Shown here: piece by piece, positions 1 through 64,000 of the stretch | How the letters are laid out: the number at the start of each line of letters is the position of its first letter | Numbering within the stretch: position 1 is the stretch's first letter | From: Dehalobacter restrictus DSM 9455 | Lineage (GTDB): Bacteria; Bacillota; Desulfitobacteriia; Desulfitobacteriales; Syntrophobotulaceae | Direction of reading: 5' to 3' | NCBI RefSeq assembly: GCF_000512895.1 | Contig: NZ_CP007033.1 | Coordinates: 774,001 to 838,000, forward strand | DNA length: 64,000 nt | The notes under the pieces: generated by a model | Told to the model about the DNA's origin: nothing | Database searches by the model: none | Seen by the model: only the letters and a program-made list of their open reading frames with translations | Made by a program: the position numbers and the translations under genes

Positions 1-236
1 CCTGGAGATACATAATCAAGAATGGTTTCTGTACCGCACTCATTTACTCTAAAAAGTTTCAAGACGCCATACAACAATATACGAATGGTATCAGCCGCCT
101 CATCCTGTTTAAAAATATATTCGTTAACTTTGTATAATCTCTGGCTGGCAAAAGAGCACATCTTGCCACGTATTCTTTGGTCCAGAGAGGAAAAAGTCGG
201 TATACTTTTTAGGCAAAAATGAACGTTACTATTCAT
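1..236 (-). CDS. Crp/Fnr-family regulator, N-terminal part (cut by window edge)
   Basis: The minus strand is open from an ATG at 236 to the window edge, giving 78 residues. They read like the start of a cyclic-nucleotide-binding β-roll: a spaced R-LYKVNEYIFKQDE segment, then ILLYGVLKLFRVN, then ETILDYVSPG. This is the usual layout of the Crp/Fnr sensor domain. The helix-turn-helix half would lie outside the window, so its DNA target cannot be judged. It lacks the FYPI..L opening of the CprK-type regulators elsewhere in this window, so it may belong to another Crp/Fnr subgroup. It lies downstream of, and on the same strand as, the GroEL operon, with 131 bases between. Confidence 0.7.
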   Translation of the reverse strand, partial: MNSNVHFCLKSIPTFSSLDQRIRGKMCSFASQRLYKVNEYIFKQDEAADTIRILLYGVLKLFRVNECGTETILDYVSP

Positions 237-367
237 CACATACACCCACCCATTTTAATTTTTAACATATACTTACCCAAACAAAATGTTTTTACAAATC
301 TTTATCCTCTATTTATTAATCAAGTATATATTTAAATAATTTTTGGATTTGTATGGTCATTTTTATT

Positions 368-1942
368 TCAGACCTCATACGTGATTAAACCCTCAGAATT
401 AATGACCAAAGCTGCAACAGAATAAGCATTTTGCAATGCCTGAATAGTCACTTCTGCTGCGTCAAAAATTCCTTGCTCCACAAGGTCCACATAACAGTCT
501 GTTAGCGCATCATACCCATATCCTTGAGGTAAAGTCATGATTTCTGAGATAACCTCCAAGGAGTTACGTCCATTATTTTCGGCGAGAATTTTTACTGGTA
601 GTTTTAAGACTTCGGATACAATCTTGTTTCCTGCCATTTCACCCTTATTAGCACTTTGAACAGTTTCCAAAATTTTTGCTGCTTCCAGTAAAGCAACTCC
701 GCCTCCGGGTAAAACACCATGCTCGATCCCTGCTCTTGTAGAGTTCAAAGCATCTTCTACTAAATATTGTTTTCTGATCGCTTCTGCTTCTGTAGCCCCC
801 CCTACTTTAACAGTACAGATCTTTCCATTCAGCCATCCTAATCTCTCCAGAAGCTTACCTTTGGTCCAATCGTCCTCAGCATCCGCAATTCGCGCTTTAA
901 CTTGTTGGGCTCTTTCCTCTATCTCGGTCTTAGAACCATACCCGCCAATTATGGAAGTGCTTTCTTTTTGGACAATTACTTTTTTAGCGCCGCCCAGATG
1001 TTGGCTGAGTACTTCCTCCAAGGTAATCCCGTTTTCCTCAGAGATTACCATTCCCCCTGTAAGTGTGGCAATATCCTCCAGATAAGCTTTCCGCCTCTCC
1101 CCGTAACCAGGGGATGTAACGGCAGCGATCTCCATGGTTTTATTTATTTTGTTGGACACTAACAACTTCAATAGTTCTATTGAGATGTCCTCGGAAATAA
1201 TAAGCAAGGGCCTTTGACTGGAAACAACACTTTCCAGAACGCTCATGATTTGATAGATATACGTAATCCTCTCATCAACAATCAGAATCAATGGATTCTC
1301 CAACTCTACACAGGCCTTTTCCTGCTTATTGATCATGAGAGGAGAAAGATATCCTTTGGCAAATTTAATGCCATCCACAATATCTAAGATTGTTTCTTGT
1401 TTTTTACCCAGTTCAAACTGGATAATTCCATTCATTCCTACTTTTTGATAGGCCTGGGCAATGATTCTTCCAATTTCCTCCTCACCGGATGAAACGGTCG
1501 CCAGTTGTTGGATTTGTTCTATTGTTTTTACTTCAGTGGCATTTTCTCTAAGCTTGGTTATTACTAAGTCAATTGCCTTACTCATACCCTGTAATATATC
1601 CAAAGAATTCTCGCCGGCTGCAACGTTCTTTATTCCCTCCTGTACAAACCCCTGTGCCAGAATAATCGAAGTAGTCGTTCCGTCTCCAGCCATTTTATTC
1701 GTCTGTCCAGCGGCTTGCTGGAGAATTCTGCAACCAAGATTTTCAAAGGAATCTCGGAGATCGATACGCTCTACGATGGTGACTCCATCGTTTGTAGTCG
1801 TAGGAAAACGGGGCCTTCTTTCTTCAAAAACGACATTATGTCCGTTTGGTCCTAGTGTTGCCTTCACACAATCGGTAACCAGGTTGATCCCACGAACCAA
1901 AGCATTCCTGGCCTTTTCACCTTTTAGAATCATAGACTCCAT
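368..1942 (-). CDS. GroEL-type chaperonin paralogue (524 aa)
   Basis: This is a GroEL/Cpn60-family protein of nearly full length. Motifs seen are ATLGPNGHNV near the N-terminus, NDGVTIVERI, GDGTTTSIIL, and VEDALNSTRAG followed by HGVLPGGG. The three ATPase aspartates (in DGVT, GDGTT and VEDAL) are kept. It lacks the Gly-Gly-Met C-terminal tail of housekeeping GroEL and no groES lies next to it, so it is probably a specialised paralogue. The Desulfitobacterium cpr cluster encodes GroEL-like CprD and CprE, and its position in an rdh island suggests a role in folding the dehalogenase machinery (inference). It is the last gene of a four-gene minus-strand operon, 83 bases after a second chaperonin gene. 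Confidence 0.85.
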   Translation of the reverse strand: MESMILKGEKARNALVRGINLVTDCVKATLGPNGHNVVFEERRPRFPTTTNDGVTIVERIDLRDSFENLGCRILQQAAGQTNKMAGDGTTTSIILAQGFVQEGIKNVAAGENSLDILQGMSKAIDLVITKLRENATEVKTIEQIQQLATVSSGEEEIGRIIAQAYQKVGMNGIIQFELGKKQETILDIVDGIKFAKGYLSPLMINKQEKACVELENPLILIVDERITYIYQIMSVLESVVSSQRPLLIISEDISIELLKLLVSNKINKTMEIAAVTSPGYGERRKAYLEDIATLTGGMVISEENGITLEEVLSQHLGGAKKVIVQKESTSIIGGYGSKTEIEERAQQVKARIADAEDDWTKGKLLERLGWLNGKICTVKVGGATEAEAIRKQYLVEDALNSTRAGIEHGVLPGGGVALLEAAKILETVQSANKGEMAGNKIVSEVLKLPVKILAENNGRNSLEVISEIMTLPQGYGYDALTDCYVDLVEQGIFDAAEVTIQALQNAYSVAALVINSEGLITYEV

Positions 1943-2025
1943 GCAATTAACCCCTTTTTGCTTTTAATTGTGAATAATTATTTAAAAATTGCTTTTTCTG
2001 TACTTTAATATTTCCTAACACTTAC

Positions 2026-3678
2026 TCAATAAGTAGTCAGATCTTTAAGCTCAGGTTGAGACTTGGTAAATAACCCTTCACCCACCAAAGCCTCACAGGT
2101 TAATAGCATGGAAGCAGAACTGATACTGTTCCTTAATGAGCTAATTATGGTCAAACTGGGATCTACGATGCCACCTCTCAGCATATCCGTCATCTGATTG
2201 GTAACAATGTCGAAGCCAACCCAAGATTGTACGGAGTTGAGTGATTTAATAATTTGCACATAGTCTTTGCCGGCATTTTTCAGCATTTGGATCATGGGTT
2301 CTTCCATAGCTTTGATCACGATCTCATAACCCTTTGCTAATCCATCATTTAATTCGTTCTTGCCCACCAGCTTTATACTTTCAAGTTCATCTTTTAAGTT
2401 CTGGGCCACCCACCAGGCTGCTTTCCCACCTCCCGGCAAGATACCGGATATCACAGCTGTCTGGGCTGCGTGAACCCCATCTTCCACCCGGTATTTCAAT
2501 TCCTGCATTTCAATGTCGGTTATGCCCCCTACTTGAATAACAGCTATACCATCTGACAAATTGGCAATTCGATTCTTGAAAACAGCTTGCTCTTCTTTAC
2601 TAGAACTCATCTCTAACAAGGTTCTGAGCTGCCTGATGCGCTTTTCTATATCCTCTGTTTTACCTTGACCATTGCTTATAACGGTCTTCCCGCCTGTCAC
2701 GACGATCCGGTCCGCCTTCCCGCAAGTTGATACCCTACAACTATCTAAAGAACTTCCCAACAACGTAGAGACAACACTGCCACCCGTATACACCGCAATA
2801 TCTTCAAGAAAATCTAGTCTCTGCTGTCCGGAACCCATCGCTTCAATGGCCACCCCGTTTACCCTGCCGCTCTTCTTGGCCCAGACTAAAGCACCTAAAG
2901 CATCTCTTCGAATATCATTGGCTATTAGCAGCAAGCTTCTTTTGTTAGCGACACACCAATTGAGAATCTTATCCATTTCATTGACTGTTGTTATGGGGCA
3001 GTCAGTCATAAACACAAACGCTTCCTCAAGTTCAATCATCATACGGTCACCTTTGGTAATGAAATTGGGAGTGGTATATCCTTTCTCAATTTCCAGACCG
3101 GAACTTACTTCGACGAAGCTCTTCTTTTGTTGGCTGGAACCCACTGTAATAATTCCGTTTATTCCTACCCTTTCCATGGCTTCGGCAATAAGCCTTCCTA
3201 TTTTCATGTCTTTCGAGGAGACCGTTGAAACACTTAGTATTTTTTCAATCGAGTCAGCCGGAATACTCATTTTTTCTAACTTGTCGCAGGCTGATTGCAA
3301 AGCCAACTCCATGCCTTTTTTCAGTTGTTGTGAATTATAGCCGGCCTCCAAGAGTTTCATCCCTTGCCTTACCATGGATGCGAACAAGACAATGGAAGTC
3401 GTTGTTCCATCGCCAACTAAATCGTTTGTCTTTTGTGCTACTTCTTGACAAAGTTTTACGCCAACGGATGGAGCCGGATCTAAAAGGACAATATGCCGGG
3501 CTACGGTTACACCATCTTTTGTTACCAATGGATAACCATATCTTCTTTCGATGATTACATTTTTCCCCATCGGACCCATCGTCGTTTGCACCAAATCTGC
3601 CACGGCATATACACCTTTGGCTATTTCATTTCTTGCTGTTCCTGAAAAACCCAAGGATGAACCGATTGTTAATCGCAT
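2026..3678 (-). CDS. GroEL-type chaperonin paralogue (550 aa)
   Basis: A second GroEL/Cpn60-family protein, clearly diverged from its neighbour. It shows TTMGPMGKNVIIE, KDGVTVARHI, GDGTTTSIVL and GILPGGGKAA, keeping the D residues of the DGVT and GDGTT ATPase motifs. The third ATPase position reads VEDGVHAAQ, so the acidic residues survive but the context differs from canonical VDDALHATRA. The C-terminus has no Gly-Gly-Met tail. Two different chaperonin genes in tandem could form hetero-oligomeric rings, or serve different clients. As in the cprD/cprE arrangement, a dehalogenase-folding role is inferred from context only. The start is the ATG at 3678, preceded by a GGAG-like site. Confidence 0.85.
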   Translation of the reverse strand: MRLTIGSSLGFSGTARNEIAKGVYAVADLVQTTMGPMGKNVIIERRYGYPLVTKDGVTVARHIVLLDPAPSVGVKLCQEVAQKTNDLVGDGTTTSIVLFASMVRQGMKLLEAGYNSQQLKKGMELALQSACDKLEKMSIPADSIEKILSVSTVSSKDMKIGRLIAEAMERVGINGIITVGSSQQKKSFVEVSSGLEIEKGYTTPNFITKGDRMMIELEEAFVFMTDCPITTVNEMDKILNWCVANKRSLLLIANDIRRDALGALVWAKKSGRVNGVAIEAMGSGQQRLDFLEDIAVYTGGSVVSTLLGSSLDSCRVSTCGKADRIVVTGGKTVISNGQGKTEDIEKRIRQLRTLLEMSSSKEEQAVFKNRIANLSDGIAVIQVGGITDIEMQELKYRVEDGVHAAQTAVISGILPGGGKAAWWVAQNLKDELESIKLVGKNELNDGLAKGYEIVIKAMEEPMIQMLKNAGKDYVQIIKSLNSVQSWVGFDIVTNQMTDMLRGGIVDPSLTIISSLRNSISSASMLLTCEALVGEGLFTKSQPELKDLTTY

Positions 3679-3723
3679 AAAACATTCTCCTGTCTTGTTA
3701 AGAGACTATCACCGAATACAAAT

Positions 3724-4140
3724 CTAACAATTCCGAATTTCAACAACGATCCCGTCTTTAATTATAATTTCCGCTACGGTAGCCTCTTGCAAGGTCTGCC
3801 CAATTTGAAGTTCGTAGGGACCTTCTACGGAAGCAAGGACTATTTCTTCACCGATCTTAAATTGACTGACCGCTTCCAGTTTCTGCAGGAGTTCATCCCG
3901 CTGTAAATGGTAGCTTGACGAATTGTTTTCAAACTGTTGACGGAACCTATCCAATTGGTTCTGATCAGACCCTCTTAAAGAGGCCTCTGTTAACGCTTTG
4001 GTTTTATTGTCTTCAAATTTTTTCAGCTCATCCATAACGTTATTGATCTCTTTATTGATTTGTTTGGTAGTATTGCTCTTAGAACCTTCTGTAATTAATT
4101 CTTTTATTAGAATTTGTCTGAAAATTGTAATGCTTGACAT
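3724..4140 (-). CDS. YlqD-like coiled-coil protein (138 aa)
   Basis: The first part (about residues 20-85) is hydrophilic, rich in K, E, N and Q, and looks like a helical coiled coil. The last 45 residues form a small β-rich tail with IGEEIVLASVEGPYELQIG and end in IIIKDGIVVEIR. That architecture and the KDGIVxEIR ending match Bacillus YlqD, a family of unknown function. The gene has a GGAAGGAAG ribosome-binding site and sits between a 40-aa ORF and the first chaperonin gene, all on the minus strand. Its place at the head of a chaperonin operon divergent from rdhBA suggests a folding or assembly accessory role, but that is inference. Confidence 0.65.
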   Translation of the reverse strand: MSSITIFRQILIKELITEGSKSNTTKQINKEINNVMDELKKFEDNKTKALTEASLRGSDQNQLDRFRQQFENNSSSYHLQRDELLQKLEAVSQFKIGEEIVLASVEGPYELQIGQTLQEATVAEIIIKDGIVVEIRNC

Positions 4141-4160
4141 CTATTTCTTCCTTCCACATC

Positions 4161-4283
4161 CTAAATCGCAGTATTAAGCTTGCTTTCCAGCTCTTTTCCC
4201 ATATTATATCGTTTTTTAGTTTTTTTAATGCTTTTGATATTTTCCATAAAGGCAACAAGCATCTCTGTGCTGCCAAACCGCAT
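4161..4283 (-). CDS. Small hypothetical protein (40 aa), first ORF of the chaperonin operon
   Basis: A 40-codon ORF begins at the ATG at 4283, six bases after a perfect AAGGAGGT ribosome-binding site at 4290-4297, and stops 20 bases before the YlqD-like gene. The peptide is basic and helical in the middle (KSIKKTKKRYNMGKELESK) with no membrane segment. I do not recognise it. The very strong Shine-Dalgarno site and its lead position argue that it is translated. It could be a real microprotein or a leader peptide that affects expression of the chaperonin genes. Confidence 0.5.
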   Translation of the reverse strand: MRFGSTEMLVAFMENIKSIKKTKKRYNMGKELESKLNTAI

Positions 4284-4362
4284 GTGCATACCTCCTTGTT
4301 AAATCATTTTTAACATTTTATAAGTATTGAGAACAGTATAGTATCTAATTTTTTTTATGAGC

Positions 4363-4376
4363 TTAGTAGCGACTAA
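4363..4376. promoter_or_regulatory. Candidate dehalobox between divergent chaperonin and rdhBA operons
   Basis: TTAGT-AGCG-ACTAA is a perfect 5-4-5 inverted repeat of the form bound by CprK (TTAAT-N4-ATTAA type). On the plus side a -10-like TATAAG (4397-4402) begins 27.5 bp from its centre. On the minus side TACTAT (4343 down to 4338) begins 26.5 bp away. One regulator dimer could therefore serve both directions. Confidence 0.65.
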
Positions 4377-4558
4377 AGAATATTTGACTCGCTCAATATA
4401 AGCCAGAATGTATTATGTAAAATTATTTTCCGAATTCTCCAGGTGCTTTTGACTAAATTGAGATTTTTGTTAGAAATATGACAGAAATATTTTTAGAAAT
4501 AGCTATACTTATTTTTAAGGACTATTATCAAAAAAATGTGAGGTAGGGAGGTGAAATT

Positions 4559-4873
4559 ATGGGGACTTTTCTTGTTTTTTTAGCTGGGGCTCTTTTCGTG
4601 GCAGGGATTATTTACATTATGTTACCCAAAGCGAAATCTGGTAAAAAATGGTTAACGGTGGTTAACTGGGTTCTTTATGTTATTTTCTTTTTGGACTTTT
4701 GGACAGGCGTATCTTTTATCTATCTTAATGCCGGTTATAGCCATGCCAAGGCAGTAAGTGTATCTATCTTCGTGTTTATGGGTAGCGCAGTCATACTTGG
4801 TTTGATTTTGGCTCGCTTCTTAGGTCTCTTAGGAGGTAAATCAAAAGTAAAGGGGGCAAGTCTTAGTGAATAA
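4559..4873 (+). CDS. rdhB: RdhB, reductive dehalogenase membrane anchor (104 aa)
   Basis: A small hydrophobic protein with about three membrane segments: the N-terminal stretch after MGTFLVFLAGALF, a middle segment around VNWVLYVIFF, and a third around FVFMGSAVILGLILARFLG. This is the pattern of the CprB/PceB family, which holds the catalytic subunit at the outer face of the cytoplasmic membrane. It keeps the conserved GVSFIYLNA..SHAKA block. A GGGAGGTG ribosome-binding site precedes it. The next gene, rdhA, starts 8 bases before its stop codon, so the two are translationally coupled. Confidence 0.9.
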   Translation: MGTFLVFLAGALFVAGIIYIMLPKAKSGKKWLTVVNWVLYVIFFLDFWTGVSFIYLNAGYSHAKAVSVSIFVFMGSAVILGLILARFLGLLGGKSKVKGASLSE

Positions 4874-6254
4874 GGACGTTAAGAACGCAGAAGAAAATCG
4901 CACTAATAAAAAAGAGATGAGTCGAAGAAGTTTTCTGTTAGGTAGTACCGCTTTAGCTGCAACTGCTGGTGTTTTGGCTGCAACTGCAATTCCTGGCGTA
5001 GCTAAAGCAGCAGAGCTCGGCTACAAGGTGAATTATGAAAAAGGAAAACCCGGGCAATGGTCTATGCTGAAACCGGAAGCGGACTATGGTGGGATTAGTG
5101 TAAACTACGTTAATAATAACAAAGAATGGTTAGGTTCTACGCAAATTGTTGGGGAGATACCGAGGTTACGGCAGTATGACGGCGGTTTTAATAGGGCATT
5201 ACGTAATGAGCTGGGACCGAAAGCAAAATACGGTATACTCAGCTTTGATTTCCGTCGCTATCCGCTGGCTACCGGAACTGCAACTGTTCAAAACAATTTA
5301 GTTACACTTTGTGAAGGCAAACCGGCACAAGACAAATTGCCTATTCCTGACCCGGAAAAAATGTCTATGAACATTAAAGACGTTGCCTATTTTTTAAATG
5401 CCGACGAAGTTGGCATAGGATTGACACCGGAGTTCGCCCCTTGGGAAACCATGGTTACAGATAAGCCTGGTATGATAGCAGGAAAGCCTTACGAAGAAGT
5501 TTGTAAGCCTAATGTTGTAAGTGCTGCCACTCATCCATATACCATTTGTGTATCGGTTGATAAACATCTGGAAACATTTTTGGGATCTACCGGCTACGAC
5601 GGTATCGCCAATTCTCAATCCAACAGAGCAACAATGATACTATCAGGAATTGTCACTTCCATAGCCGCATATATCAGAGCTCTCGGTTACGAAGCTGTTG
5701 CTTCTCACCAGGGAAAAGAATATGTTATTATCCCTCCGGTTGCTATTGCCAGCGGTCTTGGTGAACAACCCAGGGTACCTCAGGGGGTAGCTCATCCCAG
5801 ACTAGGGTTTAGACACATGATTGCCTGTGTTTCGACAAATCTTCCGCTAGCTCCTGATAAACCTATTGAATTTGGCGCAAAGGACTTCTGCCGTGTATGT
5901 AAAAAATGTGCCCAAACCTGTCCTGCTCAGGCCATCAGCTATGATGATGATGAAATAGTTCATAATGGCTATAAGCGATGGGATTTTAATCTGGACGCTT
6001 GTATACATTTCAGAGCTGAAAATGAAGAAGGTGTCTGCTGTGCCCAATGTATGAAGGTCTGCCCCTGGAACTCCAAGGAAGACTCCTGGTTCCATAAAGC
6101 GGGTATTACAATCGGCGCAAGCGGTCGTACATCTGCAAATCTACTGGTTAAAATTGACGATATGTTTGGGTATGGCACAGAGGTCATTCCAAGGTTTAAG
6201 TGGTGGCTTGAGTGGCCGGAATTATACAAAATTAAAATCCCGACTAATAACTAA
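4866..6254 (+). CDS. rdhA: RdhA1, reductive dehalogenase catalytic subunit (462 aa)
   Basis: A corrinoid/iron-sulfur reductive dehalogenase, the terminal reductase of organohalide respiration. It has a twin-arginine signal (SRRSFLLG at about residue 20, then an alanine-rich stretch ending VAKAA), a KPGQWSMLKP block, and two Fe-S motifs: [12 protein letters not shown] and [12 protein letters not shown]. The KEDSWFH and DDMFGYGTE blocks and the WWLEWPE ending match the CprA branch (chlorophenol reductases), though this copy is more diverged than those downstream. The start is a GTG overlapping rdhB. The substrate cannot be told from sequence. Confidence 0.92.
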   Translation: MNKDVKNAEENRTNKKEMSRRSFLLGSTALAATAGVLAATAIPGVAKAAELGYKVNYEKGKPGQWSMLKPEADYGGISVNYVNNNKEWLGSTQIVGEIPRLRQYDGGFNRALRNELGPKAKYGILSFDFRRYPLATGTATVQNNLVTLCEGKPAQDKLPIPDPEKMSMNIKDVAYFLNADEVGIGLTPEFAPWETMVTDKPGMIAGKPYEEVCKPNVVSAATHPYTICVSVDKHLETFLGSTGYDGIANSQSNRATMILSGIVTSIAAYIRALGYEAVASHQGKEYVIIPPVAIASGLGEQPRVPQGVAHPRLGFRHMIACVSTNLPLAPDKPIEFGAKDFCRVCKKCAQTCPAQAISYDDDEIVHNGYKRWDFNLDACIHFRAENEEGVCCAQCMKVCPWNSKEDSWFHKAGITIGASGRTSANLLVKIDDMFGYGTEVIPRFKWWLEWPELYKIKIPTNN

Positions 6255-6294
6255 TGAATTTATATTCTATACAGTAGAAAAATAAGGCGTGATT

Positions 6295-6978
6295 ATGGAT
6301 TATTTAGAGAGAAACTATTTGCCGGAAAATTTCTATGGTATACCTGCATTAATTGATTATTCTAATTTGGGCGAAATGTGTACCTTTAAAAAGGGAGATC
6401 CCATAATCCTTCCAGGCCAGTATTTGAAAAAACTATTATTAATTATTGATGGTAAAGTTAAAGTTTCCAGGCTTTCTTCAAGTGGCAGGGAACATTTTCA
6501 ATACTTTGCCGAAAAGAATGCTATCATTAATGAGCTTTTTCCTTCGGAAGACAGTCCGTTACAAATTATTGCAACTCGCAATACCCAAACATGTATGTTT
6601 ACAAGTGGACAGCTTCTGCAGATCATCTCCAATGACAATACGATTGCGCTAGAAATCCTTAAGGGTTTAAGCCAAAAATCAAACTACTTTGAAGAAAAGT
6701 TAGTAGAAAGAACCTATGATACAGCTACAACAAGAATATGTCATCTGATTAGAAATCTTGTTTTACAGGTAGGCGTATATGAGGATGGAAAGTGTCTTAT
6801 TGACATCCCCTTGCCGCAGAACTATATTTCACAAATTACCGGGTTGCATTTTATAACGGTGTGCAATGTCATTAAAAAACTAAAAAACGAAAAGATCTTA
6901 GGAAAGGACGGGAAGAAACTTATCGTCTATGATGTGGAAAAGCTAAATAAATACCTTATGCTTTATGAAGAAGAATAG
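6295..6978 (+). CDS. rdhK: RdhK, CprK-type Crp/Fnr activator (227 aa)
   Basis: The protein opens like CprK (LPENFYGIPALIDYSNLGEM), followed by a β-roll sensor domain (ILPGQYLKKLLLIIDGKVKVS) and a C-terminal winged helix whose recognition region reads ISQITGLHFITVCNVIKKL. CprK binds a halogenated phenolic effector in the β-roll and activates dehalogenase promoters. I chose the ATG at 6295 (7 bases after AAGG) over the GTG at 6289. The gene follows rdhBA by about 40 bases, so it may be co-transcribed and would plausibly act at the 4363 dehalobox. Confidence 0.85.
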   Translation: MDYLERNYLPENFYGIPALIDYSNLGEMCTFKKGDPIILPGQYLKKLLLIIDGKVKVSRLSSSGREHFQYFAEKNAIINELFPSEDSPLQIIATRNTQTCMFTSGQLLQIISNDNTIALEILKGLSQKSNYFEEKLVERTYDTATTRICHLIRNLVLQVGVYEDGKCLIDIPLPQNYISQITGLHFITVCNVIKKLKNEKILGKDGKKLIVYDVEKLNKYLMLYEEE

Positions 6979-7036
6979 AATAACCTATTTAATTTTATTG
7001 CTTAAAAATATTTTTGCCTTCAACTGAAGGCTGTGA

Positions 7037-7292
7037 TTAAGCACAACCACGAAGGGGACGTAACGAAACTTTATTTCGCGACGTCCCCTTAACCTATCTA
7101 GCCCAATTTTTTCAGCTCATCTTTTTATCAGTTAGTACTGATTTAGTACTGCCATCTTCCTCATATTATGAGCAACACAGTGCAAATGCTTACCCTAATA
7201 TTAGAACCTGATTATCCAAAAAGTATATCATGGTTAAGTTTTATTTTTGAGTCATGGGATAGAATTTAAATAGTTATAATGTTTACAGGAGG
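7037..7292 (-). repeat. Left inverted-repeat arm (IS remnant plus rdhT leader)
   Basis: This stretch is the reverse complement of 22229-22468 apart from a few small indels and substitutions. It contains a strong hairpin at 7052-7090 (arms AAGGGGACGT..CGAAA). Read on the minus strand, a short tail, GKHLHCVAHNMRKMAV, ends at a stop and resembles the C-terminus of an IS transposase. The right end runs into the ribosome-binding site of rdhT. It accounts for the gene-free region between rdhK and rdhT. Confidence 0.75.
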
Positions 7293-7298
7293 AATACA

Positions 7299-8240
7299 AT
7301 GCATAAATTTATTCTTGGTCAATACAAAAATTTAAGTCTGGCTGAACCGAAAGGGTTTGATCAAAAAGATTTAGAAAAAGCAGTACTTGAATCAATCCTA
7401 AATACCGTGGATATTTGGTGCAAGCAGAATACAACCGTCGAAGAGGAAGATGTCATCATTATTAAAGTCGAGGCCAAGGAAAGAGGAGTTTTAGTCCCAG
7501 AATTTTGCCAAAACAAACTGCAGTATAAAGTAGGTGATAAGAGTTACTTGAAAGAGTTTATGAACGCTATCGGCAAAAAATTGGGGGAAAGCTTTAGCAT
7601 GGAAATCAATTTTGATGAGACCTGTGTCATTGAAAGGATCAGGAATAAAAAAGTTAGTTTATACGCAACGATTACGGATGTCCTTTATAAAAAAATCCCG
7701 GAAATCACAGATGACTTAGTACAAAAAATGGAAACGGATTGCCGTACCTTGGACGAAATGAAAGAAAAGTATGCGGCTATATTGAAATCCAGAGGTTTAG
7801 CCAATATTTATCAACAAAAAAGGGACTTAGTTCTGAAAACAATTATCGAAAACTCCAGTTACGAATTTGATGAAGATGAGTTTGATCAAGCTTTAAATAA
7901 GATAATTGAACAAACTAAAATGTCAATTATGAATTCAAGTTCTCCTGACATTGACCGAATAATGCAAATTAATGAAAACGACGCATATTTTAGAATGGAA
8001 TGCGAAAGAGTAACCAGACGAATGATTATGGAAAACCTGGTGATCAATGAGATTTGCAACATGGAACAGATTGAAGTTACCACTGAAGAATTTGCTCTAG
8101 AAAAAGCGAAATACACAGAGGATGAGGCGGCGTCAGAGGAATTCACAAAATACTTTCCTACCGACCAGTCCTTTGAATTATATCTTTTAAGAGAAAAGGT
8201 TTTGCATTGGTTATGTCTGAACAATTTTAATGTCCATTAA
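7299..8240 (+). CDS. rdhT: RdhT/PceT-like trigger-factor-type chaperone (313 aa)
   Basis: The protein resembles trigger factor but is much shorter than the usual 430 residues. It opens directly with a substrate-binding-like segment and ends in a helical C-terminal domain (QKRDLVLKTIIENSSYEF, then VTRRMIMENLVINEI). This matches PceT and CprT, dedicated chaperones that bind the twin-arginine signal of dehalogenase precursors before export. Those proteins lack most of the ribosome-docking domain. The start follows ACAGGAGG at good spacing. It lies upstream of the germination operon rather than in a pceABCT order. Confidence 0.8.
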   Translation: MHKFILGQYKNLSLAEPKGFDQKDLEKAVLESILNTVDIWCKQNTTVEEEDVIIIKVEAKERGVLVPEFCQNKLQYKVGDKSYLKEFMNAIGKKLGESFSMEINFDETCVIERIRNKKVSLYATITDVLYKKIPEITDDLVQKMETDCRTLDEMKEKYAAILKSRGLANIYQQKRDLVLKTIIENSSYEFDEDEFDQALNKIIEQTKMSIMNSSSPDIDRIMQINENDAYFRMECERVTRRMIMENLVINEICNMEQIEVTTEEFALEKAKYTEDEAASEEFTKYFPTDQSFELYLLREKVLHWLCLNNFNVH

Positions 8241-8321
8241 AATCAAGTAACCTATTAGCTAAAGATACCTGCTGCCTTTATAGGCGCCTAAAAGTGCTAG
8301 CTGAAAAAATGAATAAACTAT

Positions 8322-9890
8322 ATGTCTTATTGGTACAATACAGTATTGAAGCCATGCATCACAGTACGGATGGAAGTGTATTTTGGGATGTGGATTCGGA
8401 GAATTTACGCTTCAAAGATTAAAGATAACAACCGACCAATTTTAACGACTGATTTAAATACAAATATACGTCTCATAAGAAACATTTTTAAAGATGATGA
8501 AACACTGATCACCCGTTATATTGAAAATCAAACGGATACTACGATTAAATGCTGCATTTTTTATATTGACGGCATGGTTAATAACAAATTATTAAATGAA
8601 GATATTATAAAACCGCTTTTGGAACATAAGTTCGATCCAAAAGTATCCGATCTTATTAATATTGTTGCTAAGCAGGTCACCTTATCCGGCAGTGTTGATA
8701 AAACATCTGATTTTTATCAAATCATTCAGGCTATTGTGTATGGGGATTCGGTGCTGCTGGTTAATGGATACAGTGATGCTCTTATTTTAAATACAAAAGG
8801 CTGGGCAACCAGAGCCATTGCAGAACCTGAGGCAGAAAGGGTTTTAAGAGGTCCGCGTGAAGGCTTTAATGAATCCATCATGGCCAATTTAACGATGCTT
8901 CGGAGGAAACTCAGAACACAGGATTTAAAAATCAAATTCAAGGTATTCGGAGCCAGAACGCAAACAAAAGGGTGTATTTGTTATATTGAGGGTGTGGCTA
9001 ATAAAGATATTCTGGCCGAGCTTGAAAGAAGGCTCGATAAATTTTCAATTGACGGCACGTTGGATGTCAATTATATCAGTGAACTTATCGACGAAGAACC
9101 CTACTCCCCCATCAAGACAATCGGAAGTACGGAAAGACCTGATACTGTTGCAGGGAAGCTTTTAGAAGGCAGGATAGCGCTGTTTTTGGACGGCACACCG
9201 GTTGTGTTAACGTTGCCCCATCTTTTCATTGAGCACTTTCAGAGCAGTGACGACTATTATCTCAATTATTTTTTTGCGTCGATAGGCAGGTTATTAAGAA
9301 TCTTCGGGTTTTTGTTGACAATAAGTGCACCGGCTGTTTATGTGGCCATAACATGCTTTCACCATGAAATACTGCCAACACCATTGATGATGAGTATTAT
9401 AATGGCCCGTCAGAGTGTTCCTATGCCTACGGTAGTTGAAATGTTTTTGATGCTTATTATGTTTGAAATATTGCGGGAAACAGGAAACAGAATGCCCAGC
9501 AATATCGGTCAATCTCTGAGTATTGTCGGCGCTCTTGTTGTCGGACAGGCTGCCGTAGATGCTAAGCTAGTCAGCGCACCTGTGATTGTCATCGTGGCAA
9601 CAGCAGGTATTACCGGTCTATTGATACCCAGAATTAAGGGCGGAATTATTATCATACGCTTTATATTGCTGTGTCTTTCTTCGATACTCGGCTTATACGG
9701 ATATATTTTCGGCATGATGGGTCTAATGATATATTTGTTCAATATCCGGTCTTTTGGAATCCCTATTATGAACGGCTTACAGAGTAAACAAGATATGTAT
9801 ATAAGGTCACCATGGTGGAATATGATGAAAAGGCCCCAATTTATGGCTGTTGATAAAACCAGAAGCAATTCAGACGGTGATCCGGAATGA
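8322..9890 (+). CDS. gerKA: Spore germination protein, GerA/GerKA family (522 aa)
   Basis: A-subunit of a germinant receptor, a membrane protein of the inner spore membrane. The N-terminal half is soluble (DTTIKCCIFYIDGM, then CICYIEGVANKDI, both typical of the family). The C-terminal half has several membrane segments with PTVVEMFLMLIMFEILRETG and RMPSNIGQSLSIVGALVVGQAAV, which are diagnostic. The first 22 residues look atypical and have no clear ribosome-binding site; the in-frame ATG at 8388 is an alternative start. Its stop overlaps the next gene (ATGA). Fragments of this gene recur at 16903-16993 and 22473-22504. Confidence 0.9.
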   Translation: MSYWYNTVLKPCITVRMEVYFGMWIRRIYASKIKDNNRPILTTDLNTNIRLIRNIFKDDETLITRYIENQTDTTIKCCIFYIDGMVNNKLLNEDIIKPLLEHKFDPKVSDLINIVAKQVTLSGSVDKTSDFYQIIQAIVYGDSVLLVNGYSDALILNTKGWATRAIAEPEAERVLRGPREGFNESIMANLTMLRRKLRTQDLKIKFKVFGARTQTKGCICYIEGVANKDILAELERRLDKFSIDGTLDVNYISELIDEEPYSPIKTIGSTERPDTVAGKLLEGRIALFLDGTPVVLTLPHLFIEHFQSSDDYYLNYFFASIGRLLRIFGFLLTISAPAVYVAITCFHHEILPTPLMMSIIMARQSVPMPTVVEMFLMLIMFEILRETGNRMPSNIGQSLSIVGALVVGQAAVDAKLVSAPVIVIVATAGITGLLIPRIKGGIIIIRFILLCLSSILGLYGYIFGMMGLMIYLFNIRSFGIPIMNGLQSKQDMYIRSPWWNMMKRPQFMAVDKTRSNSDGDPE

Positions 9891-11047
9891 AAAGGCAAAG
9901 AAAAGTTTTAATCTTCTTGTCAATCTTTATTCCAATACTGATGACGGGATGCGCTAATTACAGAGAACTGGAAACACTTGCAGTTGTTACCGGAACGGCC
10001 TTTGATAAAGGTAGCGACGGTACCGGATATCATCTGACTTTCGAGATATTGGGTCAATCAGGAGGTGACGGTACGCAGGGACCAACTGTAAAATCCCAAT
10101 TAATTGAATCGGATGGAAATACAATATTTGACGCGGTCAGAAATGCCCTAAAGAGATCCGATAAAAAACTGTATTACGGAGACTGTAAAACAGTGATCAT
10201 CAGCAATGAGTTGGCACACGAAGGCATAGCCCCGGTTTTGGACTGGCTTAACAGAGATTCTGAACCCAGAATCACGATTAATCTTTTTATCTCCAAAGAG
10301 AAGACAGCAAAAGAGGTGATCGAACAAAAAAGCCTTAACGATCCCATAACTTCTTATGCTCTTAGTAATATAGATAAGAACAATCCCAAGTTTTTGTCGA
10401 AAACAGCATCTGTGCAATTATACCAGGCCAATAATATGTTGGGTGATGAAGGAATCTCATTAATACTACCTGCGCTGGATATTGCAAATAATCAAAACGA
10501 TAAAATCACGGAACTTGGTGGCACGGCAGTTTTTAAAAAAGACAAGCTGCTGGGCTATCTTGGGAGCGATGAATCAAAATACCTGGTTTTTATAAAAAAC
10601 CAGGTGACTAGCGGGCTGCTTATAATCAATATGGAATCTGCCTCTCCTGATATAAGCCTTGAGATTATAGACAGCAAAACAAAAGTGACACCGATTTTAA
10701 CCGGTAAATTGCCTGAAATGAAAATTGAGATCAAAACGCAGGTTGCGTTGAGTGAAATGCAAACATCAGCCGACCTTGATACCGAAAGCGGGATTAAAAA
10801 AATAGAAGAAAAAGCATCAGCAACCATTGAAGCAAATATTAAACAATTGATTACAAAGGTTCAACGGGAATATGACAGTGATATCTTCGGTTTCGGAAGC
10901 GCCATATATAAGAACGATTCTGATTATTGGAAAAAAATAAAACCGCAATGGGATAGTTTGTTTCAATCACTCAATATCGAGGTTTCAGCAGAAATGGAAA
11001 TAATAAACACCGGGCTGTTGAAATCGAAGACTAAAGTTGGTGGATGA
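9887..11047 (+). CDS. gerKC: Spore germination lipoprotein, Ger(x)C family (386 aa)
   Basis: C-subunit of the germinant receptor. It has a lipoprotein signal with the lipobox LMTGC at about residues 18-22, followed by NYRELETLAVVTGTAFDKG, a strong GerC family opening. The rest is soluble with an ISNELAHEGIAPVLDWLNRD block and a C-terminal KIEEKASATIEANIKQLITK helix, also typical. It overlaps gerKA by 4 bases and the next small gene by 4 bases (ATGA both times), so the operon is tightly coupled. Confidence 0.9.
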   Translation: MKRQRKVLIFLSIFIPILMTGCANYRELETLAVVTGTAFDKGSDGTGYHLTFEILGQSGGDGTQGPTVKSQLIESDGNTIFDAVRNALKRSDKKLYYGDCKTVIISNELAHEGIAPVLDWLNRDSEPRITINLFISKEKTAKEVIEQKSLNDPITSYALSNIDKNNPKFLSKTASVQLYQANNMLGDEGISLILPALDIANNQNDKITELGGTAVFKKDKLLGYLGSDESKYLVFIKNQVTSGLLIINMESASPDISLEIIDSKTKVTPILTGKLPEMKIEIKTQVALSEMQTSADLDTESGIKKIEEKASATIEANIKQLITKVQREYDSDIFGFGSAIYKNDSDYWKKIKPQWDSLFQSLNIEVSAEMEIINTGLLKSKTKVGG

Positions 11048-11274
11048 AATTGCGTTATATTTTGATTTGTAGCTTTTTATACCTTGCTATACTGATTTTT
11101 GACATAATACCCCTCATGAAAAAGAAAAGGGATAATAAAAAGTCCTTACTTATTTATATGCCAGTTTTTTTATTTACATTGGTTATAAATATCCTGTATG
11201 GATTGGGTGTCAAGATTCCCAGCCCGGCAGAGCCAGTTAAAGACATTATCATCTGGATTTTGGGAATAAAGTAG
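11044..11274 (+). CDS. Small membrane protein in germination operon (76 aa)
   Basis: A 76-residue protein with two membrane segments (residues about 5-22 and 38-57) separated by a basic loop (MKKKRDNKKS). Small hydrophobic proteins at this place in ger operons have been described as D-type subunits. I cannot assign it firmly to that family. Its start overlaps the gerKC stop and it ends 7 bases before gerKB, so it is translated as part of the same operon. Confidence 0.65.
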   Translation: MKLRYILICSFLYLAILIFDIIPLMKKKRDNKKSLLIYMPVFLFTLVINILYGLGVKIPSPAEPVKDIIIWILGIK

Positions 11275-11281
11275 GGACAAA

Positions 11282-12352
11282 GTGATGCAAAAAAATTTAA
11301 TTTCAACAAAACAAGCAATTTACATTCTGATTATGTTCATCTTAGGCAACTCGGTTATGTATACCGGCAGTAAAGCAAAACAGGATACCTGGCTGGCGGT
11401 TATTATCGCCCTGGTCCTGTTTGCTCCAATGATGATGGTGTATGCAAGAATTGTAAGCTTGTATCCGGGCAAAAACCTTTACGCCATTGTCATTGACGTC
11501 TTCGGAAATTTTTTTGGAAAGGCCATAATTTCTTTATACGTATTATACGCAATATCTCTGGGCTCATTGCTTATGCGGAATTTTTCAGAATTTATTCACG
11601 TCGTCGCCATGTCGGAAACACCAAAGATAGTCCCTTTGGTTTTCCTTTTTACACTGAGTGTCTGGATGATAAAAAGCGGTGTGGAGACATTGGGAAGGTG
11701 GGTTAGAGTTGCCCTGCCGGTCGTATTCGTGTCATTGTTGGTGACCCTTTTTTTATCTGTAAAATCCATGGATTTCAGCAACCTTAAGCCTGTTGCGGGC
11801 ACCGAATTTAATATTTTAATGGGAAGCGCCTTTACAATATTTTCATTTCCTTTCGCTGAAACAGTACTCTTTACCACTTTATTCGGTTCGGTAAAAGCAG
11901 ACAGCAACCCCTACAAAATTTATATTTATGGCATTGTTATCTGCACACTTTTTTTTCTAGCTGCAGGTTTAAGGAATGCCGTTATAGGATTATCACTTGG
12001 CATGTTTTATTTTGCTTCTTATGCTGCAGTCAGCGTAATATCATTGGGGGAGTTTTTTACAAGAATAGAAGTTTTAATCGGTCTGGCGTTCTTACTTGAT
12101 CTTTTTGTAAAATTATGTGTATGTATGTTTGCGGCTTCAATGGGAATATCAAAGATTGTAAATATTAAAAATTATAAAGAGCTGGCAATCCCCGTGGGAT
12201 TGTTAATGATGACGCTGGCGATTATTCTTTTTGCCAATATACTTGAAATGTATGATTGGCTGGATATTTATAAATATTTTGCATTACCCTTTCAGGTCAT
12301 TTTGCCTTTGATAATTCTGGCCGGAGCGGAGATTAAAACAAGATTGAAGTAA
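11282..12352 (+). CDS. gerKB: Spore germination permease, GerKB family (356 aa)
   Basis: B-subunit of the germinant receptor, an amino-acid-permease-like protein with about ten membrane helices. The opening (ISTKQAIYILIMFILGNSV), GSKAKQDTWLAVIIAL and GNFFGKAIISLYVLYAISLG are typical of the family. It completes a gerKA-C-small-B operon. Finding a germinant receptor inside an organohalide island is a useful taxonomic hint: the host descends from endospore formers even if spores are not seen. Confidence 0.9.
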   Translation: MMQKNLISTKQAIYILIMFILGNSVMYTGSKAKQDTWLAVIIALVLFAPMMMVYARIVSLYPGKNLYAIVIDVFGNFFGKAIISLYVLYAISLGSLLMRNFSEFIHVVAMSETPKIVPLVFLFTLSVWMIKSGVETLGRWVRVALPVVFVSLLVTLFLSVKSMDFSNLKPVAGTEFNILMGSAFTIFSFPFAETVLFTTLFGSVKADSNPYKIYIYGIVICTLFFLAAGLRNAVIGLSLGMFYFASYAAVSVISLGEFFTRIEVLIGLAFLLDLFVKLCVCMFAASMGISKIVNIKNYKELAIPVGLLMMTLAIILFANILEMYDWLDIYKYFALPFQVILPLIILAGAEIKTRLK

Positions 12353-12410
12353 ATAATGGTTGGCGGGATGGCCCCTTTTAAATTATGCGCAAGACCTATC
12401 AATTTTGTTG

Positions 12411-12440
12411 CAGCCTATTTCGTTTTTGTTGGTTAGGCTG
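12411..12440 (+). terminator. Possible terminator after the germination operon
   Basis: CAGCCTA and TAGGCTG form a 7-bp stem with a 16-base T-rich loop, 58 bases after gerKB. The following sequence is only moderately T-rich, so termination efficiency is uncertain. Confidence 0.4.
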
Positions 12441-12557
12441 TTAGTTATTTGTTTTGCAGGAGACATTATTATCAAAGTTAATAGAGTATAATTTGGGTAT
12501 AATATATGAAATTTTATAGTCCTGATTCAAAATATTATAAATAGGGGGGATTGGCAA

Positions 12558-13235
12558 ATGCTTTTTTTTCCTACTGAAAAATTTTTAGATGATTTTGATT
12601 ATTTCACTCAAATATTTAGTAAGAACGGATATAGAAAAATTCTTAAACCAGAAACTGTAAATACAGTTCAAGATGCTATGAGCAACCGGCTCTACTTCAT
12701 TTATAAGGGAATTATAAAAATTGTTATACGTAATGAGTATTGCGACGAAAAAATAATGGTTTTTTTTAGGGAGGGCTGTGTTTATGAGGATATGGGCCTC
12801 TTTTCTGAATTGCCAAACCCATCTTCTTCTATTAGTGTTACCGATTGTGAAGTTTATTATCTCAATAAGGATAAAGCAATTGAATTGTTCTTAACAGACT
12901 CCGAATTTGCGCTTAAGTTAATGAGACAGGCTTGTGCAAAGCATTATTATACTTTTAAAAGAGTGGCTTCAATTAGTTTCTTAAATGTTGAAGAAAGACT
13001 AACACTCTTGTTAAAATCAGTAAGTAATTATAATACTACCAGCCAGGACGAATGGCTTGAACCTAAAATAAAGCTAACCCATGAGTGTATGAGCGAAATT
13101 CTAAACGTAAACCGTACTACAATTTCTAGATTACTATGTGAATACTACAAACGAGGAATTATTAAAAAACAAGGAAAAAAAATATTGTTTTCCCGTAAGA
13201 TTTATGAGCAACCTAGCTTTGAAGAAACATTTTAG
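12558..13235 (+). CDS. Crp/Fnr-family regulator, not CprK-type (225 aa)
   Basis: The sensor domain is recognisable (YFIYKGIIKIVIRNEY, then EDMGLFSELPNPSSSISVTDCEVYYL), and the C-terminal helix-turn-helix reads MSEILNVNRTTISRLLCEYYKR. It lacks the FYPI..L opening of the CprK-like proteins, and its recognition helix resembles other Crp/Fnr regulators more than CprK. A good terminator follows at 13260, so it is not co-transcribed with the rdhABC operon that begins 160 bases later. It is still the nearest candidate regulator of that operon. Confidence 0.8.
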   Translation: MLFFPTEKFLDDFDYFTQIFSKNGYRKILKPETVNTVQDAMSNRLYFIYKGIIKIVIRNEYCDEKIMVFFREGCVYEDMGLFSELPNPSSSISVTDCEVYYLNKDKAIELFLTDSEFALKLMRQACAKHYYTFKRVASISFLNVEERLTLLLKSVSNYNTTSQDEWLEPKIKLTHECMSEILNVNRTTISRLLCEYYKRGIIKKQGKKILFSRKIYEQPSFEETF

Positions 13236-13259
13236 AGTTTTTATTGGGGAACTTACCTT

Positions 13260-13282
13260 CGGCACATTAGTGCCGTTTTTTT
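13260..13282 (+). terminator. Rho-independent terminator after Crp/Fnr gene
   Basis: CGGCAC and GTGCCG form a perfect 6-bp stem with a 4-base loop, followed by seven T residues. It separates the regulator gene from the rdhABC promoter. Confidence 0.85.
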
Positions 13283-13286
13283 GTTG

Positions 13287-13301
13287 TTAATGCTACATTA
13301 A
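13287..13301 (+). promoter_or_regulatory. Candidate dehalobox upstream of rdhA2
   Basis: TTAATGCTACATTAA is a perfect inverted repeat of 15 bp, one base longer than the usual TTAAT-N4-ATTAA. -10-like hexamers TATTAT (13320) and TATTAC (13323) begin 26 and 29 bp from its centre. It begins four bases after the upstream terminator's T run. Confidence 0.55.
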
Positions 13302-13394
13302 AATGGCGATTATAAAGACTATTATTACGTTTTTTATGCAAAAGACGCGATAGTTCCTTTTTTATATAATGTAGAAAAAAAGGAGGGTTTGGTT

Positions 13395-14747
13395 ATGGCT
13401 AAAGAAGAAAAATCTATTCCTGATGAGCCAGCAACAAAAGTCAATCGCAGACAATTTCTTAAATTAGGAGCCTCTACAGGTATTGCAATGGCTGCTGCGA
13501 CTGCTGCCTTGGAAGGGGGGGCACTTGTCGATCCAAAACAAGCATATGCAGGAGTAATCAAGACACACGATGAAATTCCCTATGAAATCCCTGCAGACCA
13601 CAAACGCTACAACCAACGTAATCATATGTTTGGCCGGGCAAGAAGTGGAGATCCCGAGGTAGGTAAAATGGCAGAGCATTTTCTCTCACACAGATTCAAT
13701 GGTTATGAGGGAGTTGAATCACCTGGTTATACTGTACTTGATGGTGCGGCTGCTCGTGCAAGCTTTGCTCTTGACTGGTACGTTAATGGCGAAAATGGTA
13801 GCGGTAATTCCAATACGGGGTTGTATGCCTGGCGTCCCAAACTGATCGATTTTCTGTTTAGGTGGGGTGATCCGGATAGAAATATTCATTCCCCCGGGGT
13901 AAAAAGTCCCAAAGAAGGAACGATGGCAGTAAAAAGGATGGCTAAATATTTTGGTGCTCATTCAGTCGGGATAGCTCCTTATGATGAACGTTGGATTTAT
14001 ACTGAAACGTTTAACGGTGAAGCTCAGAAATTTACCCCTCCGGATTTTGGTTTTGAACCCAAACATGCAATCGTAATGACTATTCCCATGGAGTATAAAG
14101 GAATGAGTTGTGCTCCGACCTTTTTAGGATCGGCTGAAGTAGGAAGAGCTTATAACATGTGCGGGGTAGTTGCGTTTAGTTTATCCATATTTATTAAAGA
14201 TCTGGGATATCATGCGGTTGCAATCGGAAGTGACACTTCAATATCCATACCGCAGGCTATTCAGGCGGGTCTAGGGGAATTAGGCAGGATGGGGCTGCTT
14301 GTTACTCCTGACCTTGGTCCAAGTGTTAGAATCTGCAAAGTATTTACTGACATGCCTTTAAATCATGATAAACCTATTTCCTTCGGAGTGACTGAATTTT
14401 GCAATAGCTGCAAAAAATGCGCCGAACTATGCCCCTCTCAAGCTATTAGCTATGATGCACAAACAACTGTAGGACCTAGTAAGATAAGTTCAGCTTCGGG
14501 AGTAAAGAAATGGTATATTAACCCGGAAAAGTGCTGGAGTTGTTGGGGGGATGATAACGTCAGGTCATGCTGTGGAGCTTGTATAGCTGCTTGTCCATAT
14601 ACTAAGCCAGAGGGCTGGCATCATACCTTAGTTAGGAGCATAACAGGGACGCCTGGTCTTTCGCCAATCATGAAAAATATGGATGATCTTTTTGGATATG
14701 GAAAACTGTATAATGAACAAGCAGCAACAGATTGGTGGAAAGAATAA
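13395..14747 (+). CDS. rdhA: RdhA2, reductive dehalogenase resembling the CfrA/DcrA group (450 aa)
   Basis: It has a Tat signal (NRRQFLKLGAS, then an alanine-rich stretch to QAYAG) and Fe-S motifs CNSCKKCAELCP and CCGACIAACPY. The opening PATKVNRRQFLKLGAS, the DPKQAYAG site, VLDGAAARASFA and DRNIHSPGVKS agree closely with my recollection of the Dehalobacter chloroform and 1,1-dichloroethane reductases CfrA and DcrA. The middle region differs enough that it is probably not the same enzyme. I chose the ATG at 13395, 7 bases after GGAGGG, over an in-frame TTG at 13389. It is the first gene of an rdhABC operon with a downstream microprotein. Confidence 0.92.
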   Translation: MAKEEKSIPDEPATKVNRRQFLKLGASTGIAMAAATAALEGGALVDPKQAYAGVIKTHDEIPYEIPADHKRYNQRNHMFGRARSGDPEVGKMAEHFLSHRFNGYEGVESPGYTVLDGAAARASFALDWYVNGENGSGNSNTGLYAWRPKLIDFLFRWGDPDRNIHSPGVKSPKEGTMAVKRMAKYFGAHSVGIAPYDERWIYTETFNGEAQKFTPPDFGFEPKHAIVMTIPMEYKGMSCAPTFLGSAEVGRAYNMCGVVAFSLSIFIKDLGYHAVAIGSDTSISIPQAIQAGLGELGRMGLLVTPDLGPSVRICKVFTDMPLNHDKPISFGVTEFCNSCKKCAELCPSQAISYDAQTTVGPSKISSASGVKKWYINPEKCWSCWGDDNVRSCCGACIAACPYTKPEGWHHTLVRSITGTPGLSPIMKNMDDLFGYGKLYNEQAATDWWKE

Positions 14748-14763
14748 AAGGAGGTAATGAAAA

Positions 14764-15081
14764 ATGGCCCTGATGACTTTTATCCTGGGATTATTGGTTG
14801 CCGGTTTCGGTTGGGGAGTCAACATCTTACGGAAGAATACAAAATATTCGATTACCTGGCTTGGCTGGGCAGGAATTGTCTTAAGTTTTATGGTTTTATT
14901 GTTTGCGATTAGTTGGTCATGGAGTTGCCTTTTAGAGGGTAGTACTCGATCTGCAGGCGTAGGTATTCTTATGTTTGGGGGTATTGCAGTTATTATCGGA
15001 GCGATAACCAGGGTAATAATTATAAAAGGAATTCCTGCATCTAAAAAAAATCATACTGATAACGTAAGTCAGAGTGCATAA
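14764..15081 (+). CDS. rdhB: RdhB2, dehalogenase membrane anchor (105 aa)
   Basis: A three-segment membrane protein: residues about 3-20, 32-52 and 66-86. It has the loop element WSWSCLLEGSTRSAGVGILMFGG between the second and third segments, where other RdhB proteins have the S..EGE.QAAGMGLLIFG block. It follows rdhA2 by 16 bases with a GGAGG ribosome-binding site. It would anchor RdhA2 and belongs to the A-B order group, unlike the B-A order of the CprA-type pairs. Confidence 0.88.
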   Translation: MALMTFILGLLVAGFGWGVNILRKNTKYSITWLGWAGIVLSFMVLLFAISWSWSCLLEGSTRSAGVGILMFGGIAVIIGAITRVIIIKGIPASKKNHTDNVSQSA

Positions 15082-15156
15082 GCCTATATAAAATAAATTA
15101 GTATTTATAATATAGCTATCATAAAGGGTTTTAAGATTAATAGTTTTATTACAACG

Positions 15157-15182
15157 AAGGGGGGAGGAAGCGCCTCCCCTTT
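15157..15182 (+). terminator. GC-rich hairpin between rdhB2 and rdhC2
   Basis: A stem with arms AAGGGG.AGG and CCTCCCCTT lies in the 219-base gap between rdhB2 and rdhC2. Only two or three T residues follow, so it could attenuate rather than fully stop transcription, lowering rdhC relative to rdhAB. Confidence 0.45.
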
Positions 15183-15300
15183 GCATGAATTTATAGACTC
15201 CACAGATATGCTGGCTGGAACTTTCAGACGAACATTTATTTGGTACAAAAGATGGGGTAAGTCACAATGATTAACAAAAAGTAGAGAATAAAACAAAAAT

Positions 15301-16521
15301 GTGATTAAGATCATTGCTATATTGACATTAGTAATTTCATTATTTGTTAGTTGGGTGATACCCGAAAAAGATTTGCTGCCATTTGCCAAAGAAGTCCTTC
15401 CTCAAGCCCAATCCTTCCAAAAGGTCACGTCTTCTCCCCTAACATATGAGGGAATAGTTCAAGGGAGAGATGGAAAGATGCAAAGAGTTGGCTATGTAGT
15501 CATTGATCAGGCAGTGGGTTATGGCGGCCCGATTAAGATGGCTACAGGAATTGATTTGAAAGGGAAAATTCAAAAAGCAATTATTGTAAACTATAAAGAT
15601 ACACCTTCTTTTGTTCAGATGGTTTTGAAACATGGCTATCTAAAGCAGTTTATTGGCAAGGACATTACTAAACCATTGAACATTGAAAAAGATATTGATC
15701 GTGTCTCTGGGGCAACTTATACCTCCCGCGGAATAGCTAAGGCAATCTCCCAAGGAAGTCACGCTGTAGCAAGAACCCAGTTTAAATTGAATGTTTCGGA
15801 TGAGGAAGTTGCTTTTAAGTTTGGTGCAAAAGAGATATCTGTACTGTTGCTCGTTATTTTGATGCTAATTGGGGTTGTATTAAAAAACAAAAAATTAAGA
15901 TGGGTAACCTTAATTGGTAGCCTAATATTTATAGGCTTCAAATTTAACACTCCTTTTTCTCTGGCTAACGTGGCGGCACTATTAATGGGTAATTTCCCTT
16001 CCATTCGGGAAAACTTGGTCTGGTATATTCTGATAATCGGTATCCCAATTATTACCTTTGTGGCCGGTAGGAACCTCTATTGCTTCTGGCTTTGTCCTTT
16101 TGGTGCTTTGCAGGAAATTTTAAGTAAGATAGGTGGGGGCAGTTTTACGTGCTGTAACAAAAAAATAGAAACAAAAGCCTCTAAGATCAAATATGCCTTG
16201 GTATATTTTGCATTATTGGCTGCCATCTTGCTTCAATCTCCCGGCTTTGCTGGTTATGAGCCTTATTCAACTTTATTTGGGTTACAAGGTTTTGGCGTTG
16301 CGTGGCTTATTCTACCCCTGGTAATCTTTCCATCACTTCTAATAAAGAGATTTTGGTGTCGATTTTTTTGTCCGGGGTTAATACTCAATGAGATCATTTT
16401 GCGTCCCAGGAAATATATTATGGGGATTTTAGAAAAAGGGTTCCCAGAAAAAGGGAAGTTTAAAAGGGTTTCGGAAATCAAAGGGACCAAAGGAATCGAG
16501 CAATTGAAGGAATCCAAGTAA
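15301..16521 (+). CDS. rdhC: RdhC2, NosR/NirI-like FMN-binding membrane protein (406 aa)
   Basis: A polytopic membrane protein with an external FMN-binding domain and two CX3CP motifs. The flavinylation motif SGATYTS is at about residues 136-142 and the motifs CFWLCPFGALQE and CRFFCPGLILNE lie in the membrane half. The family is thought to carry covalent FMN and to pass electrons to RdhA or act as a regulator. The only plausible start is a GTG at 15301 with a weak ribosome-binding site; an in-frame stop sits 12 bases upstream, so the protein is about seven residues shorter at its N-terminus than the RdhC copies downstream. Confidence 0.88.
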   Translation: MIKIIAILTLVISLFVSWVIPEKDLLPFAKEVLPQAQSFQKVTSSPLTYEGIVQGRDGKMQRVGYVVIDQAVGYGGPIKMATGIDLKGKIQKAIIVNYKDTPSFVQMVLKHGYLKQFIGKDITKPLNIEKDIDRVSGATYTSRGIAKAISQGSHAVARTQFKLNVSDEEVAFKFGAKEISVLLLVILMLIGVVLKNKKLRWVTLIGSLIFIGFKFNTPFSLANVAALLMGNFPSIRENLVWYILIIGIPIITFVAGRNLYCFWLCPFGALQEILSKIGGGSFTCCNKKIETKASKIKYALVYFALLAAILLQSPGFAGYEPYSTLFGLQGFGVAWLILPLVIFPSLLIKRFWCRFFCPGLILNEIILRPRKYIMGILEKGFPEKGKFKRVSEIKGTKGIEQLKESK

Positions 16522-16557
16522 GATTTATAAATGATTAAATAACATCGAGGTTAAAGT

Positions 16558-16665
16558 ATGAAAAGCAAATTAAGCATGGGGGATTTACTATTTATTGTAT
16601 TGGTATCCGCTGTTGCCATCATGATTGTGATAAGTGAATGGCAGGCTTATCAAGCTATCCCTTAG
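16558..16665 (+). CDS. RdhC-associated microprotein, 35 aa, one membrane segment
   Basis: A 35-codon ORF begins 36 bases after rdhC2, with a GAGG site 7 to 8 bases upstream of its ATG. The peptide opens with MKSKLSMGDLLFIVLVSAV, runs through one hydrophobic helix and ends ISEWQAYQAIP. Near-identical ORFs follow the other two rdhC genes at 35707 and 39916, so it is conserved as protein. I know of no named family. It could be a small subunit or stabiliser of the membrane complex of RdhB and RdhC. Confidence 0.75.
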   Translation: MKSKLSMGDLLFIVLVSAVAIMIVISEWQAYQAIP

Positions 16666-16771
16666 TCAAGTATCCAGCCAGCAATGCCGCTTTAATACTA
16701 TGAGCTTTTTTAGAGCTGATCCTGCCCACTATATCATACTGAAAACCGCCGAATAGCTTTTCTGACTACTA

Positions 16772-16810
16772 ACAAAAACAACTGACAAAAGTTTTGTCAG
16801 TTGTTTTTGT
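16772..16810. terminator. Strong bidirectional terminator after rdhABC operon
   Basis: A 19-bp perfect stem (arm ACAAAAACAACTGACAAAA) with a one-base loop, rich in A on one side and T on the other, can stop transcription from both directions. The 493-base gap between the microprotein and the next rdhK also holds a gerKA remnant (16903-16993) and the start of a direct repeat (17020). Confidence 0.85.
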
Positions 16811-16902
16811 GTCGCGGCCTAGCTAAGCACAAATTATTTAACTAGTGAAAGTCCAGTCGATCCATTGCCGTATAATGGTTATCTCAGTTGGTATATTAAT
16901 AT

Positions 16903-16993
16903 GTGCCGTCAATTGAAAATTTATCGAGCCTTCTTTCAAGCTCGGCCAGGATGTCTTTATTAGCCACACCCTCAATATAACAAATACACCCTT
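16903..16993 (-). pseudogene. Fragment of gerKA, reversed
   Basis: These 91 bases are the reverse complement of the intact gerKA gene at about 8969-9059, with only two or three mismatches. They encode the CICYIEGVANKDI region. There is no start, stop or flanking gerKA sequence. It marks a past rearrangement that left part of a germination gene beside the rdhK upstream region. Confidence 0.8.
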
Positions 16994-17158
16994 AGGAGCA
17001 TGTTGTCATGGCTTATTGGTGCGTACGGCATCGCAAAGCAAAATAAGTATAAATTGAAGAATTTTTCATAAATTAAGCTTATACTAAATTTATGATTATT
17101 GACACAAAAGCTTTGAAATAATTGATAAAAAGGAAATTGTAAGAAAGGAGCGGGAATT

Positions 17159-17878
17159 ATGCAAGAGAATTTCGAAAAATGGAGGGTGGGTATTCCAGAT
17201 ACATTTTATCCGATAAGCGAATTGCAGAAGTATGTTGAATACGGCACAGTCAAATCTTACTTAAAAGATAGTTTAGTTGTTTTACCGGGTGAAGTAATCC
17301 ATAAATTTATCTATGTGCTTACCGGTAAATTGCAAGTAAACTTTCTGTTCAGCGATGGACGAGAACGAATGGTTTATTTTGGCGGGGAACATTGTATGTT
17401 CAACTATTTATTTCAACATAACTCCGACAATCGTATGGCGGCTTATATTGTAGCCTTAGAAGACAGCCAACTATGTTTTTTTTCTTGGGAACAGCTTGAA
17501 AAGATTTTTCATATGGACGGAAATCTTCTCTTTGAAATAATGAAAAATGAGAATGCCAAAGGCAATTTCTTTATGAAACAGGCGGCAGAGATGGACTTTT
17601 TAAACCCGACAATACGGATTGTGAAATTGATTTATCAATTATGCGTTTCTCAGGGGAAGCCTGTTAATAATCATATCGAGGTCAACATTAATTTACCCTT
17701 GAGAGATATTTCTGAAATAACCGGAGCTCATTATGCAACCGTCTCCAAAGTATTCTGCACGCTGAATAAGCTTCATATTTTAGATAAGAAGAGAGACAGG
17801 ATCGTTATTTTTGATATCAGAAAGCTGGAAGAATTAACACAAGAAACACAATTATTCAAACATGATGGCACTAATTAA
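17159..17878 (+). CDS. rdhK: RdhK, CprK-type Crp/Fnr activator (239 aa)
   Basis: CprK-like opening (IPDTFYPISELQKYVEYGTV), sensor domain (VVLPGEVIHKFIYVLTGKL) and recognition region ISEITGAHYATVSKVF. It is nearly identical to the copy at 22654, but one residue in the recognition helix differs (A for V in HY-A/V-TVSK). In CprK the valine at this place contacts DNA, so operator preference or strength might differ. It starts with ATG, 8 bases after AAAGGAG. Downstream lies an intact dehalobox promoter with no rdhBA behind it. Confidence 0.88.
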   Translation: MQENFEKWRVGIPDTFYPISELQKYVEYGTVKSYLKDSLVVLPGEVIHKFIYVLTGKLQVNFLFSDGRERMVYFGGEHCMFNYLFQHNSDNRMAAYIVALEDSQLCFFSWEQLEKIFHMDGNLLFEIMKNENAKGNFFMKQAAEMDFLNPTIRIVKLIYQLCVSQGKPVNNHIEVNINLPLRDISEITGAHYATVSKVFCTLNKLHILDKKRDRIVIFDIRKLEELTQETQLFKHDGTN

Positions 17879-17919
17879 TTAGCATTTGTAAAATATTATC
17901 ATTTATAGAATGATTATTT

Positions 17920-17961
17920 TCAATTTAAACTGAATCATTTAATTATCTTATTTTGTACAAT
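17920..17961 (+). promoter_or_regulatory. Orphaned dehalobox promoter
   Basis: TCAAT-TTAA-ACTGA (17920-17933) has its centre 29.5 bp before the -10 element TACAAT (17956-17961), the same layout as the promoters at 23411 and 25442. Here the rdhB gene that should follow is missing and an rdhK fragment has taken its place. Confidence 0.7.
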
Positions 17962-18006
17962 GTACCTAGTCATCCGATTGACCAAACCGCTAAAAGAGGA
18001 GGCGAA

Positions 18007-18370
18007 TTAGTTGTTTTACCGGGTGAAGTAATCCATAAATTTATCTATGTGCTTACCGGTAAATTGCAAGTAAACTTTCTATTCAGCGATGGACGAGAAC
18101 GAATGGTTTGTTTTGGCGGCAAACATTGTATGTTCAACTATTTATTTCAATACAACTCCGACAATACGGATTGTGAAATTGATTTATTAATTATGCGTTT
18201 CTCAGGGAAAGCCTGTTAATCAAATCGAGGTCAACATTAATTTACCCCCTTGAGAGATATTTCTGAAATAACCGGAGCTCATTATGTAACCGTCTCCAAA
18301 GTATCCTGCACGCTGAATAAGCTTCATATTTTAGATAAGAAGAGAGACAAAAGGAACACAATTATTCAAA
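18007..18370 (+). pseudogene. Chimeric rdhK pseudogene fused to an rdhB leader
   Basis: The sequence follows rdhK (17159) from codon 38 on, but the start is replaced by the leader and ribosome-binding site of an rdhB gene. About 180 bases are lost between two copies of CCGACAAT, an extra C shifts the frame in the run ACCCCC, and the 3' end is deleted. In-frame stops interrupt the rest. The first 88 codons can still be read from an ATG at 17953, so a truncated sensor-domain peptide is possible but unlikely to work. Confidence 0.85.
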
Positions 18371-18407
18371 ACCAGAAAAACAAAGTATTACTGGAGGTAG
18401 ATTATTC

Positions 18408-19211
18408 ATGATCATCATTGGAGAAAAAATCAACGGCGCCATCCCTTCCGTAGCGAGAGCAATCGCTGAAAAGGATGCAGGGTTCATTCGAAACCTTGCC
18501 AAAATCCAATCCGATGCCGGCGCGGATTTTATTGATGTCTGTGCATCCACGGACGTCGGAATTGAACTCGAAACCTTAAAATGGCTGATCGACCTGGTAC
18601 AGGAAGTGAGCGACACCCCAATTTGTATCGACAGCCCGCATGCTCAGACCTGCGTGGATGCGATTCAATTCTGCAAACGTCCGGGACTCATTAACTCTGT
18701 ATCCGGCGAAGGTGACAAGATTGATGTCGTATTCCCGGTTATTGCTGATACTAAATGGGAATGCGTTGCGCTTCTTTGTGATGACAGCGGAATTTCCAAG
18801 ACTGCGGAGAAACGTCTCGAAGTATTTGCAAACATCATGAAAAGAGCTAAAGAATTCAATATTGCCCCGTCCCGTCTGCACATTGATCCGCTGGTCGAAA
18901 TGCTCTGCACTTCGGAAGAAGGCATCAACATGATTGTTGACGTAATCAGAGAGATTAAAAGACAGTATCCGGCAATTCACATTACCGGCGGATTCAGCAA
19001 TATTTCGTTTAACTTGCCTGCTAGGAAGCTTGTCAATCAGGCCTTCTGCGTTCTGGCAATGAACGCCGGCATGGACAGCGGGATCCTTGACCCGACGAAT
19101 CAGGATTTGGTTGGTATGATCTTTGCGACGGAAGCTCTCTTAGGTCAGGATGAATATTGCATGGAATATATTAGCGCCTTCAGGGAAGGACGTTTTGGTC
19201 AGAAAAAATAG
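18408..19211 (+). CDS. Pterin-binding methyltransferase, MtrH/AcsE family (267 aa)
   Basis: A TIM-barrel methyltransferase of the dihydropteroate-synthase-like type that moves a methyl group between a corrinoid protein and tetrahydrofolate (MT2 role). The opening IIIGEKINGAIPSVARAI, then GADFIDVCAS, ICIDSPHAQ and HITGGFSNISFNLP are typical. It has a clear GGAGG site and is followed by a corrinoid protein and a UroD-type methyltransferase, forming a three-component methyl transfer system. It feeds methyl groups to the folate branch of the Wood-Ljungdahl pathway if the direction is catabolic (inference). Confidence 0.85.
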   Translation: MIIIGEKINGAIPSVARAIAEKDAGFIRNLAKIQSDAGADFIDVCASTDVGIELETLKWLIDLVQEVSDTPICIDSPHAQTCVDAIQFCKRPGLINSVSGEGDKIDVVFPVIADTKWECVALLCDDSGISKTAEKRLEVFANIMKRAKEFNIAPSRLHIDPLVEMLCTSEEGINMIVDVIREIKRQYPAIHITGGFSNISFNLPARKLVNQAFCVLAMNAGMDSGILDPTNQDLVGMIFATEALLGQDEYCMEYISAFREGRFGQKK

Positions 19212-19300
19212 TTGTAAGCGCTGGCTCATCAAACAGGCATTCAATCAGAGAATTGTTATTCAATCTATTCAGAATAAAATTTTAAGGGGGATTATAAGAA

Positions 19301-19936
19301 ATGGCTAAAATTGAAGAAGTCAAAGCAATGGTAGAGGCAGGAAAAGCAAAACTTGTTCCTGGATTGGTCCAGGAAGCGCTCGATGAAGGAAGCGCAGCAA
19401 AAGATATTCTGCAGGCAATGGTAGGTTCGATGGGCGTTGTTGGGGACAAGTTCTCCACAGGCGAAATCTTCGTTCCTGAAATGCTAATGGCCGCCAAAGC
19501 GATGGCCAAAGGTGTTGATGTCTTGAAACCGCTGATGGCTGGCGACACCTCAAACTCCTTAGGTACCTGCATTATCGGAACCGTAGCAGGCGACCTGCAT
19601 GATATTGGTAAAAACCTTGTTTCTATGATGATCGAAAGTGCCGGGTTCACCGTGGTTGACCTCGGTGTAGACGTGCCGCATGAAAAATGGGTTGAAGCTA
19701 TCAAAGAAAATCAGAATGTTACTTTAGTGGCTTGTTCAGGACTTTTGACGACAACGATGCCAGCATTAAAGGAAGCCGTGCAAACGGTCAAGGCCAGTGG
19801 TTTGACAGGCTTTAAAGTTCTCGTCGGTGGTGCTCCTGTTACCCAGCAATTCGCTGATGAAATCAATGCCGATGGTTTTGCTCCTGATGCCGGCAGTGCT
19901 GCAGTGAAAGCTGCTGAGTTGGTAAAATCTTTATAA
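19301..19936 (+). CDS. Corrinoid-binding methyl carrier protein, MtaC/MtbC-like (211 aa)
   Basis: Residues about 1-85 form the helical cap domain (AAKDILQAMVGSMGVVGDKF, then FVPEMLMAAKAM). Residues about 88-211 form a B12-binding Rossmann domain with GDLHDIGKNLV (the DxHxxG motif that supplies the lower cobalt ligand), a CSGLLTTTM segment and VLVGGAPV. The protein is a typical 210-residue methyl carrier between an MT1 and an MT2. A GGGGG ribosome-binding site precedes the ATG. No reductive activase gene is found nearby; that function must be encoded elsewhere. Confidence 0.9.
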   Translation: MAKIEEVKAMVEAGKAKLVPGLVQEALDEGSAAKDILQAMVGSMGVVGDKFSTGEIFVPEMLMAAKAMAKGVDVLKPLMAGDTSNSLGTCIIGTVAGDLHDIGKNLVSMMIESAGFTVVDLGVDVPHEKWVEAIKENQNVTLVACSGLLTTTMPALKEAVQTVKASGLTGFKVLVGGAPVTQQFADEINADGFAPDAGSAAVKAAELVKSL

Positions 19937-19970
19937 GATGAAAAATCTTGCTAAAGGGAGGTAAATCAAT

Positions 19971-20951
19971 ATGACGCTGACTCAGAGAGAAAATTTTGAG
20001 ATCATGCTTAACGGAGGAAAACCGGAATTCGCCCCTTTGCTGTATGAACTATATAAAGTGTGCATGTTAGCAACGAATAATACAGACCAACCATGGCAAG
20101 GCGGGAAGGATCCGTTTGGCGTAAATTGGATAGCCACGGCTGAGGGAGTCATACCGGAGTCAGGAAAAATATTATTCGATGATATCGCTGATTGGAAAAA
20201 ATATGTAAAATTCCCTGATGTTGATTCTCTTGGAATTGAGCAGATGGCACAAATTGAATTGGCTGACTTTACTGACGGAAAAAGAAAGGAACAGCCGGTT
20301 GCAGTATTTAATGCATGTGGTCTCTTTGAACGGATGGCTGCATTTATGGGGTTTGAAAATACCTTATGTGCTTTGATTGAAGATCCGGATTCCTGTCATG
20401 AATTCTTTGCGGCAATGGCAGATTACAAAATCGCTTGTATAAACCGATATATCGACGCATATAAGCCGGATGTTATCATCTATTTTGATGACTTGGCAAC
20501 TGCTCGTGGGATGTTTATGTCACCAAAAACCTATCGCGAAGTCATTAAGCCGTACCACAAAAGAATCGTTGAGGCTGTGACTTCCCGTGGCGTTATCTTT
20601 AATCAACATACATGTGGGAAATGTGAAGATATTATCGAAGACTATGTTGAAATGGGTATTAAAATATGGGATGCTGCTCAGGTTTGTAATGATTTGGAGG
20701 GAATCTTGACGAAGTATCATGGCCGCTTAATTGTAGAAGGCGGTTGGGATACATCCGGACCTGCCAGTTATATTGGCGCTCCCGTAGAGGTGATCATTGA
20801 AGAAACGAAAAGATGTGCAGAACAATATGGAAAAAAAGGTAATTTCATACTGTTCCCAGTACTCATGAACGAAAAAGGGCATGCCTTTATGACCGGTGAC
20901 GAAAGAATTCCTGCGTTAATAATGACTTGGAATCAAGTCAATAAGTTATAA
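19971..20951 (+). CDS. UroD-family corrinoid methyltransferase (326 aa)
   Basis: A uroporphyrinogen-decarboxylase-like methyltransferase (MtaA/CmuA/MtvB superfamily). Such enzymes use a zinc site of the His-x-Cys type, and NQHTCGKCEDI at about residue 208 supplies it. DVIIYFDDLATARGMFMSP fits the family. As the only candidate MT1 in the cassette it should accept the primary methyl donor, perhaps a methoxyaromatic or a halomethane; O-demethylase and chloromethane or dichloromethane systems use related enzymes. The donor is not revealed by the sequence. Confidence 0.8.
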   Translation: MTLTQRENFEIMLNGGKPEFAPLLYELYKVCMLATNNTDQPWQGGKDPFGVNWIATAEGVIPESGKILFDDIADWKKYVKFPDVDSLGIEQMAQIELADFTDGKRKEQPVAVFNACGLFERMAAFMGFENTLCALIEDPDSCHEFFAAMADYKIACINRYIDAYKPDVIIYFDDLATARGMFMSPKTYREVIKPYHKRIVEAVTSRGVIFNQHTCGKCEDIIEDYVEMGIKIWDAAQVCNDLEGILTKYHGRLIVEGGWDTSGPASYIGAPVEVIIEETKRCAEQYGKKGNFILFPVLMNEKGHAFMTGDERIPALIMTWNQVNKL

Positions 20952-20998
20952 TACACTTAATAGAATAAATATTTAAACCATCATTTAAGTGAAAGATT

Positions 20999-21037
20999 GC
21001 AAAATCCTCTGGATAATTTTATTCAAGGGGATTTTGC
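20999..21037 (+). terminator. Hairpin after the UroD-type methyltransferase gene
   Basis: GCAAAATCC and GGATTTTGC form a perfect 9-bp stem around a 21-base loop. The downstream sequence is mixed T and A, so it may be a partial terminator between the three-gene methyltransferase unit and the GTPase gene. Confidence 0.5.
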
Positions 21038-21123
21038 TTATATTCGAATAGCAAACAGATTTCTCTATATAAGTACTGGAGAGGGCTCAGAAGCACGATT
21101 ATACTGAAAAGGAGAGGGTTGCC

Positions 21124-21735
21124 ATCAAATTAATCATATTAAGCGGATTCTTGGGGTCAGGTAAAACCAGTGTGTTAATGCAGCTTGCAAGACATCTCGT
21201 TGAAACTTCTAATGGTAATGAGAACGACAAAAAGGTTGTAATCATAGAAAATGAAATCGGTACAGCCGGAATTGATAACCTTCTACTAGAGAATGAAGAT
21301 TTTACCGTCAAGAACCTTTTTGCCGGCTGCGCCTGCTGCACATCTTCGGCTAAACTTACGGATACAGTTGATTATCTTAGTAAGGAGTACAGCCCGGAAT
21401 GGATCATCATTGAGGCAACTGGGCTTGCTTTTCCGAGCAAAATAAAAAGCACGGTGGAGACCGAACTCGGGATGCAGGCCATGACGATTATTGTGGTAGA
21501 TGCCAAACGGTGGTTCCGATTGGTTGGTGCGATGGAAAACTTCGTCTCAGAGCAGCTGGAGGATACAAAGTCAGTGTTAGTTAACAAGATTGATTTGGTG
21601 GATGAAACGACAGTGGAAAAAGTACAGGAGAGTATCCAGAAATATAACCGGGATGCGTACTGTTATCCTATATCCGCTACTAACGAGCTTTCAGCCGGAT
21701 TTTGGAACGATTTATTTAAAAAGGCGGGGATATAA
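21124..21735 (+). CDS. G3E-family GTPase, CobW-like metallochaperone (about 203 aa)
   Basis: The P-loop is SGFLGSGKTS and the metal-binding CxCC motif is in AGCACCTSS; NKIDLVD is the G4 motif. The family inserts or carries Zn, Co or Ni. The natural N-terminus would be (M)KLIILSGFLGSGKT, but the first codon at 21124 is ATC, 9 bases after AAGGAG. A TTG at 21151 would delete half of the P-loop. A non-standard start, or loss of the ATG, is therefore likely. The protein is shorter than full CobW because the C-terminal domain is on the next ORF or missing. It may supply metal to the neighbouring methyltransferases. Confidence 0.75.
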   Translation: MKLIILSGFLGSGKTSVLMQLARHLVETSNGNENDKKVVIIENEIGTAGIDNLLLENEDFTVKNLFAGCACCTSSAKLTDTVDYLSKEYSPEWIIIEATGLAFPSKIKSTVETELGMQAMTIIVVDAKRWFRLVGAMENFVSEQLEDTKSVLVNKIDLVDETTVEKVQESIQKYNRDAYCYPISATNELSAGFWNDLFKKAGI

Positions 21736-21736
21736 A

Positions 21737-22192
21737 ATGGCACACGAACACCACGAACACCATGAACACGAAGGCCAAGCCTGTCAGTGCGGACACCACC
21801 ATGACGAGCAGCATGAACAGCATGAACAGCATGAGAAAACGGTGCTCTGCAATCAGGAAGAAATCACAGTTACCCACCATGAAGGAGCCGTCATTTTATC
21901 TACTGAACGTGTCATTGCCAAAGAATATTCGTGGGTAAGAGATAGGCTCAACAAAGAGCTACAGTCCTTAGCCGGTTGGGTTGAAGATCAGGGAGGGCTT
22001 GTGGGGCATATCAAGGCTTTTCTTACTGAAACCGGCTATACCTGCATGCTATCCACGACAGGCGAAGATGTACAGATCAAGGAAACCTTGAAACCAAAAG
22101 TCACGGCCAAGATTACCCTGATAGTTTTTATTAACAATGAAAATGAATTATATTCTAAATTAGCAGAAACGTTAAAGAAATTAGTCAATTAA
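21737..22192 (+). CDS. Histidine-rich metal-binding protein (151 aa)
   Basis: The first 33 residues are mostly His, Glu and Gln (HEHHEHHEHEG, then CQCGHHHDEQHEQ), a probable metal store. Residues about 45-151 form a compact domain with IAKEYSWVRDRLNKELQ and a C-terminal KPKVTAKITLIVFIN strand, which I do not recognise. The ATG begins one base after the GTPase stop codon, so the two are coupled. The pair could work as GTPase plus metal-handling domain, standing in for the C-terminal half of a CobW protein. It may deliver zinc or cobalt to the methyltransferase cassette (inference). Confidence 0.7.
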   Translation: MAHEHHEHHEHEGQACQCGHHHDEQHEQHEQHEKTVLCNQEEITVTHHEGAVILSTERVIAKEYSWVRDRLNKELQSLAGWVEDQGGLVGHIKAFLTETGYTCMLSTTGEDVQIKETLKPKVTAKITLIVFINNENELYSKLAETLKKLVN

Positions 22193-22228
22193 CTTTCCAG
22201 AAATTATGACGAGCGTAAAGATGATTTT

Positions 22229-22468
22229 CCTCCGGTAAACATTATAACTGTTTAAATTCTATCCCATGACTCAAAAAACTTAATCATGATATACTTTTTG
22301 GATAATCAGGTTCTAATATTAGGGTAAGCATTTGCACTGTGTTGCTCATAATATGAGGAAGATGGCAGTACTAACTGATAAAAGATGAGCTGAAAAAATT
22401 GGGCTAGATAGGTTAAGGGGACGTCGCGAAATAAAGTTTCGTTACGTCCCCTTCGTGGCCGTGTTTAA
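22229..22468 (+). repeat. Right inverted-repeat arm (IS remnant plus rdhT leader)
   Basis: Reverse complement of 7037-7292 with small indels. It carries the same hairpin at 22415-22453 and, on the plus strand, the transposase-like tail GKHLHCVAHNMRKMAV. At its left end it still holds the ribosome-binding region that precedes rdhT in the other copy, but no rdhT follows. The gene-free stretch 22193-22653 consists of this arm, a gerKA scrap and the start of a direct repeat. Confidence 0.75.
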
Positions 22469-22472
22469 CCAC

Positions 22473-22504
22473 ACCCTCAATATAACAAATACACCCTTTT
22501 GTAT
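22473..22504 (-). pseudogene. Short gerKA scrap, reversed
   Basis: Thirty-two bases encode KGCICYIEGV on the minus strand, matching the intact gerKA at about 8968. It is the same segment, further shortened, as the remnant at 16903-16993. Confidence 0.65.
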
Positions 22505-22653
22505 AATAGCCGGGACACTTAGGGTGTATTGGTGCGTACGGCATCGCAAAGCAAAATAAGTATGAATTGAAGAATTTTTCATTAATTAAGCCTATACTAA
22601 ATTTATGATTATTGACAAAAGGAAATTGCAAGAAAGGAGTGGGAATTGGAATT

Positions 22654-23373
22654 ATGCAGGAGAATTTTGAAAAATGGAGGGTGGGTATTCCAGATACATT
22701 TTATCCAATAAACGAATTGCAGAAGTATGTTGAATACGGCACAGTCAAATCTTACTTAAAAGATAGTTTAGTTGTTTCACCGGGTGAAGTAATCCATAAA
22801 TTTATCTATGTGCTTACCGGTAAATTGCAAGTAAACTTTCTGTTCAGCGATGGACGAGAACGAATGGTTTATTTTGGCGGCAAACATTGTATGTTCAACT
22901 ATTTATTTCAATATAACTCCGACAATCATATGGCGGCTTATATTGTAGCCTTAGAAGACAGCCAACTATGTTTTTTTTCTTGGGAACAGCTTGAAAAGAT
23001 TTTTCATATGGACGAAAATCTTTTCTTTGAAATAATGAGAAATGAGAGCGCCAAATGCAATTTCTTTATGAAACAGGCAGCCGAGATGGACTTTTTAAAT
23101 CCGACAATAAGGATTGTGAAATTGATTTATCAATTATGCGTTTCTCAGGGGAAGCCTGTTAATAATCATATCGAGATCAACATTAATTTACCCTTGAGAG
23201 ATATTTCTGAAATAACCGGAGCTCATTATGTAACCGTCTCCAAAGTATTCTGCACGCTGAACACGCTTCATATTTTAGATAAGAAGAGAGACAAGATCGT
23301 TATTTTTGATATCAGAAAGCTGGAAGAATTGACACAAGAAACACAATTATTCAAACATGAGGGCACTAATTAG
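22654..23373 (+). CDS. rdhK: RdhK, CprK-type Crp/Fnr activator (239 aa)
   Basis: Nearly identical to the protein at 17159, with the CprK-like opening IPDTFYPINELQKYVEYGTV and the recognition region ISEITGAHYVTVSKVF, which has the CprK-type valine. A 6-base GGAATT duplication lengthens the gap between the AAAGGAG site and the ATG compared with the other copy, which may lower translation. It lies directly upstream of a tandem pair of rdhBA units with TCAAT-type dehaloboxes and is the obvious candidate activator for them. Confidence 0.88.
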   Translation: MQENFEKWRVGIPDTFYPINELQKYVEYGTVKSYLKDSLVVSPGEVIHKFIYVLTGKLQVNFLFSDGRERMVYFGGKHCMFNYLFQYNSDNHMAAYIVALEDSQLCFFSWEQLEKIFHMDENLFFEIMRNESAKCNFFMKQAAEMDFLNPTIRIVKLIYQLCVSQGKPVNNHIEININLPLRDISEITGAHYVTVSKVFCTLNTLHILDKKRDKIVIFDIRKLEELTQETQLFKHEGTN

Positions 23374-23410
23374 CATTTGTAAAATATTATCATTTATAAA
23401 ATGATTATTT

Positions 23411-23452
23411 TCAATTTAGACTGAATCATTTAATTATCTTATTTTGTACAAT
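23411..23452 (+). promoter_or_regulatory. Dehalobox and -10 element of rdhB3-rdhA3
   Basis: TCAAT-TTAG-ACTGA (23411-23424) is centred 29.5 bp before TACAAT (23447-23452). There is no good -35 hexamer, as expected for a class II activated promoter. Confidence 0.7.
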
Positions 23453-23498
23453 GTACCTAGTCATCCGCTTGACCAAATCGCTAAAAGAGGAGGTGAAA

Positions 23499-23814
23499 AT
23501 GATGGGTACATTGTTGATTTTTGTTGCTGGCGTGTTATTTTTAGCCGTCGATTCTTTTTATTAAACCTCGCGCCAAAATGGAGCAAATGTGGAGAACAGT
23601 AATTAACTGGGTCTTATTCGTGATTTGGTATGCTGTTACCTGGACGGGAATTTCCTTTATCTACATCAACGCATCCGTAGGGCATGTTAAAGCAACGAGT
23701 ACTGCAATATTCTTATTTGGAGGATTAGCTATCATCCTTGCAGTTGTACTGGCACGTTTGTTAGGCTTCATCACGATTGGAAAAACGAAAAAGACAAATA
23801 CTGAACAAGCTTGA
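23499..23814 (+). pseudogene. rdhB: RdhB3 with one-base frameshift
   Basis: The sequence nearly matches the intact rdhB at 25531 but has one extra base near 23545 (GCCGTCGATTC against GCCGCAATTC), after codon 15. The frame runs into a stop soon after. The rest of the reading frame, from KMEQMWRTVINW to the C-terminus, is intact. If the shift is real, RdhA3 would lose its membrane anchor unless the anchor encoded at 25531, which is nearly identical, replaces it. Confidence 0.8.
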
Positions 23815-23830
23815 AAAGAGGTCAAAAAGA

Positions 23831-25207
23831 ATGAGTAGTGAGCAAAAAAAACAACCTCAAATCAACCGAAGGAATTTTCTGAAAGCCGGCGCTGCGGCCA
23901 CATTTCTTGGTGTTGCCGGAGTATTAAAAACACCTGGTAAGTTTGCAAGTGCAGCAAGCAGTGTGCAATATGCTGCTGCGCCAAAAGGACAATGGTCCAA
24001 AATTCATCCTGTGCACGATATGGGCAGTGCTGCAGTACGCTATGTGGAACATAATGATCAATGGTTGGGAACCACTAAGATCGTTGGAAAGATCAAGAAT
24101 ATCAGCGAAGCTGACGGTGGTGGTGGACTGCTATTAAGAGGTAAACTTGGCGATAAGGCATTTCGAGGATTCATGACCCAAACTCTGAGATCCCCTATAA
24201 ACACAGCAATTGCTCAAGCCGCTGGTCCTATTGCTTCGCCGGCAGTTATGGAAGGAAAGCCTGCCCCTCAAAAAATGCCGATACCTGATCCCGAGCAAAT
24301 GTCAATGCATATTAAAGATCTGGCTTACTTTCTGCGTGCAGATGATGTAGCAATTGGTAAAATGCCGGAATATGCCTACTTTTCCTATCATACATTAAAC
24401 GCGTTTGATTTGGCGAAAAAACCTGTAGAGGAATGCGTCGTACCTGTAACTGAACGGATGCCATATGTCATCACCGTTTTGAGAGACCAACATTTAGAAA
24501 CGATGCTGGGATCCACTGGCTATGACGGGATCAGTGATGCGCAGTCCTTTAATGCTTATCACCTTACAGCTAATATATCTGTCATCATAGCAAATTACAT
24601 TCGCAAACTTGGTTATAATGCAAGGGCCTCTCATGCTTTCAATAACATTTTGGCAGTTACCCCTTGTCTTATCGCAGCCGGGTTGGGAGAGCTATCCCGC
24701 ACAGGTAACACCAGTGCCCATCCCCGGCTCGGATTCCGCACTAAAGCTGCTGTCGTTACTACGGATCTGCCGCTTGCTCCGGATAAGCCAATCGATTTTG
24801 GCTTGCAGGATTTCTGCAGAGTGTGTAAGAAATGTGCAACGGAATGTCCGGCTCAAGCCATTTCCTATGATGCCGATCCTGTGGAATATAACGGATACTT
24901 GCGCTGGAACGTCAATTCTAATACGTGCCAAATATTCCGGGTAACAAACGAAGAAGGTATTTCCTGCGGACGGTGCATGAAAGTCTGCCCATGGAATTCC
25001 AAAGAGGATTCATGGTTCCATCAGGCGGGAACCTGGATCGGAAGCCAGAATTCGGCAGGAGCCAGTCTCCTTAAATCGATTGATGATATGTTCGGATATG
25101 GCACCGAGCAGATCTTGGATTATAAGTGGTGGCTTGAATGGCCGGAAAACCACAAAATTCCGGAAACATTAACTACAACAAGGACTTCATTGACAGGTGT
25201 AAAATAA
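23831..25207 (+). CDS. rdhA: RdhA3, CprA-type reductive dehalogenase (458 aa)
   Basis: It has a Tat signal ([16 protein letters not shown]), KGQWSKIHPVHDMGSAAV, the [13 protein letters not shown] block and Fe-S motifs [12 protein letters not shown] and [19 protein letters not shown]. These match CprA of Desulfitobacterium, which dehalogenates ortho-chlorophenols. It starts at ATG 23831; an A run of eight in codons 5-8 keeps it in frame. The next unit (25531-27243) is a tandem copy that has lost one of these A residues. Confidence 0.92.
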   Translation: MSSEQKKQPQINRRNFLKAGAAATFLGVAGVLKTPGKFASAASSVQYAAAPKGQWSKIHPVHDMGSAAVRYVEHNDQWLGTTKIVGKIKNISEADGGGGLLLRGKLGDKAFRGFMTQTLRSPINTAIAQAAGPIASPAVMEGKPAPQKMPIPDPEQMSMHIKDLAYFLRADDVAIGKMPEYAYFSYHTLNAFDLAKKPVEECVVPVTERMPYVITVLRDQHLETMLGSTGYDGISDAQSFNAYHLTANISVIIANYIRKLGYNARASHAFNNILAVTPCLIAAGLGELSRTGNTSAHPRLGFRTKAAVVTTDLPLAPDKPIDFGLQDFCRVCKKCATECPAQAISYDADPVEYNGYLRWNVNSNTCQIFRVTNEEGISCGRCMKVCPWNSKEDSWFHQAGTWIGSQNSAGASLLKSIDDMFGYGTEQILDYKWWLEWPENHKIPETLTTTRTSLTGVK

Positions 25208-25288
25208 GCATATCCAACGCTTAATATGGAGCGGTTTCCTTCATCTGAGTACTCCACGTGTGTCTGGACAAAGAAGAGATGAAGCGCG

Positions 25289-25325
25289 GAAAGGTTAGCC
25301 ACCAAGCAAAGGGGACTAACCTTTC
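25289..25325 (+). terminator. Terminator-like hairpin after rdhA3
   Basis: GAAAGGTTAG and CTAACCTTTC form a perfect 10-bp stem, with a T-rich tail. It separates the two tandem rdhBA units in the 323-base gap, which also holds the next promoter. Confidence 0.7.
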
Positions 25326-25410
25326 TTCTACATACTCACTGTTATTATTTTATTATCTATATCAATCCAGCAATTGTCCCATATGCAGTTTACCTAAAAT
25401 ATTATCATTT

Positions 25411-25483
25411 TCAATTTAGATTGAATAAAATATTTCCATTTTCAATTTAGATTGAATCATTTAATTACCTTATTTTGTACAAT
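25411..25483 (+). promoter_or_regulatory. Double dehalobox promoter of rdhB4-rdhA4
   Basis: Two perfect boxes TCAAT-TTAG-ATTGA lie at 25411-25424 and 25442-25455, 31 bp apart in a tandem duplication. The second is centred 29.5 bp before TACAAT (25478-25483). Thirty-one bp is about three helical turns, so both dimers would sit on the same DNA face. Confidence 0.72.
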
Positions 25484-25530
25484 GTACCTAGTCATCCGGA
25501 TTGACCAAATCGCTGAGAGAGGAGGTGAAA

Positions 25531-25845
25531 ATGATGGGTACATTGTTGATTTTTGTTGCTGGCGTGTTATTTTTAGCCGCAATTCTTTTTATTAAAGCTC
25601 GCGCCAAAATGGAGCAAATGTGGAGAACAGTAATTAATTGGGTCTTATTCGTGATTTGGTATGCTGTTACCTGGACGGGAATTTCCTTTATCTACATCAA
25701 CGCATCCGTAGGGCATGTTAAAGCAACGAGTACTGCAATATTCCTATTTGGAGGATTAGCTATCGTCCTTGCAGTTGTACTGGCACGTTTGTTAGGCTTC
25801 ATCACGATTGGAAAAACGAAAAAGGCAAATACTGAACAAGCTTGA
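25531..25845 (+). CDS. rdhB: RdhB4, dehalogenase membrane anchor (104 aa)
   Basis: Three membrane segments with the family block [26 protein letters not shown] between the second and third (positions about 50-75). It starts at ATG ATG after GAGGAGGTG. It is intact, unlike its tandem twin at 23499. The following rdhA begins 16 bases after its stop codon. Confidence 0.9.
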   Translation: MMGTLLIFVAGVLFLAAILFIKARAKMEQMWRTVINWVLFVIWYAVTWTGISFIYINASVGHVKATSTAIFLFGGLAIVLAVVLARLLGFITIGKTKKANTEQA

Positions 25846-25861
25846 AAAGAGGTGAACAAGA

Positions 25862-27243
25862 ATGAGTAGTGAGCAAAAAAACAACTTCAAATCAACCGAA
25901 GGAATTTTCTGAAAGCCGGCGCTGCAGCAACATTCCTTGGTGCTGCCGGAATATTAAAAACACCTGGTAAGTTTGCAAGTGCAGCAAACAACTTCACTGT
26001 GCAGTACGCTGCTGCGCCAAAAGGACAATGGTCCAAAATTCATCCTGTGCACGATATGGGCAGTGCTGCAGTACGCTATGTGGAACATAATGATCAATGG
26101 TTGGGAACCACTAAGATCGTTGGAAAGATCAAAAATATGAGCGAAGCTGAACATGGTACTGCACTGGTAGTAAGACATCAACTTGGTGAACTTGGAGCTA
26201 ACGGGGTTGGAGATAAGGCATTTCGAGGATACTTGACCCAAATTTCGAGACATCCTTTAAACACAGCAATTGGTCAAGCCGCTGCTCTTATTGCTAAGCC
26301 GGAAGTTGTGGCAGGAAAGCCTAATCCGGATAAATTGGCGATACCTGATCCCGCGCAAATGTCAATGCACATTAAAGATCTGGGTTACTTTCTGCATGCA
26401 GACGATATAGCAATTGGCAAAATGCCGGAATATGCCTATTATTCCTATCATTATTTAAACTTAAAGGAAATGGCGAAAAAACCTGTAGAGGAATGCATCG
26501 AACCTGTAACTGAACGGTTGCCATATGTCATCGGCATTTTGAAAGACCAACATTTAGAAACGATGCTGGGTTCCACTGGCTATGACGGGATCAGTGATGC
26601 GCAGTCCTATAATGCTTATGCCGCTACAGCTTTTATATCTGTCATCATAGCAAATTACATCCGCAGGCTTGGTTATAATGCAAGGGCCTCTCATGCTTTC
26701 AATAACATTGTGGCAGTTACCCCTTGTCTTGTCGCAGCCGGGTTGGGAGAGATGTGCCGCACAGGTAACACCAGTCTCCATCCCCGGCTCGGATTCCGCC
26801 ATAAAGCTGCTGTCGTTACTACGGATCTGCCGCTTGCTCCGGATAAGCCAATCGATTTTGGCTTGCAGGATTTCTGCAGAGTGTGTAAAAAATGTGCGGA
26901 GGAATGTCCGGGTCAAGCCATTTCCCATGATGCCGATCCTGTGGAATATAACGGATATTTGCGCTGGAACGTCAATACTTTAAAGTGCAGTATATTCCGG
27001 GTATCAAACGAAGAAGGTGTTTCCTGCGGACGGTGCATGAAAGTCTGCCCATGGGATTCCAAAGAGGATTCATGGTTCCATCAGGCGGGAACTTGGATCG
27101 GAAGCCAGAATTCGGCAGGAGCCAGTCTCCTTAGATCGATTGATGATATGTTCGGATATGGCACCGAGCAGATCTTGGATTATAAATGGTGGCTTGAATA
27201 TCCGGAAATGTACAAAATTCCGGAAACTATTGTATTGAAGTAA
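25862..27243 (+). pseudogene. rdhA: RdhA4, CprA-type dehalogenase with A-run frameshift
   Basis: From ATG 25862 the frame closes after 16 codons because the A run in codons 5-7 has seven A residues where the twin at 23831 has eight. With one more A it would read on through [10 protein letters not shown] into a full dehalogenase of about 460 residues. The body is undamaged: [31 protein letters not shown] and the WWLEYPE ending. Without the shift only an ATG at 25999 is available, after the signal peptide. It could be a phase-variable gene, a young pseudogene or a sequence error. Confidence 0.8.
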
Positions 27244-27352
27244 AGTTTTCATTACTTCGTTTAACAAAACATCTTCGCCAGCTATACTGGTGTGGCTGCC
27301 AATTACGAAAAAATCCTGAAACCTTGTTAAAAACGTGATAGAGGAAGATCCG

Positions 27353-27385
27353 TAAACCTCCTGGGTATGTGCTCCGGGAGGTTTA
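27353..27385 (+). terminator. Hairpin between rdhA4 and sppA
   Basis: TAAACCTCC.GG and CC.GGAGGTTTA pair in a 33-base stem-loop. The 334-base gap shows nothing else clear apart from a GGAGGAG site for sppA. There is no long T run, so it may act as a boundary hairpin. Confidence 0.55.
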
Positions 27386-27577
27386 TCGTCTTAAATATGG
27401 ATATTTTGAAGGAAAGTGCAGAAATTTAGCGAATTATTCTAAAAGTTTATATTAACAGAAAAGGAAATAGTTCCGTTTTTAAATACGAAAGGTTTTGCAT
27501 AGAATAACATCTAAGAGATACAAAATCATATCCAATCTTGATTTATGATCAATGTTGAAAAACAGTAGGAGGAGAGT

Positions 27578-28558
27578 ATGAATAAAAAACGCTGGATTTC
27601 TATCGCGGTTATCGTTGTTTTGCTGGTGATATACGTACAGACAGATGTTATTTCCGGAGGAACAAACATGGGAAAATTGGAAAAATCCCTGTTGCCTTCG
27701 GAACCCTCATTCACCACCGGGACTTATCAGGAAGGAACCGGTAAAACGATTGCGCTGATTAACGTCAACGGAACCATTCAGTCGGGGACTGATTCATTGT
27801 CATCCACCGATACCTATAATCACCAGATATTTTTACAGGAAATCGAAGATGCCTTTACCAATCCTGAGATTCAGGCGGTTGTCCTGGCAGTTGATTCACC
27901 TGGCGGCGGGGTATATGAAAGTGATGAGATTTATCAGAAACTGATCAGTTTAAAAGAAAGATACCCAAAACCTTTGGTTGTTTCCATGGGTACATTGGCA
28001 GCCTCAGGTGGTTACTTTATTTCGATGCCTGCGGATGAAATTTTGGCGACTCGGGATACGCTGACCGGATCCATCGGCGTCATTATGAGCACGTATAATT
28101 ACAGTGAGCTGGCAAAAAAATTGGGTGTTGAGGAAATTGTTTTCAAAAGCGGCAAAAACAAAGACATCATGAATCCGATGCGTGAAGCGACGGAGGAAGA
28201 AAAGCAGATCATACAGGGAATCATTGATGAGTATTATGGCTATTTTGTCGATGCAGTGGCTAAAGGAAGAAAAATGGACCGTCAGGCCGTCATCAAAGTC
28301 GCCGATGGAAGGGTTTATACAGCGATGCAGGCCAAATCGCTGGGACTCATCGATCAGATTGGCGATCTGGATGGAGCGATTGCCGAAGCAGCAAAAATGA
28401 TTAACGAAAGTGATCCCACCGTTATCCAATATCAAAATGAAACGCTGTTTAATTTGAATCGGCTCTTCTCCATGGTGTCGCCCCAACTTGATTTCTTGGG
28501 GATCAAACAGAATTTGCAGGACAGCGCGGCCCCTACCGTGATGTACCTGTATCGCTAA
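27578..28558 (+). CDS. sppA: Signal peptide peptidase SppA (326 aa)
   Basis: A membrane-anchored serine protease that degrades leftover signal peptides. An N-terminal membrane segment (residues about 6-22) is followed by the protease domain with VVLAVDSPGGGVYESDEIY, GTLAASGGYFISMPAD (the catalytic Ser) and VFKSGKNKDIMNP (the catalytic Lys). Length and motifs fit the Bacillus-type single-domain SppA. It heads a four-gene housekeeping-like operon that lies between rdh units. Confidence 0.92.
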   Translation: MNKKRWISIAVIVVLLVIYVQTDVISGGTNMGKLEKSLLPSEPSFTTGTYQEGTGKTIALINVNGTIQSGTDSLSSTDTYNHQIFLQEIEDAFTNPEIQAVVLAVDSPGGGVYESDEIYQKLISLKERYPKPLVVSMGTLAASGGYFISMPADEILATRDTLTGSIGVIMSTYNYSELAKKLGVEEIVFKSGKNKDIMNPMREATEEEKQIIQGIIDEYYGYFVDAVAKGRKMDRQAVIKVADGRVYTAMQAKSLGLIDQIGDLDGAIAEAAKMINESDPTVIQYQNETLFNLNRLFSMVSPQLDFLGIKQNLQDSAAPTVMYLYR

Positions 28559-28575
28559 AGGAGCGTGATTCAGCC

Positions 28576-29130
28576 ATGGATATTGATAATATGACAAACA
28601 GCGGTGATCAGACAGCAGAAAGTGCCAATACAGTGGAAAGTGTCAATGTTGTAGATTTAAGAGTCGTTGGTTTTTGGACCCGATTTTGGGCCTTTATCAT
28701 TGATCTGGCAGTCATTGCGATGAGCAGTCAGATATTTTTCCGGGTTATATGGCCGGCAGGTCTTGAAACGACAACCATCAAATCATTTTTTCTGATCAAT
28801 GCACTCTTTCCAGGCATCTGGGGAAGTATATATTTCGTTTTGCTGACGATGTATTTCGGACAAACACTCGGGAAAATGATCATGGGAATTAAAGTTGTAA
28901 GCCAAGATGGCAGCCCGCTCAGCTGGTCTGCAGTCGCCATGCGGGAAGTCGTCGGGAGAACACTGGCACAGCTGCTCGGCACCTACCTGGGTTATTTGAT
29001 TTGCGCGTTTCATCCCCGGAAACAGGCCTTAACCGATATCATCGGCGATACCTATGTGGTTTATGCTGGGGATAAAAAGAGGGGCAAATGGGTTCGGATC
29101 CCGGTAGCACTGAGTGCCAATGCAGAATAA
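28576..29130 (+). CDS. RDD-family membrane protein (184 aa)
   Basis: It has the RDD domain layout: a first membrane segment within RVVGFWTRFWAFIIDLAVIAM, a second around residues 65-85, then GQTLGKMIMGIKVVSQDG and the conserved REVVGR before a third segment. Its role is unknown; some members are transport-linked. It follows sppA by 17 bases, which is an arrangement seen in other Firmicutes (from memory). Confidence 0.85.
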   Translation: MDIDNMTNSGDQTAESANTVESVNVVDLRVVGFWTRFWAFIIDLAVIAMSSQIFFRVIWPAGLETTTIKSFFLINALFPGIWGSIYFVLLTMYFGQTLGKMIMGIKVVSQDGSPLSWSAVAMREVVGRTLAQLLGTYLGYLICAFHPRKQALTDIIGDTYVVYAGDKKRGKWVRIPVALSANAE

Positions 29131-29578
29131 TCAATTTTATGCGACCCGCCCAATATTTGATAATGAACTGGAACCTGCCACGTTGGCAAGAGAGAATATC
29201 ACAGACGAAGCAATGTTTTCCTACGTGGAAGTAAGCGACTGCACGCTTGATCATATTGAAGCGGACCGGATCATGTTTAAACAAGTCGTCTTTCAAAAAG
29301 TCATGTTTACTGAAGCAATCTTCCGGTATGCCGACCTGATGAATGTCCGGTTCCAGAATTGTGATTTATCCAATGCTGACTTTAGTGAAGCCATCCTGCA
29401 TCGGGTCGAGTTTATTAACTGTAAGCTGATAGGGATTAACTTGAGTGAAGCCACGCTGCGGGATGTGACCTTTGAAAACTGCAATTGCCAATATGCTTTT
29501 TTCGGTTATGCGAATGGCAAGCAGAACGAAGACTATAGGCTTCGACATTCAATGCGGATTGGAGGAAAACAAAGATGA
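29120..29578 (+). CDS. Pentapeptide-repeat-like protein (152 aa)
   Basis: The middle (residues about 50-130) is built of repeating five-residue steps of the A(D/N)(L/F)xx type: FRYADLMNVRFQNCDLSNAD, then ATLRDVTFENCN. Such repeats fold as a right-handed β-helix. I use the ATG at 29120; a GTG at 29114 is also in frame. It overlaps the end of the RDD gene and its stop overlaps the next start (ATGA), so the operon is compact. The molecular role is not known. Confidence 0.8.
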   Translation: MQNNQFYATRPIFDNELEPATLARENITDEAMFSYVEVSDCTLDHIEADRIMFKQVVFQKVMFTEAIFRYADLMNVRFQNCDLSNADFSEAILHRVEFINCKLIGINLSEATLRDVTFENCNCQYAFFGYANGKQNEDYRLRHSMRIGGKQR

Positions 29579-29943
29579 ACTTCATCGGCAATCTGATTTG
29601 GTTGATATTCGGCGGCATTATCGGAGCAATTCTGTGGTTTGTGGCGGGCTTGGTTTTGTGTGTCACAATCGTCGGCATTCCTTTTGGCCTGCAGTGTTTT
29701 AAAATATCCTTGCTCGTTTTGTGGCCATTCGGCAAAGAAGTTATTCTCGGCGGCTTTGGGGTGGGGGGATTACTTTTAAATATTCTCTGGCTGGTTTTTC
29801 TGGGATGGGAGCTGGCCGTACATCATTTAATTATCGGCCTTATTTTCTGCATCACCATCGTCGGCATTCCGTTTGGACTCCAGCATCTTAAGTTTGCCCA
29901 GCTGGCTTTGATTCCCTTTGGGGCAAAAATTGTGGACAAATAA
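29575..29943 (+). CDS. yccF: YccF-type inner-membrane protein (122 aa)
   Basis: Two tandem copies of the YccF domain: NLIWLIFGGIIGAILWFVAG with CVTIVGIPFGLQCFK, and later a similar LVFLGWELAVHHLIIGLIF with CITIVGIPFGLQHLK. The duplicated TIVGIPFG motif and the size are diagnostic. The function is unknown. It is the last gene of the sppA operon, and the operon terminator that follows has been split by an insertion sequence. Confidence 0.88.
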   Translation: MNFIGNLIWLIFGGIIGAILWFVAGLVLCVTIVGIPFGLQCFKISLLVLWPFGKEVILGGFGVGGLLLNILWLVFLGWELAVHHLIIGLIFCITIVGIPFGLQHLKFAQLALIPFGAKIVDK

Positions 29944-29998
29944 ACCATTTCCATTAATATCCTGATTAATAACGCAGTAAAAAAGAACGCCATTTTAG

Positions 29999-31722
29999 GA
30001 GGCCACTGAAAAACACTTTGTTTTTCGCTTAAACCACACAACCAAAAAACCAGAAGATGAGATATATTGACTCATTCTCCTGGTTTTTCAATTCTTATAT
30101 GTAATGGCTTAGTTTATCACTCTCTTTTTAACCCATTAAAGTTATAATTCTTTTTAAATTAACAGCAAATATTGTGGTCGCCGCTTGTAGCTGCATACCA
30201 AATATGCCTGAAGCAGATGCAACACCATACCCATGTCTATGTTTTAGCTCGCTGTTTTTTGCCTCAATTTTGTAACGTTCCTTTGACTTTTCTTTGAAAT
30301 ATTCGCTATCCTGAAATATGGCCTGTTCTTCATGCGTGTGGTGTTTTATCGTTACAGAATATGTTTTGGTTTTTGCCCCGTCTTTATAGCAGCCTGCTTT
30401 ATAGGGGCAGATTTTGCATTTTTCCACGTCGAATAAGTAGGATTCTACCGTTCCTGTACCGTCTTTAGCATGTTTTTTAGGCCGGGTGCTTGTCTTTTTA
30501 AAGCTCATATGTCCAGCCTGACAAACATACATCTGACAATCTTTATTAAATTCAAATATATTGGGATTTATTCGGTTCGATTGTTGATGTGTCACTGTTT
30601 TACTCAGCTTAGAAACCAGATTGATGTTATTTTCTTTCGTATATACGATGTTATCTTTTTCGGAATAGGCTGCATCACCAATGATATCTGTAACTTCAAT
30701 TCCTGCTTGTTCACTTTTTTCTACCAGGGCCTGAAGTTGTTTCCCGTCATGTTTTTCTCCTGATGTAACAACTGCGGCAGTTATGATCCGTTCTTCCGTC
30801 ATGGCTAGATGAGTTTTATATCCGAAAAAGGCTGTATCCGCTGTTTTATGACCCATTTTGGCATCGGCATCCTTTGACATTAAGGCTAATTGTTCATGGT
30901 CATCCTCAACCACTTCTTTTAGCATATTTAGTTTTTCTCTTACAGCAGGGTAACCGGAAATGTGTTCTGCGTTTTCAATGACCGTTATTAGTTTTTGGCA
31001 ATACGCTAGTTCATCTTCCAGTAAGCCATTATTAACTTTTGCCGGGAATTGCTCTTTCATCTTATCATCTATGGCATAGACGGCTTTGCGTAGCCTCTTA
31101 GAACATTCTATTAAATGCTCCCGAGGTGATTTTTGATTGTATCTTGCCTGGGTATGGGTAGAATCTACTATGATGGCTTTGCTTTTTATAATACCTTTTT
31201 CCAAAGCGATTCCAACTGTTTTTTGGATCAATAGATCCAGCAGGTTTGTATCTTTGAGCCGTAGCTTTCTGAACTTGGTCAGTGAACTGGGGTCAATGAC
31301 TTCTTCTTCCGGTGTCATATCAAGAAAATATTTAAATGACATATCGTATTTTGATCGCTCCACCACATCAACATCTGATATGTCGAAAATGCTTTTTAGT
31401 AAAAGGTATTTGAACATCCGAACTGGATCTATTGCACCTCGTCCATTATTTTGACAATAGACATTAACCAACTCGTCGTAGATAAAATTAAAATCCACTA
31501 ATTCGTTCATCTGTCGCAATAAATTATCTTTGGGTATGATCAAATCGTATATGCCCATATAGGGACTTAAGGCCAGGCTTGTTTGTTTCTTTATCATATG
31601 ATTACCTGCGCTGAAGTTTTTTCTCTATTTAATTGTATCAAAAAAGAGCTGGAATTACTTCTTTCTTCGTAATTCCAGCTCTTTTGCTTTTGAGGTTCAG
31701 GTACCACTTTTTCAGTGGCCTC
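29999..31722 (-). mobile_element. IS1182-like insertion sequence (1,724 bp)
   Basis: The ends are perfect 15-bp inverted repeats GAGGCCACTGAAAAA, with an 8-bp target duplication CATTTTAG. One transposase gene fills the element and is intact. The tips CACTGAAAAA and a transposase of this type fit the IS1182 group, in which insertion into hairpins is known (from memory). Confidence 0.85.
30128..31597 (-). CDS. IS1182-family transposase (489 aa)
   Basis: DDE transposase with an N-terminal domain (RGAIDPVRMFKYLLLKSIFD, then PSSLTKFRKLRL) and catalytic D in IVDSTHTQARYN, D in IGDAAYSEKDN and E in YKIEAKNSELKHRHGYG. A cysteine-rich segment (CKICPYKAGCYKDG) before the last catalytic residue matches the IS1182 family. 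It is full length and undisrupted, so the element may still be active. Confidence 0.92.
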   Translation of the reverse strand: MIKKQTSLALSPYMGIYDLIIPKDNLLRQMNELVDFNFIYDELVNVYCQNNGRGAIDPVRMFKYLLLKSIFDISDVDVVERSKYDMSFKYFLDMTPEEEVIDPSSLTKFRKLRLKDTNLLDLLIQKTVGIALEKGIIKSKAIIVDSTHTQARYNQKSPREHLIECSKRLRKAVYAIDDKMKEQFPAKVNNGLLEDELAYCQKLITVIENAEHISGYPAVREKLNMLKEVVEDDHEQLALMSKDADAKMGHKTADTAFFGYKTHLAMTEERIITAAVVTSGEKHDGKQLQALVEKSEQAGIEVTDIIGDAAYSEKDNIVYTKENNINLVSKLSKTVTHQQSNRINPNIFEFNKDCQMYVCQAGHMSFKKTSTRPKKHAKDGTGTVESYLFDVEKCKICPYKAGCYKDGAKTKTYSVTIKHHTHEEQAIFQDSEYFKEKSKERYKIEAKNSELKHRHGYGVASASGIFGMQLQAATTIFAVNLKRIITLMG

Positions 31723-31888
31723 CATTTTAGGCGTTCTTTTTTTAGTAGTGCCTTTATCGAAAAGGTACTTTAAGCAATGGTAATAATGGAATAAATAAAA
31801 AATTAGTCAAGATTAATATAAAAAATATTTATCCGGTGTATTTGGGGACTTGAAGTCCTGGGGCAAGTTATCTTGAAGTATATCAGAT

Positions 31889-32581
31889 TTAGAGTTGGGA
31901 TTGTAACATCGTTTGATAGTCTCTTAACTTCTGGATGTCTTTGATATAGTAATACCCGTTCGTCTGTTCGATTAACATTAATTCCTTTAATTTCTTGATA
32001 ATCCTTAATGTCGTTATTCGATTTATACCAAGAAGATTGCTGATAAACTGTTGGCTGATTTTAATATTTAATTTGATTTTTGTGTCTTCTTCTACCCCGA
32101 AATTCTCGGCAAATGTTAAAAAAAGGTTGCACATCCCCCATTCCGTATCATGATAGAGCAATTCATCAACATGGTTCATATTGGAATAAAATTTCTTTGT
32201 AAGGGATTGCAAGAGAAAAAGGGTTACATTTAAGTCTGTTGACAATAGATTCAATAGTTCTTCTTTCTTCAAAAAGACGAGAGTGGTATCCTCACTCGCT
32301 TCAAAGTAACAAAAGACCGGAACATCAAAAAGGACATTGGACTCCAAAAAAATGCTGCTCTTCTCAAGAATGCATATGATTCGTTCATTTCCTTTGGGCG
32401 AGAATTCCGAAGCAATTACTCTGCCTTCCTTGACAAAGTAAAATCCTTCCATGATATCCCCAGGAGACGCAATAACTGTGTTTTTTTTAAAGAATAATTC
32501 CTTGCCGTTTTCAATCAATGTTTTGGAAAAATTATCCAGCCTGTAAATTCTTGAGAATTCTTCAACGGATGTATGTTTCAT
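31889..32581 (-). CDS. rdhK: RdhK, Crp/Fnr activator of the rdhABC type (230 aa)
   Basis: A Crp/Fnr protein with sensor domain (VIASPGDIMEGFYFVKEGRV, then FLESNVLFDVPVFCYFE) and recognition region ISNLLGINRITTLRIIKKL. This helix differs from the CprK type (HYVTV) and is shared with the two regulators at 35968 and 40227. I chose the ATG at 32581, 10 bases after GGGAG. It is divergent from rdhA5, with a perfect palindrome between, an arrangement kept in both later units. Confidence 0.87.
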   Translation of the reverse strand: MKHTSVEEFSRIYRLDNFSKTLIENGKELFFKKNTVIASPGDIMEGFYFVKEGRVIASEFSPKGNERIICILEKSSIFLESNVLFDVPVFCYFEASEDTTLVFLKKEELLNLLSTDLNVTLFLLQSLTKKFYSNMNHVDELLYHDTEWGMCNLFLTFAENFGVEEDTKIKLNIKISQQFISNLLGINRITTLRIIKKLKELMLIEQTNGYYYIKDIQKLRDYQTMLQSQL

Positions 32582-32647
32582 AAAAATCAAACTCCCTAAT
32601 ATTGATTATAGTATCTCTCCTTTCTGCATTAATATTATCACATACTA

Positions 32648-32717
32648 ATTATACTTTTATTAAAATAAATAAAAATGTAGTCTAGACTACATTTGTAGTG
32701 TGGACTTCTACTATTAA
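32648..32717. promoter_or_regulatory. Divergent rdhK/rdhA5 promoter with perfect dehalobox
   Basis: A 22-bp perfect palindrome (32673-32694) has the core GTAGT-CTAG-ACTAC at 32677-32690. On the plus side TATTAA (32712-32717) begins 28.5 bp from its centre. On the minus side TATAAT (32653 down to 32648) begins 30.5 bp away. A half-conserved second box (GTAGT-GTGG-ACTTC) follows at once. Confidence 0.7.
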
Positions 32718-32771
32718 TTTTGAGAAATGATAACTTATTAATAGAAAATATTTTTAGGGAGGAGTTGTACT

Positions 32772-34093
32772 ATGGATTTGGGTAAAGAAAAACTGAAAGC
32801 ACAGAACAAGAAAAGGCTATTTCCAAAAAATTTAGTAGACGGGGTTTCTTAAAAACCTCAGTCGGAATGGGGGTTGGGGCAGCAGGCGCAGCTCTGGTAG
32901 GTTACGATGGTAGCATAGCCAATGCTGCAGAGGTTGTACAGCATGATTCGTATCCGGTGGAAATTTCCGCAGATTACAAACGGTATGATCAAAAAAACAA
33001 TGTAATTATGCGTGCATTGTCGGGAGATCCGGTAGTTAAACCTAATTTTGACACATATTTCGGAAAACACATGGGCTGGATACCAAATAAGGTAGCAGAT
33101 GGTTACGGAAGACTTGAAGAAGCTATGAAAACCGGCGCCTTCGCGATTGAGGATGGTCTCAACGGTTATCATGCTCCAGGTTTTGCTAGTAAGGGACTAT
33201 ATGAGTGGAAGGAACCGCAAATTAGCGGCGTAGTAAACCCTGAGAAATACACTTTTGATACCCCTGAAGCTGCAAGTAAAGCTGTTAAAAGGGCTGCAAA
33301 ATTCTATGGTGCGGATCTGGTGGGAATTGCCCCTTATGACGAGCGTTGGGTACTTTCGCGTGTATTCAATATCGAAAAGAACGATAGCGTTCCTAACGTA
33401 CTCCCGTTTGAACCTAAAAGTGTTATTGTTATGGCTCTTCAAATGAGTTACGATGGTTTTCAAGCCGCTCCGACATCTCTTGAACTTGCTTCTGCCGGAA
33501 ATATTTATTCCAGTATGGGTGTTGTAGTAAGTAAGGTTTCTCACTTTGTTAGAGCTCTAGGTTACCAAACCGTACCCTGCGGCAATGACACCGCCTTAAG
33601 TGTTCCTTTGGCGATTCATGCCGGGCTGGGAGAACTCAGCAGAATAGGGATTGCTATCACTCCGGAATTTGGACCGAGACAGCGGTTCTGCAAAATATTT
33701 ACAGATCTCCCGTTGGCTGTGGATAAACCGATTACTTTCGGGGTTAAGGAATTTTGCATGACCTGCAAGAAATGCGCAGATGCCTGTCCTTCACAAGCAA
33801 TATCCCATGATAAAGAGCCGAGTTTTCAAGCTGCAACGATCTCGACAAGTGGCGGTGTCAAAAAATGGGCTGCCAATGCTGAGAAATGTTTGGCACAGTG
33901 GGCTGACGCTGGTACTGACTGCGGAATCTGTATTAAAGTGTGTCCGTACAACAAACCGAGCGAATGGCATCATGACTTGGCAAAATTTGCTACAAAGACG
34001 CCTGCAAGACCGATTCTGAGGTACTTTGATGATCTGTTTGGATACGGAAAAGCAACGGTTGGTGAGGCCGTAAAGGATTTCTGGAAGAAATAA
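32772..34093 (+). pseudogene. rdhA: RdhA5, reductive dehalogenase with A-run frameshift
   Basis: From ATG 32772 (GGGAGGAG upstream) the frame fails after 26 codons. The A run in codons 6-7 has five A residues; six would give a continuous protein of about 440 residues through SKKFSRRGFLKTS, the Tat motif. The body is intact: CMTCKKCADACP, CGICIKVCPYNKPSEWHHD and FDDLFGYGK. As it stands only an ATG at 32867 inside the signal peptide is left. It belongs with RdhA6 to a PceA-like branch by the VGIAPYDERW block. It is either phase-variable, decayed or a sequence error. Confidence 0.8.
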
Positions 34094-34127
34094 ATAAGAA
34101 TGTATTAATGAGAAGAGGAGAGATAAA

Positions 34128-34430
34128 ATGATAATATTTTGGATGTTCCTGGGAGCATTAATAGCGTCATCATTTTGGTTTGTTTATATCAAATTCCAGG
34201 CCGCAGGCAAAATGTCCGTTGTCCGCTGGATTTTAACGTCCATATCCATACTGTGGGGAGCATTTACCCTGGCTTGGATCGTCAGCAGCATCGGCGAAGG
34301 TGAGATGCAGGCTGCTGGCATGGGACTGTTAATCTTCGGAGCGATTTTTCTTGTCCTAGTAATCGTTACGGCACGGTTGAATTCTTTGATACCTTCAAAA
34401 AAGAAAGCCAATAAAGTAGAGGCCGCGTAA
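34128..34430 (+). CDS. rdhB: RdhB5, dehalogenase membrane anchor (100 aa)
   Basis: A small membrane protein with three segments (residues about 2-19, 32-51 and 66-85) and the block SSIGEGEMQAAGMGLLIFGA between the second and third. It ends in a basic tail (SKKKANKVEAA). It follows rdhA5 by 34 bases and is very similar to RdhB6, although their RdhA partners have diverged more. Confidence 0.9.
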   Translation: MIIFWMFLGALIASSFWFVYIKFQAAGKMSVVRWILTSISILWGAFTLAWIVSSIGEGEMQAAGMGLLIFGAIFLVLVIVTARLNSLIPSKKKANKVEAA

Positions 34431-34461
34431 CAACAATAAGGACCTTTATCAGGAGCAAGAA

Positions 34462-35658
34462 ATGAAAAACACAGCAAATAAAATGATTGTATTTGCAGCA
34501 ACAGTTGTATTTCTCCTAACGTTGGGTTTCAGTTGGACTCATACTGATAACGATACCATACCGTTTATGAATCAAGTTTTTCCGGAAGCGCAATCTTTTC
34601 AAAAGATTGCGTCTTCCCCTGTTATTTATGAAGGAAGAATCCAAGGGAAAAACGGTGAGGAAGAAAAAATAGGTTACGTCGTAATCGAGCAAGCGGTTGC
34701 TTATGGCGGGCCGATTAAAATGGTCACCGGAATCGACCTTAAAGGAAAAATTGTAGGGACGGTTATTGCCGCCCATAAGGATACGCCATCCTTTATCGAT
34801 AAGGTCATCGAACAGAAATACCTGGAGAAATTCATTGGAAAAGACATCACGGACCCCTTGTCCATTGACAAGGATATTGACCGTATTTCCGGTGCCACAT
34901 TTTCTTCCCGGGGAATTGCCAAAGCGGTTTCCCAGGGAAGCCATGCCATAGCCAGGGGCGAGTTCGGGCTGGATGTGAAGGATGAAGTAGTGCCGTTTAA
35001 GTTCGGGGCAAAGGAAATAGCCGTTATCGCTTTGATCATCCTGGCGGTGATTGGCGTCGCCTTCAAACAGAGAAAACTGCGCTGGATTGCCCTGATAGGC
35101 AGCTTGGTCTTCATTGGCTTTCAATACAATACATCGATTTCCCTTGCCAACATTGCTGCATTATTAATGGGGAATTTCCCACCAATCCGTGAAAACCTCG
35201 TTTGGTATATCCTCTTAATCGGAATCCCGGTGATCACCTTGATATTAGGAAAGAATGTTTACTGTTTCTGGCTTTGCCCGTTTGGCGCCTTGCAGGAAAT
35301 AACCGCAAAAGTAGGCGGGGGTAAATTCAAATGCTGCAATAAAACGATCGAAGCAAAAGCGGCTAAAATAAGATATATACTCATCTACCTGGCACTCATA
35401 GGGGCATTTCTGACAAAGACACCGAGTTTTGCCGGTTATGAACCATTTGCTACTTTATTTGGACGGCAGGGATTCGGTATCCAGTGGCTTATTTTGCCGG
35501 TCGTGATTTTTACTTCTTTCTTTATCAGCAGATTCTGGTGCAGGTTTTTCTGTCCGGGGTTGATACTCAATGAGATCATCTTACGTCCCAGAAGATATAT
35601 CATGGGGATTCTGGGAAAAGGAACCAAAGGAATCGAGCAATTAAAGGAATCCAAGTAA
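34462..35658 (+). CDS. rdhC: RdhC5, NosR/NirI-like FMN-binding membrane protein (398 aa)
   Basis: An N-terminal membrane anchor, then an FMN-binding domain with SGATFSS at about residues 143-149, then five or so membrane segments with CFWLCPFGALQE and CRFFCPGLILNE. The residue that carries covalent FMN in this motif is usually Thr; here it is Ser, as in RdhC6 but not RdhC2. It would be a client of the ApbE at 52646. The start is an ATG after AGGAGC. Confidence 0.9.
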   Translation: MKNTANKMIVFAATVVFLLTLGFSWTHTDNDTIPFMNQVFPEAQSFQKIASSPVIYEGRIQGKNGEEEKIGYVVIEQAVAYGGPIKMVTGIDLKGKIVGTVIAAHKDTPSFIDKVIEQKYLEKFIGKDITDPLSIDKDIDRISGATFSSRGIAKAVSQGSHAIARGEFGLDVKDEVVPFKFGAKEIAVIALIILAVIGVAFKQRKLRWIALIGSLVFIGFQYNTSISLANIAALLMGNFPPIRENLVWYILLIGIPVITLILGKNVYCFWLCPFGALQEITAKVGGGKFKCCNKTIEAKAAKIRYILIYLALIGAFLTKTPSFAGYEPFATLFGRQGFGIQWLILPVVIFTSFFISRFWCRFFCPGLILNEIILRPRRYIMGILGKGTKGIEQLKESK

Positions 35659-35706
35659 GATTTGTATAAGGTTTGTAAATGAACTGAATAACATCGAGGT
35701 TAAACA

Positions 35707-35814
35707 ATGAAAAGCAAATTAAGTATGGGGGATTTAGGATTTATTATCTTGATAGCCGCTGTCACTGTTATGATTGTAATAAGTGAATGGCACGCGTATC
35801 AGGTTGTTTATTAA
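35707..35814 (+). CDS. RdhC-associated microprotein, 35 aa, one membrane segment
   Basis: The second copy of the family seen at 16558. It opens with MKSKLSMGDLGFIILIAAVT and ends ISEWHAYQVVY, with the same GAGG site before the ATG, 48 bases after rdhC5. Most changes between copies are conservative swaps inside the membrane helix, which suggests selection on the protein. Confidence 0.75.
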   Translation: MKSKLSMGDLGFIILIAAVTVMIVISEWHAYQVVY

Positions 35815-35861
35815 CCTAGCGACTAAAATTTGTACTTGATAATAAACTGCAAAAATCATCG

Positions 35862-35894
35862 TGACCTTGGCTTTTTAGCCTTGGTCATTTTTTT
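35862..35894 (+). terminator. Terminator of the rdhABC5 operon
   Basis: TGACC..GGC and GCC..GGTCA make a two-part stem followed by seven T residues. The same hairpin recurs after the next unit at 40120. Confidence 0.85.
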
Positions 35895-35967
35895 ATTGGT
35901 GACCGAGATAACGGTTATGCAATATTTTTAAATGTTTGGTTAGATGATTTGCGTAATACATCAGCTA

Positions 35968-36693
35968 TCATATGCCTTTATGAAGGCATATTTCGGCTTG
36001 ATGATTTTTTAACCGCTGCAAGTCTTTAATAAAGTAATAGCCGTTGGTTTGCTCGATCAAATTCAGTTCTTTTAATTTATTGATCATCTTTATCGTCGTA
36101 CCTCTAGTGACGCCCAGCATGTCACTAATAAACTGCTGGCTAATTTTGATATTCAGCTTTATCTTATTTTCTATTTCTATTCCAAAGTTATCGGCAAATG
36201 TTAATAATAGGTGACATATTCTCCATTCTGAGTCATAAACTAGTAGCTCATTTACACTATGCAAATTTGCTAAAAATTTGCAGGTAATCGATTGTAATAT
36301 TAATAGCGTTACGTCAAAGTCAGTTTTTAATAAATTCAAAAGGTCTTCTTTTTTAAAAAAAAGTAAATTCGAAGGCTCTATTGTCTTAAAGTAACAATCA
36401 CTAGGAATACTGAAAAGTGTGTTAGATTCCAAAAAGATACATCCCTTTTCGATAAGGCCTAGTATATTTTCATTACCCTTTGGAGAGTATGTACAAGCTT
36501 TGACCCGTCCATCTTTTAGATAATAAAATCCATCGGGGACATCTCCGGGAGAAACGAGTATCTTATTTTTGGCAAAGAAAAATTCTTCTCCTACATCCAA
36601 TAATTTTTCAGAGATATTATCAAACAATAATTTTTCAGAGATATTATCAAATTTGAGAACTTGTGTGAAACTATCTTTTCTGATTTCTTCCAT
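35968..36693 (-). CDS. rdhK: RdhK, Crp/Fnr activator of the rdhABC type (241 aa)
   Basis: Sensor domain (ILVSPGDVPDGFYYLKDGRV) and recognition region ISDMLGVTRGTTIKMINKL, close to the proteins at 31889 and 40227. Near the N-terminus the nine residues FDNISEKLL occur twice in a row, from a tandem 27-bp duplication; the relatives have a single copy. The frame is kept, so it may still work. I use the ATG at 36693, 10 bases after GGGAG. It is divergent from rdhA6. Confidence 0.86.
   Translation of the reverse strand: MEEIRKDSFTQVLKFDNISEKLLFDNISEKLLDVGEEFFFAKNKILVSPGDVPDGFYYLKDGRVKACTYSPKGNENILGLIEKGCIFLESNTLFSIPSDCYFKTIEPSNLLFFKKEDLLNLLKTDFDVTLLILQSITCKFLANLHSVNELLVYDSEWRICHLLLTFADNFGIEIENKIKLNIKISQQFISDMLGVTRGTTIKMINKLKELNLIEQTNGYYFIKDLQRLKNHQAEICLHKGI
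36598..36651. repeat. Tandem 27-bp duplication inside rdhK
   Basis: Two perfect 27-bp copies adjoin (36598-36624 and 36625-36651). The perfect identity points to a recent slippage event. Confidence 0.9.
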
Positions 36694-36803
36694 AAAAATC
36701 AAACTCCCTTTCGATAGATTTCCCTGAAATTCATCTGGCCTATTCAGACCATCTCAAAGATATCATAATTTCGTTGTTTCCTTTAATATCATCTTGACGA
36801 TAT

Positions 36804-36817
36804 TTAGTGTACACTGT
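36804..36817. promoter_or_regulatory. Candidate dehalobox between rdhK and rdhA6
   Basis: TTAGT-GTAC-ACTGT is a 5-4-5 inverted repeat with one mismatched pair, resembling TTAGT-CTAC-ACTAT at 40981. The 323-base gap also holds a weaker repeat near 36921-36950 that aligns with the large palindrome at 41065. No strong -10 stands at the expected distance. Confidence 0.5.
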
Positions 36818-37016
36818 TTTTTTGTCAGAGACCAGCTTAATTGTTATTTTTGTTACGCTCGATTTTCCCTATTCATATTGAAACAACAGATTCTATTTTG
36901 TCCTTAAAATTAATTAATGTTCTATAGTGAACACCTGTCAGATATAGATCTATTCATAATTTTTTATTTTATCTATGATATTTGTAGAGTCAAATATTTT
37001 AAGGAGGAGATAAGGT

Positions 37017-38309
37017 ATGATTCCAGAAGATGACAAAGAGAAAAGAATTCAACACAAAAAAACCTTTTCCAAAGAATTTAGCAGACGCGGTTTTTTGAAG
37101 ACCTCATTAGGAGTGGGGGTTGGCGCAGCTGGTGCCGCATTGTTTGGTTCTGAATTAATGGGCGGAAATGTCGCAAATGCGGAGACTGTAGAGCACGATA
37201 CCATGCCGGTGGAGATCTCCAGTGATTACAAACGGTACAGTAAAACTTCCTTAGCTCCGGTTCTTACTTCTCCTGGAGGTAAACAATATTTCGGAAAAAG
37301 AATGGGGGTAATACCTCAAGATGGAGGAGAGGGCTGGGGACCGCTTGAATTCGCTTTTGATGACGCCTGCTGGTCGATTGAAAATGATATCAATCAGTAT
37401 AAGGCTACCTTAGGCTATAAATCGCAAGGGCTCTTTTCTTGGGAAGGTAAAGTAAATCCTAACGTGTATCAATTTGAAAGCCCAGAAGCTGCAAGCGCTA
37501 TTATCAAAAAAGCTGCAACCTATTGGGGAGCAAGTAAAGTAGGGATTGCCCCCTATGATGAACGGTGGGTCTATTCCGAAGTTTTCGATGCAAAAACAGA
37601 TATGCCTGTTCCTAATGAGCTTCCGTTTATGCCGACACATGTTATTGTAATGGCTTTTGAAATGGATTATGACGGTTATCAGACTGCCCCGGCTTTGCCC
37701 CAAACGGCCGCTTCTGCCGATATCTACTCCAATATGGGTGTTACCTCTCATAAGTTGGCTACATTTATTAGGAAATTAGGTTACAAATGCCTGCCTTGTT
37801 CCAACGATACGGCTTTAAGTGTCCCGTTGGCTATTCAGGCCGGACTAGGGGAGATCAGTAGAATCGGTATTCTGGTCACTCCGGAATTTGGACCAAGAGT
37901 GCGGATATGTAAAACGTACGTGGATATGCCTTTAGCAATTGATAAACCGGTTAGCTTCGGAGTGATGGAATTCTGCAAAACCTGCATGAAATGTGCGGAT
38001 GCCTGTCCTTCCCAAGCGTTATCCCATGATAAAGAACCAAGTTTTAAAGTATCTACCGCAACGAATCCAGGAGTCAAAAAATGGGCTCAAGATGGGTTAA
38101 AGTGCATAACACAGTGGGGAGCAGTCGGTGGTGACTGCGGGATTTGTATTAAAGTTTGCCCATATAACAAAAAGCAAGAATGGCACCATGATTTCGTGAA
38201 ATTGGGAACAAGGACACCGGCTAGACCAGTCCTGAGATTCTTTGATGATTTGTTCGGCTATGGGAAAATAAGTGTCGAAGATGCATTAAAGAAGTTCTGG
38301 AATAAATAA
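37017..38309 (+). CDS. rdhA: RdhA6, reductive dehalogenase (430 aa)
   Basis: An intact relative of RdhA5. It has a Tat signal (SRRGFLKTSLGVGVG at about residue 22), VGIAPYDERWVYSEVF, GLGEISRIGILVTPEFGPR and Fe-S motifs CKTCMKCADACP and CGICIKVCPYN. It is shorter than the CprA-type enzymes and by eye closer to PceA-like proteins. The start ATG follows AAGGAGGAG. By eye it shares around 60 percent of residues with RdhA5, far less than the RdhB and RdhC pairs share. The substrate is unknown. Confidence 0.92.
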   Translation: MIPEDDKEKRIQHKKTFSKEFSRRGFLKTSLGVGVGAAGAALFGSELMGGNVANAETVEHDTMPVEISSDYKRYSKTSLAPVLTSPGGKQYFGKRMGVIPQDGGEGWGPLEFAFDDACWSIENDINQYKATLGYKSQGLFSWEGKVNPNVYQFESPEAASAIIKKAATYWGASKVGIAPYDERWVYSEVFDAKTDMPVPNELPFMPTHVIVMAFEMDYDGYQTAPALPQTAASADIYSNMGVTSHKLATFIRKLGYKCLPCSNDTALSVPLAIQAGLGEISRIGILVTPEFGPRVRICKTYVDMPLAIDKPVSFGVMEFCKTCMKCADACPSQALSHDKEPSFKVSTATNPGVKKWAQDGLKCITQWGAVGGDCGICIKVCPYNKKQEWHHDFVKLGTRTPARPVLRFFDDLFGYGKISVEDALKKFWNK

Positions 38310-38327
38310 GAAAAGGGGAGAGGTAAT

Positions 38328-38630
38328 ATGATTATCTTTTGGTTAATCTTAGGTGCACTCATGGCATCATCCATATGGTTTGTTTATATCAAATTTCAGG
38401 CTGCAGGCAAAATGTCCGTAACCCGCTGGGTTTTGACTTCCATATCCGTACTGTGGGGAGCTTTTACCTTGGCTTGGATCGTCAGCAGCATTGCCGAAGG
38501 TGAGATGCAGGCTGCCGGTATGGGACTGTTAATCTTCGGAGCAATTCTTCTTGTCTTAGTTATCGTAACGATACGGTTAAATTCCCTGATACCCTCCAAG
38601 AAGAAAGCTAATAAGGTAGAAGCAGCATAA
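38328..38630 (+). CDS. rdhB: RdhB6, dehalogenase membrane anchor (100 aa)
   Basis: Three membrane segments, SSIAEGEMQAAGMGLLIFGA between the last two, and a basic C-terminal tail identical to that of RdhB5. It follows rdhA6 by 18 bases with a GGGGAG site and precedes rdhC6 by 23 bases. Confidence 0.9.
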   Translation: MIIFWLILGALMASSIWFVYIKFQAAGKMSVTRWVLTSISVLWGAFTLAWIVSSIAEGEMQAAGMGLLIFGAILLVLVIVTIRLNSLIPSKKKANKVEAA

Positions 38631-38653
38631 CATCAGGGTAACAGGAGCAGAAA

Positions 38654-39919
38654 ATGAAAAACTCAGTAAATAAAATCATTGTGTTTGCAGCAACCGTTAT
38701 ATTCTTCCTAACGTTAGGTTTTAGTTGGACTTATACAGATAACGATATCATACCGTTTATGAATCAAGTTTTTCCGGAAGCGCAATCTTTTCAAAAGATT
38801 GCGTCTTCCCCTGTTATATACGAAGGGATAACGAAAGATCAAAACGGTAAAGAAGAAAAAACGGGTTACGTCGTAATCGAGCAAGCGGTTGCTTATGGCG
38901 GGCCAATTAAAATGGTCACCGGAATTGACCTTAACGGGAAAATCACAGGGACAGTTATCGCCGCCCATAAGGATACGCCATCCTTTATCGATAAAGTCAT
39001 CGACCAGAAATATCTGGAGAAATTCATCGGCAAAGACATCACGGATCCCTTGTCCATTAACAAGGATATTGACCGTATATCGGGCGCCACCTTTTCTTCC
39101 CGGGGGATTGCCAAAGCAGTTTCCCAGGGCAGCCATGCCGTAGCCAGGAGCGAGTTCGGGCTCAATGTGAAGGATGAGGTTGAACCGTTTAAGTTCGGGT
39201 CCAAGGAAATAGCCGTCATCGCTTTGATCATCCTGGCGGTGATAGGCGTCGCCTTCAAACAGAGAAAACTGCGCTGGGTTGCCCTGATAGGCAGTTTAGT
39301 CTTCATTGGCTTCCAATACAATACATCGATTTCCCTTGCCAACATTGCTGCATTATTAATGGGGAATTTCCCACCGATCCGTGAAAACCTCGTTTGGTAT
39401 ATCCTCTTAATCGGAATCCCGGTGATCACCTTTATAATAGGAAAGAATGTTTACTGTTTCTGGCTTTGCCCGTTTGGCGCCTTGCAGGAAATAACCGCAA
39501 AAGTAGGCGGCGGTAAATTCAAATGCTGCAATAAAGCGATCGAAGCAAAAGTAGCTAAAATAAGGTATATACTCATCTACTTGGCACTCATAGGTGCGTT
39601 CCTGACGAAGTCACCGAGTTTTGCCGGTTACGAACCATTCGCCACTTTGTTTGGCCTGCAGGGATTCGGTATCCAGTGGCTTATTTTGCCGGTCGTGATT
39701 TTTAGTTCTTTCTTTATCAGCAGGTTCTGGTGCAGGTTCTTCTGTCCGGGCTTGATACTCAATGAACTAATTTTGCGTCCCAGGAAATATATCATGAGGA
39801 TTTTAGAAAAAGGGATTCTAGAAAAAGGGACACTGAAAAAAGTTCCGGGAACCAAAGGAACCAAAGGAACCAAAGCAAGATCTACAAATGAATTGAATAA
39901 GATCGAGGTCAAAGAATGA
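38654..39919 (+). CDS. rdhC: RdhC6, NosR/NirI-like FMN-binding membrane protein (421 aa)
   Basis: Close to RdhC5 throughout, with SGATFSS for FMN attachment (Ser at the usual Thr position), CFWLCPFGALQE and CRFFCPGLILNE. The C-terminus is about 20 residues longer and contains a small repeat (GTKGTKGTK), probably slippage-made. As a result its stop codon overlaps the ATG of the downstream microprotein by ATGA, giving direct translational coupling that the other two copies lack. Confidence 0.9.
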   Translation: MKNSVNKIIVFAATVIFFLTLGFSWTYTDNDIIPFMNQVFPEAQSFQKIASSPVIYEGITKDQNGKEEKTGYVVIEQAVAYGGPIKMVTGIDLNGKITGTVIAAHKDTPSFIDKVIDQKYLEKFIGKDITDPLSINKDIDRISGATFSSRGIAKAVSQGSHAVARSEFGLNVKDEVEPFKFGSKEIAVIALIILAVIGVAFKQRKLRWVALIGSLVFIGFQYNTSISLANIAALLMGNFPPIRENLVWYILLIGIPVITFIIGKNVYCFWLCPFGALQEITAKVGGGKFKCCNKAIEAKVAKIRYILIYLALIGAFLTKSPSFAGYEPFATLFGLQGFGIQWLILPVVIFSSFFISRFWCRFFCPGLILNELILRPRKYIMRILEKGILEKGTLKKVPGTKGTKGTKARSTNELNKIEVKE

Positions 39920-40023
39920 AAAGCAAATTAAGCATGGGGGATTTATTATTTATTGTATTGATATCGGCGGTCGCCGTTATGGTTGTGATTAGTGAAATTC
40001 AGGCTTATCATGCTGTTTATTAA
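39916..40023 (+). CDS. RdhC-associated microprotein, 35 aa, one membrane segment
   Basis: The third copy: MKSKLSMGDLLFIVLISAVA at the start and ISEIQAYHAVY at the end. It overlaps the rdhC6 stop codon by four bases (ATGA), and a GAGG site lies inside the end of rdhC6. Overlap with rdhC, strict length (35 residues in all three copies) and the conserved MKSKLSMGDL opening together make this a real gene. Confidence 0.78.
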   Translation: MKSKLSMGDLLFIVLISAVAVMVVISEIQAYHAVY

Positions 40024-40119
40024 CCTAATGACTAAAAATTGTACTTGATACAACTTTATTAATGTGAAGCCCATGAGTTGTGTGTTCTCTTCACGCTAAA
40101 TGAACTGCAAAAATCATCG

Positions 40120-40152
40120 TGACCTTGGCTTTTTAGCCTTGGTCATTTTTTT
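40120..40152 (+). terminator. Terminator of the rdhABC6 operon
   Basis: The same two-part hairpin as at 35862 (TGACC..GGC / GCC..GGTCA) followed by seven T residues. Confidence 0.85.
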
Positions 40153-40226
40153 ATTGGTGACCGAGATAACGGTTATGCAATAAATTCCTAAATGTTTTGG
40201 TTAGATGATTTAACATAATACATCAG

Positions 40227-40916
40227 CTATGCCTTATGAACACATATCTCGGCTTGATGATTTTTTAACCGCTGCAAGTCTTTAATAAGGTAATAGCCGT
40301 TCGTTTGCTCGATCAAATTCAGTTCTTTTAATTTATTGATTATCTTGATTGTCGTACCTCGATTGACACCAAGAATATTACTAATAAACTGCTGACTAAT
40401 TTTAATATTCAGCTTTATTTTATTCTCCACCTCTATCCCAAAATTATCTGCAAATGTTAATAACAGGTTGCATATTCTCCACTCTGTATCAAAAAATTGT
40501 AGTTCGTCGAAAAGATACTCATAAAAATGAAATTTACGGGAAACCGATTGCATTACATATAGTGTTACATCTATGTCTGTTGCCAGTAAATCTAAAAGGT
40601 CTTTTCTTCTAAAGAAAATTAAATGCGAGTCCTCCATAGTCTCAAAATAACTGTCAATCGGAATATCGAAAAGTACACCAGATTCTAAGAATATACTACC
40701 CTTTTCAAGAAGGGAAATTATCTGTTCATTACCCCTTGGAGAGTATTTATAACTTTTGATCCGGCCATCTTTAATATAATAAAATCTGTCTGGAACATCC
40801 CCCTGAGAAAAGACTACTTTATTTTTAGCAAAGAATAATTCTTCCCCTACGTCCAATAATTTTTCAGGAATATCACGAAATTTGACAATATGTGAAATGG
40901 ATCCACACTCTTTCAT
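40227..40916 (-). CDS. rdhK: RdhK, Crp/Fnr activator of the rdhABC type (229 aa)
   Basis: Sensor domain (VVFSQGDVPDRFYYIKDGRI, then FLESGVLFDIPIDSYFE) and recognition region ISNILGVNRGTTIKIINKL. Start at ATG 40916 with AGGAG 10 bases upstream; in-frame triplets further upstream are possible but have no ribosome-binding site. Downstream on the plus strand is not an rdhABC operon but the CprA-type pair rdhB7-rdhA7, so this regulator seems to have been joined to a different partner. Confidence 0.86.
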   Translation of the reverse strand: MKECGSISHIVKFRDIPEKLLDVGEELFFAKNKVVFSQGDVPDRFYYIKDGRIKSYKYSPRGNEQIISLLEKGSIFLESGVLFDIPIDSYFETMEDSHLIFFRRKDLLDLLATDIDVTLYVMQSVSRKFHFYEYLFDELQFFDTEWRICNLLLTFADNFGIEVENKIKLNIKISQQFISNILGVNRGTTIKIINKLKELNLIEQTNGYYLIKDLQRLKNHQAEICVHKA

Positions 40917-40980
40917 AAAAATCAAACTCCTATATCGTGGATTTTCAAAAAGTATTTCCCTGATTATCACTGAACTATAT

Positions 40981-40994
40981 TTAGTCTACACTAT
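40981..40994. promoter_or_regulatory. Candidate dehalobox between rdhK and rdhB7
   Basis: TTAGT-CTAC-ACTAT is a 5-4-5 inverted repeat with one mismatched pair. TAAATT (41014-41019) begins 26.5 bp from its centre and could serve as a weak -10 for rdhB7. Confidence 0.55.
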
Positions 40995-41064
40995 TTCTTT
41001 GTCGGATACCAGCTAAATTATTTAAAAATAAATTTTATTTTGTCATTAAATTGAAATAATGTTA

Positions 41065-41088
41065 TCTAGCCAACACCTGTTGGCTAGA
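41065..41088. promoter_or_regulatory. Large palindrome upstream of rdhB7
   Basis: Two perfect 11-bp arms (TCTAGCCAACA and its complement) flank a CC centre. It lies about 80 bases before rdhB7 and, if the 40981 box drives transcription, within the 5' untranslated region. It could be a second operator or an RNA hairpin. A decayed relative is found near 36921-36950. Confidence 0.5.
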
Positions 41089-41169
41089 AATCTATACATT
41101 CTTGTTTATTTTTTATACAGTAATTACAGATTGGTATTAAAAAAGATAATTAAGGAGGTGAGGAAACAA

Positions 41170-41478
41170 ATGAGTACAATACTAATATTTTTGGCGGGAA
41201 TTCTTTTCTTAGCCGGTGTCCTTTTTATCAAACCTCGTGCAAAGCAGGATAAGATTTGGAAGACCGTGATTATTTGGACCTTATATGTTATTTTCTTTGT
41301 TATCGCTTGTATGGGGATTTCCTTTGTTTACATCAATGCCAGTGTCGGACATGTCAAAGCGACAAGTACAGCGATATTCCTGTTTGGGGGGATTTCGCTA
41401 ATTCTGGCTGTCGTCTTAGCCCGTGTATTAGGATTTATTGGTGCAAAGAAAAAGGTCAATGACTCATTACAAGCTTAA
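41170..41478 (+). CDS. rdhB: RdhB7, dehalogenase membrane anchor (102 aa)
   Basis: Three membrane segments with [18 protein letters not shown] and FLFGG between the second and third. ATG 41170 lies downstream of AAGGAGGTGAGG. It precedes rdhA7 by 13 bases in the B-A order of the CprA-type pairs. Confidence 0.9.
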   Translation: MSTILIFLAGILFLAGVLFIKPRAKQDKIWKTVIIWTLYVIFFVIACMGISFVYINASVGHVKATSTAIFLFGGISLILAVVLARVLGFIGAKKKVNDSLQA

Positions 41479-41491
41479 AGGAGGAAAATTA

Positions 41492-42886
41492 ATGTCCGTA
41501 AATTCAGGTAATAAAGAAAAAGGACCCCGGCAGGAAGTTTCAGTAAGCCGTCGTGGTTTTCTGAAAACCGGGGTAGCCGCAGCAGCGATGGGCGTCATGG
41601 GGGCGATTGCAGCGCCATCCAAGATGGCCAACGCAGCATCAGCTAGTTTAACCTATCAGCCCGCCAAAGGACAATGGTCGAAATTGCGTCCTGTTAACAA
41701 CTATGGCGGTGCTTCAGTACGTTATGCTGAAATTAACAATCAATGCTTAGGTACATCCAAGATTGTTGGGCCAGTAATTCAAACAAACGAGAAAGACGCT
41801 GGATTTGCTTTAGCTTTCAGAGGATTATTAGGCGATAAAGCAAAGTACGGAATAATGACACAAGGCAAAAGATATCCTATGGCGGCTTCTTTTCAAATAC
41901 CGATGTCACCCCTCGCGGCAATGGTCAGTGGCAAGCCAAGTCCAGACAAATTCCAGATTCCGGACCCGGAACAGATGTCCCAACATATTAAAGATTTCGG
42001 GTATTATCTTCGCTGCGACGAGGTGGGTATCGGCGTTATGCCTGATTACGCTTATTACAAAGGCACCCAGGCCCCGCCTCTAGGTGCTTATGTTTCCGGC
42101 GCTGTCCCACTTCAGACGCCAATGACAGATGTTCCTATCAAAGATAAATTACCTTACGTTATTTGTTTGGCAGTAGAGCAGCATTTGGAAACGAGTATGG
42201 CTTCTACAGGGTATGACGGTATTTCAGTTGTCCAATCCATGCGGTCCTACCATGCAGCTGCCAATGCGGCGGTCATCATGGCGAATTATATTCGCAGCCT
42301 GGGTTATAATGCCAGGGCACAGCATTATGTAAATTACGAGGTTGTTATGACGCCTTGTCTAATCGCTGCCGGAATGGGCGAGCTTACTCGAACAGGTGAT
42401 TCTGCCGCCCATCCCCGTATAGGTTTCCGCCATAAATCTTCAGCAGTAACGACAGATTTGCCTTTGGTAGCAGATAAACCGATTGATTTTGGCATGCAGG
42501 ATTTCTGCAGAGTTTGCAAAAAGTGTGCGGATAATTGTCCTGCCCAAGCGATTACCTTTGATGATGATCCTATACCGCACAATGGTTACCTCCGTTGGAA
42601 TACCGATTCTAAGAAGTGTGCAGTATTCCGTTGCGCTAACGATGAGGGTGTTAACTGCGGAAGATGTATCAAAGTATGTCCCTGGAATTCCAAGGAAGAC
42701 TCCTGGTTCCATGAAGCCGGACTGTGGATTGGCAGTAAAGGCGAGACAGCTTCAACATTTCTTAAAACAATTGACGACATGTTTGGCTACGGAACTGAAG
42801 ATCTTACCCAATATCAATGGTGGCTGGAGTGGCCGGAAAATTATAAATTTCAGATACCAGCTGTACCAACTGTACCAGCTAAGTGA
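41492..42886 (+). CDS. rdhA: RdhA7, CprA-type reductive dehalogenase (464 aa)
   Basis: Tat signal SRRGFLKTGVAAAAMGV, then KGQWSKLRPVNNYGGASV, the NNQCLGTSKIVGP block (Cys where relatives have Trp in NDQWLGT), and Fe-S motifs [12 protein letters not shown] and [19 protein letters not shown]. The ending is WWLEWPE followed by a short tail. AAAGGAGG precedes the ATG. By its motifs it is a CprA relative, so halogenated aromatic compounds are plausible but unproven substrates. Confidence 0.92.
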   Translation: MSVNSGNKEKGPRQEVSVSRRGFLKTGVAAAAMGVMGAIAAPSKMANAASASLTYQPAKGQWSKLRPVNNYGGASVRYAEINNQCLGTSKIVGPVIQTNEKDAGFALAFRGLLGDKAKYGIMTQGKRYPMAASFQIPMSPLAAMVSGKPSPDKFQIPDPEQMSQHIKDFGYYLRCDEVGIGVMPDYAYYKGTQAPPLGAYVSGAVPLQTPMTDVPIKDKLPYVICLAVEQHLETSMASTGYDGISVVQSMRSYHAAANAAVIMANYIRSLGYNARAQHYVNYEVVMTPCLIAAGMGELTRTGDSAAHPRIGFRHKSSAVTTDLPLVADKPIDFGMQDFCRVCKKCADNCPAQAITFDDDPIPHNGYLRWNTDSKKCAVFRCANDEGVNCGRCIKVCPWNSKEDSWFHEAGLWIGSKGETASTFLKTIDDMFGYGTEDLTQYQWWLEWPENYKFQIPAVPTVPAK

Positions 42887-42915
42887 TATTGCTTAATTTC
42901 TGATTTATTTAAGAG

Positions 42916-42957
42916 GGTGTCCCGAAAGTATTAAGAAACTTTTGGGACATCTTTTTT
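42916..42957 (+). terminator. Rho-independent terminator after rdhA7
   Basis: TGTCCC.AAAGT and AACTTT.GGGACA form a long stem with a 7-base loop, followed by a six-T run. Confidence 0.88.
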
Positions 42958-43277
42958 ATGTAGCGAACCTTTAAAAGATCGTCCGAACCGCATAGGGCTT
43001 TCAGAATCCTTATTAATAGAACAAATTGTCAAGTATTCTTATAAATCGCAACGCTTATAAGAGGGATGCAACTAAATTATAATCCTCTACTAATTTGTAT
43101 ATTTTAGTGTTTGTTAATATTTGCATGAATTTTTTTTTAATACAAATACATGCTATTATTTATAATGACTGCTTTCCAAATGGGGCTTTAATATGACCTT
43201 TTTATATGACCTCTTCCAACTCGGTGCAGTTACATTAGAAGGTCAATTAATATACAAAATTTTTCTTAGCAATAATA
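42958..43277. other. AT-rich gene-free stretch
   Basis: Between the rdhA7 terminator and the rdhK operators I see no ORF with a ribosome-binding site, no RNA gene and no clear repeat. Confidence 0.6.
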
Positions 43278-43322
43278 TTATCGTACGCTAATATCATTGA
43301 TTCCTTTTTTGGTGTACGCTAT
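43278..43322 (+). promoter_or_regulatory. Paired dehalobox-like sites upstream of rdhK
   Basis: TTATC-GTAC-GCTAA (43278-43291) and TTGGT-GTAC-GCTAT (43309-43322) share GTACGCTA and start 31 bp apart, the same spacing as the pair at 25411/25442. They precede the rdhK at 43407. Confidence 0.5.
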
Positions 43323-43406
43323 GATTAATTTAGCATATGCAAACAATTATCCTAAAGATGACATAAATTTTTTGGTATGTTTAAATTTTTTAAGGGGTGA
43401 ATGATT

Positions 43407-44093
43407 ATGAAGGAAACTCTTAAAGAGCAACTTATCCCAGATTCTTTTCATCCTATAGAAAGATTGCAGAATTTTGTCCATATGGGGGTAGTCCGTAATT
43501 ATCAAAAAGGGGAAACCGTTGTATTACCTGGAGAAACAATAGATAGGATAATATATGTACTTTCCGGTAAACTCACTGTAAATTTTCTGAATGATGACGG
43601 AAGGCAAAAATTGATGTACAAGGCTGGACAATATTCCATAGTTGATCGACTATTTCCGTTAGAAAATTGTTTTGTTCATGTTATTTCAGAAGAAAAAAGC
43701 AAAATCTGTTTTTTTACCAAAGAGCAGCTTTTTATAATCTTTAAACAGGATGATGAAATTCTTAATGAATTTCTCGTAAACTATTCATCAAAATGTTTTC
43801 ATTTTATGAATGGATCAAAGGAGATGGCCCTTTACAACCCATCGATTCGCGTTTTACGATTGATTCATGAATTATGTCTTACTGAAGGTAAAGTAGTTGA
43901 CAACGTCTATGAAATAGATGTGAAATTATCTCAAAGGGCAATTTCAGAAATGACGGGTGTCCATTTTGTTACAATTTGCAGAGTATTTAGCTGGCTAAAA
44001 AAAGAAAATATTTTGCAAAAAACAACAAATAAAATTATTATTAATGATTTGGAACGGCTTAAGGAAATAATCAATGAGAACAGTAAAAACTAA
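43407..44093 (+). CDS. rdhK: RdhK, CprK-type Crp/Fnr activator (228 aa)
   Basis: Opening IPDSFHPIERLQNFVHMGVV, sensor domain VVLPGETIDRIIYVLSGKL and recognition region ISEMTGVHFVTICRVFSWL. The helix differs from the HYVTV type at two places but is shared with the next rdhK. I chose the ATG at 43407, 9 bases after AAGGGG; the ATG at 43401 is too close to the site. It is followed by a terminator and a second regulator gene, so two sensors stand in tandem before rdhB8-rdhA8. Confidence 0.86.
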   Translation: MKETLKEQLIPDSFHPIERLQNFVHMGVVRNYQKGETVVLPGETIDRIIYVLSGKLTVNFLNDDGRQKLMYKAGQYSIVDRLFPLENCFVHVISEEKSKICFFTKEQLFIIFKQDDEILNEFLVNYSSKCFHFMNGSKEMALYNPSIRVLRLIHELCLTEGKVVDNVYEIDVKLSQRAISEMTGVHFVTICRVFSWLKKENILQKTTNKIIINDLERLKEIINENSKN

Positions 44094-44116
44094 ACACCGG
44101 CAGCGGTGTTTTTTTT
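44093..44116 (+). terminator. Rho-independent terminator between rdhK genes
   Basis: AACACCG and CGGTGTT form a 7-bp stem with a 4-base loop, followed by a T run. It separates the two regulators. Confidence 0.85.
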
Positions 44117-44179
44117 ATCTCCGGCAATGGTATGTAGGAATGTGATAGTATAAATAAATATTGAATTGATTTTGAGAAC

Positions 44180-44193
44180 TTAGTAGGGATTAA
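44180..44193 (+). promoter_or_regulatory. Candidate dehalobox upstream of second rdhK
   Basis: TTAGT-AGGG-ATTAA is a 5-4-5 inverted repeat with one mismatched pair, 105 bases before the rdhK start at 44299. The regulator may therefore be controlled by a dehalobox-binding protein itself. Confidence 0.55.
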
Positions 44194-44298
44194 TTTTTTT
44201 TATAACTTCTGCCGAGATCTTAGCCTATGCTAAAAAATGATATTAAGGAAGTTATTAGAATTTGCTTTGGAGACTCTTTTGGCGGGGAGGGGACAAAA

Positions 44299-45000
44299 AT
44301 GGAAAGGGTAATAAGCAATCACTATAGTATTCTGCCAGGTAATTTTTATCCGATTTTGAAACTATGTAATTATACGCATTTGGGGGTCATACGTAATTAT
44401 CGCAAAGGAGATACGATTGTTTTGCCTGGAGAGATCATTAATAAAGTTGTCTTTGTGCTTTCGGGAAAATTGGGTATTAGCTTTATGAATGATGATGGAA
44501 GGCAAAAGTTTATGTTTTACGCTGACCCTTTTACTTTTGCGGACCGATTATTTGCCATTGAGGAATGTTTTGTTCATGTTGTTTCAGAGGAAAGGAGTAC
44601 GGTTTGCTTCTTTGATAAAGAACAACTTCTTAGTATATTTCAACAGGATAAAGAAGTTCTTATTGAATTTATTACCTGTTATGCATCGAAATGCACTTAT
44701 TTTATGCGTGAATCTAAAGAAATGGCAATTTATAAACCATCAGTCCGGGTCTTAAGGTTGCTTTATGAACTCTGCCGTCAGAAGGGAAAAGAAGTTGACC
44801 AGGTTGACCATGTTTATGAGATTGATGAAAGAGTATCACAAAAGGCGATATCCGAAATAACCGGTGTTCATTTTGTGACAATCTGCAAACTATTTCGCTA
44901 TTTGAAGAAAGAAAATATTCTGAAGAAAAATTCAGGCAAGATTATTATCTATGATTTGCCACGGTTACATGATTTGATTGAAGAGTGGATGAAAACTTGA
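44299..45000 (+). CDS. rdhK: RdhK, CprK-type Crp/Fnr activator (233 aa)
   Basis: Opening LPGNFYPILKLCNYTHLGVI, sensor domain IVLPGEIINKVVFVLSGKL and recognition region ISEITGVHFVTICKLFRYL. The ATG at 44299 follows GGGGAGGGG; an in-frame ATG 72 bases upstream lacks a site. It is the regulator nearest to rdhB8-rdhA8 and the best candidate for its TTATA-CTAG-ACTAA operator. Confidence 0.86.
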   Translation: MERVISNHYSILPGNFYPILKLCNYTHLGVIRNYRKGDTIVLPGEIINKVVFVLSGKLGISFMNDDGRQKFMFYADPFTFADRLFAIEECFVHVVSEERSTVCFFDKEQLLSIFQQDKEVLIEFITCYASKCTYFMRESKEMAIYKPSVRVLRLLYELCRQKGKEVDQVDHVYEIDERVSQKAISEITGVHFVTICKLFRYLKKENILKKNSGKIIIYDLPRLHDLIEEWMKT

Positions 45001-45023
45001 ACGCAGCCGAAAGACCATTAGAT

Positions 45024-45055
45024 TGTCGACAAAGTCATTGTCGGCATTTTTTTTA
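45024..45055 (+). terminator. Rho-independent terminator after second rdhK
   Basis: TGTCGACAA and TTGTCGGCA pair with one wobble around a 5-base loop, followed by a T run. Confidence 0.8.
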
Positions 45056-45095
45056 TTTATATCATTATAAAAAAATAAACTGTAAAGAAAAATTC

Positions 45096-45136
45096 TTATA
45101 CTAGACTAAGTCTGGTTTTGTTAAATCTAATACAAT
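45096..45136 (+). promoter_or_regulatory. Dehalobox and -10 element of rdhB8-rdhA8
   Basis: TTATA-CTAG-ACTAA (45096-45109) is centred 28.5 bp before TACAAT (45131-45136), matching the class II layout of the other rdh promoters. Confidence 0.65.
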
Positions 45137-45184
45137 GTTAATTAATTAAGATATTACTAACGAGAAGATAGGAGGTGTAAAACA

Positions 45185-45493
45185 ATGAGTACTTTTTTGA
45201 TTTTCTTAGCGGGTGTCCTTTTTTTAGCCGGTATCCTTTTTATCAAGCCGCGCGCTGCTAAAAATAAAATTTGGCAGACAGTGCTGGTATGGGCTCTATT
45301 TGTCGTTTGGTATTTCATCACATGGATTGGAATTTCGTTTGTTTACATTAATGCCAGCGTAGGGCACGTCAAAGCGACAAGCACCGCAATCTTCTTATTT
45401 GGAGGAATTTCCGTGGTGCTGGCTATCATCTTAGCGCGTATCTTGGGATTCATCACGATGAAGAAAAAAGTAGATCATACGTCACAAGCCTAA
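45185..45493 (+). CDS. rdhB: RdhB8, dehalogenase membrane anchor (102 aa)
   Basis: Three membrane segments and the [18 protein letters not shown] block. An intact T run of seven in codons 13-15 keeps it in frame; the copy at 47202 has lost one T at the same place. AGGAGGTG precedes the ATG. It precedes rdhA8 by 13 bases. Confidence 0.9.
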   Translation: MSTFLIFLAGVLFLAGILFIKPRAAKNKIWQTVLVWALFVVWYFITWIGISFVYINASVGHVKATSTAIFLFGGISVVLAIILARILGFITMKKKVDHTSQA

Positions 45494-45506
45494 AGGAGGA
45501 GAACTA

Positions 45507-46928
45507 ATGTCAGAGATTCCGGAAAAAGGAAATAAAAAACCCAATCAGCAAGCGCACGTAAGCCGCCGGGGTTTTTTAAAAGCAGGTGCAGGGGCCGCTG
45601 CAACGGCCCTCGGCGTGATGGGAGCAATTGCAAGTTCGCCCGGAGTGGCAAATGCTGTAATTGATCTCGGGTACAAAAATTCATTATATAAACAAATGGA
45701 GTATACACCCATCAAGGGCCAATGGTCAAAATTAAAGCCGAAGATGGATTACGGCGGCGCCGCAGTCCATTTTGTAGAGCATAATGATCAGTGGCTTGGA
45801 ACCTCTCAGATTCTGGGAAAGGTAGAAAGAACAAATGAATCTGACGGTGGATTTCCATATGCAATTAGAGGATTACTGGGAAAGAAGTCCCAATATGGAT
45901 TTGTTTCGCAGGCGATAAGATATCCACTCGGAGATGCCCTGATGCTTCCAACGCAGGAAATAAGCAAAGAAAACATTGTAAACGGCGTTCCGAAGCCGGA
46001 TAAACTTCCGATTCCTGATCCGGAGCAAATGTCTCAGCATATCAAAGATCTTGCGTATTATCTGAGAGCGGATGAAGTAGGGATCGGGAAAATGCCAGCC
46101 TATGGCTACTATAAAGCGGTTATGGATCCGCCTGAAGGAGCCTATGCTGCCGGCATTGTTACCCTTGAAACCCCTTATGATGATGTACCTGTTACGGAGT
46201 CAATGCCTTACGTTATTTGTGTTGCTGTGGAACAGCATTGGGAGACGTATGCGGCTTCAACGGGGTATGACGGAATTTCCCTTGAGCAGTCCTTCCGCAG
46301 TTATCATGCTACAGCCAATATTTCTGTCGTCATGGCACAATACATTCGTAACTTAGGCTATAATGCCAGGGCCCATCATTTCGGGAATTATCATGCGGTT
46401 ATGGGACCTCTTTTGATTGCAGCCGGTATGGGAGAACTGACCCGTACAGGGGACTGTGTGGCGCATCCCCGGATGGGATTCAGAAATAAAGTAGCCGCAG
46501 TTACGACAGATTTGCCTTTGGTACCGGATAAACCGATCGACTTTGGTATGCTGGATTTCTGCAGGGTATGTAAAAAATGCGCCGAAACCTGCCCGAACCA
46601 AGCGATAACCTATGATGTAGATCCCATACCATTTAACGGCTACATGCGCTGGAATACCGATGCCTATAAATGTGCAGCGTTTAGAACCGGCAACGAGGAA
46701 GGCGTTAACTGTGGCAGGTGTGTAAAAGTCTGTCCGTGGAATTCCAAGGAAAGATCCTGGTTCCATGATGTCGGAATATGGATTGGAAGCAGGGGACAGA
46801 CAGCTTCATCACTGCTCAAAAAAATTGATGATATGTTTGGTTACGGAACGGAAGAAATTGCTCGATATAAGTGGTGGCTGGAATGGCCGGAAATGTATAA
46901 AATCAGAATACCGGCAGATAAACAATAA
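45507..46928 (+). CDS. rdhA: RdhA8, CprA-type reductive dehalogenase (473 aa)
   Basis: Tat signal SRRGFLKAGAGAAATALGV, then KGQWSKLKPKMDYGGAAV, NDQWLGTSQILGK, and Fe-S motifs [12 protein letters not shown] and [23 protein letters not shown] replaces the usual KEDS. At 473 residues it is the longest dehalogenase here, because the start of the mature part is extended. AAAGGAGG precedes the ATG. Confidence 0.92.
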   Translation: MSEIPEKGNKKPNQQAHVSRRGFLKAGAGAAATALGVMGAIASSPGVANAVIDLGYKNSLYKQMEYTPIKGQWSKLKPKMDYGGAAVHFVEHNDQWLGTSQILGKVERTNESDGGFPYAIRGLLGKKSQYGFVSQAIRYPLGDALMLPTQEISKENIVNGVPKPDKLPIPDPEQMSQHIKDLAYYLRADEVGIGKMPAYGYYKAVMDPPEGAYAAGIVTLETPYDDVPVTESMPYVICVAVEQHWETYAASTGYDGISLEQSFRSYHATANISVVMAQYIRNLGYNARAHHFGNYHAVMGPLLIAAGMGELTRTGDCVAHPRMGFRNKVAAVTTDLPLVPDKPIDFGMLDFCRVCKKCAETCPNQAITYDVDPIPFNGYMRWNTDAYKCAAFRTGNEEGVNCGRCVKVCPWNSKERSWFHDVGIWIGSRGQTASSLLKKIDDMFGYGTEEIARYKWWLEWPEMYKIRIPADKQ

Positions 46929-46943
46929 ATACTGTTTTCTCGA

Positions 46944-46996
46944 AAGAAGCTGCTGCCAGCAATTTTATGGATTGTTGGCAGCGGCTTCTTATTTTT
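46944..46996 (+). terminator. Strong terminator after rdhA8
   Basis: AAGAAGC.GCTGCCA.CAAT and its complement form a stem of about 19 bp with three mismatches and a 7-base loop, followed by a T-rich tail. Confidence 0.88.
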
Positions 46997-47113
46997 AAGC
47001 ACCTATTTAAGGCCTGCTGAAATACGCCATCAATCTCAGTATCATATCTGTCGAGATAAGAGATGGCCTTATATTAACAATGATAAAAAATATTCGTACA
47101 AGGATAGAAAAGA

Positions 47114-47154
47114 TTAACAGTCGATAATGCCCAACATTTAAAAACGAGTACAAT
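47114..47154 (+). promoter_or_regulatory. Dehalobox-like operator and -10 of rdhB9-rdhA9
   Basis: TTAAC-AGTC-GATAA (47114-47127) is a 5-4-5 inverted repeat with one mismatch, centred 28.5 bp before TACAAT (47149-47154). The half-site departs from TAGT, suggesting another regulator. Confidence 0.6.
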
Positions 47155-47201
47155 AAAGCTTGGCAAGGGATATAATTTGTGAAATTAAAGGAGGTGAAAA
47201 A

Positions 47202-47509
47202 ATGAGTACTTTGTTAATTTTCCTGGCTGGTATTCTTTTTTAGCGGGAGTTCTTTTCGTCAAACCCAGAGCCAAGCAAAATAAAACATGGCAGACCGTGA
47301 CTGTTTGGGTAACTTTTGTTATTTGGTTTTTTATTACATGTATAGGGGTATCATTTGTTTACATTAATGCCAGTGTAGGACACGTCAAGGCCACAAGTAC
47401 TGCTATTTTCCTGTTTGGTGGGATCTCGGTGGTTCTGGCCGTAGTGTTAGCCCGCGTATTAGGGTTTATTGGAATGAAAAAGAAGGTCACCGAGTCTTCA
47501 CAGGCTTGA
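47202..47509 (+). pseudogene. rdhB: RdhB9 with T-run frameshift
   Basis: From ATG 47202 (AAAGGAGGTG upstream) the frame ends at TAG after 13 codons. The T run there has six residues; seven, as in rdhB8, would give LFLAGVLFVKPRAKQNK and an intact anchor. The rest, from about 47240 to the stop, is undamaged ([18 protein letters not shown]). RdhA9 behind it is intact. It is either phase-variable, a fresh mutation or a sequence error. Confidence 0.8.
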
Positions 47510-47523
47510 AAGGAGGAAAATTG

Positions 47524-48900
47524 ATGTCGGATCATTCCGAAAGTAAAAAGCTGCCTGGGCAGGTAAGCCGCCGCGGCTTTTTAAAAAGCGGTGTAGCTGC
47601 AGCAGCCATGGGTGTAATGGGAGCGGTCGCAGCTCCATCGAAGATAGCAAATGCGGCTGTAAGTAACTTTGGCTTAGACTATACGCCGGCAAAGGGACAA
47701 TGGTCAAAACTGCGTCCTACTGTCAACTATGGCGGCGCTTCGGTAAGTTTTGCCGAGCATAACGACCAGTGGTTGGGAACAAGCAAGATTGTGGGGCCGA
47801 TTCAGAGATCAAGTGAATACGACTCAGGTTTTACTTTGGCGCTTAGAGGGTTACTCGGAGAGAAGGCCAGATGGGGATTTCTTACCCAGACCAAGCGATA
47901 TCCGCTTACAGATGGAATTGGCTGGGCAATAGCGACGGTTAGCCCGGATGAGATTTGTATCGGTGTCCCGAATGCCGAGAAACTTCCGATACCCGATCCG
48001 GAACAAATGTCCCAGCATATGAAAGATGTTGCGTATTATCTCAGGGCAGATGAAGTCGGTATCGGCAATATGCCGTCCTATGCTTATTATGGATTTAAGC
48101 AGGTTCCGCCCCAGGGGCTGTTCCCCGCGGGTATCGTTCCGCCGGATACGCCGATTCACCAGATCCCGAACACAGAACCGGATTTGCCCTATGTTATTAC
48201 GTTTGCTGTGGAACAGCATTTGGAAACTTATCTAGCCTCGACCGGCTATGACGGAATATCCGTATCCCAGTCATTCCGGTGTTATCATGCCGTAGCAAAT
48301 ATTGCGGTCATTATGGCGCGGTACATTCGGAGTCTAGGTTATAATGCCAGGGCGCATCACTTTGGCAACTACGATCTGGCCGTTCCGCCGGCGCTTATCG
48401 CTTCCGGAATGGGTGAGCTCAGCCGTACGGGAGACTGCGTTGCTCATCCCAGAATGGGATTCCGCAACAAATGCGGCGCAGTCACAACCGATCTGCCGCT
48501 CGTGCCCGATAAACCCATTGATTTCGGATTGCTGGATTTCTGCCGGGTTTGTAATAAATGTGCGGACAATTGTCCGGCCGGTGCCATTACCCATGATAAA
48601 GATCCTGTTGTACAAAACGGTTATCTGCGCTGGAACAGTGATATGAAGAAATGCGCGACCTTCCGGGCCGGAAATGACGAAGGTGTCAATTGCGGCCGAT
48701 GTGTAAAAGTCTGCCCGTGGAATTCCAAGGAAGACTCCTGGTTCCACGAAGCAGGCTTGTGGATCGGCAGCAAAGGCGAGACCGCCTCAGCATTGCTTAA
48801 GAAAATTGATGATATGTTCGGTTACGGTACAGAAGAGATTACCCAATATAAGTGGTGGCTGGAATGGCCCGAGCTTTATAAAATCAATATTCCCAGTTAA
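47524..48900 (+). CDS. rdhA: RdhA9, CprA-type reductive dehalogenase (458 aa)
   Basis: Tat signal SRRGFLKSGVAAAAMGV, then KGQWSKLRPTVNYGGASV, NDQWLGTSKIVGP and Fe-S motifs CRVCNKCADNCP and [19 protein letters not shown]. Asn replaces a lysine inside the first motif. AAAGGAGG precedes the ATG at good distance. The coding sequence is by eye more GC-rich than that of rdhA7. The substrate is not known. Confidence 0.92.
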   Translation: MSDHSESKKLPGQVSRRGFLKSGVAAAAMGVMGAVAAPSKIANAAVSNFGLDYTPAKGQWSKLRPTVNYGGASVSFAEHNDQWLGTSKIVGPIQRSSEYDSGFTLALRGLLGEKARWGFLTQTKRYPLTDGIGWAIATVSPDEICIGVPNAEKLPIPDPEQMSQHMKDVAYYLRADEVGIGNMPSYAYYGFKQVPPQGLFPAGIVPPDTPIHQIPNTEPDLPYVITFAVEQHLETYLASTGYDGISVSQSFRCYHAVANIAVIMARYIRSLGYNARAHHFGNYDLAVPPALIASGMGELSRTGDCVAHPRMGFRNKCGAVTTDLPLVPDKPIDFGLLDFCRVCNKCADNCPAGAITHDKDPVVQNGYLRWNSDMKKCATFRAGNDEGVNCGRCVKVCPWNSKEDSWFHEAGLWIGSKGETASALLKKIDDMFGYGTEEITQYKWWLEWPELYKINIPS

Positions 48901-48929
48901 TTGAATTAACTTAATTTCTAAGTATTACT

Positions 48930-48957
48930 AAGAGGCACGTTACTGAACGTGCCTCTT
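48930..48957 (+). terminator. Terminator-like hairpin after rdhA9
   Basis: AAGAGGCACGTT and AACGTGCCTCTT form a perfect 12-bp stem with a 4-base loop. The downstream tail is AT-mixed rather than a pure T run. Confidence 0.8.
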
Positions 48958-49327
48958 AATAATATTTAATCTAATAGTAGAAAGAATTATCTTTTTCTGA
49001 GTGTCGAATACCTGATCAGAGGAAATATTAAAAGTGTAAAACTTGAGGTTTTAGTTATATGTTAAATTAAAATAGCAAAAATAATTGTATAATAAATTTA
49101 AGTATAATGTAAAATATATGCATTGAATTTGCATTGCTTTTTAAGTACGGTATTTGGTTAATGTGTTCTTCCTGGCGCGGACTAGATTCAATTGTTACGT
49201 TTTTAATTGTTTTTTGGTGTAGAATTTAGTTGCGGGACGTACATCTGTTATTACAAGAGGGATTTAGTGGGTGGCAAAATAAATCCTGGGCTGGTAATGG
49301 TGGTGAATAATTGGAAGGAGGAAGCGT
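48958..49327. other. AT-rich gene-free stretch upstream of rdhK
   Basis: It holds several -10-like TATAAT hexamers near 49090-49110 and an AAGGAGG site for the following rdhK. I see no ORF, RNA gene or convincing dehalobox. Confidence 0.6.
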
Positions 49328-50041
49328 ATGCAATACGATTATGGAAGATGCGAGGGGGCAAGGGCTATTCCTGACACTTTCTATCCGATTGAAAAACTGA
49401 GGGATTTCACGCATATAGGAGTAGTAAAAACCTATGCTAAGGACAGTAATGTAATCTTACCGGGAGGTAAGGATTATATGCTGGTTTATGTGCTTTCCGG
49501 AAGGATAAGTTTGAACCTGATGACGGAAGACGGCAGGGAAAGAGTGATTTATTTTTCAGGAGAAAATGGAATTTTAGGTCGTTTGTATAAGATGGAAAAT
49601 GAAAATGATACTTATGCGGTTGCCATAGAAGATTCTAAAGTATGTCTTTTTTTCGAAGAGCACCTCAGAATTATTTTCCGTCAAGATGAAGACATGATCT
49701 TTGAAGTGCTTAGAAATTGTCTTTCCAAAGTAAGTTATTATATGAGACAAACGATAGAAAGAGACTTTTACAATCCAACGATTAGAATCTTAAGATTGCT
49801 GCATGGACTTTATCTTACCAATGGAATATCGGTAGGAGATTCTTACGAAATACGTATGGACTTATCATTGCAATTTATCTCTGAGATAACAGGAGCACAT
49901 TATGTTACAGTCTCCAAAGTATTAAAGTATTTAAAGGAGCAAAAAATTATTGAAAAGAAAAAAGACAAAATAATTATTCATGATCTGGAAAAACTTAAAG
50001 AATTAACCCATGAGAAGCATATTTATAAATATATTTATTAG
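49328..50041 (+). CDS. rdhK: RdhK, close CprK relative (237 aa)
   Basis: The closest CprK match in the window: IPDTFYPIEKLRDFTHIGVV, then a sensor domain with MLVYVLSGRISLNLMTEDG, FRQDEDMIFEVLRN, YNPTIRILRLLHGLYLTNG, and the recognition region ISEITGAHYVTVSKVLKYL. In CprK this helix reads a TTAAT-type half-site. It stands 250 bases before rdhB10-rdhA10, whose RdhA is also the closest to CprA, so regulator and enzyme match as a cpr-like pair. Confidence 0.9.
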   Translation: MQYDYGRCEGARAIPDTFYPIEKLRDFTHIGVVKTYAKDSNVILPGGKDYMLVYVLSGRISLNLMTEDGRERVIYFSGENGILGRLYKMENENDTYAVAIEDSKVCLFFEEHLRIIFRQDEDMIFEVLRNCLSKVSYYMRQTIERDFYNPTIRILRLLHGLYLTNGISVGDSYEIRMDLSLQFISEITGAHYVTVSKVLKYLKEQKIIEKKKDKIIIHDLEKLKELTHEKHIYKYIY

Positions 50042-50198
50042 AATTAAGTTTGACAATTCATTTTGTACAAATTATTTTTTGAATTCCATTTCATTAGAGA
50101 AATGGAGTATTTTTTTGTATTATTTTAAATTACCTGTGTCTCTATTCAATTTTCTAGTCAACAGTTTAAAACAAAAAAATATTTTGAAGATGTATAGT

Positions 50199-50242
50199 TT
50201 TAGTTATACAACTAAACTTCACTCAAAATTATTAAATACAAT
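50199..50242 (+). promoter_or_regulatory. Dehalobox and -10 element of rdhB10-rdhA10
   Basis: TTTAGTT-ATAC-AACTAAA (50199-50216) is a perfect 18-bp inverted repeat centred 29.5 bp before TACAAT (50237-50242). Confidence 0.7.
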
Positions 50243-50289
50243 GTACCTATAGTCATAAAAATGACTGAATTATCAAAAGGGAGGTGAAA

Positions 50290-50604
50290 ATGATGGGTAC
50301 ATTCTTAATTTTTTTAGCGGGCGTATTATTCTTAGCGGGTATTTTATTTATTAAACCTCGTGCTAAACGTGAACAAATGTGGAAAACAGTAGTTAATTGG
50401 GCCTTGTTTGTTATCTGGTATGGGATTACCTGGATGGGGGTTTCCTTTATCTACATTAACGCATCGGTTGGACATGTCAAAGCCACAAGCACAGCAATAT
50501 TCCTGTTTCTGGGGATATCTGTGGTTCTTGCCGTTGTTCAGGCCCGCCTGCTGGGATTCATTGGTGTGAAAAAAGCGGGGAATACAGGTGAATTACAAGC
50601 TTGA
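50290..50604 (+). CDS. rdhB: RdhB10, dehalogenase membrane anchor (104 aa)
   Basis: Three membrane segments, [18 protein letters not shown] and a third segment with [17 protein letters not shown] (Gln where others have Leu). It starts at ATG ATG after GGGAGGTG. The gap to rdhA10 is 14 bases. Confidence 0.9.
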
Positions 50605-50618
50605 TAGGATGTGAAAAT

Positions 50619-51989
50619 ATGGTGATTAATGAACAAGAGAAAAAGTTTCAGCTAAGTCGCAGGAATTTTCTCAAAGCTGGCGTTGCAGCCTCTGCGATGG
50701 GAGTGATTGGAGCGATAAAAGCTCCTGCCAAAGTAGCTAACGCAGCCGGAGCAAGTCTGAAGTATACTGCTGCAGCAAAGGGACAATGGTCCAAACTTCA
50801 TCCTGAGCATGACTATGGCAGTGCGACAGTACATTTTGCGGAAAATAATGATCAGTGGTTAGGTACTACAAAAATTGTCGGAAAAGTTAAGAACTTCAGC
50901 GAAGCTGATATGGGATTCAATTTGGCTACCAGGGGGTTGCTTCCTAATAAAAAGACACAAGCGGCGTCTTTGAGTTTCTTTTTCAGGCATCCTTTTGGAG
51001 CGGCAATAGCCAATGCAGGCATGTTCATTGCTCCGCCCGCTGCGGTTGAAGGAAAGTCGTCTCCCAAAAAACTGGAGATCCCTGATCCGGAACAAATGTC
51101 CCAGCATATTAAAGATGCCGCCTATTTTTTGCGCGCTGATGAAGTCGGTATCGGCAAGATGCCAGAATATGCTTATTATTCCCAGAAACTTACGGATAAG
51201 GCTGGTTTGATGACCAAACCTGTAGAAGAATGTGTCATACCGGTAACAGAACGCTTGCCTTACGTCATCGTCGTGATGGTTGACCAAAATCTTCAAACCA
51301 TGTTGGGATCCACTGGGTATGACGGAATCAGCGGTGCAATGTCTATGAAGAGTTATCATGCAACCGGTAATATAGCAGTTATCTTAGCCACTTATATCCG
51401 GAGCCTTGGATATAATGCCAGGGCAAATCATGCTTTCAATTATAACGCGGTTATGCCACCGGCAGTAATTTCAGCTGGGTTGGGGGAGCTTTCCCGTACC
51501 GGTGACTGTTCAATTCATCCCCGCTTGGGGTTCCGGCATAAAGTTGCTGCTGTTACTACTGATTTACCGCTGGCGCCCGACAAACCGATTGACTTTGGAC
51601 TGCAGGATTTCTGCAGGGTCTGTAAAAAATGTGCTGAAAACTGTCCCAACCAATCCATTACGTATGATTCGGATCTTGTGGAGTATAACGGATACCTGCG
51701 TTGGAACAGCGATATGAAAAAATGTGCAGAATTCAGGATACTTAACGAAGACGGAGTGTCCTGCGGACGGTGCATGAAAGTCTGCCCCTGGAACTCCAAG
51801 GAGGATTCCTGGTTCCACCAGGCTGGAACCTGGATTGGAAGTAAAAATGAAGCTTCCGCAAAATTGCTGAAAACAATTGACGATATGTTTGGGTACGGCA
51901 CAGAAAGCATCGATAAATACAGATGGTGGCTGGAGTGGCCGGAGATGTACAAGTATCCGGCGGTTGCTCAAGCGCCACAGACGCATTAA
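50619..51989 (+). CDS. rdhA: RdhA10, reductive dehalogenase closest to CprA (456 aa)
   Basis: The signal [19 protein letters not shown] with [11 protein letters not shown] agrees almost residue for residue with Desulfitobacterium CprA as I recall it. [50 protein letters not shown] and Fe-S motifs [12 protein letters not shown] and [19 protein letters not shown] follow. It is the best candidate here for an ortho-chlorophenol reductase. The ATG at 50619 has only a weak AGGA site; a TTG at 50601 is less likely. Confidence 0.93.
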
Positions 51990-52054
51990 TAATTAAAGGT
52001 TCTCTGTTAAATGTTGGGGCATCCCCCTAAACAAGAGTAATTCTAAATTGATGT

Positions 52055-52096
52055 AATGCTGGTAATAGCCCTTACAGACTATTATCAGCATTTTTA
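52055..52096 (+). terminator. Terminator after rdhA10
   Basis: AATGCTG.TAATAG and CTATTA.CAGCATT form a 13-bp stem with one mismatch, followed by a short T run. The gap to tatA (423 bases) otherwise holds only the promoter at 52273. Confidence 0.8.
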
Positions 52097-52272
52097 TAAA
52101 TTTTGCTGCGGGTGGCACCATGCCGTTAGTATCTGGCCTAATTAACCTATCATACTAGAGAATGCGGGATCTGAATAACCATTTGTATAAGGAATGCTCT
52201 TTCTTAAATCATTTTTTGTGCTTAACATCAGGAACAGTTAGATGGTTTTTAGGAGCTTTTGGTGGACGAATA

Positions 52273-52301
52273 TTGACACTAACTCTACAAACAATTATTA
52301 T
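52273..52301 (+). promoter_or_regulatory. Consensus promoter of tatA-apbE-tatC-tatB
   Basis: TTGACA, a 17-base spacer and TATTAT make a near-perfect housekeeping promoter. There is no dehalobox, so this export module is probably expressed constitutively, unlike the rdh units. Confidence 0.75.
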
Positions 52302-52412
52302 TTACTTTAGGATATATTGAATAATACTTTATATCTTGCGATAATCTATAAACAGGGGTTTCTTAATATTTTTGTGAGTTTATACTAATCATATAAAATG
52401 GAGGAGATAAAA

Positions 52413-52595
52413 ATGCAATTGATTTTTGGAATGATTACCCCAACTGTAGCTGTAATAGGTTTGGTCATCGCTCTAATCGTATTTGGACCAGGAAAGCTGC
52501 CCCAATTAGGAAAAGCTTTAGGCGGAGGTATCAAGGAATTCAGGAGTGCTTCTGAGGGCGAAAAGGAAGAGAGTGAAACAATAAAAGAGGCATAG
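52413..52595 (+). CDS. tatA: TatA, twin-arginine translocase pore subunit (60 aa)
   Basis: One N-terminal membrane helix, the FGPGKLPQLGKALGGGIKEF hinge and amphipathic helix, and a short acidic tail. These are the diagnostic TatA features. The ATG at 52413 follows GGAGGAG. It heads an operon with apbE, tatC and a second TatA/B-type gene at the edge of the rdh island, so it is well placed to export folded, cofactor-loaded RdhA proteins. Confidence 0.9.
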   Translation: MQLIFGMITPTVAVIGLVIALIVFGPGKLPQLGKALGGGIKEFRSASEGEKEESETIKEA

Positions 52596-52645
52596 GCATA
52601 ACGCAATAAAGTATTATTCAAATGCAAATAGAGGATAAGTTCAGC

Positions 52646-53671
52646 ATGTACCATAAAAAGAGCTTTAAGATACTTTTATTTCTGTTGATTATTATCGGTA
52701 TATCGTCTTGGCAAGGTTATGAGTATTATCAACGTAATGTTAATTATCAAGAAACCAAATTGTTTTTTGACACAGAAGTATATGTTGAGGCTCATGGCTG
52801 GGGAGCAAAGAAGGCAGTAACAGAAGCTCTCGGCATTATGGAAGAAATAGATTCCAAGCTTAATAAGTTCTCGCCTGATAGTGAGGTATACGCCATCAAT
52901 ATTCATGCAGGAGAACAACCTGTCGCGGTATCGGAGTTAACGTTTGATGTTATTGAACAGTCCTTGAAAATTGCGGATTTGAGCAATGGCGCTTTTGATC
53001 CGACCATTAGTCCCTTAGTTAAATTGTGGGGATTTGGAGAGAACGGCATTCAGAAATCTGTACCTCCACAGGAACAGATTGCCGAAACCATTCATTTTGT
53101 TGATTACAAGAAAGTAATATTGAATAAAGAACAAAGGACCGTTTTTTTAGTTGAGAAGGGGATGAGCTTAGACCTCGGAGCGATTGCCAAAGGTTATGCC
53201 GTAAGCAAAGCGCTAGATGCTTTTAAGGATCGTAATATTCCATCAGGGATGGTATCGGCAGGCGGAAATATTTATGCCATAGGCAAAAAAGACGGAGGAA
53301 CGCCTTGGCACATTGGAATTCGAGATCCTTTAAACAAAGGACAGATCATTGGCTATGTTGAGTTGGAGAATCTCACAATCGATACATCAGGCAACTATGA
53401 ACGATTTTTTACTGTTGATGGAATACAATACAGTCATATTCTTGATCCTCGTACTGGGTATCCTTCAAAAGAGGTCAGTGGTTGTACTGTCGTCACGGAG
53501 AATCCGATAATGGCGGATGCTTTGGCTACAGCAGCTTTCGTATTAGGTCCTGAAAAGGGCTTGCAATTAATCGAAAAGAATAACGCATGGGGCCTGATCA
53601 TTGATACTGACGGCAAGATGGTATTATCTGCCAAAATGAAAGAAATGTTTAAACCAGAGACTCCTGAGTAA
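52646..53671 (+). CDS. apbE: ApbE, FAD:protein FMN transferase (341 aa)
   Basis: It attaches FMN covalently to Ser or Thr residues of target proteins on the outer side of the membrane. Motifs: SLDLGAIAKGYAVSKAL, SAGGNIYAIGKK and TSGNYERFF..YSHILDPRTGYP. An N-terminal membrane anchor (residues about 8-25) replaces the usual lipobox. The ATG at 52646 fits the site GAGGAT better than the upstream ATG at 52622. In this island the obvious targets are the three RdhC proteins with SGAT(Y/F)(T/S) motifs. Its presence between tat genes is unusual. Confidence 0.9.
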   Translation: MYHKKSFKILLFLLIIIGISSWQGYEYYQRNVNYQETKLFFDTEVYVEAHGWGAKKAVTEALGIMEEIDSKLNKFSPDSEVYAINIHAGEQPVAVSELTFDVIEQSLKIADLSNGAFDPTISPLVKLWGFGENGIQKSVPPQEQIAETIHFVDYKKVILNKEQRTVFLVEKGMSLDLGAIAKGYAVSKALDAFKDRNIPSGMVSAGGNIYAIGKKDGGTPWHIGIRDPLNKGQIIGYVELENLTIDTSGNYERFFTVDGIQYSHILDPRTGYPSKEVSGCTVVTENPIMADALATAAFVLGPEKGLQLIEKNNAWGLIIDTDGKMVLSAKMKEMFKPETPE

Positions 53672-53726
53672 CCGTATTTGGAAAAATTAGTTTTAATTAG
53701 ATCAGGAAAAGGAAGGGGTTTGTACT

Positions 53727-54500
53727 GTGCAACGTAGGAAGAAGCAAAGTGACGAAATGTCTTTCTTTAGCCACTTTAAAGAAATGCGCAAAGTGCTTTT
53801 ATTTTCTGTATATGCGATCGCCATCGGAGCAATAGTGGGATGGGCGTTCAGTGATTATGCATTTCGTTTCCTGGCTATACCAATGTCCGGTCTCAGTGAG
53901 GTGCATTTCATTACGACAACACCGATGGAACCATTAATGGTTAAATTAAAAGTATCACTCATTGCGGGTGTAGTTGTGGCTTTGCCAATCATCATATGGC
54001 AGTTATGGAGTTTTATCCTGCCGGCTTTGAAATCTAATGAACGAAAATACCTCTATTTCATCTTTCCTTCATCTCTTCTTCTCTTTTTTGCAGGCGCAGC
54101 CTTTGTTATTTTATTTGTGCTGCCTCTCTGCTTAAAGATCTTACTCTTTGCAGGGATAGGGGCAATCGATACAACGCCATTTGTCACCAAGTCTTCCTAT
54201 ATTAATTTTGTTTTCACTTTGGCACTTAGCTTTGGGTTATTTTTCCAATTGCCCGTTGTATTGATACTGTTAATCCGAATAGGCATCATATCTCCTCAGG
54301 CTCTCGCAAAATATAGGAAATGGGCCTTTTTTGTGATTGTGATATTGGCTGTTGTTCTTTCTCCAACACCCGATCTGATGACCCAGGTTTTGATCATCGG
54401 TCCGATGTATCTTCTCTATGAAATCAGTATTTGGGTAGGCTATATTGTAGTAAGAAGAAGAACAAAAATGCTGAAGCGAGAAGAGGAAGAGGTGATTTAA
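53727..54500 (+). CDS. tatC: TatC, twin-arginine translocase receptor (257 aa)
   Basis: A six-helix membrane protein with the conserved N-terminal SFFSHFKEMRKVLLFS, a periplasmic-loop FILPALKSNERKY and SPTPDLMTQ near the C-terminus. TatC recognises the twin-arginine motif of RdhA precursors. The start is a GTG after GGAAGGGG. It ends one codon before the next tat gene. Confidence 0.92.
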   Translation: MQRRKKQSDEMSFFSHFKEMRKVLLFSVYAIAIGAIVGWAFSDYAFRFLAIPMSGLSEVHFITTTPMEPLMVKLKVSLIAGVVVALPIIIWQLWSFILPALKSNERKYLYFIFPSSLLLFFAGAAFVILFVLPLCLKILLFAGIGAIDTTPFVTKSSYINFVFTLALSFGLFFQLPVVLILLIRIGIISPQALAKYRKWAFFVIVILAVVLSPTPDLMTQVLIIGPMYLLYEISIWVGYIVVRRRTKMLKREEEEVI

Positions 54501-54845
54501 ATGGGTTTAACAGAAATTGCATTAATCTTATTTGTCGCCTTGATTCTTTTTGGCCCCGATGATTTGCCCGTAATTGCAAAAACAATTGGAAAATTGGTTA
54601 GACAAGGTCGCAAGATGATGAACGAATTGACAAGAGAATTTTCAAATACGATTAGTATGCAGAGTGACACGATAATGGACAGCTTAAAGGATACATCTCC
54701 CAAAGAAAAGGTTTCCCAAGAAGAGCCTAAACAAAAGGAAGACACGAATGTGTTACAGAACAATGATGAAGAAGCAGAGAAAAAAGCTGAGGATAATGGG
54801 GTCGCTGTAAAACATGATGAAACCAATGAAGTCGACCCTATGTGA
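54501..54845 (+). CDS. tatB: TatB/TatA-type translocase subunit (114 aa)
   Basis: The opening MGLTEIALILFVALILFGPD, the amphipathic helix KTIGKLVRQGRKMMNELTREF and a long acidic tail suggest a TatB-like role. Many Firmicutes have only TatA and TatC, so two different TatA/B proteins here may reflect a demand for exporting many dehalogenases. The ATG immediately follows the tatC stop. Confidence 0.82.
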   Translation: MGLTEIALILFVALILFGPDDLPVIAKTIGKLVRQGRKMMNELTREFSNTISMQSDTIMDSLKDTSPKEKVSQEEPKQKEDTNVLQNNDEEAEKKAEDNGVAVKHDETNEVDPM

Positions 54846-54875
54846 AGGATAATTTAAAAGGCATGATGCACTTAG

Positions 54876-54911
54876 AAGATGATTTCTGTCTTGCGCGGGG
54901 GTCATCTTTTT
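54876..54911 (+). terminator. Weak terminator after the tat operon
   Basis: AGATGA and TCATCT form a 6-bp stem with a 19-base loop and a short T run. Confidence 0.5.
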
Positions 54912-54939
54912 ATGATTTAGCTCAATTATGAGCGCATAG

Positions 54940-54948
54940 TGGTATAAT
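54940..54948 (+). promoter_or_regulatory. Extended -10 promoter of dinB
   Basis: TGGTATAAT is a consensus extended -10. The transcript would begin about at the dinB ATG (54955), predicting a leaderless mRNA. Confidence 0.6.
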
Positions 54949-54954
54949 TGATTT

Positions 54955-56118
54955 ATGGAAGAATGGCAAAACCATCGAAAAATACTCCATATCGATATGG
55001 ATGCTTTCTATGCTGCGGTAGAACAGAGAGATCATCCAGCCTTACTCGGAAAGCCTGTTATCGTGGGCGGCAAGCCAAACAGCCGGGGTGTTGTTTCTGC
55101 TGCTTCTTATGAGGCCCGTAAATTTGGCATTCATTCTGCGATGCCCATGACCGAGGCCTTCAGACGCTGTCCGCAGGCCGCATTTCTCCCTGTCAATATG
55201 CAAAAATATCAGGAAGCCTCAGACCGGATACACGAAATATTTTTGTCCTACACGCCGCTCGTCGAGCCTTTGTCCCTTGATGAAGCTTTTTTGGACGTTA
55301 CGCGATCAACGGCTCTTTTTGGATTTGCCCAAGATATTGCCGTGCTGATCAAACAACGTATCCGGCAGGAACTTGGCCTGACGGCTTCAGTGGGTTTGGC
55401 CCCCAATAAATTCCTCGCCAAGATTGCTTCCGATCTGCAAAAGCCGGACGGCTTTGTCGTTGTCCCTCCGGATAAAGTACAGGAGTTTCTCGATCCTCTG
55501 GCAGTGGAAAGGGTGTGGGGGGTCGGCATCAAAACGGCGGAACAGCTGCATGAGCTTCGGGTCAGAACAGTGAAAGATCTGCGTGCTTTGGATGAAAGTG
55601 CTCTCTCGAAACGATTCGGTGTCATGGGCAAACAGCTTTACGAACTCGCCCGAGGTATTGACAATCGCTCCGTAGAAACCGACAGAATGGCGAAATCCGT
55701 TGGCAGGGAGACGACATTCCCATCAGATATTGCTGATGTCGACGTACTTGAAAAAGAGCTGCTGAAGCTTGCGGTGGATGTGGGAAGACGCCTGCGCAAA
55801 CATGCGCTGAGAGCGAAAACAATTACGCTGAAAGCACGTTATCCGGATTTCAGAACCCTGTCGCGTTCCAGCACCCTCCCTCAGGCCACAGATCTGGATG
55901 ATCTGATCTACCACGAAGCCTGTTCGCTCTTACGCGAGCTCTCCATGAATCAGCCGCTTAGGCTAATTGGAATCACCTTGAATAACTTAACGGATCAAAC
56001 TGAGCAACTGACGTTGTTTGATGAACCTCAAAAAGATATGGGAAACCTGACAAAAGTGATCGATCAAGTCAACGCGAAATATGGAAAGAACAGTATCACA
56101 AGGGCACGATTACTATAA
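54955..56118 (+). CDS. dinB: DNA polymerase IV (387 aa)
   Basis: Y-family translesion polymerase. Seen are ILHIDMDAFYAAVEQRD, SLDEAFLDVT with the catalytic acids, SVGLAPNKFLAKIASDLQKP, two helix-hairpin-helix stretches, and QLTLFDEP near the end, a β-clamp-binding motif. No Shine-Dalgarno site precedes the ATG, in line with a leaderless transcript. It marks the start of core-type genes with by eye higher GC content. Confidence 0.93.
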   Translation: MEEWQNHRKILHIDMDAFYAAVEQRDHPALLGKPVIVGGKPNSRGVVSAASYEARKFGIHSAMPMTEAFRRCPQAAFLPVNMQKYQEASDRIHEIFLSYTPLVEPLSLDEAFLDVTRSTALFGFAQDIAVLIKQRIRQELGLTASVGLAPNKFLAKIASDLQKPDGFVVVPPDKVQEFLDPLAVERVWGVGIKTAEQLHELRVRTVKDLRALDESALSKRFGVMGKQLYELARGIDNRSVETDRMAKSVGRETTFPSDIADVDVLEKELLKLAVDVGRRLRKHALRAKTITLKARYPDFRTLSRSSTLPQATDLDDLIYHEACSLLRELSMNQPLRLIGITLNNLTDQTEQLTLFDEPQKDMGNLTKVIDQVNAKYGKNSITRARLL

Positions 56119-56157
56119 TGAAGCGTGAGGAACGAGAAAGTTAGCAGGAGGTACGCA

Positions 56158-56931
56158 ATGGAAAGGGTCTTGATCAGAACAAATCGTTTAACCAAAAGGT
56201 ATGGTTCAGTGCCGGTTGTCAATGATCTAAACCTGGAGGTAAGAAGCGGGGAGATTTTCGGTTTCTTGGGACCGAACGGTGCCGGTAAAACAACAACGAT
56301 TAAAATGCTTACCGGATTGCTGGATCCTAGCGAGGGAGAGATCTCCATCTGTGATTACGATATCCGCAGGCAGCCCACTCAGGCCAAAGCCTTAATGGCT
56401 TATGTACCGGACCAGCCAAAATTGTATAACAAACTGTCAGCCCGTGAATTTTTGCACCTTATTTCAGCCCTGTACCGAGTCCCAAAAGGCATTGCCAAAG
56501 AGCGGGCTGAGCAGCTCTTAGGAATGTTCGGTCTCATGGAGCGCGCGGATGAGCTGTTAGAGGGCTACTCTCACGGTATGAGACAAAAGGTTGTTCTGGC
56601 GGGGGCCTTAATTCATCAGCCCAAGGTGATTCTTTTGGATGAGCCGACTGTGGGTCTTGACCCGGCCAGCGCACGCCTCCTCAAAGATATTCTTCAGGAA
56701 ATGGCCCGGCAGGGTGCCGCGGTATTTGTTTCGACCCATATTCTTGAGATTGCCGAGAGAATGTGCCACCGGGTCGGTATTCTGAAAGATGGCATGCTGA
56801 TCGCGCAGGGCAGCCCTGAAGAACTCCGGCAAAAAGTTGGAAACGGTGGGGAAAGCCTGGAAGATATTTTCCTGGAACTTACCGGAGTCCGTGAGAATGC
56901 TGAATTAATCAAAAGCCTGGAGGAGGAATAA
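56158..56931 (+). CDS. ABC transporter ATP-binding protein (257 aa)
   Basis: Walker A GPNGAGKTTT, the signature YSHGMRQKV (a variant of LSGGQ), Walker B VILLDEPTVGLDP, and a switch histidine in VSTHILEIAER. This is the CcmA/DrrA-like exporter class. The ATG at 56158 follows AGGAGGT. It overlaps nothing but sits 3 bases before its permease gene, so the two form an exporter. The substrate is unknown. Confidence 0.9.
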   Translation: MERVLIRTNRLTKRYGSVPVVNDLNLEVRSGEIFGFLGPNGAGKTTTIKMLTGLLDPSEGEISICDYDIRRQPTQAKALMAYVPDQPKLYNKLSAREFLHLISALYRVPKGIAKERAEQLLGMFGLMERADELLEGYSHGMRQKVVLAGALIHQPKVILLDEPTVGLDPASARLLKDILQEMARQGAAVFVSTHILEIAERMCHRVGILKDGMLIAQGSPEELRQKVGNGGESLEDIFLELTGVRENAELIKSLEEE

Positions 56932-56934
56932 ACG

Positions 56935-58803
56935 GTGAAAATGATCATACCGCCGCCTCTGGATACCCCGCCTGCGGAAAAGTCGTTTGTTCAGGATTTT
57001 GTCCTGCTGCTAACAAATCAGCTGCGGGTGACACTTAACACGCTAAAACATCAACGGAAGAGAACTTTCATCGGAATGGGTATCCTGATGATTGTGTTTT
57101 TGAGTTTTCTGATTTCCATGGGGGCCATATCCTATGGGATGTTGAAATCGATGCAGCCTGAGACCGTCCAGGGTTTTCTCTCCCTGTTCTTTCTGATGGG
57201 ACTGGCCAGCCAGATATTCTTTGGTCTTACGGCAGCTTTTGCAGCGCTGTATATGTCTGAAGATTTGGAACTCCTTTTCATGGCACCGGTTCCTCTGCGG
57301 GTCGTTTTTGCCGTGAAAACAGTCTCTGTACTTGTGAGCAATCTTTTAGTTGCGTTCTTGTTTGTTTTTTTGCCGGGGGTGTTCTGCGGTCTGCTTTTTG
57401 AGGCCAAAGCATCCTATTATCTTCTTGTTTTTCTGTCAGGCTGCGGTTTATGGCTTAGCGGGACAGCGCTGGCCGAACTGCTGAACCTTTTGGTTATGCG
57501 TATTGTTCCGCCTCACAGGAGCAAAGAAGCCGTCGGACTCATGGGAGGGCTGGCAGGTGTCTTGATCGCGTTAGTATTTCAGATTCCGGGAATGATGCTG
57601 GGAAGCCAAGGTAACTTGGATATTGGGGCCATGCTGGCAGGCAAAGAGCAGCTGATCCACGTCATGAATTTTTTCCCGTGGGGATGGGTTTCACTTGCTT
57701 TAACCAGCGGAATAACCGATAGCTTTGCCGCTGGGCTGGGATGGAGCCTTCTGGTCCTTATTTTCAGTGCGTTTCTTTTTTTGATTGCCTTGATTCTTTT
57801 GGAACGGGGATTCCGACAGGGCTTCATTTCCATCAGCCAGGGAGATGGCGGAAGACGGCGCAAAAGACGTTCAGTTTCCAGCGTTGATACGACGAACCGC
57901 CAACAGGAAAAGATCTTCTTCGGGACTGTTGGCCAGGAGCAGGAAACAGTAGTCTTGCTGGCCTCGACGTGGGCAGGCATGTGGGCCGTGGCCAAAAAAG
58001 ATCTGCTGACCTTGAAAAGGGATACCAGAGAATGGTTTAGCTATTTGATCCCACTGATCATTATGGCCTTCTTTGTGGTTCAGTTTCTGTTCAATGCTTC
58101 GGCATCGAGTGTATCCAGCTTGGTAATGGTTCTTATCATGTACACGATTATGTTCAGCGGCAATTTGGCCTTGCAGGCATTTGGCAGGGAAGGGGAGTCT
58201 GACTGGCTGCTAAATAGTGTTCCCTTGGCAGGGTGGCCTGTCGTCTGGGGGAAATTAACTGCAGCTGTGCTTCCAACGTTACTATTGATGGAGGCTCTTC
58301 TGGTTGGCACTTCATTGGCAGTCGGAGTTTCAACGAGCTTAACGCTTATCCTGGCGCTGGCGGCGATTTTCTTAAGCCTGGGTTCCAGTGCCATCGGGCT
58401 GTATTATTCCATCAAGAACTGCCGCTATAATCCGGACAAGCCACAAATGCGGATATCGCCAAGTGCTTCGCTAATGATGTATCTGATCAATTTTTGTTTC
58501 ATCCTTATTCTGGGTTTAAGTCTATGCTATTTATTCCCTCCTGCTGAGTTGGTCTCAGCGCTTCAGATGCTTCCGCCGGTCACCTTCGAATGGAATGTAC
58601 AGTCAGGACTGCTCAGTGGATTGTATTTTCTCAGCCGTCCGTTATTTTGGCCCGTTCTGTTCAGGACTTTACTCGGAATTCTGTTGACCGGCGGGCTGTG
58701 GTTACTTATTTTCTTCGGATTTATGACTGCGACAGTCCGGCAAAGCCGCAAAGGTTTCCGGGTGGAGCTCGTGACGACCAGCAGCAAGAACCGGCTCAGG
58801 TAA
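56935..58803 (+). CDS. ABC-2-type exporter permease (622 aa)
   Basis: A large permease with about 12 or more membrane segments in two halves, separated by a hydrophilic, basic region (GGRRRKRRSVS). MAPVPLRVVFAVKTVSVL and DLLTLKRDTREWFSYLIPL are typical of the family found beside such ATPases. The start is a GTG after GGAGGAATAAACG. It is coupled to the upstream ATPase gene. Its stop codon directly abuts the stop of the convergent glycosyltransferase. Confidence 0.85.
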   Translation: MKMIIPPPLDTPPAEKSFVQDFVLLLTNQLRVTLNTLKHQRKRTFIGMGILMIVFLSFLISMGAISYGMLKSMQPETVQGFLSLFFLMGLASQIFFGLTAAFAALYMSEDLELLFMAPVPLRVVFAVKTVSVLVSNLLVAFLFVFLPGVFCGLLFEAKASYYLLVFLSGCGLWLSGTALAELLNLLVMRIVPPHRSKEAVGLMGGLAGVLIALVFQIPGMMLGSQGNLDIGAMLAGKEQLIHVMNFFPWGWVSLALTSGITDSFAAGLGWSLLVLIFSAFLFLIALILLERGFRQGFISISQGDGGRRRKRRSVSSVDTTNRQQEKIFFGTVGQEQETVVLLASTWAGMWAVAKKDLLTLKRDTREWFSYLIPLIIMAFFVVQFLFNASASSVSSLVMVLIMYTIMFSGNLALQAFGREGESDWLLNSVPLAGWPVVWGKLTAAVLPTLLLMEALLVGTSLAVGVSTSLTLILALAAIFLSLGSSAIGLYYSIKNCRYNPDKPQMRISPSASLMMYLINFCFILILGLSLCYLFPPAELVSALQMLPPVTFEWNVQSGLLSGLYFLSRPLFWPVLFRTLLGILLTGGLWLLIFFGFMTATVRQSRKGFRVELVTTSSKNRLR

Positions 58804-59523
58804 TCAACAAGCATGAAAAGTAAATGACCCTAATACCCAGGGCTTAAAGTCAGAAACCTGTGCGACAACCTGACAATATTGTTCCATTAATTGCTGATTA
58901 TCTAATTTGTAGGTATGCAGGCTGAGATCATTTCGGCGAATATAAGCAAAATTGTATTTATCAATCGCATAAATTTTGATGCCGTTTTTGGTACAGTCTG
59001 CACCAAATTGTTCGTCCGCAATATTGGCATCAATAAACTGTACTTTTTCAAAAATATTTTTTTTCATAAAAAGGGTACAGCCGATAAGATAGTCAACATA
59101 GCTGTTTTCTCTGCCAGGATGCAAAAGCGCCAGGATTCTTTGCTCTTCAAAAAAGACGAAGTGCGTTTTCTTTCCGAAAACACCCGCCTCGCTGGAAGGC
59201 GCTATTTTCATAAAATCATTCAAGTATTCTGGAGCATAATAATCGTCATGATCAAAATTAGCGATGTAAGGATAATGGGTCTGCCTGACAGCATAATTTA
59301 AACACGTTCCTGCCGAGCAGCTTTCAGGCAGCTGAATGATCCTTACATGAGGATGCAATTCCGCCCTCTTGTAAAAATCGGAAAGATTAATACCAGGGCC
59401 ATTCAGGATGATAATAAGTTCCTTGACAGGGTAGGTTTGTCTGGCATAATTCGCGAAGATATTGTCCAGGTAAAAAGGGAAGTGCGTACAGGTAATAATG
59501 GATATGCCATCCGGCTTTGTCAT
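58804..59523 (-). CDS. Glycosyltransferase, family 2 (239 aa)
   Basis: GT-A fold: ISIITCTHFPFYLDNIFANY at the start, an ELIIILNGPG strand and FDHDDYY, the metal-binding DXD region. The length fits a bare catalytic domain without membrane anchor. GGGAG precedes the ATG at 59523. It is the last of three glycosyltransferase genes on the minus strand, presumably making a surface glycan or spore-coat polysaccharide. Confidence 0.82.
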   Translation of the reverse strand: MTKPDGISIITCTHFPFYLDNIFANYARQTYPVKELIIILNGPGINLSDFYKRAELHPHVRIIQLPESCSAGTCLNYAVRQTHYPYIANFDHDDYYAPEYLNDFMKIAPSSEAGVFGKKTHFVFFEEQRILALLHPGRENSYVDYLIGCTLFMKKNIFEKVQFIDANIADEQFGADCTKNGIKIYAIDKYNFAYIRRNDLSLHTYKLDNQQLMEQYCQVVAQVSDFKPWVLGSFTFHAC

Positions 59524-59574
59524 TGGTGGCTCCCAAATTGAATGATTCTATTTGATATTTGTTCGATTATTTGA

Positions 59575-60681
59575 TTACACATATTGTTCAATGACTGATA
59601 CTCTGTCTCTCATTTGTTTTTCAAAGTCAAAGATCTCTCTGAATTTTGCCTGTCCGCACGCCGACATACTGTATAACTTTTCGGGGCTTTGGTAATATTC
59701 CATGATACTTTCAGCAATCTTGCCGGCATCAGCGTGGATAATAAAAAGGTCCTTTTTGTGTTCAAAATGGTCGTTCATATTCAGTTCGTCGGTACAGAAA
59801 ACAGCAACGTTGTGCAAAGCAGCATCGATGCAGCAGCCTGTAGGGAAGCCGTCAAAGTTCTTACCCGGTATCAGGACAAAAGGAAGATTCGGTGAAACGA
59901 TCATGTCCATTCCGGAAAAGAATTGTGGGAAAAAGCTTTTATCTCTAAGACCATAAAATACGATCCGACTGCCCAACTCACTGACATCAATTTCATCCCG
60001 GTCAAAATTGCCGACGACATGGAACCTGATATCCTCTGTTATTGAAGCGAGCTTTTTGCACATCTCGATAAATATGGGATACCCCTTATCCATTCCTGTT
60101 GGCATATATTTGTGAGCCACAAAGCAGATGTCGAGCGTATTTTTATCTTTTCCGTAGAATCGCTTGGGTACGGTCGAGTGGAAATACTCCGGATACGTCA
60201 CCATCCCATAAATATAGGCAATCTTGTCCGGCGTAACAAAACCGCGGCTGGTAATATAGTCGTACGTCCTCTTCTGCGTAACAATGACTTTTCTCAAAAG
60301 AGGGGATTGCAGGACTTTGATCAGCCTGGCATCAATTTCGTCATCATTGATCCAAAATCCCCCTCCGGGATAGAGTTCAAATATAAACGGCGTGTTAAAC
60401 ATTTCATAGACAAAATGAAAAGCAGCGGCGTTACTTAAAAATACCATATAATACAGCGCGTAAGACTGGCCGGTCCAGTCAAACTGGGTAAACGGCTTTA
60501 CTTTATCCTTATACTGCGGATATACGGCAGCATATTCATGATGATGCATGTCATATCTGGTCGCGTACACTTCACAGTTCGGATACTTCTCCAAATAGTA
60601 ATTAAATTCAGATATCCTAAAACCCGTCGTCAGATTAGGAAAATAGTCATCGAGAATTGCTATTTTTTTTTGATTGATCAT
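59575..60681 (-). CDS. Glycosyltransferase, GT4-like (368 aa)
   Basis: A Rossmann-type N-terminal half (KKIAILDDYFPNLTTGFRIS) and a C-terminal half with DICFVAHKYMPTGMDKG, FHVVGNFDRDE and MIVSPNLPFVLIPGKNFDGF, where a GT4-type enzyme binds the nucleotide sugar. The E-rich donor motif is degenerate. I chose the ATG at 60681 with AAAGGA before it. It lies between two family-2 glycosyltransferases. Confidence 0.72.
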   Translation of the reverse strand: MINQKKIAILDDYFPNLTTGFRISEFNYYLEKYPNCEVYATRYDMHHHEYAAVYPQYKDKVKPFTQFDWTGQSYALYYMVFLSNAAAFHFVYEMFNTPFIFELYPGGGFWINDDEIDARLIKVLQSPLLRKVIVTQKRTYDYITSRGFVTPDKIAYIYGMVTYPEYFHSTVPKRFYGKDKNTLDICFVAHKYMPTGMDKGYPIFIEMCKKLASITEDIRFHVVGNFDRDEIDVSELGSRIVFYGLRDKSFFPQFFSGMDMIVSPNLPFVLIPGKNFDGFPTGCCIDAALHNVAVFCTDELNMNDHFEHKKDLFIIHADAGKIAESIMEYYQSPEKLYSMSACGQAKFREIFDFEKQMRDRVSVIEQYV

Positions 60682-60851
60682 TAATTTTTGTCCTTTCATT
60701 CTTCTTAATATTATTCTTTGCAATGCTTTTTTAATTTCTATTTCTCTAGAGTAACGTTGATTTCATTAGCTTCCAGACCAAGTCTCTGTAATGGATAGCC
60801 AGCATTGAGCGGAGCATGGAGTGTGAAGCGCCGGATTTACGAATCAATCTA

Positions 60852-61751
60852 CTAGTTGGCATTACTTACATAGAAGTTGAAATTCTCCAGGGCCCAATCC
60901 ATATGGTAAAGGTGATTCTTGTAGGATTCCGGATCATGAATTGATGCGCAGTATACTGTTCGCTTACCTTCACGAAGTTCCTTGAAGCATTCAAGGTATT
61001 TCCATCCGTGGGTCAAGACAAAAGATTCATTCTTATGCTTGGTGTTTCTAAGGTCAAAACAGGTAAGATTTATTCTATTGCAGATGCACCATCGGCTGCC
61101 CTCACAGGTCGCACAAGGTACAGTCTGGAGCATATCAATCGGGATGTCGATTGCATATCCTGCTTTAAACGGCGTATATTTATTAATTCTGAGCGACAGT
61201 TCGGCATCCCCGTAGCCGTTTTCCTCGGACCAATAGCCGATAAGGTTAATAAGCTCAGGTCTTAGGATCTGGCATTGCCCGGGTACAAAATCAAGGACAT
61301 TACCGACCTCAGTATGCATTAACTGCAGGTAGCTTACACCGCTTCTCTCTTGAAGGGAAACCTCCGGATAATAGGCTGGATACGGGTGGGCCTTGGACAA
61401 CCCCAGCAGCCCTACCTCCGGGAAAGTTTTAAATATTTTCATAAACCGGCTTATCCAATCTGGGACATAAAAATACACATCACTTTCGAGGACAATAAAA
61501 TACTGGTCTGGTTTTCTGCGGGCCAGATTGTAATTAAGCGCGTAAATGGGACCATAATTTACGGGTAGCCTTGTTTTAGATTTGATGCGGCTGTCATTAA
61601 GACTTTGAATATAATCCCATGTTCCGTCCTGCGAATTGCTATCAATGATATGGAGTTCAAAATCATCTGTGGTATTGAATAGGGAGTTTAAATTTCTAGC
61701 ATTTAACCCCAGCCTGTGAAATGTCGAATAGGTGATAAAAGGTGGTGTCAT
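60852..61751 (-). CDS. Glycosyltransferase, family 2 (299 aa)
   Basis: GT-A fold with FELHIIDSNSQDGTWDYI (the nucleotide-binding strand-loop) and VLESDVYFYVPDW, with ESD as the metal-binding triplet. ENGYGDAELSLRINKY is a typical acceptor-side region. A cysteine cluster (CATCEGSRWCIC) near residue 220 is unusual and might bind a metal. The ATG at 61751 follows GGAGGT; earlier in-frame ATGs lack a site. Confidence 0.8.
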   Translation of the reverse strand: MTPPFITYSTFHRLGLNARNLNSLFNTTDDFELHIIDSNSQDGTWDYIQSLNDSRIKSKTRLPVNYGPIYALNYNLARRKPDQYFIVLESDVYFYVPDWISRFMKIFKTFPEVGLLGLSKAHPYPAYYPEVSLQERSGVSYLQLMHTEVGNVLDFVPGQCQILRPELINLIGYWSEENGYGDAELSLRINKYTPFKAGYAIDIPIDMLQTVPCATCEGSRWCICNRINLTCFDLRNTKHKNESFVLTHGWKYLECFKELREGKRTVYCASIHDPESYKNHLYHMDWALENFNFYVSNAN

Positions 61752-61920
61752 ATTTATTCTACCTCCAATTTTTTCCAATAACATCATATGTTGTTCTGTG
61801 GACAAGAGGTTACAAAAATTTTCTCAATTTATGTTGCTATAAAAAGCTTGGTATTCGATTTCGGCACCAAGAGAATACAGTATTCATGAAAGGGCGTCGT
61901 TTTATCTTCAGCGATTCCCG

Positions 61921-61929
61921 TGATATAAT
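61921..61929 (+). promoter_or_regulatory. Extended -10 promoter of carAB
   Basis: TGATATAAT fits an extended -10. The transcript would have a leader of about 105 bases holding a small hairpin (61996-62010, GGCTGA/TCAGCC). I see no PyrR-type attenuator. Confidence 0.5.
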
Positions 61930-62040
61930 GCTATTTGGAGAACTCTATTCCATTGATTTTACTCTTCAGATCATTTTACTTAGCGACGGCAAACAGGCTG
62001 ATGATCAGCCGATCGAAATAAGAACAACGGAGGGATCCGC

Positions 62041-63240
62041 GTGCAGCAGAATGTGTATATTATCCTGGCCAATGGCCAGGTTTTTAAAGGGAAGCCTTTC
62101 GGGGCAGCAGGAGAGGCAGTCGGTGAGATTGTCTTTACTACTGCAATGACCGGATATCTAGAAACCCTGACTGACCCGAGCTATTACGGGCAGATTGTGG
62201 TTCAGACGTTCCCTTTGATCGGAAATTATGGGATTATTCCGAACGATTTTGAAAGTGATTCCCCGAAATTGAAAGCCTATGTTGTCCGGGAGTGGTGTCA
62301 AGTTCCCTCCAACTTTCGCTGTGAGGGTGAGCTTGACGCTTTTTTAAGAGCACAGAATATTGTCGGGGTTTATGGGGTTGACACCCGGGAACTCACCAAG
62401 ATCATCCGCGAGGTCGGCGTAATGAACGCCAAAATCACCGCAACCCTGGACAATCTTGAGAAAGATCTGGCTGAAATCAATGCTTATAAAATTACGGACG
62501 CGATCCAGACAGTTTCCTGCAGGGAAACAATACCGACCGAGAACACCGATGTAACACGGAAGAGTATCTCATCCATTGAAATAGTCCCAACCAGAGACAT
62601 AGGTAAGCCCGTTGACGTTGCCACATCTAGAGATGTAGCGACCGCCAAAGAAGTAACCGGCAAATACCGGGTGGTCCTGTGGGATTTCGGAGCGAAGGAA
62701 AATATCCGGCGTGAGCTCATTAAACGCGGCTGTGAGGTTATCACGGTGCCTGCTGAGACATCCACCGAAAGTATCCTGGCTTTGCACCCGGACGGGATCA
62801 TGCTTTCCAACGGACCGGGAGATCCGGCCGACAATAAGGGAATTATCGCAGAACTGAAGAAGCTTTCTGCCTCCGGTCTGCCGATCTTCGGGATATGTCT
62901 CGGACATCAGCTGCTGGCGCTGGCGCAGGGTGCCGAAACGTCCAAGCTGAAATACGGGCACCGGGGCGCCAACCAGCCGGTGAAGGATTTGAAAACCGGC
63001 AGGGTCTACATTACAAGCCAGAACCATGGCTATGCGGTTGTTGCCAACAGCCTTCCTGCTCATGCCCGCATGCGTTTTGAGAATGCCAATGACGGGACTT
63101 GCGAAGGAATTGAATATCTGAATATGCCAGCTTTCTCGGCACAGTTTCATCCGGAAGCTTCGGCAGGACCCTTGGATACCAGCTATTTATTTGATCAATT
63201 TATTGATTTGATGAGGAAGGACTGCTCAACATGCCGTTAA
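62041..63240 (+). CDS. carA: Carbamoyl-phosphate synthase small subunit (399 aa)
   Basis: The glutamine amidotransferase subunit. The N-terminal domain has [20 protein letters not shown] and [16 protein letters not shown]. The class I amidotransferase domain has [12 protein letters not shown] with the catalytic Cys, and [10 protein letters not shown] with the catalytic His. Between them, at about residues 160-205, lies a T/S/V-rich linker about 30-40 residues longer than usual with a repeated DVAT element. The start is a GTG after GGAGG. It overlaps carB by 10 bases. Confidence 0.93.
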
Positions 63241-64000
63241 ATAAAACAATAAAAAAAGTACTGGTCATTGGCTCAGGTCCGATCGTCATCGGGCAGGCTG
63301 CTGAATTTGATTACGCGGGGACCCAGGCGTGCAGGGCCTTGAAAGAGGAGGGGCTGGAAGTCGTTCTGATCAACTCCAATCCAGCTACGATCATGACGGA
63401 TAACGCAATGGCCGATCAAATTTACATCGAGCCGTTAACGCTGGAGACCATCAAAAGAATCATCATCAAGGAAAGACCGGACAGCATTTTATCTACGTTA
63501 GGAGGTCAGACCGGTCTGACACTTTCCATGCAGCTTGCCAAAGAAGGATTTCTAGAAAAGCAAGGTGTCAAGCTGTTGGGCGCAAATCCGGTAACCATCG
63601 ATAAAGCTGAAGACCGGCAGATGTTTAAGGATACCATGGCAGCGATCAGCGAGCCTGTCATCCCTTCTCTGGTCGTGACGGATGTCCCTGCTGCCCTCGC
63701 CTTTGCGGAGGAGATCTCCTATCCGGTCATCGTCCGTCCAGCCTTTACGCTGGGTGGAACAGGCGGGGGGATTGCCTATAATGAAATTGAGCTGCAGGAA
63801 ATTGCGGCCAACGGTCTGAGGCTTTCACCGATTACCCAGGTCCTAATTGAAAAATGTATTTCCGGGTGGAAAGAGATTGAGTTTGAAGTGATGCGGGACC
63901 GGGTGGGGAATGTTATTACCGTCTGCAGTATGGAGAATTTCGATCCGGTCGGGGTGCATACCGGGGATAGCATCGTTATCGCGCCGGCCGTTACGCTTTC
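63231..64000 (+). CDS. carB: Carbamoyl-phosphate synthase large subunit, N-terminal part
   Basis: The first 256 codons of the ATP-grasp subunit: [20 protein letters not shown], then [26 protein letters not shown] and [20 protein letters not shown]. All are canonical. The ATG lies inside the end of carA, so translation is coupled. The rest lies beyond the window. Confidence 0.93.

Follow-up and report, generated by a model that had tools for sequence, protein, structure and literature searches.

The reading of this locus that we favour, with moderate confidence, is that an intact rdhK gene (K1), the rdhB-type promoter that follows it (P1) and a set of methyltransferase genes form one regulatory unit, in which the decayed rdhK remnant lying between promoter and methyltransferase genes would be a transcribed but untranslated leader. 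This reading draws on the occurrence of the promoter three times in each of three of the five genomes of the genus, on the fusion and deletion that these three share, on the selection seen in K1 and the methyltransferase cassette as against the drifting remnant body, on the absence of terminator-like or other promoter-like sites in between, and on the precedent of the rdhUVWX genes discussed below. The window, by which we mean the whole analysed stretch of 64,000 bases, covers positions 774001–838000 of a genome assembled as one contig of 2,943,336 bases; coordinates are window positions, and the features of the locus all lie on the forward (+) strand. Five genus genomes were compared, the window's own included, and the locus was matched in three. 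In one of these (G002) it occupies a 5,284-base contig that ends in rdhK on both sides, so that its place beside other rdh genes is presumed.

The 131 bases at 17876–18006 are 96% identical to 23367–23497, which run from the end of a second intact rdhK (K2, 22654–23373) into rdhB. This copied leader retains the inverted repeat TTCAATTTAAACTGAA (the P1 box, 17919–17934), the −10 element TACAAT (17956–17961) and the AGGAGG (17997–18002) that served the lost rdhB start as ribosome-binding site, in agreement with the earlier note, which had described an rdhB-type promoter and ribosome-binding site as intact. The fusion into rdhK, which the same note had proposed, was located at 18006/18007, and only its codon needs correction, from 38 to 39: the first part of the remnant (18007–18165 of 18007–18370) matches 17273–17431 of K1 at 96%, and in the rdhK starting at 17159 codon 39 begins at 17273. 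The description of the promoter as an orphan is not supported as it was put, because K1 (17159–17878) ends 40 bases upstream of the P1 box, and regulator, promoter and operon can therefore be one unit.

A loss of about 180 bases between short repeats had also been claimed, and we measured it as 182 bases (17424 to 17606 of the intact copy), with both ends within CCGACAAT, the repeat that lies at 18158–18165 at the deletion point of the remnant. According to the alignment, the remnant in the window has in addition lost about 41 bases near 18347 and a further 3 bases, and has gained 2; homology to rdhK stops about 37 bases upstream of the ATG of the first methyltransferase gene (MT2). Each of the two junctions, that of the fusion and that of the 182-base deletion, was found exactly once in G000, G002 and G003, and in neither G001 nor G004, and neither gave a control match, which is more than chance would provide. 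The later lesions are private: in G003 they are losses of 37 and 4 bases and of two single bases, in G002 the loss of a single base, and the frameshifting indels private to each of the three genomes leave no conserved frame, as is expected of an rdhK pseudogene; the gene is thus broken, as had been said, by the deletion and also by frameshifting lesions that the earlier note had not listed. Since the fusion and the 182-base deletion are common to three of the five genomes and the later lesions are private, the fusion is old and the body does not code: both events predate the split of the three lineages, and the remnant body has drifted without a reading frame since then.

Searches for TTCAATTTARAYTGAA-N18-24-TACAAT gave exactly three matches per genome in the three genomes and none in the other two or in the controls. 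The three copies per genome are P1, before the remnant and the methyltransferase genes, and two copies before rdhBA operons, placed in the window by pattern match: P2 (23410–23425), upstream of the first rdhB, and P3 (25410–25456), upstream of the second. P3 has a double box, with a spacing of 31 bases or roughly three helical turns. From box to −10 element, 40 of the 43 columns are invariant over the nine copies and three vary. With a putative transcription start 7 bases after TACAAT, at about 17968 for P1, the centre of the box lies at −41.5, which is the position given for DB7 (PMC7062800). The earlier note had called the element a dehalobox, and the 5-4-5 inverted repeat supports this: the core is TCAAT-N4-AYTGA, with five of five arm pairs in P3 and four of five in P1 and P2, and a palindrome pairing 7 or more of 8 positions, with three registers allowed, would arise by chance with a probability of about 0.004 in sequence of this composition. 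However, the outer ends in that register are TC and GA, rather than the TT and AA that are called strictly conserved in the dehalobox (PMC2610375), and we therefore name the box a variant dehalobox and not a canonical one. We found no box differences that consistently paired K1 with P1 and K2 with P2; P1 and P2 share variants across the genomes.

K1 is an open reading frame for a CRP/FNR-type regulator whose nearest solved chains are those of CprK (E 3e-54); it has the CprK-like effector and HTH domains of an RdhK, and the lysine at its residue 134, which matches K133 of CprK, is retained in both K1 and K2. The two genes differ at 27 of 720 bases. Comparison of the window with G003 gave dN/dS values of 0.11 for K1 and 0.27 for K2, and K1 is under purifying selection. 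Eight nucleotide sites, all of them amino-acid-changing, are fixed by position between K1 and K2 in the window and G003 (codons 42, 77, 87, 124, 129, 132, 135 and 193); in G002, seven of the eight are N in a collapsed copy, and the one that is readable, codon 193, agrees with the pattern (GCA on the short contig, GTA on the other). Codons 132 and 135 of K1 align to residues 131 and 134 of CprK, two residues of the chlorine pocket, which is made up of 130, 131, 133 and 134 (PMC3638464), and codon 193, which specifies Ala in K1 and Val in K2, aligns to Val192 of CprK, a DNA-contact residue that sets a base preference (PMC2610375). The ratio of amino-acid to silent changes is 8:0 between positions compared with 20:25 within positions (Fisher p 0.005, from few sites). 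Five informative sites, on the other hand, group by genome instead of by position, which suggests that K1 and K2 have to some degree exchanged sequence, as partial gene conversion would give. A further proposal, which we put forward tentatively and consider rather doubtful, is that the two regulators specialised after duplication. K1, with its changed effector pocket and Ala at the Val192 position, would respond to another ligand, which may be a substrate or product of methylated or one-carbon type, and would govern the corrinoid methyltransferase operon by means of a promoter taken over from an rdhBA operon; if this were true, a rewired sensor would tie organohalide respiration to methyl-group metabolism.

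The cassette begins with MT2 (18408–19211), a methyltetrahydrofolate:corrinoid methyltransferase (NCBIfam NF005719, above cut-off) with its own ribosome-binding site, GGAGG (18393–18397), seen in all three genomes. It is followed by a corrinoid protein (19301–19936; Pfam B12-binding and B12-binding_2), a URO-D-fold methyltransferase (19971–20951; Pfam URO-D) that is weakly MtaA/CmuA-like (TIGR01463, E 3e-12, below cut-off), a CobW-type GTPase (21103–21735; Pfam cobW) and a histidine-rich protein without known family (21737–22192; no NCBIfam or Pfam match), which has a paralogue beside the second methyltransferase set. For MT2 dN/dS is 0.03–0.07, with 0.04 between the window and G003; the latter comparison gave 0.11 (corrinoid protein), 0.14 (URO-D protein) and 0.10 (CobW) for the other genes tested, and these four genes are under purifying selection. 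No ATG, GTG or TTG stands directly before the nucleotide-binding motif of the CobW-type gene (21103–21160) in the window or G003. The second, paralogous five-gene set lies without rdhK at 750–754 kb of the same genome, and is also present in G001. A search for clues to the substrate of the URO-D protein gave no relative of solved structure at E 0.01 and, in 73 genomes of the order, none beyond the genus at E 1e-70. Two other regions of the same genome (L184 and L186, 2.03–2.09 Mb) hold four corrinoid-protein/UroD pairs near rdh genes, the UroD frames of these rdhUVX-like pairs being 391–397 codons long; we named the pairs rdhUVX by gene order and place, not by comparison with the DCB-2 sequences, and their number compares with three rdhUVX copies stated in PMC9888536. 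The URO-D protein of the cassette was unmatched in both regions by tblastn at E 0.01, and we rejected the idea that the cassette is one of the published rdhUVX copies for this reason.

The rdh cluster of G001 contains, between rdhC and rdhK and next to a transposase, a 121-base remnant of MT2 (84%; in L142, at about 5439–5558 of the reverse complement), which suggests that MT2 was once present in that cluster too. In the window, a short stretch at 22332–22376, between the methyltransferase genes and K2, matches the terminal part of a transposase from G001 (80% over 15 residues, E 0.002). Both rdhBA operons of the window carry a frameshift, in the rdhB behind P2 (23503–23600) and in the rdhA behind P3 (25863–25910), and both genes have intact copies in G002 and G003; the intact rdhA of one operon and the intact rdhB of the other could still function together. 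Plasmid records gave no match.

The sequence shows that rdhK–promoter DNA was duplicated, the promoter fused to codon 39 of rdhK and the 182 bases lost between the short repeats, and the junctions held in common show that these events preceded the separation of the three lineages. If K1, P1 and the methyltransferase genes are indeed one unit, effector-bound RdhK (K1, and perhaps K2 also) would bind the box at −41.5, RNA polymerase would start near 17968 and read through a leader of about 440 nt, and the methyltransferase, corrinoid protein and URO-D-type protein would be translated from their own ribosome-binding sites. The methyltransferase operon would then be the third member of a small RdhK regulon, which otherwise consists of the two rdhBA operons and, because the same arrangement has been kept in three genomes, organohalide respiration and methyl-transfer pathways may share one chemical signal.

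The earlier note had supposed that the promoter could help to express the downstream genes, and we found nothing that would block such read-through: in the window, G003 and G002 alike, the coding strand from the promoter to the start of MT2 showed neither an intrinsic-terminator-like site nor a sigma-70-like site (9/12 bases). The promoter scan missed P1 as well, so that its silence between P1 and MT2 is weak evidence, and another promoter could escape it. The methyltransferase genes might use such an undetected promoter of their own, in the remnant or in the last 37 bases, with P1 and the remnant as harmless debris, an explanation we judge unlikely but deserving of serious weight. Weak promoters are common in AT-rich sequence, the paralogous set works without an adjacent rdhK, and P1 does not show the slower substitution that purifying selection would cause (3.2–4.8%, against 4.2–5.7% in the body, among the three genomes). 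Nevertheless, P1 is free of indels over 125 bases, whereas the body has five or six per genome pair, the last 40 bases are unlike any other leader compared by eye, and the three genomes agree in having no promoter-like site in between.

That P1 fires but its transcript ends inside the untranslated remnant, so that the methyltransferase genes gain little, seems to us quite improbable. Rho acts on long untranslated stretches, and the approximately 440 nt without conserved frame that follow the lost rdhB start are such a setting; against early termination, no intrinsic terminator was found, as noted above, and no unusual fold (z −0.42). We consider it very improbable indeed that the remnant has a product of its own, be it a regulatory RNA or a truncated protein of RdhK type. 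A protein would be favoured by the open stretches, which reach 88 and 53 codons in the window copy and 110 codons in G002, but the three genomes do not share their frameshifts and stops, and on this ground a protein was rejected; a structured, riboswitch-like leader was rejected in turn because of the ordinary fold and because 16500–23600 gave no Rfam match at gathering score. What counts against the one-unit reading itself is that the substitution rates do not show P1 to change more slowly than the body, that the leader may be cut short by Rho, that the ends of the box are not the strict ones and that K1 and K2 have to some degree exchanged sequence. We nevertheless prefer it, and the interpretation in the earlier note is, taken as a whole, partly supported.

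Up to 22 RdhK proteins are reported for D. restrictus (PMC7062800), and Dehalobacter RdhK regulons are little charted. If our reading is correct, the locus provides an RdhK regulon with a defined set of three target promoters that includes non-dehalogenase genes, and shows a regulatory link arising by duplication and decay. Nature also provides in K1 and K2 two almost identical regulators, set apart by eight fixed differences, that are suited to mapping the residues of effector specificity.

Several known systems resemble parts of the locus. The dcrA cluster of Dehalobacter strain DCA likewise has a broken rdhK-type gene beside genes that are still expressed (PMC4751268); its crp/fnr regulator, however, is described as disrupted by a transposase, recently and without a fused promoter, unlike the remnant here. 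A one-carbon cassette also adjoins a reductive dehalogenase in Dehalobacter in the case of the mec cassette by the acdA dehalogenase, but this comprises ten genes and is borne by a mobile island that lies outside the RDase clusters (PMC11578063), a distinction drawn from its published description. The locus resembles the CprK and RdhK6 systems in the CprK-like sequence of K1, the predicted placing of the box at −41.5 and the conserved K133 lysine (PMC7062800, PMC2610375, PMC3638464), and departs from those systems in the TC/GA ends of the box and in the Val192 position, Ala in K1 and Val in K2. In gene content the cassette resembles rdhUVWX of the rdh-5 cluster of Desulfitobacterium hafniense DCB-2, where corrinoid protein, UroD and methyltransferase genes lie behind a dehalobox and are co-induced with their rdh cluster (PMC9888536), and the possibility that an RdhK may control methyltransferase-like genes has already been published for D. 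hafniense. In contrast to rdhUVWX, the cassette here has another gene order and includes CobW and the histidine-rich protein, its URO-D protein does not match the rdhUVX-type UroD frames of the same genome, which are longer, and the promoter arrives by way of a decayed rdhK; PMC9888536 lists three rdhUVX copies in D. restrictus, and these lie elsewhere. Our literature searches found no description of this fusion and, as far as they show, it is the capture of the promoter through a decayed rdhK, together with the different cassette, that is new in the present locus.
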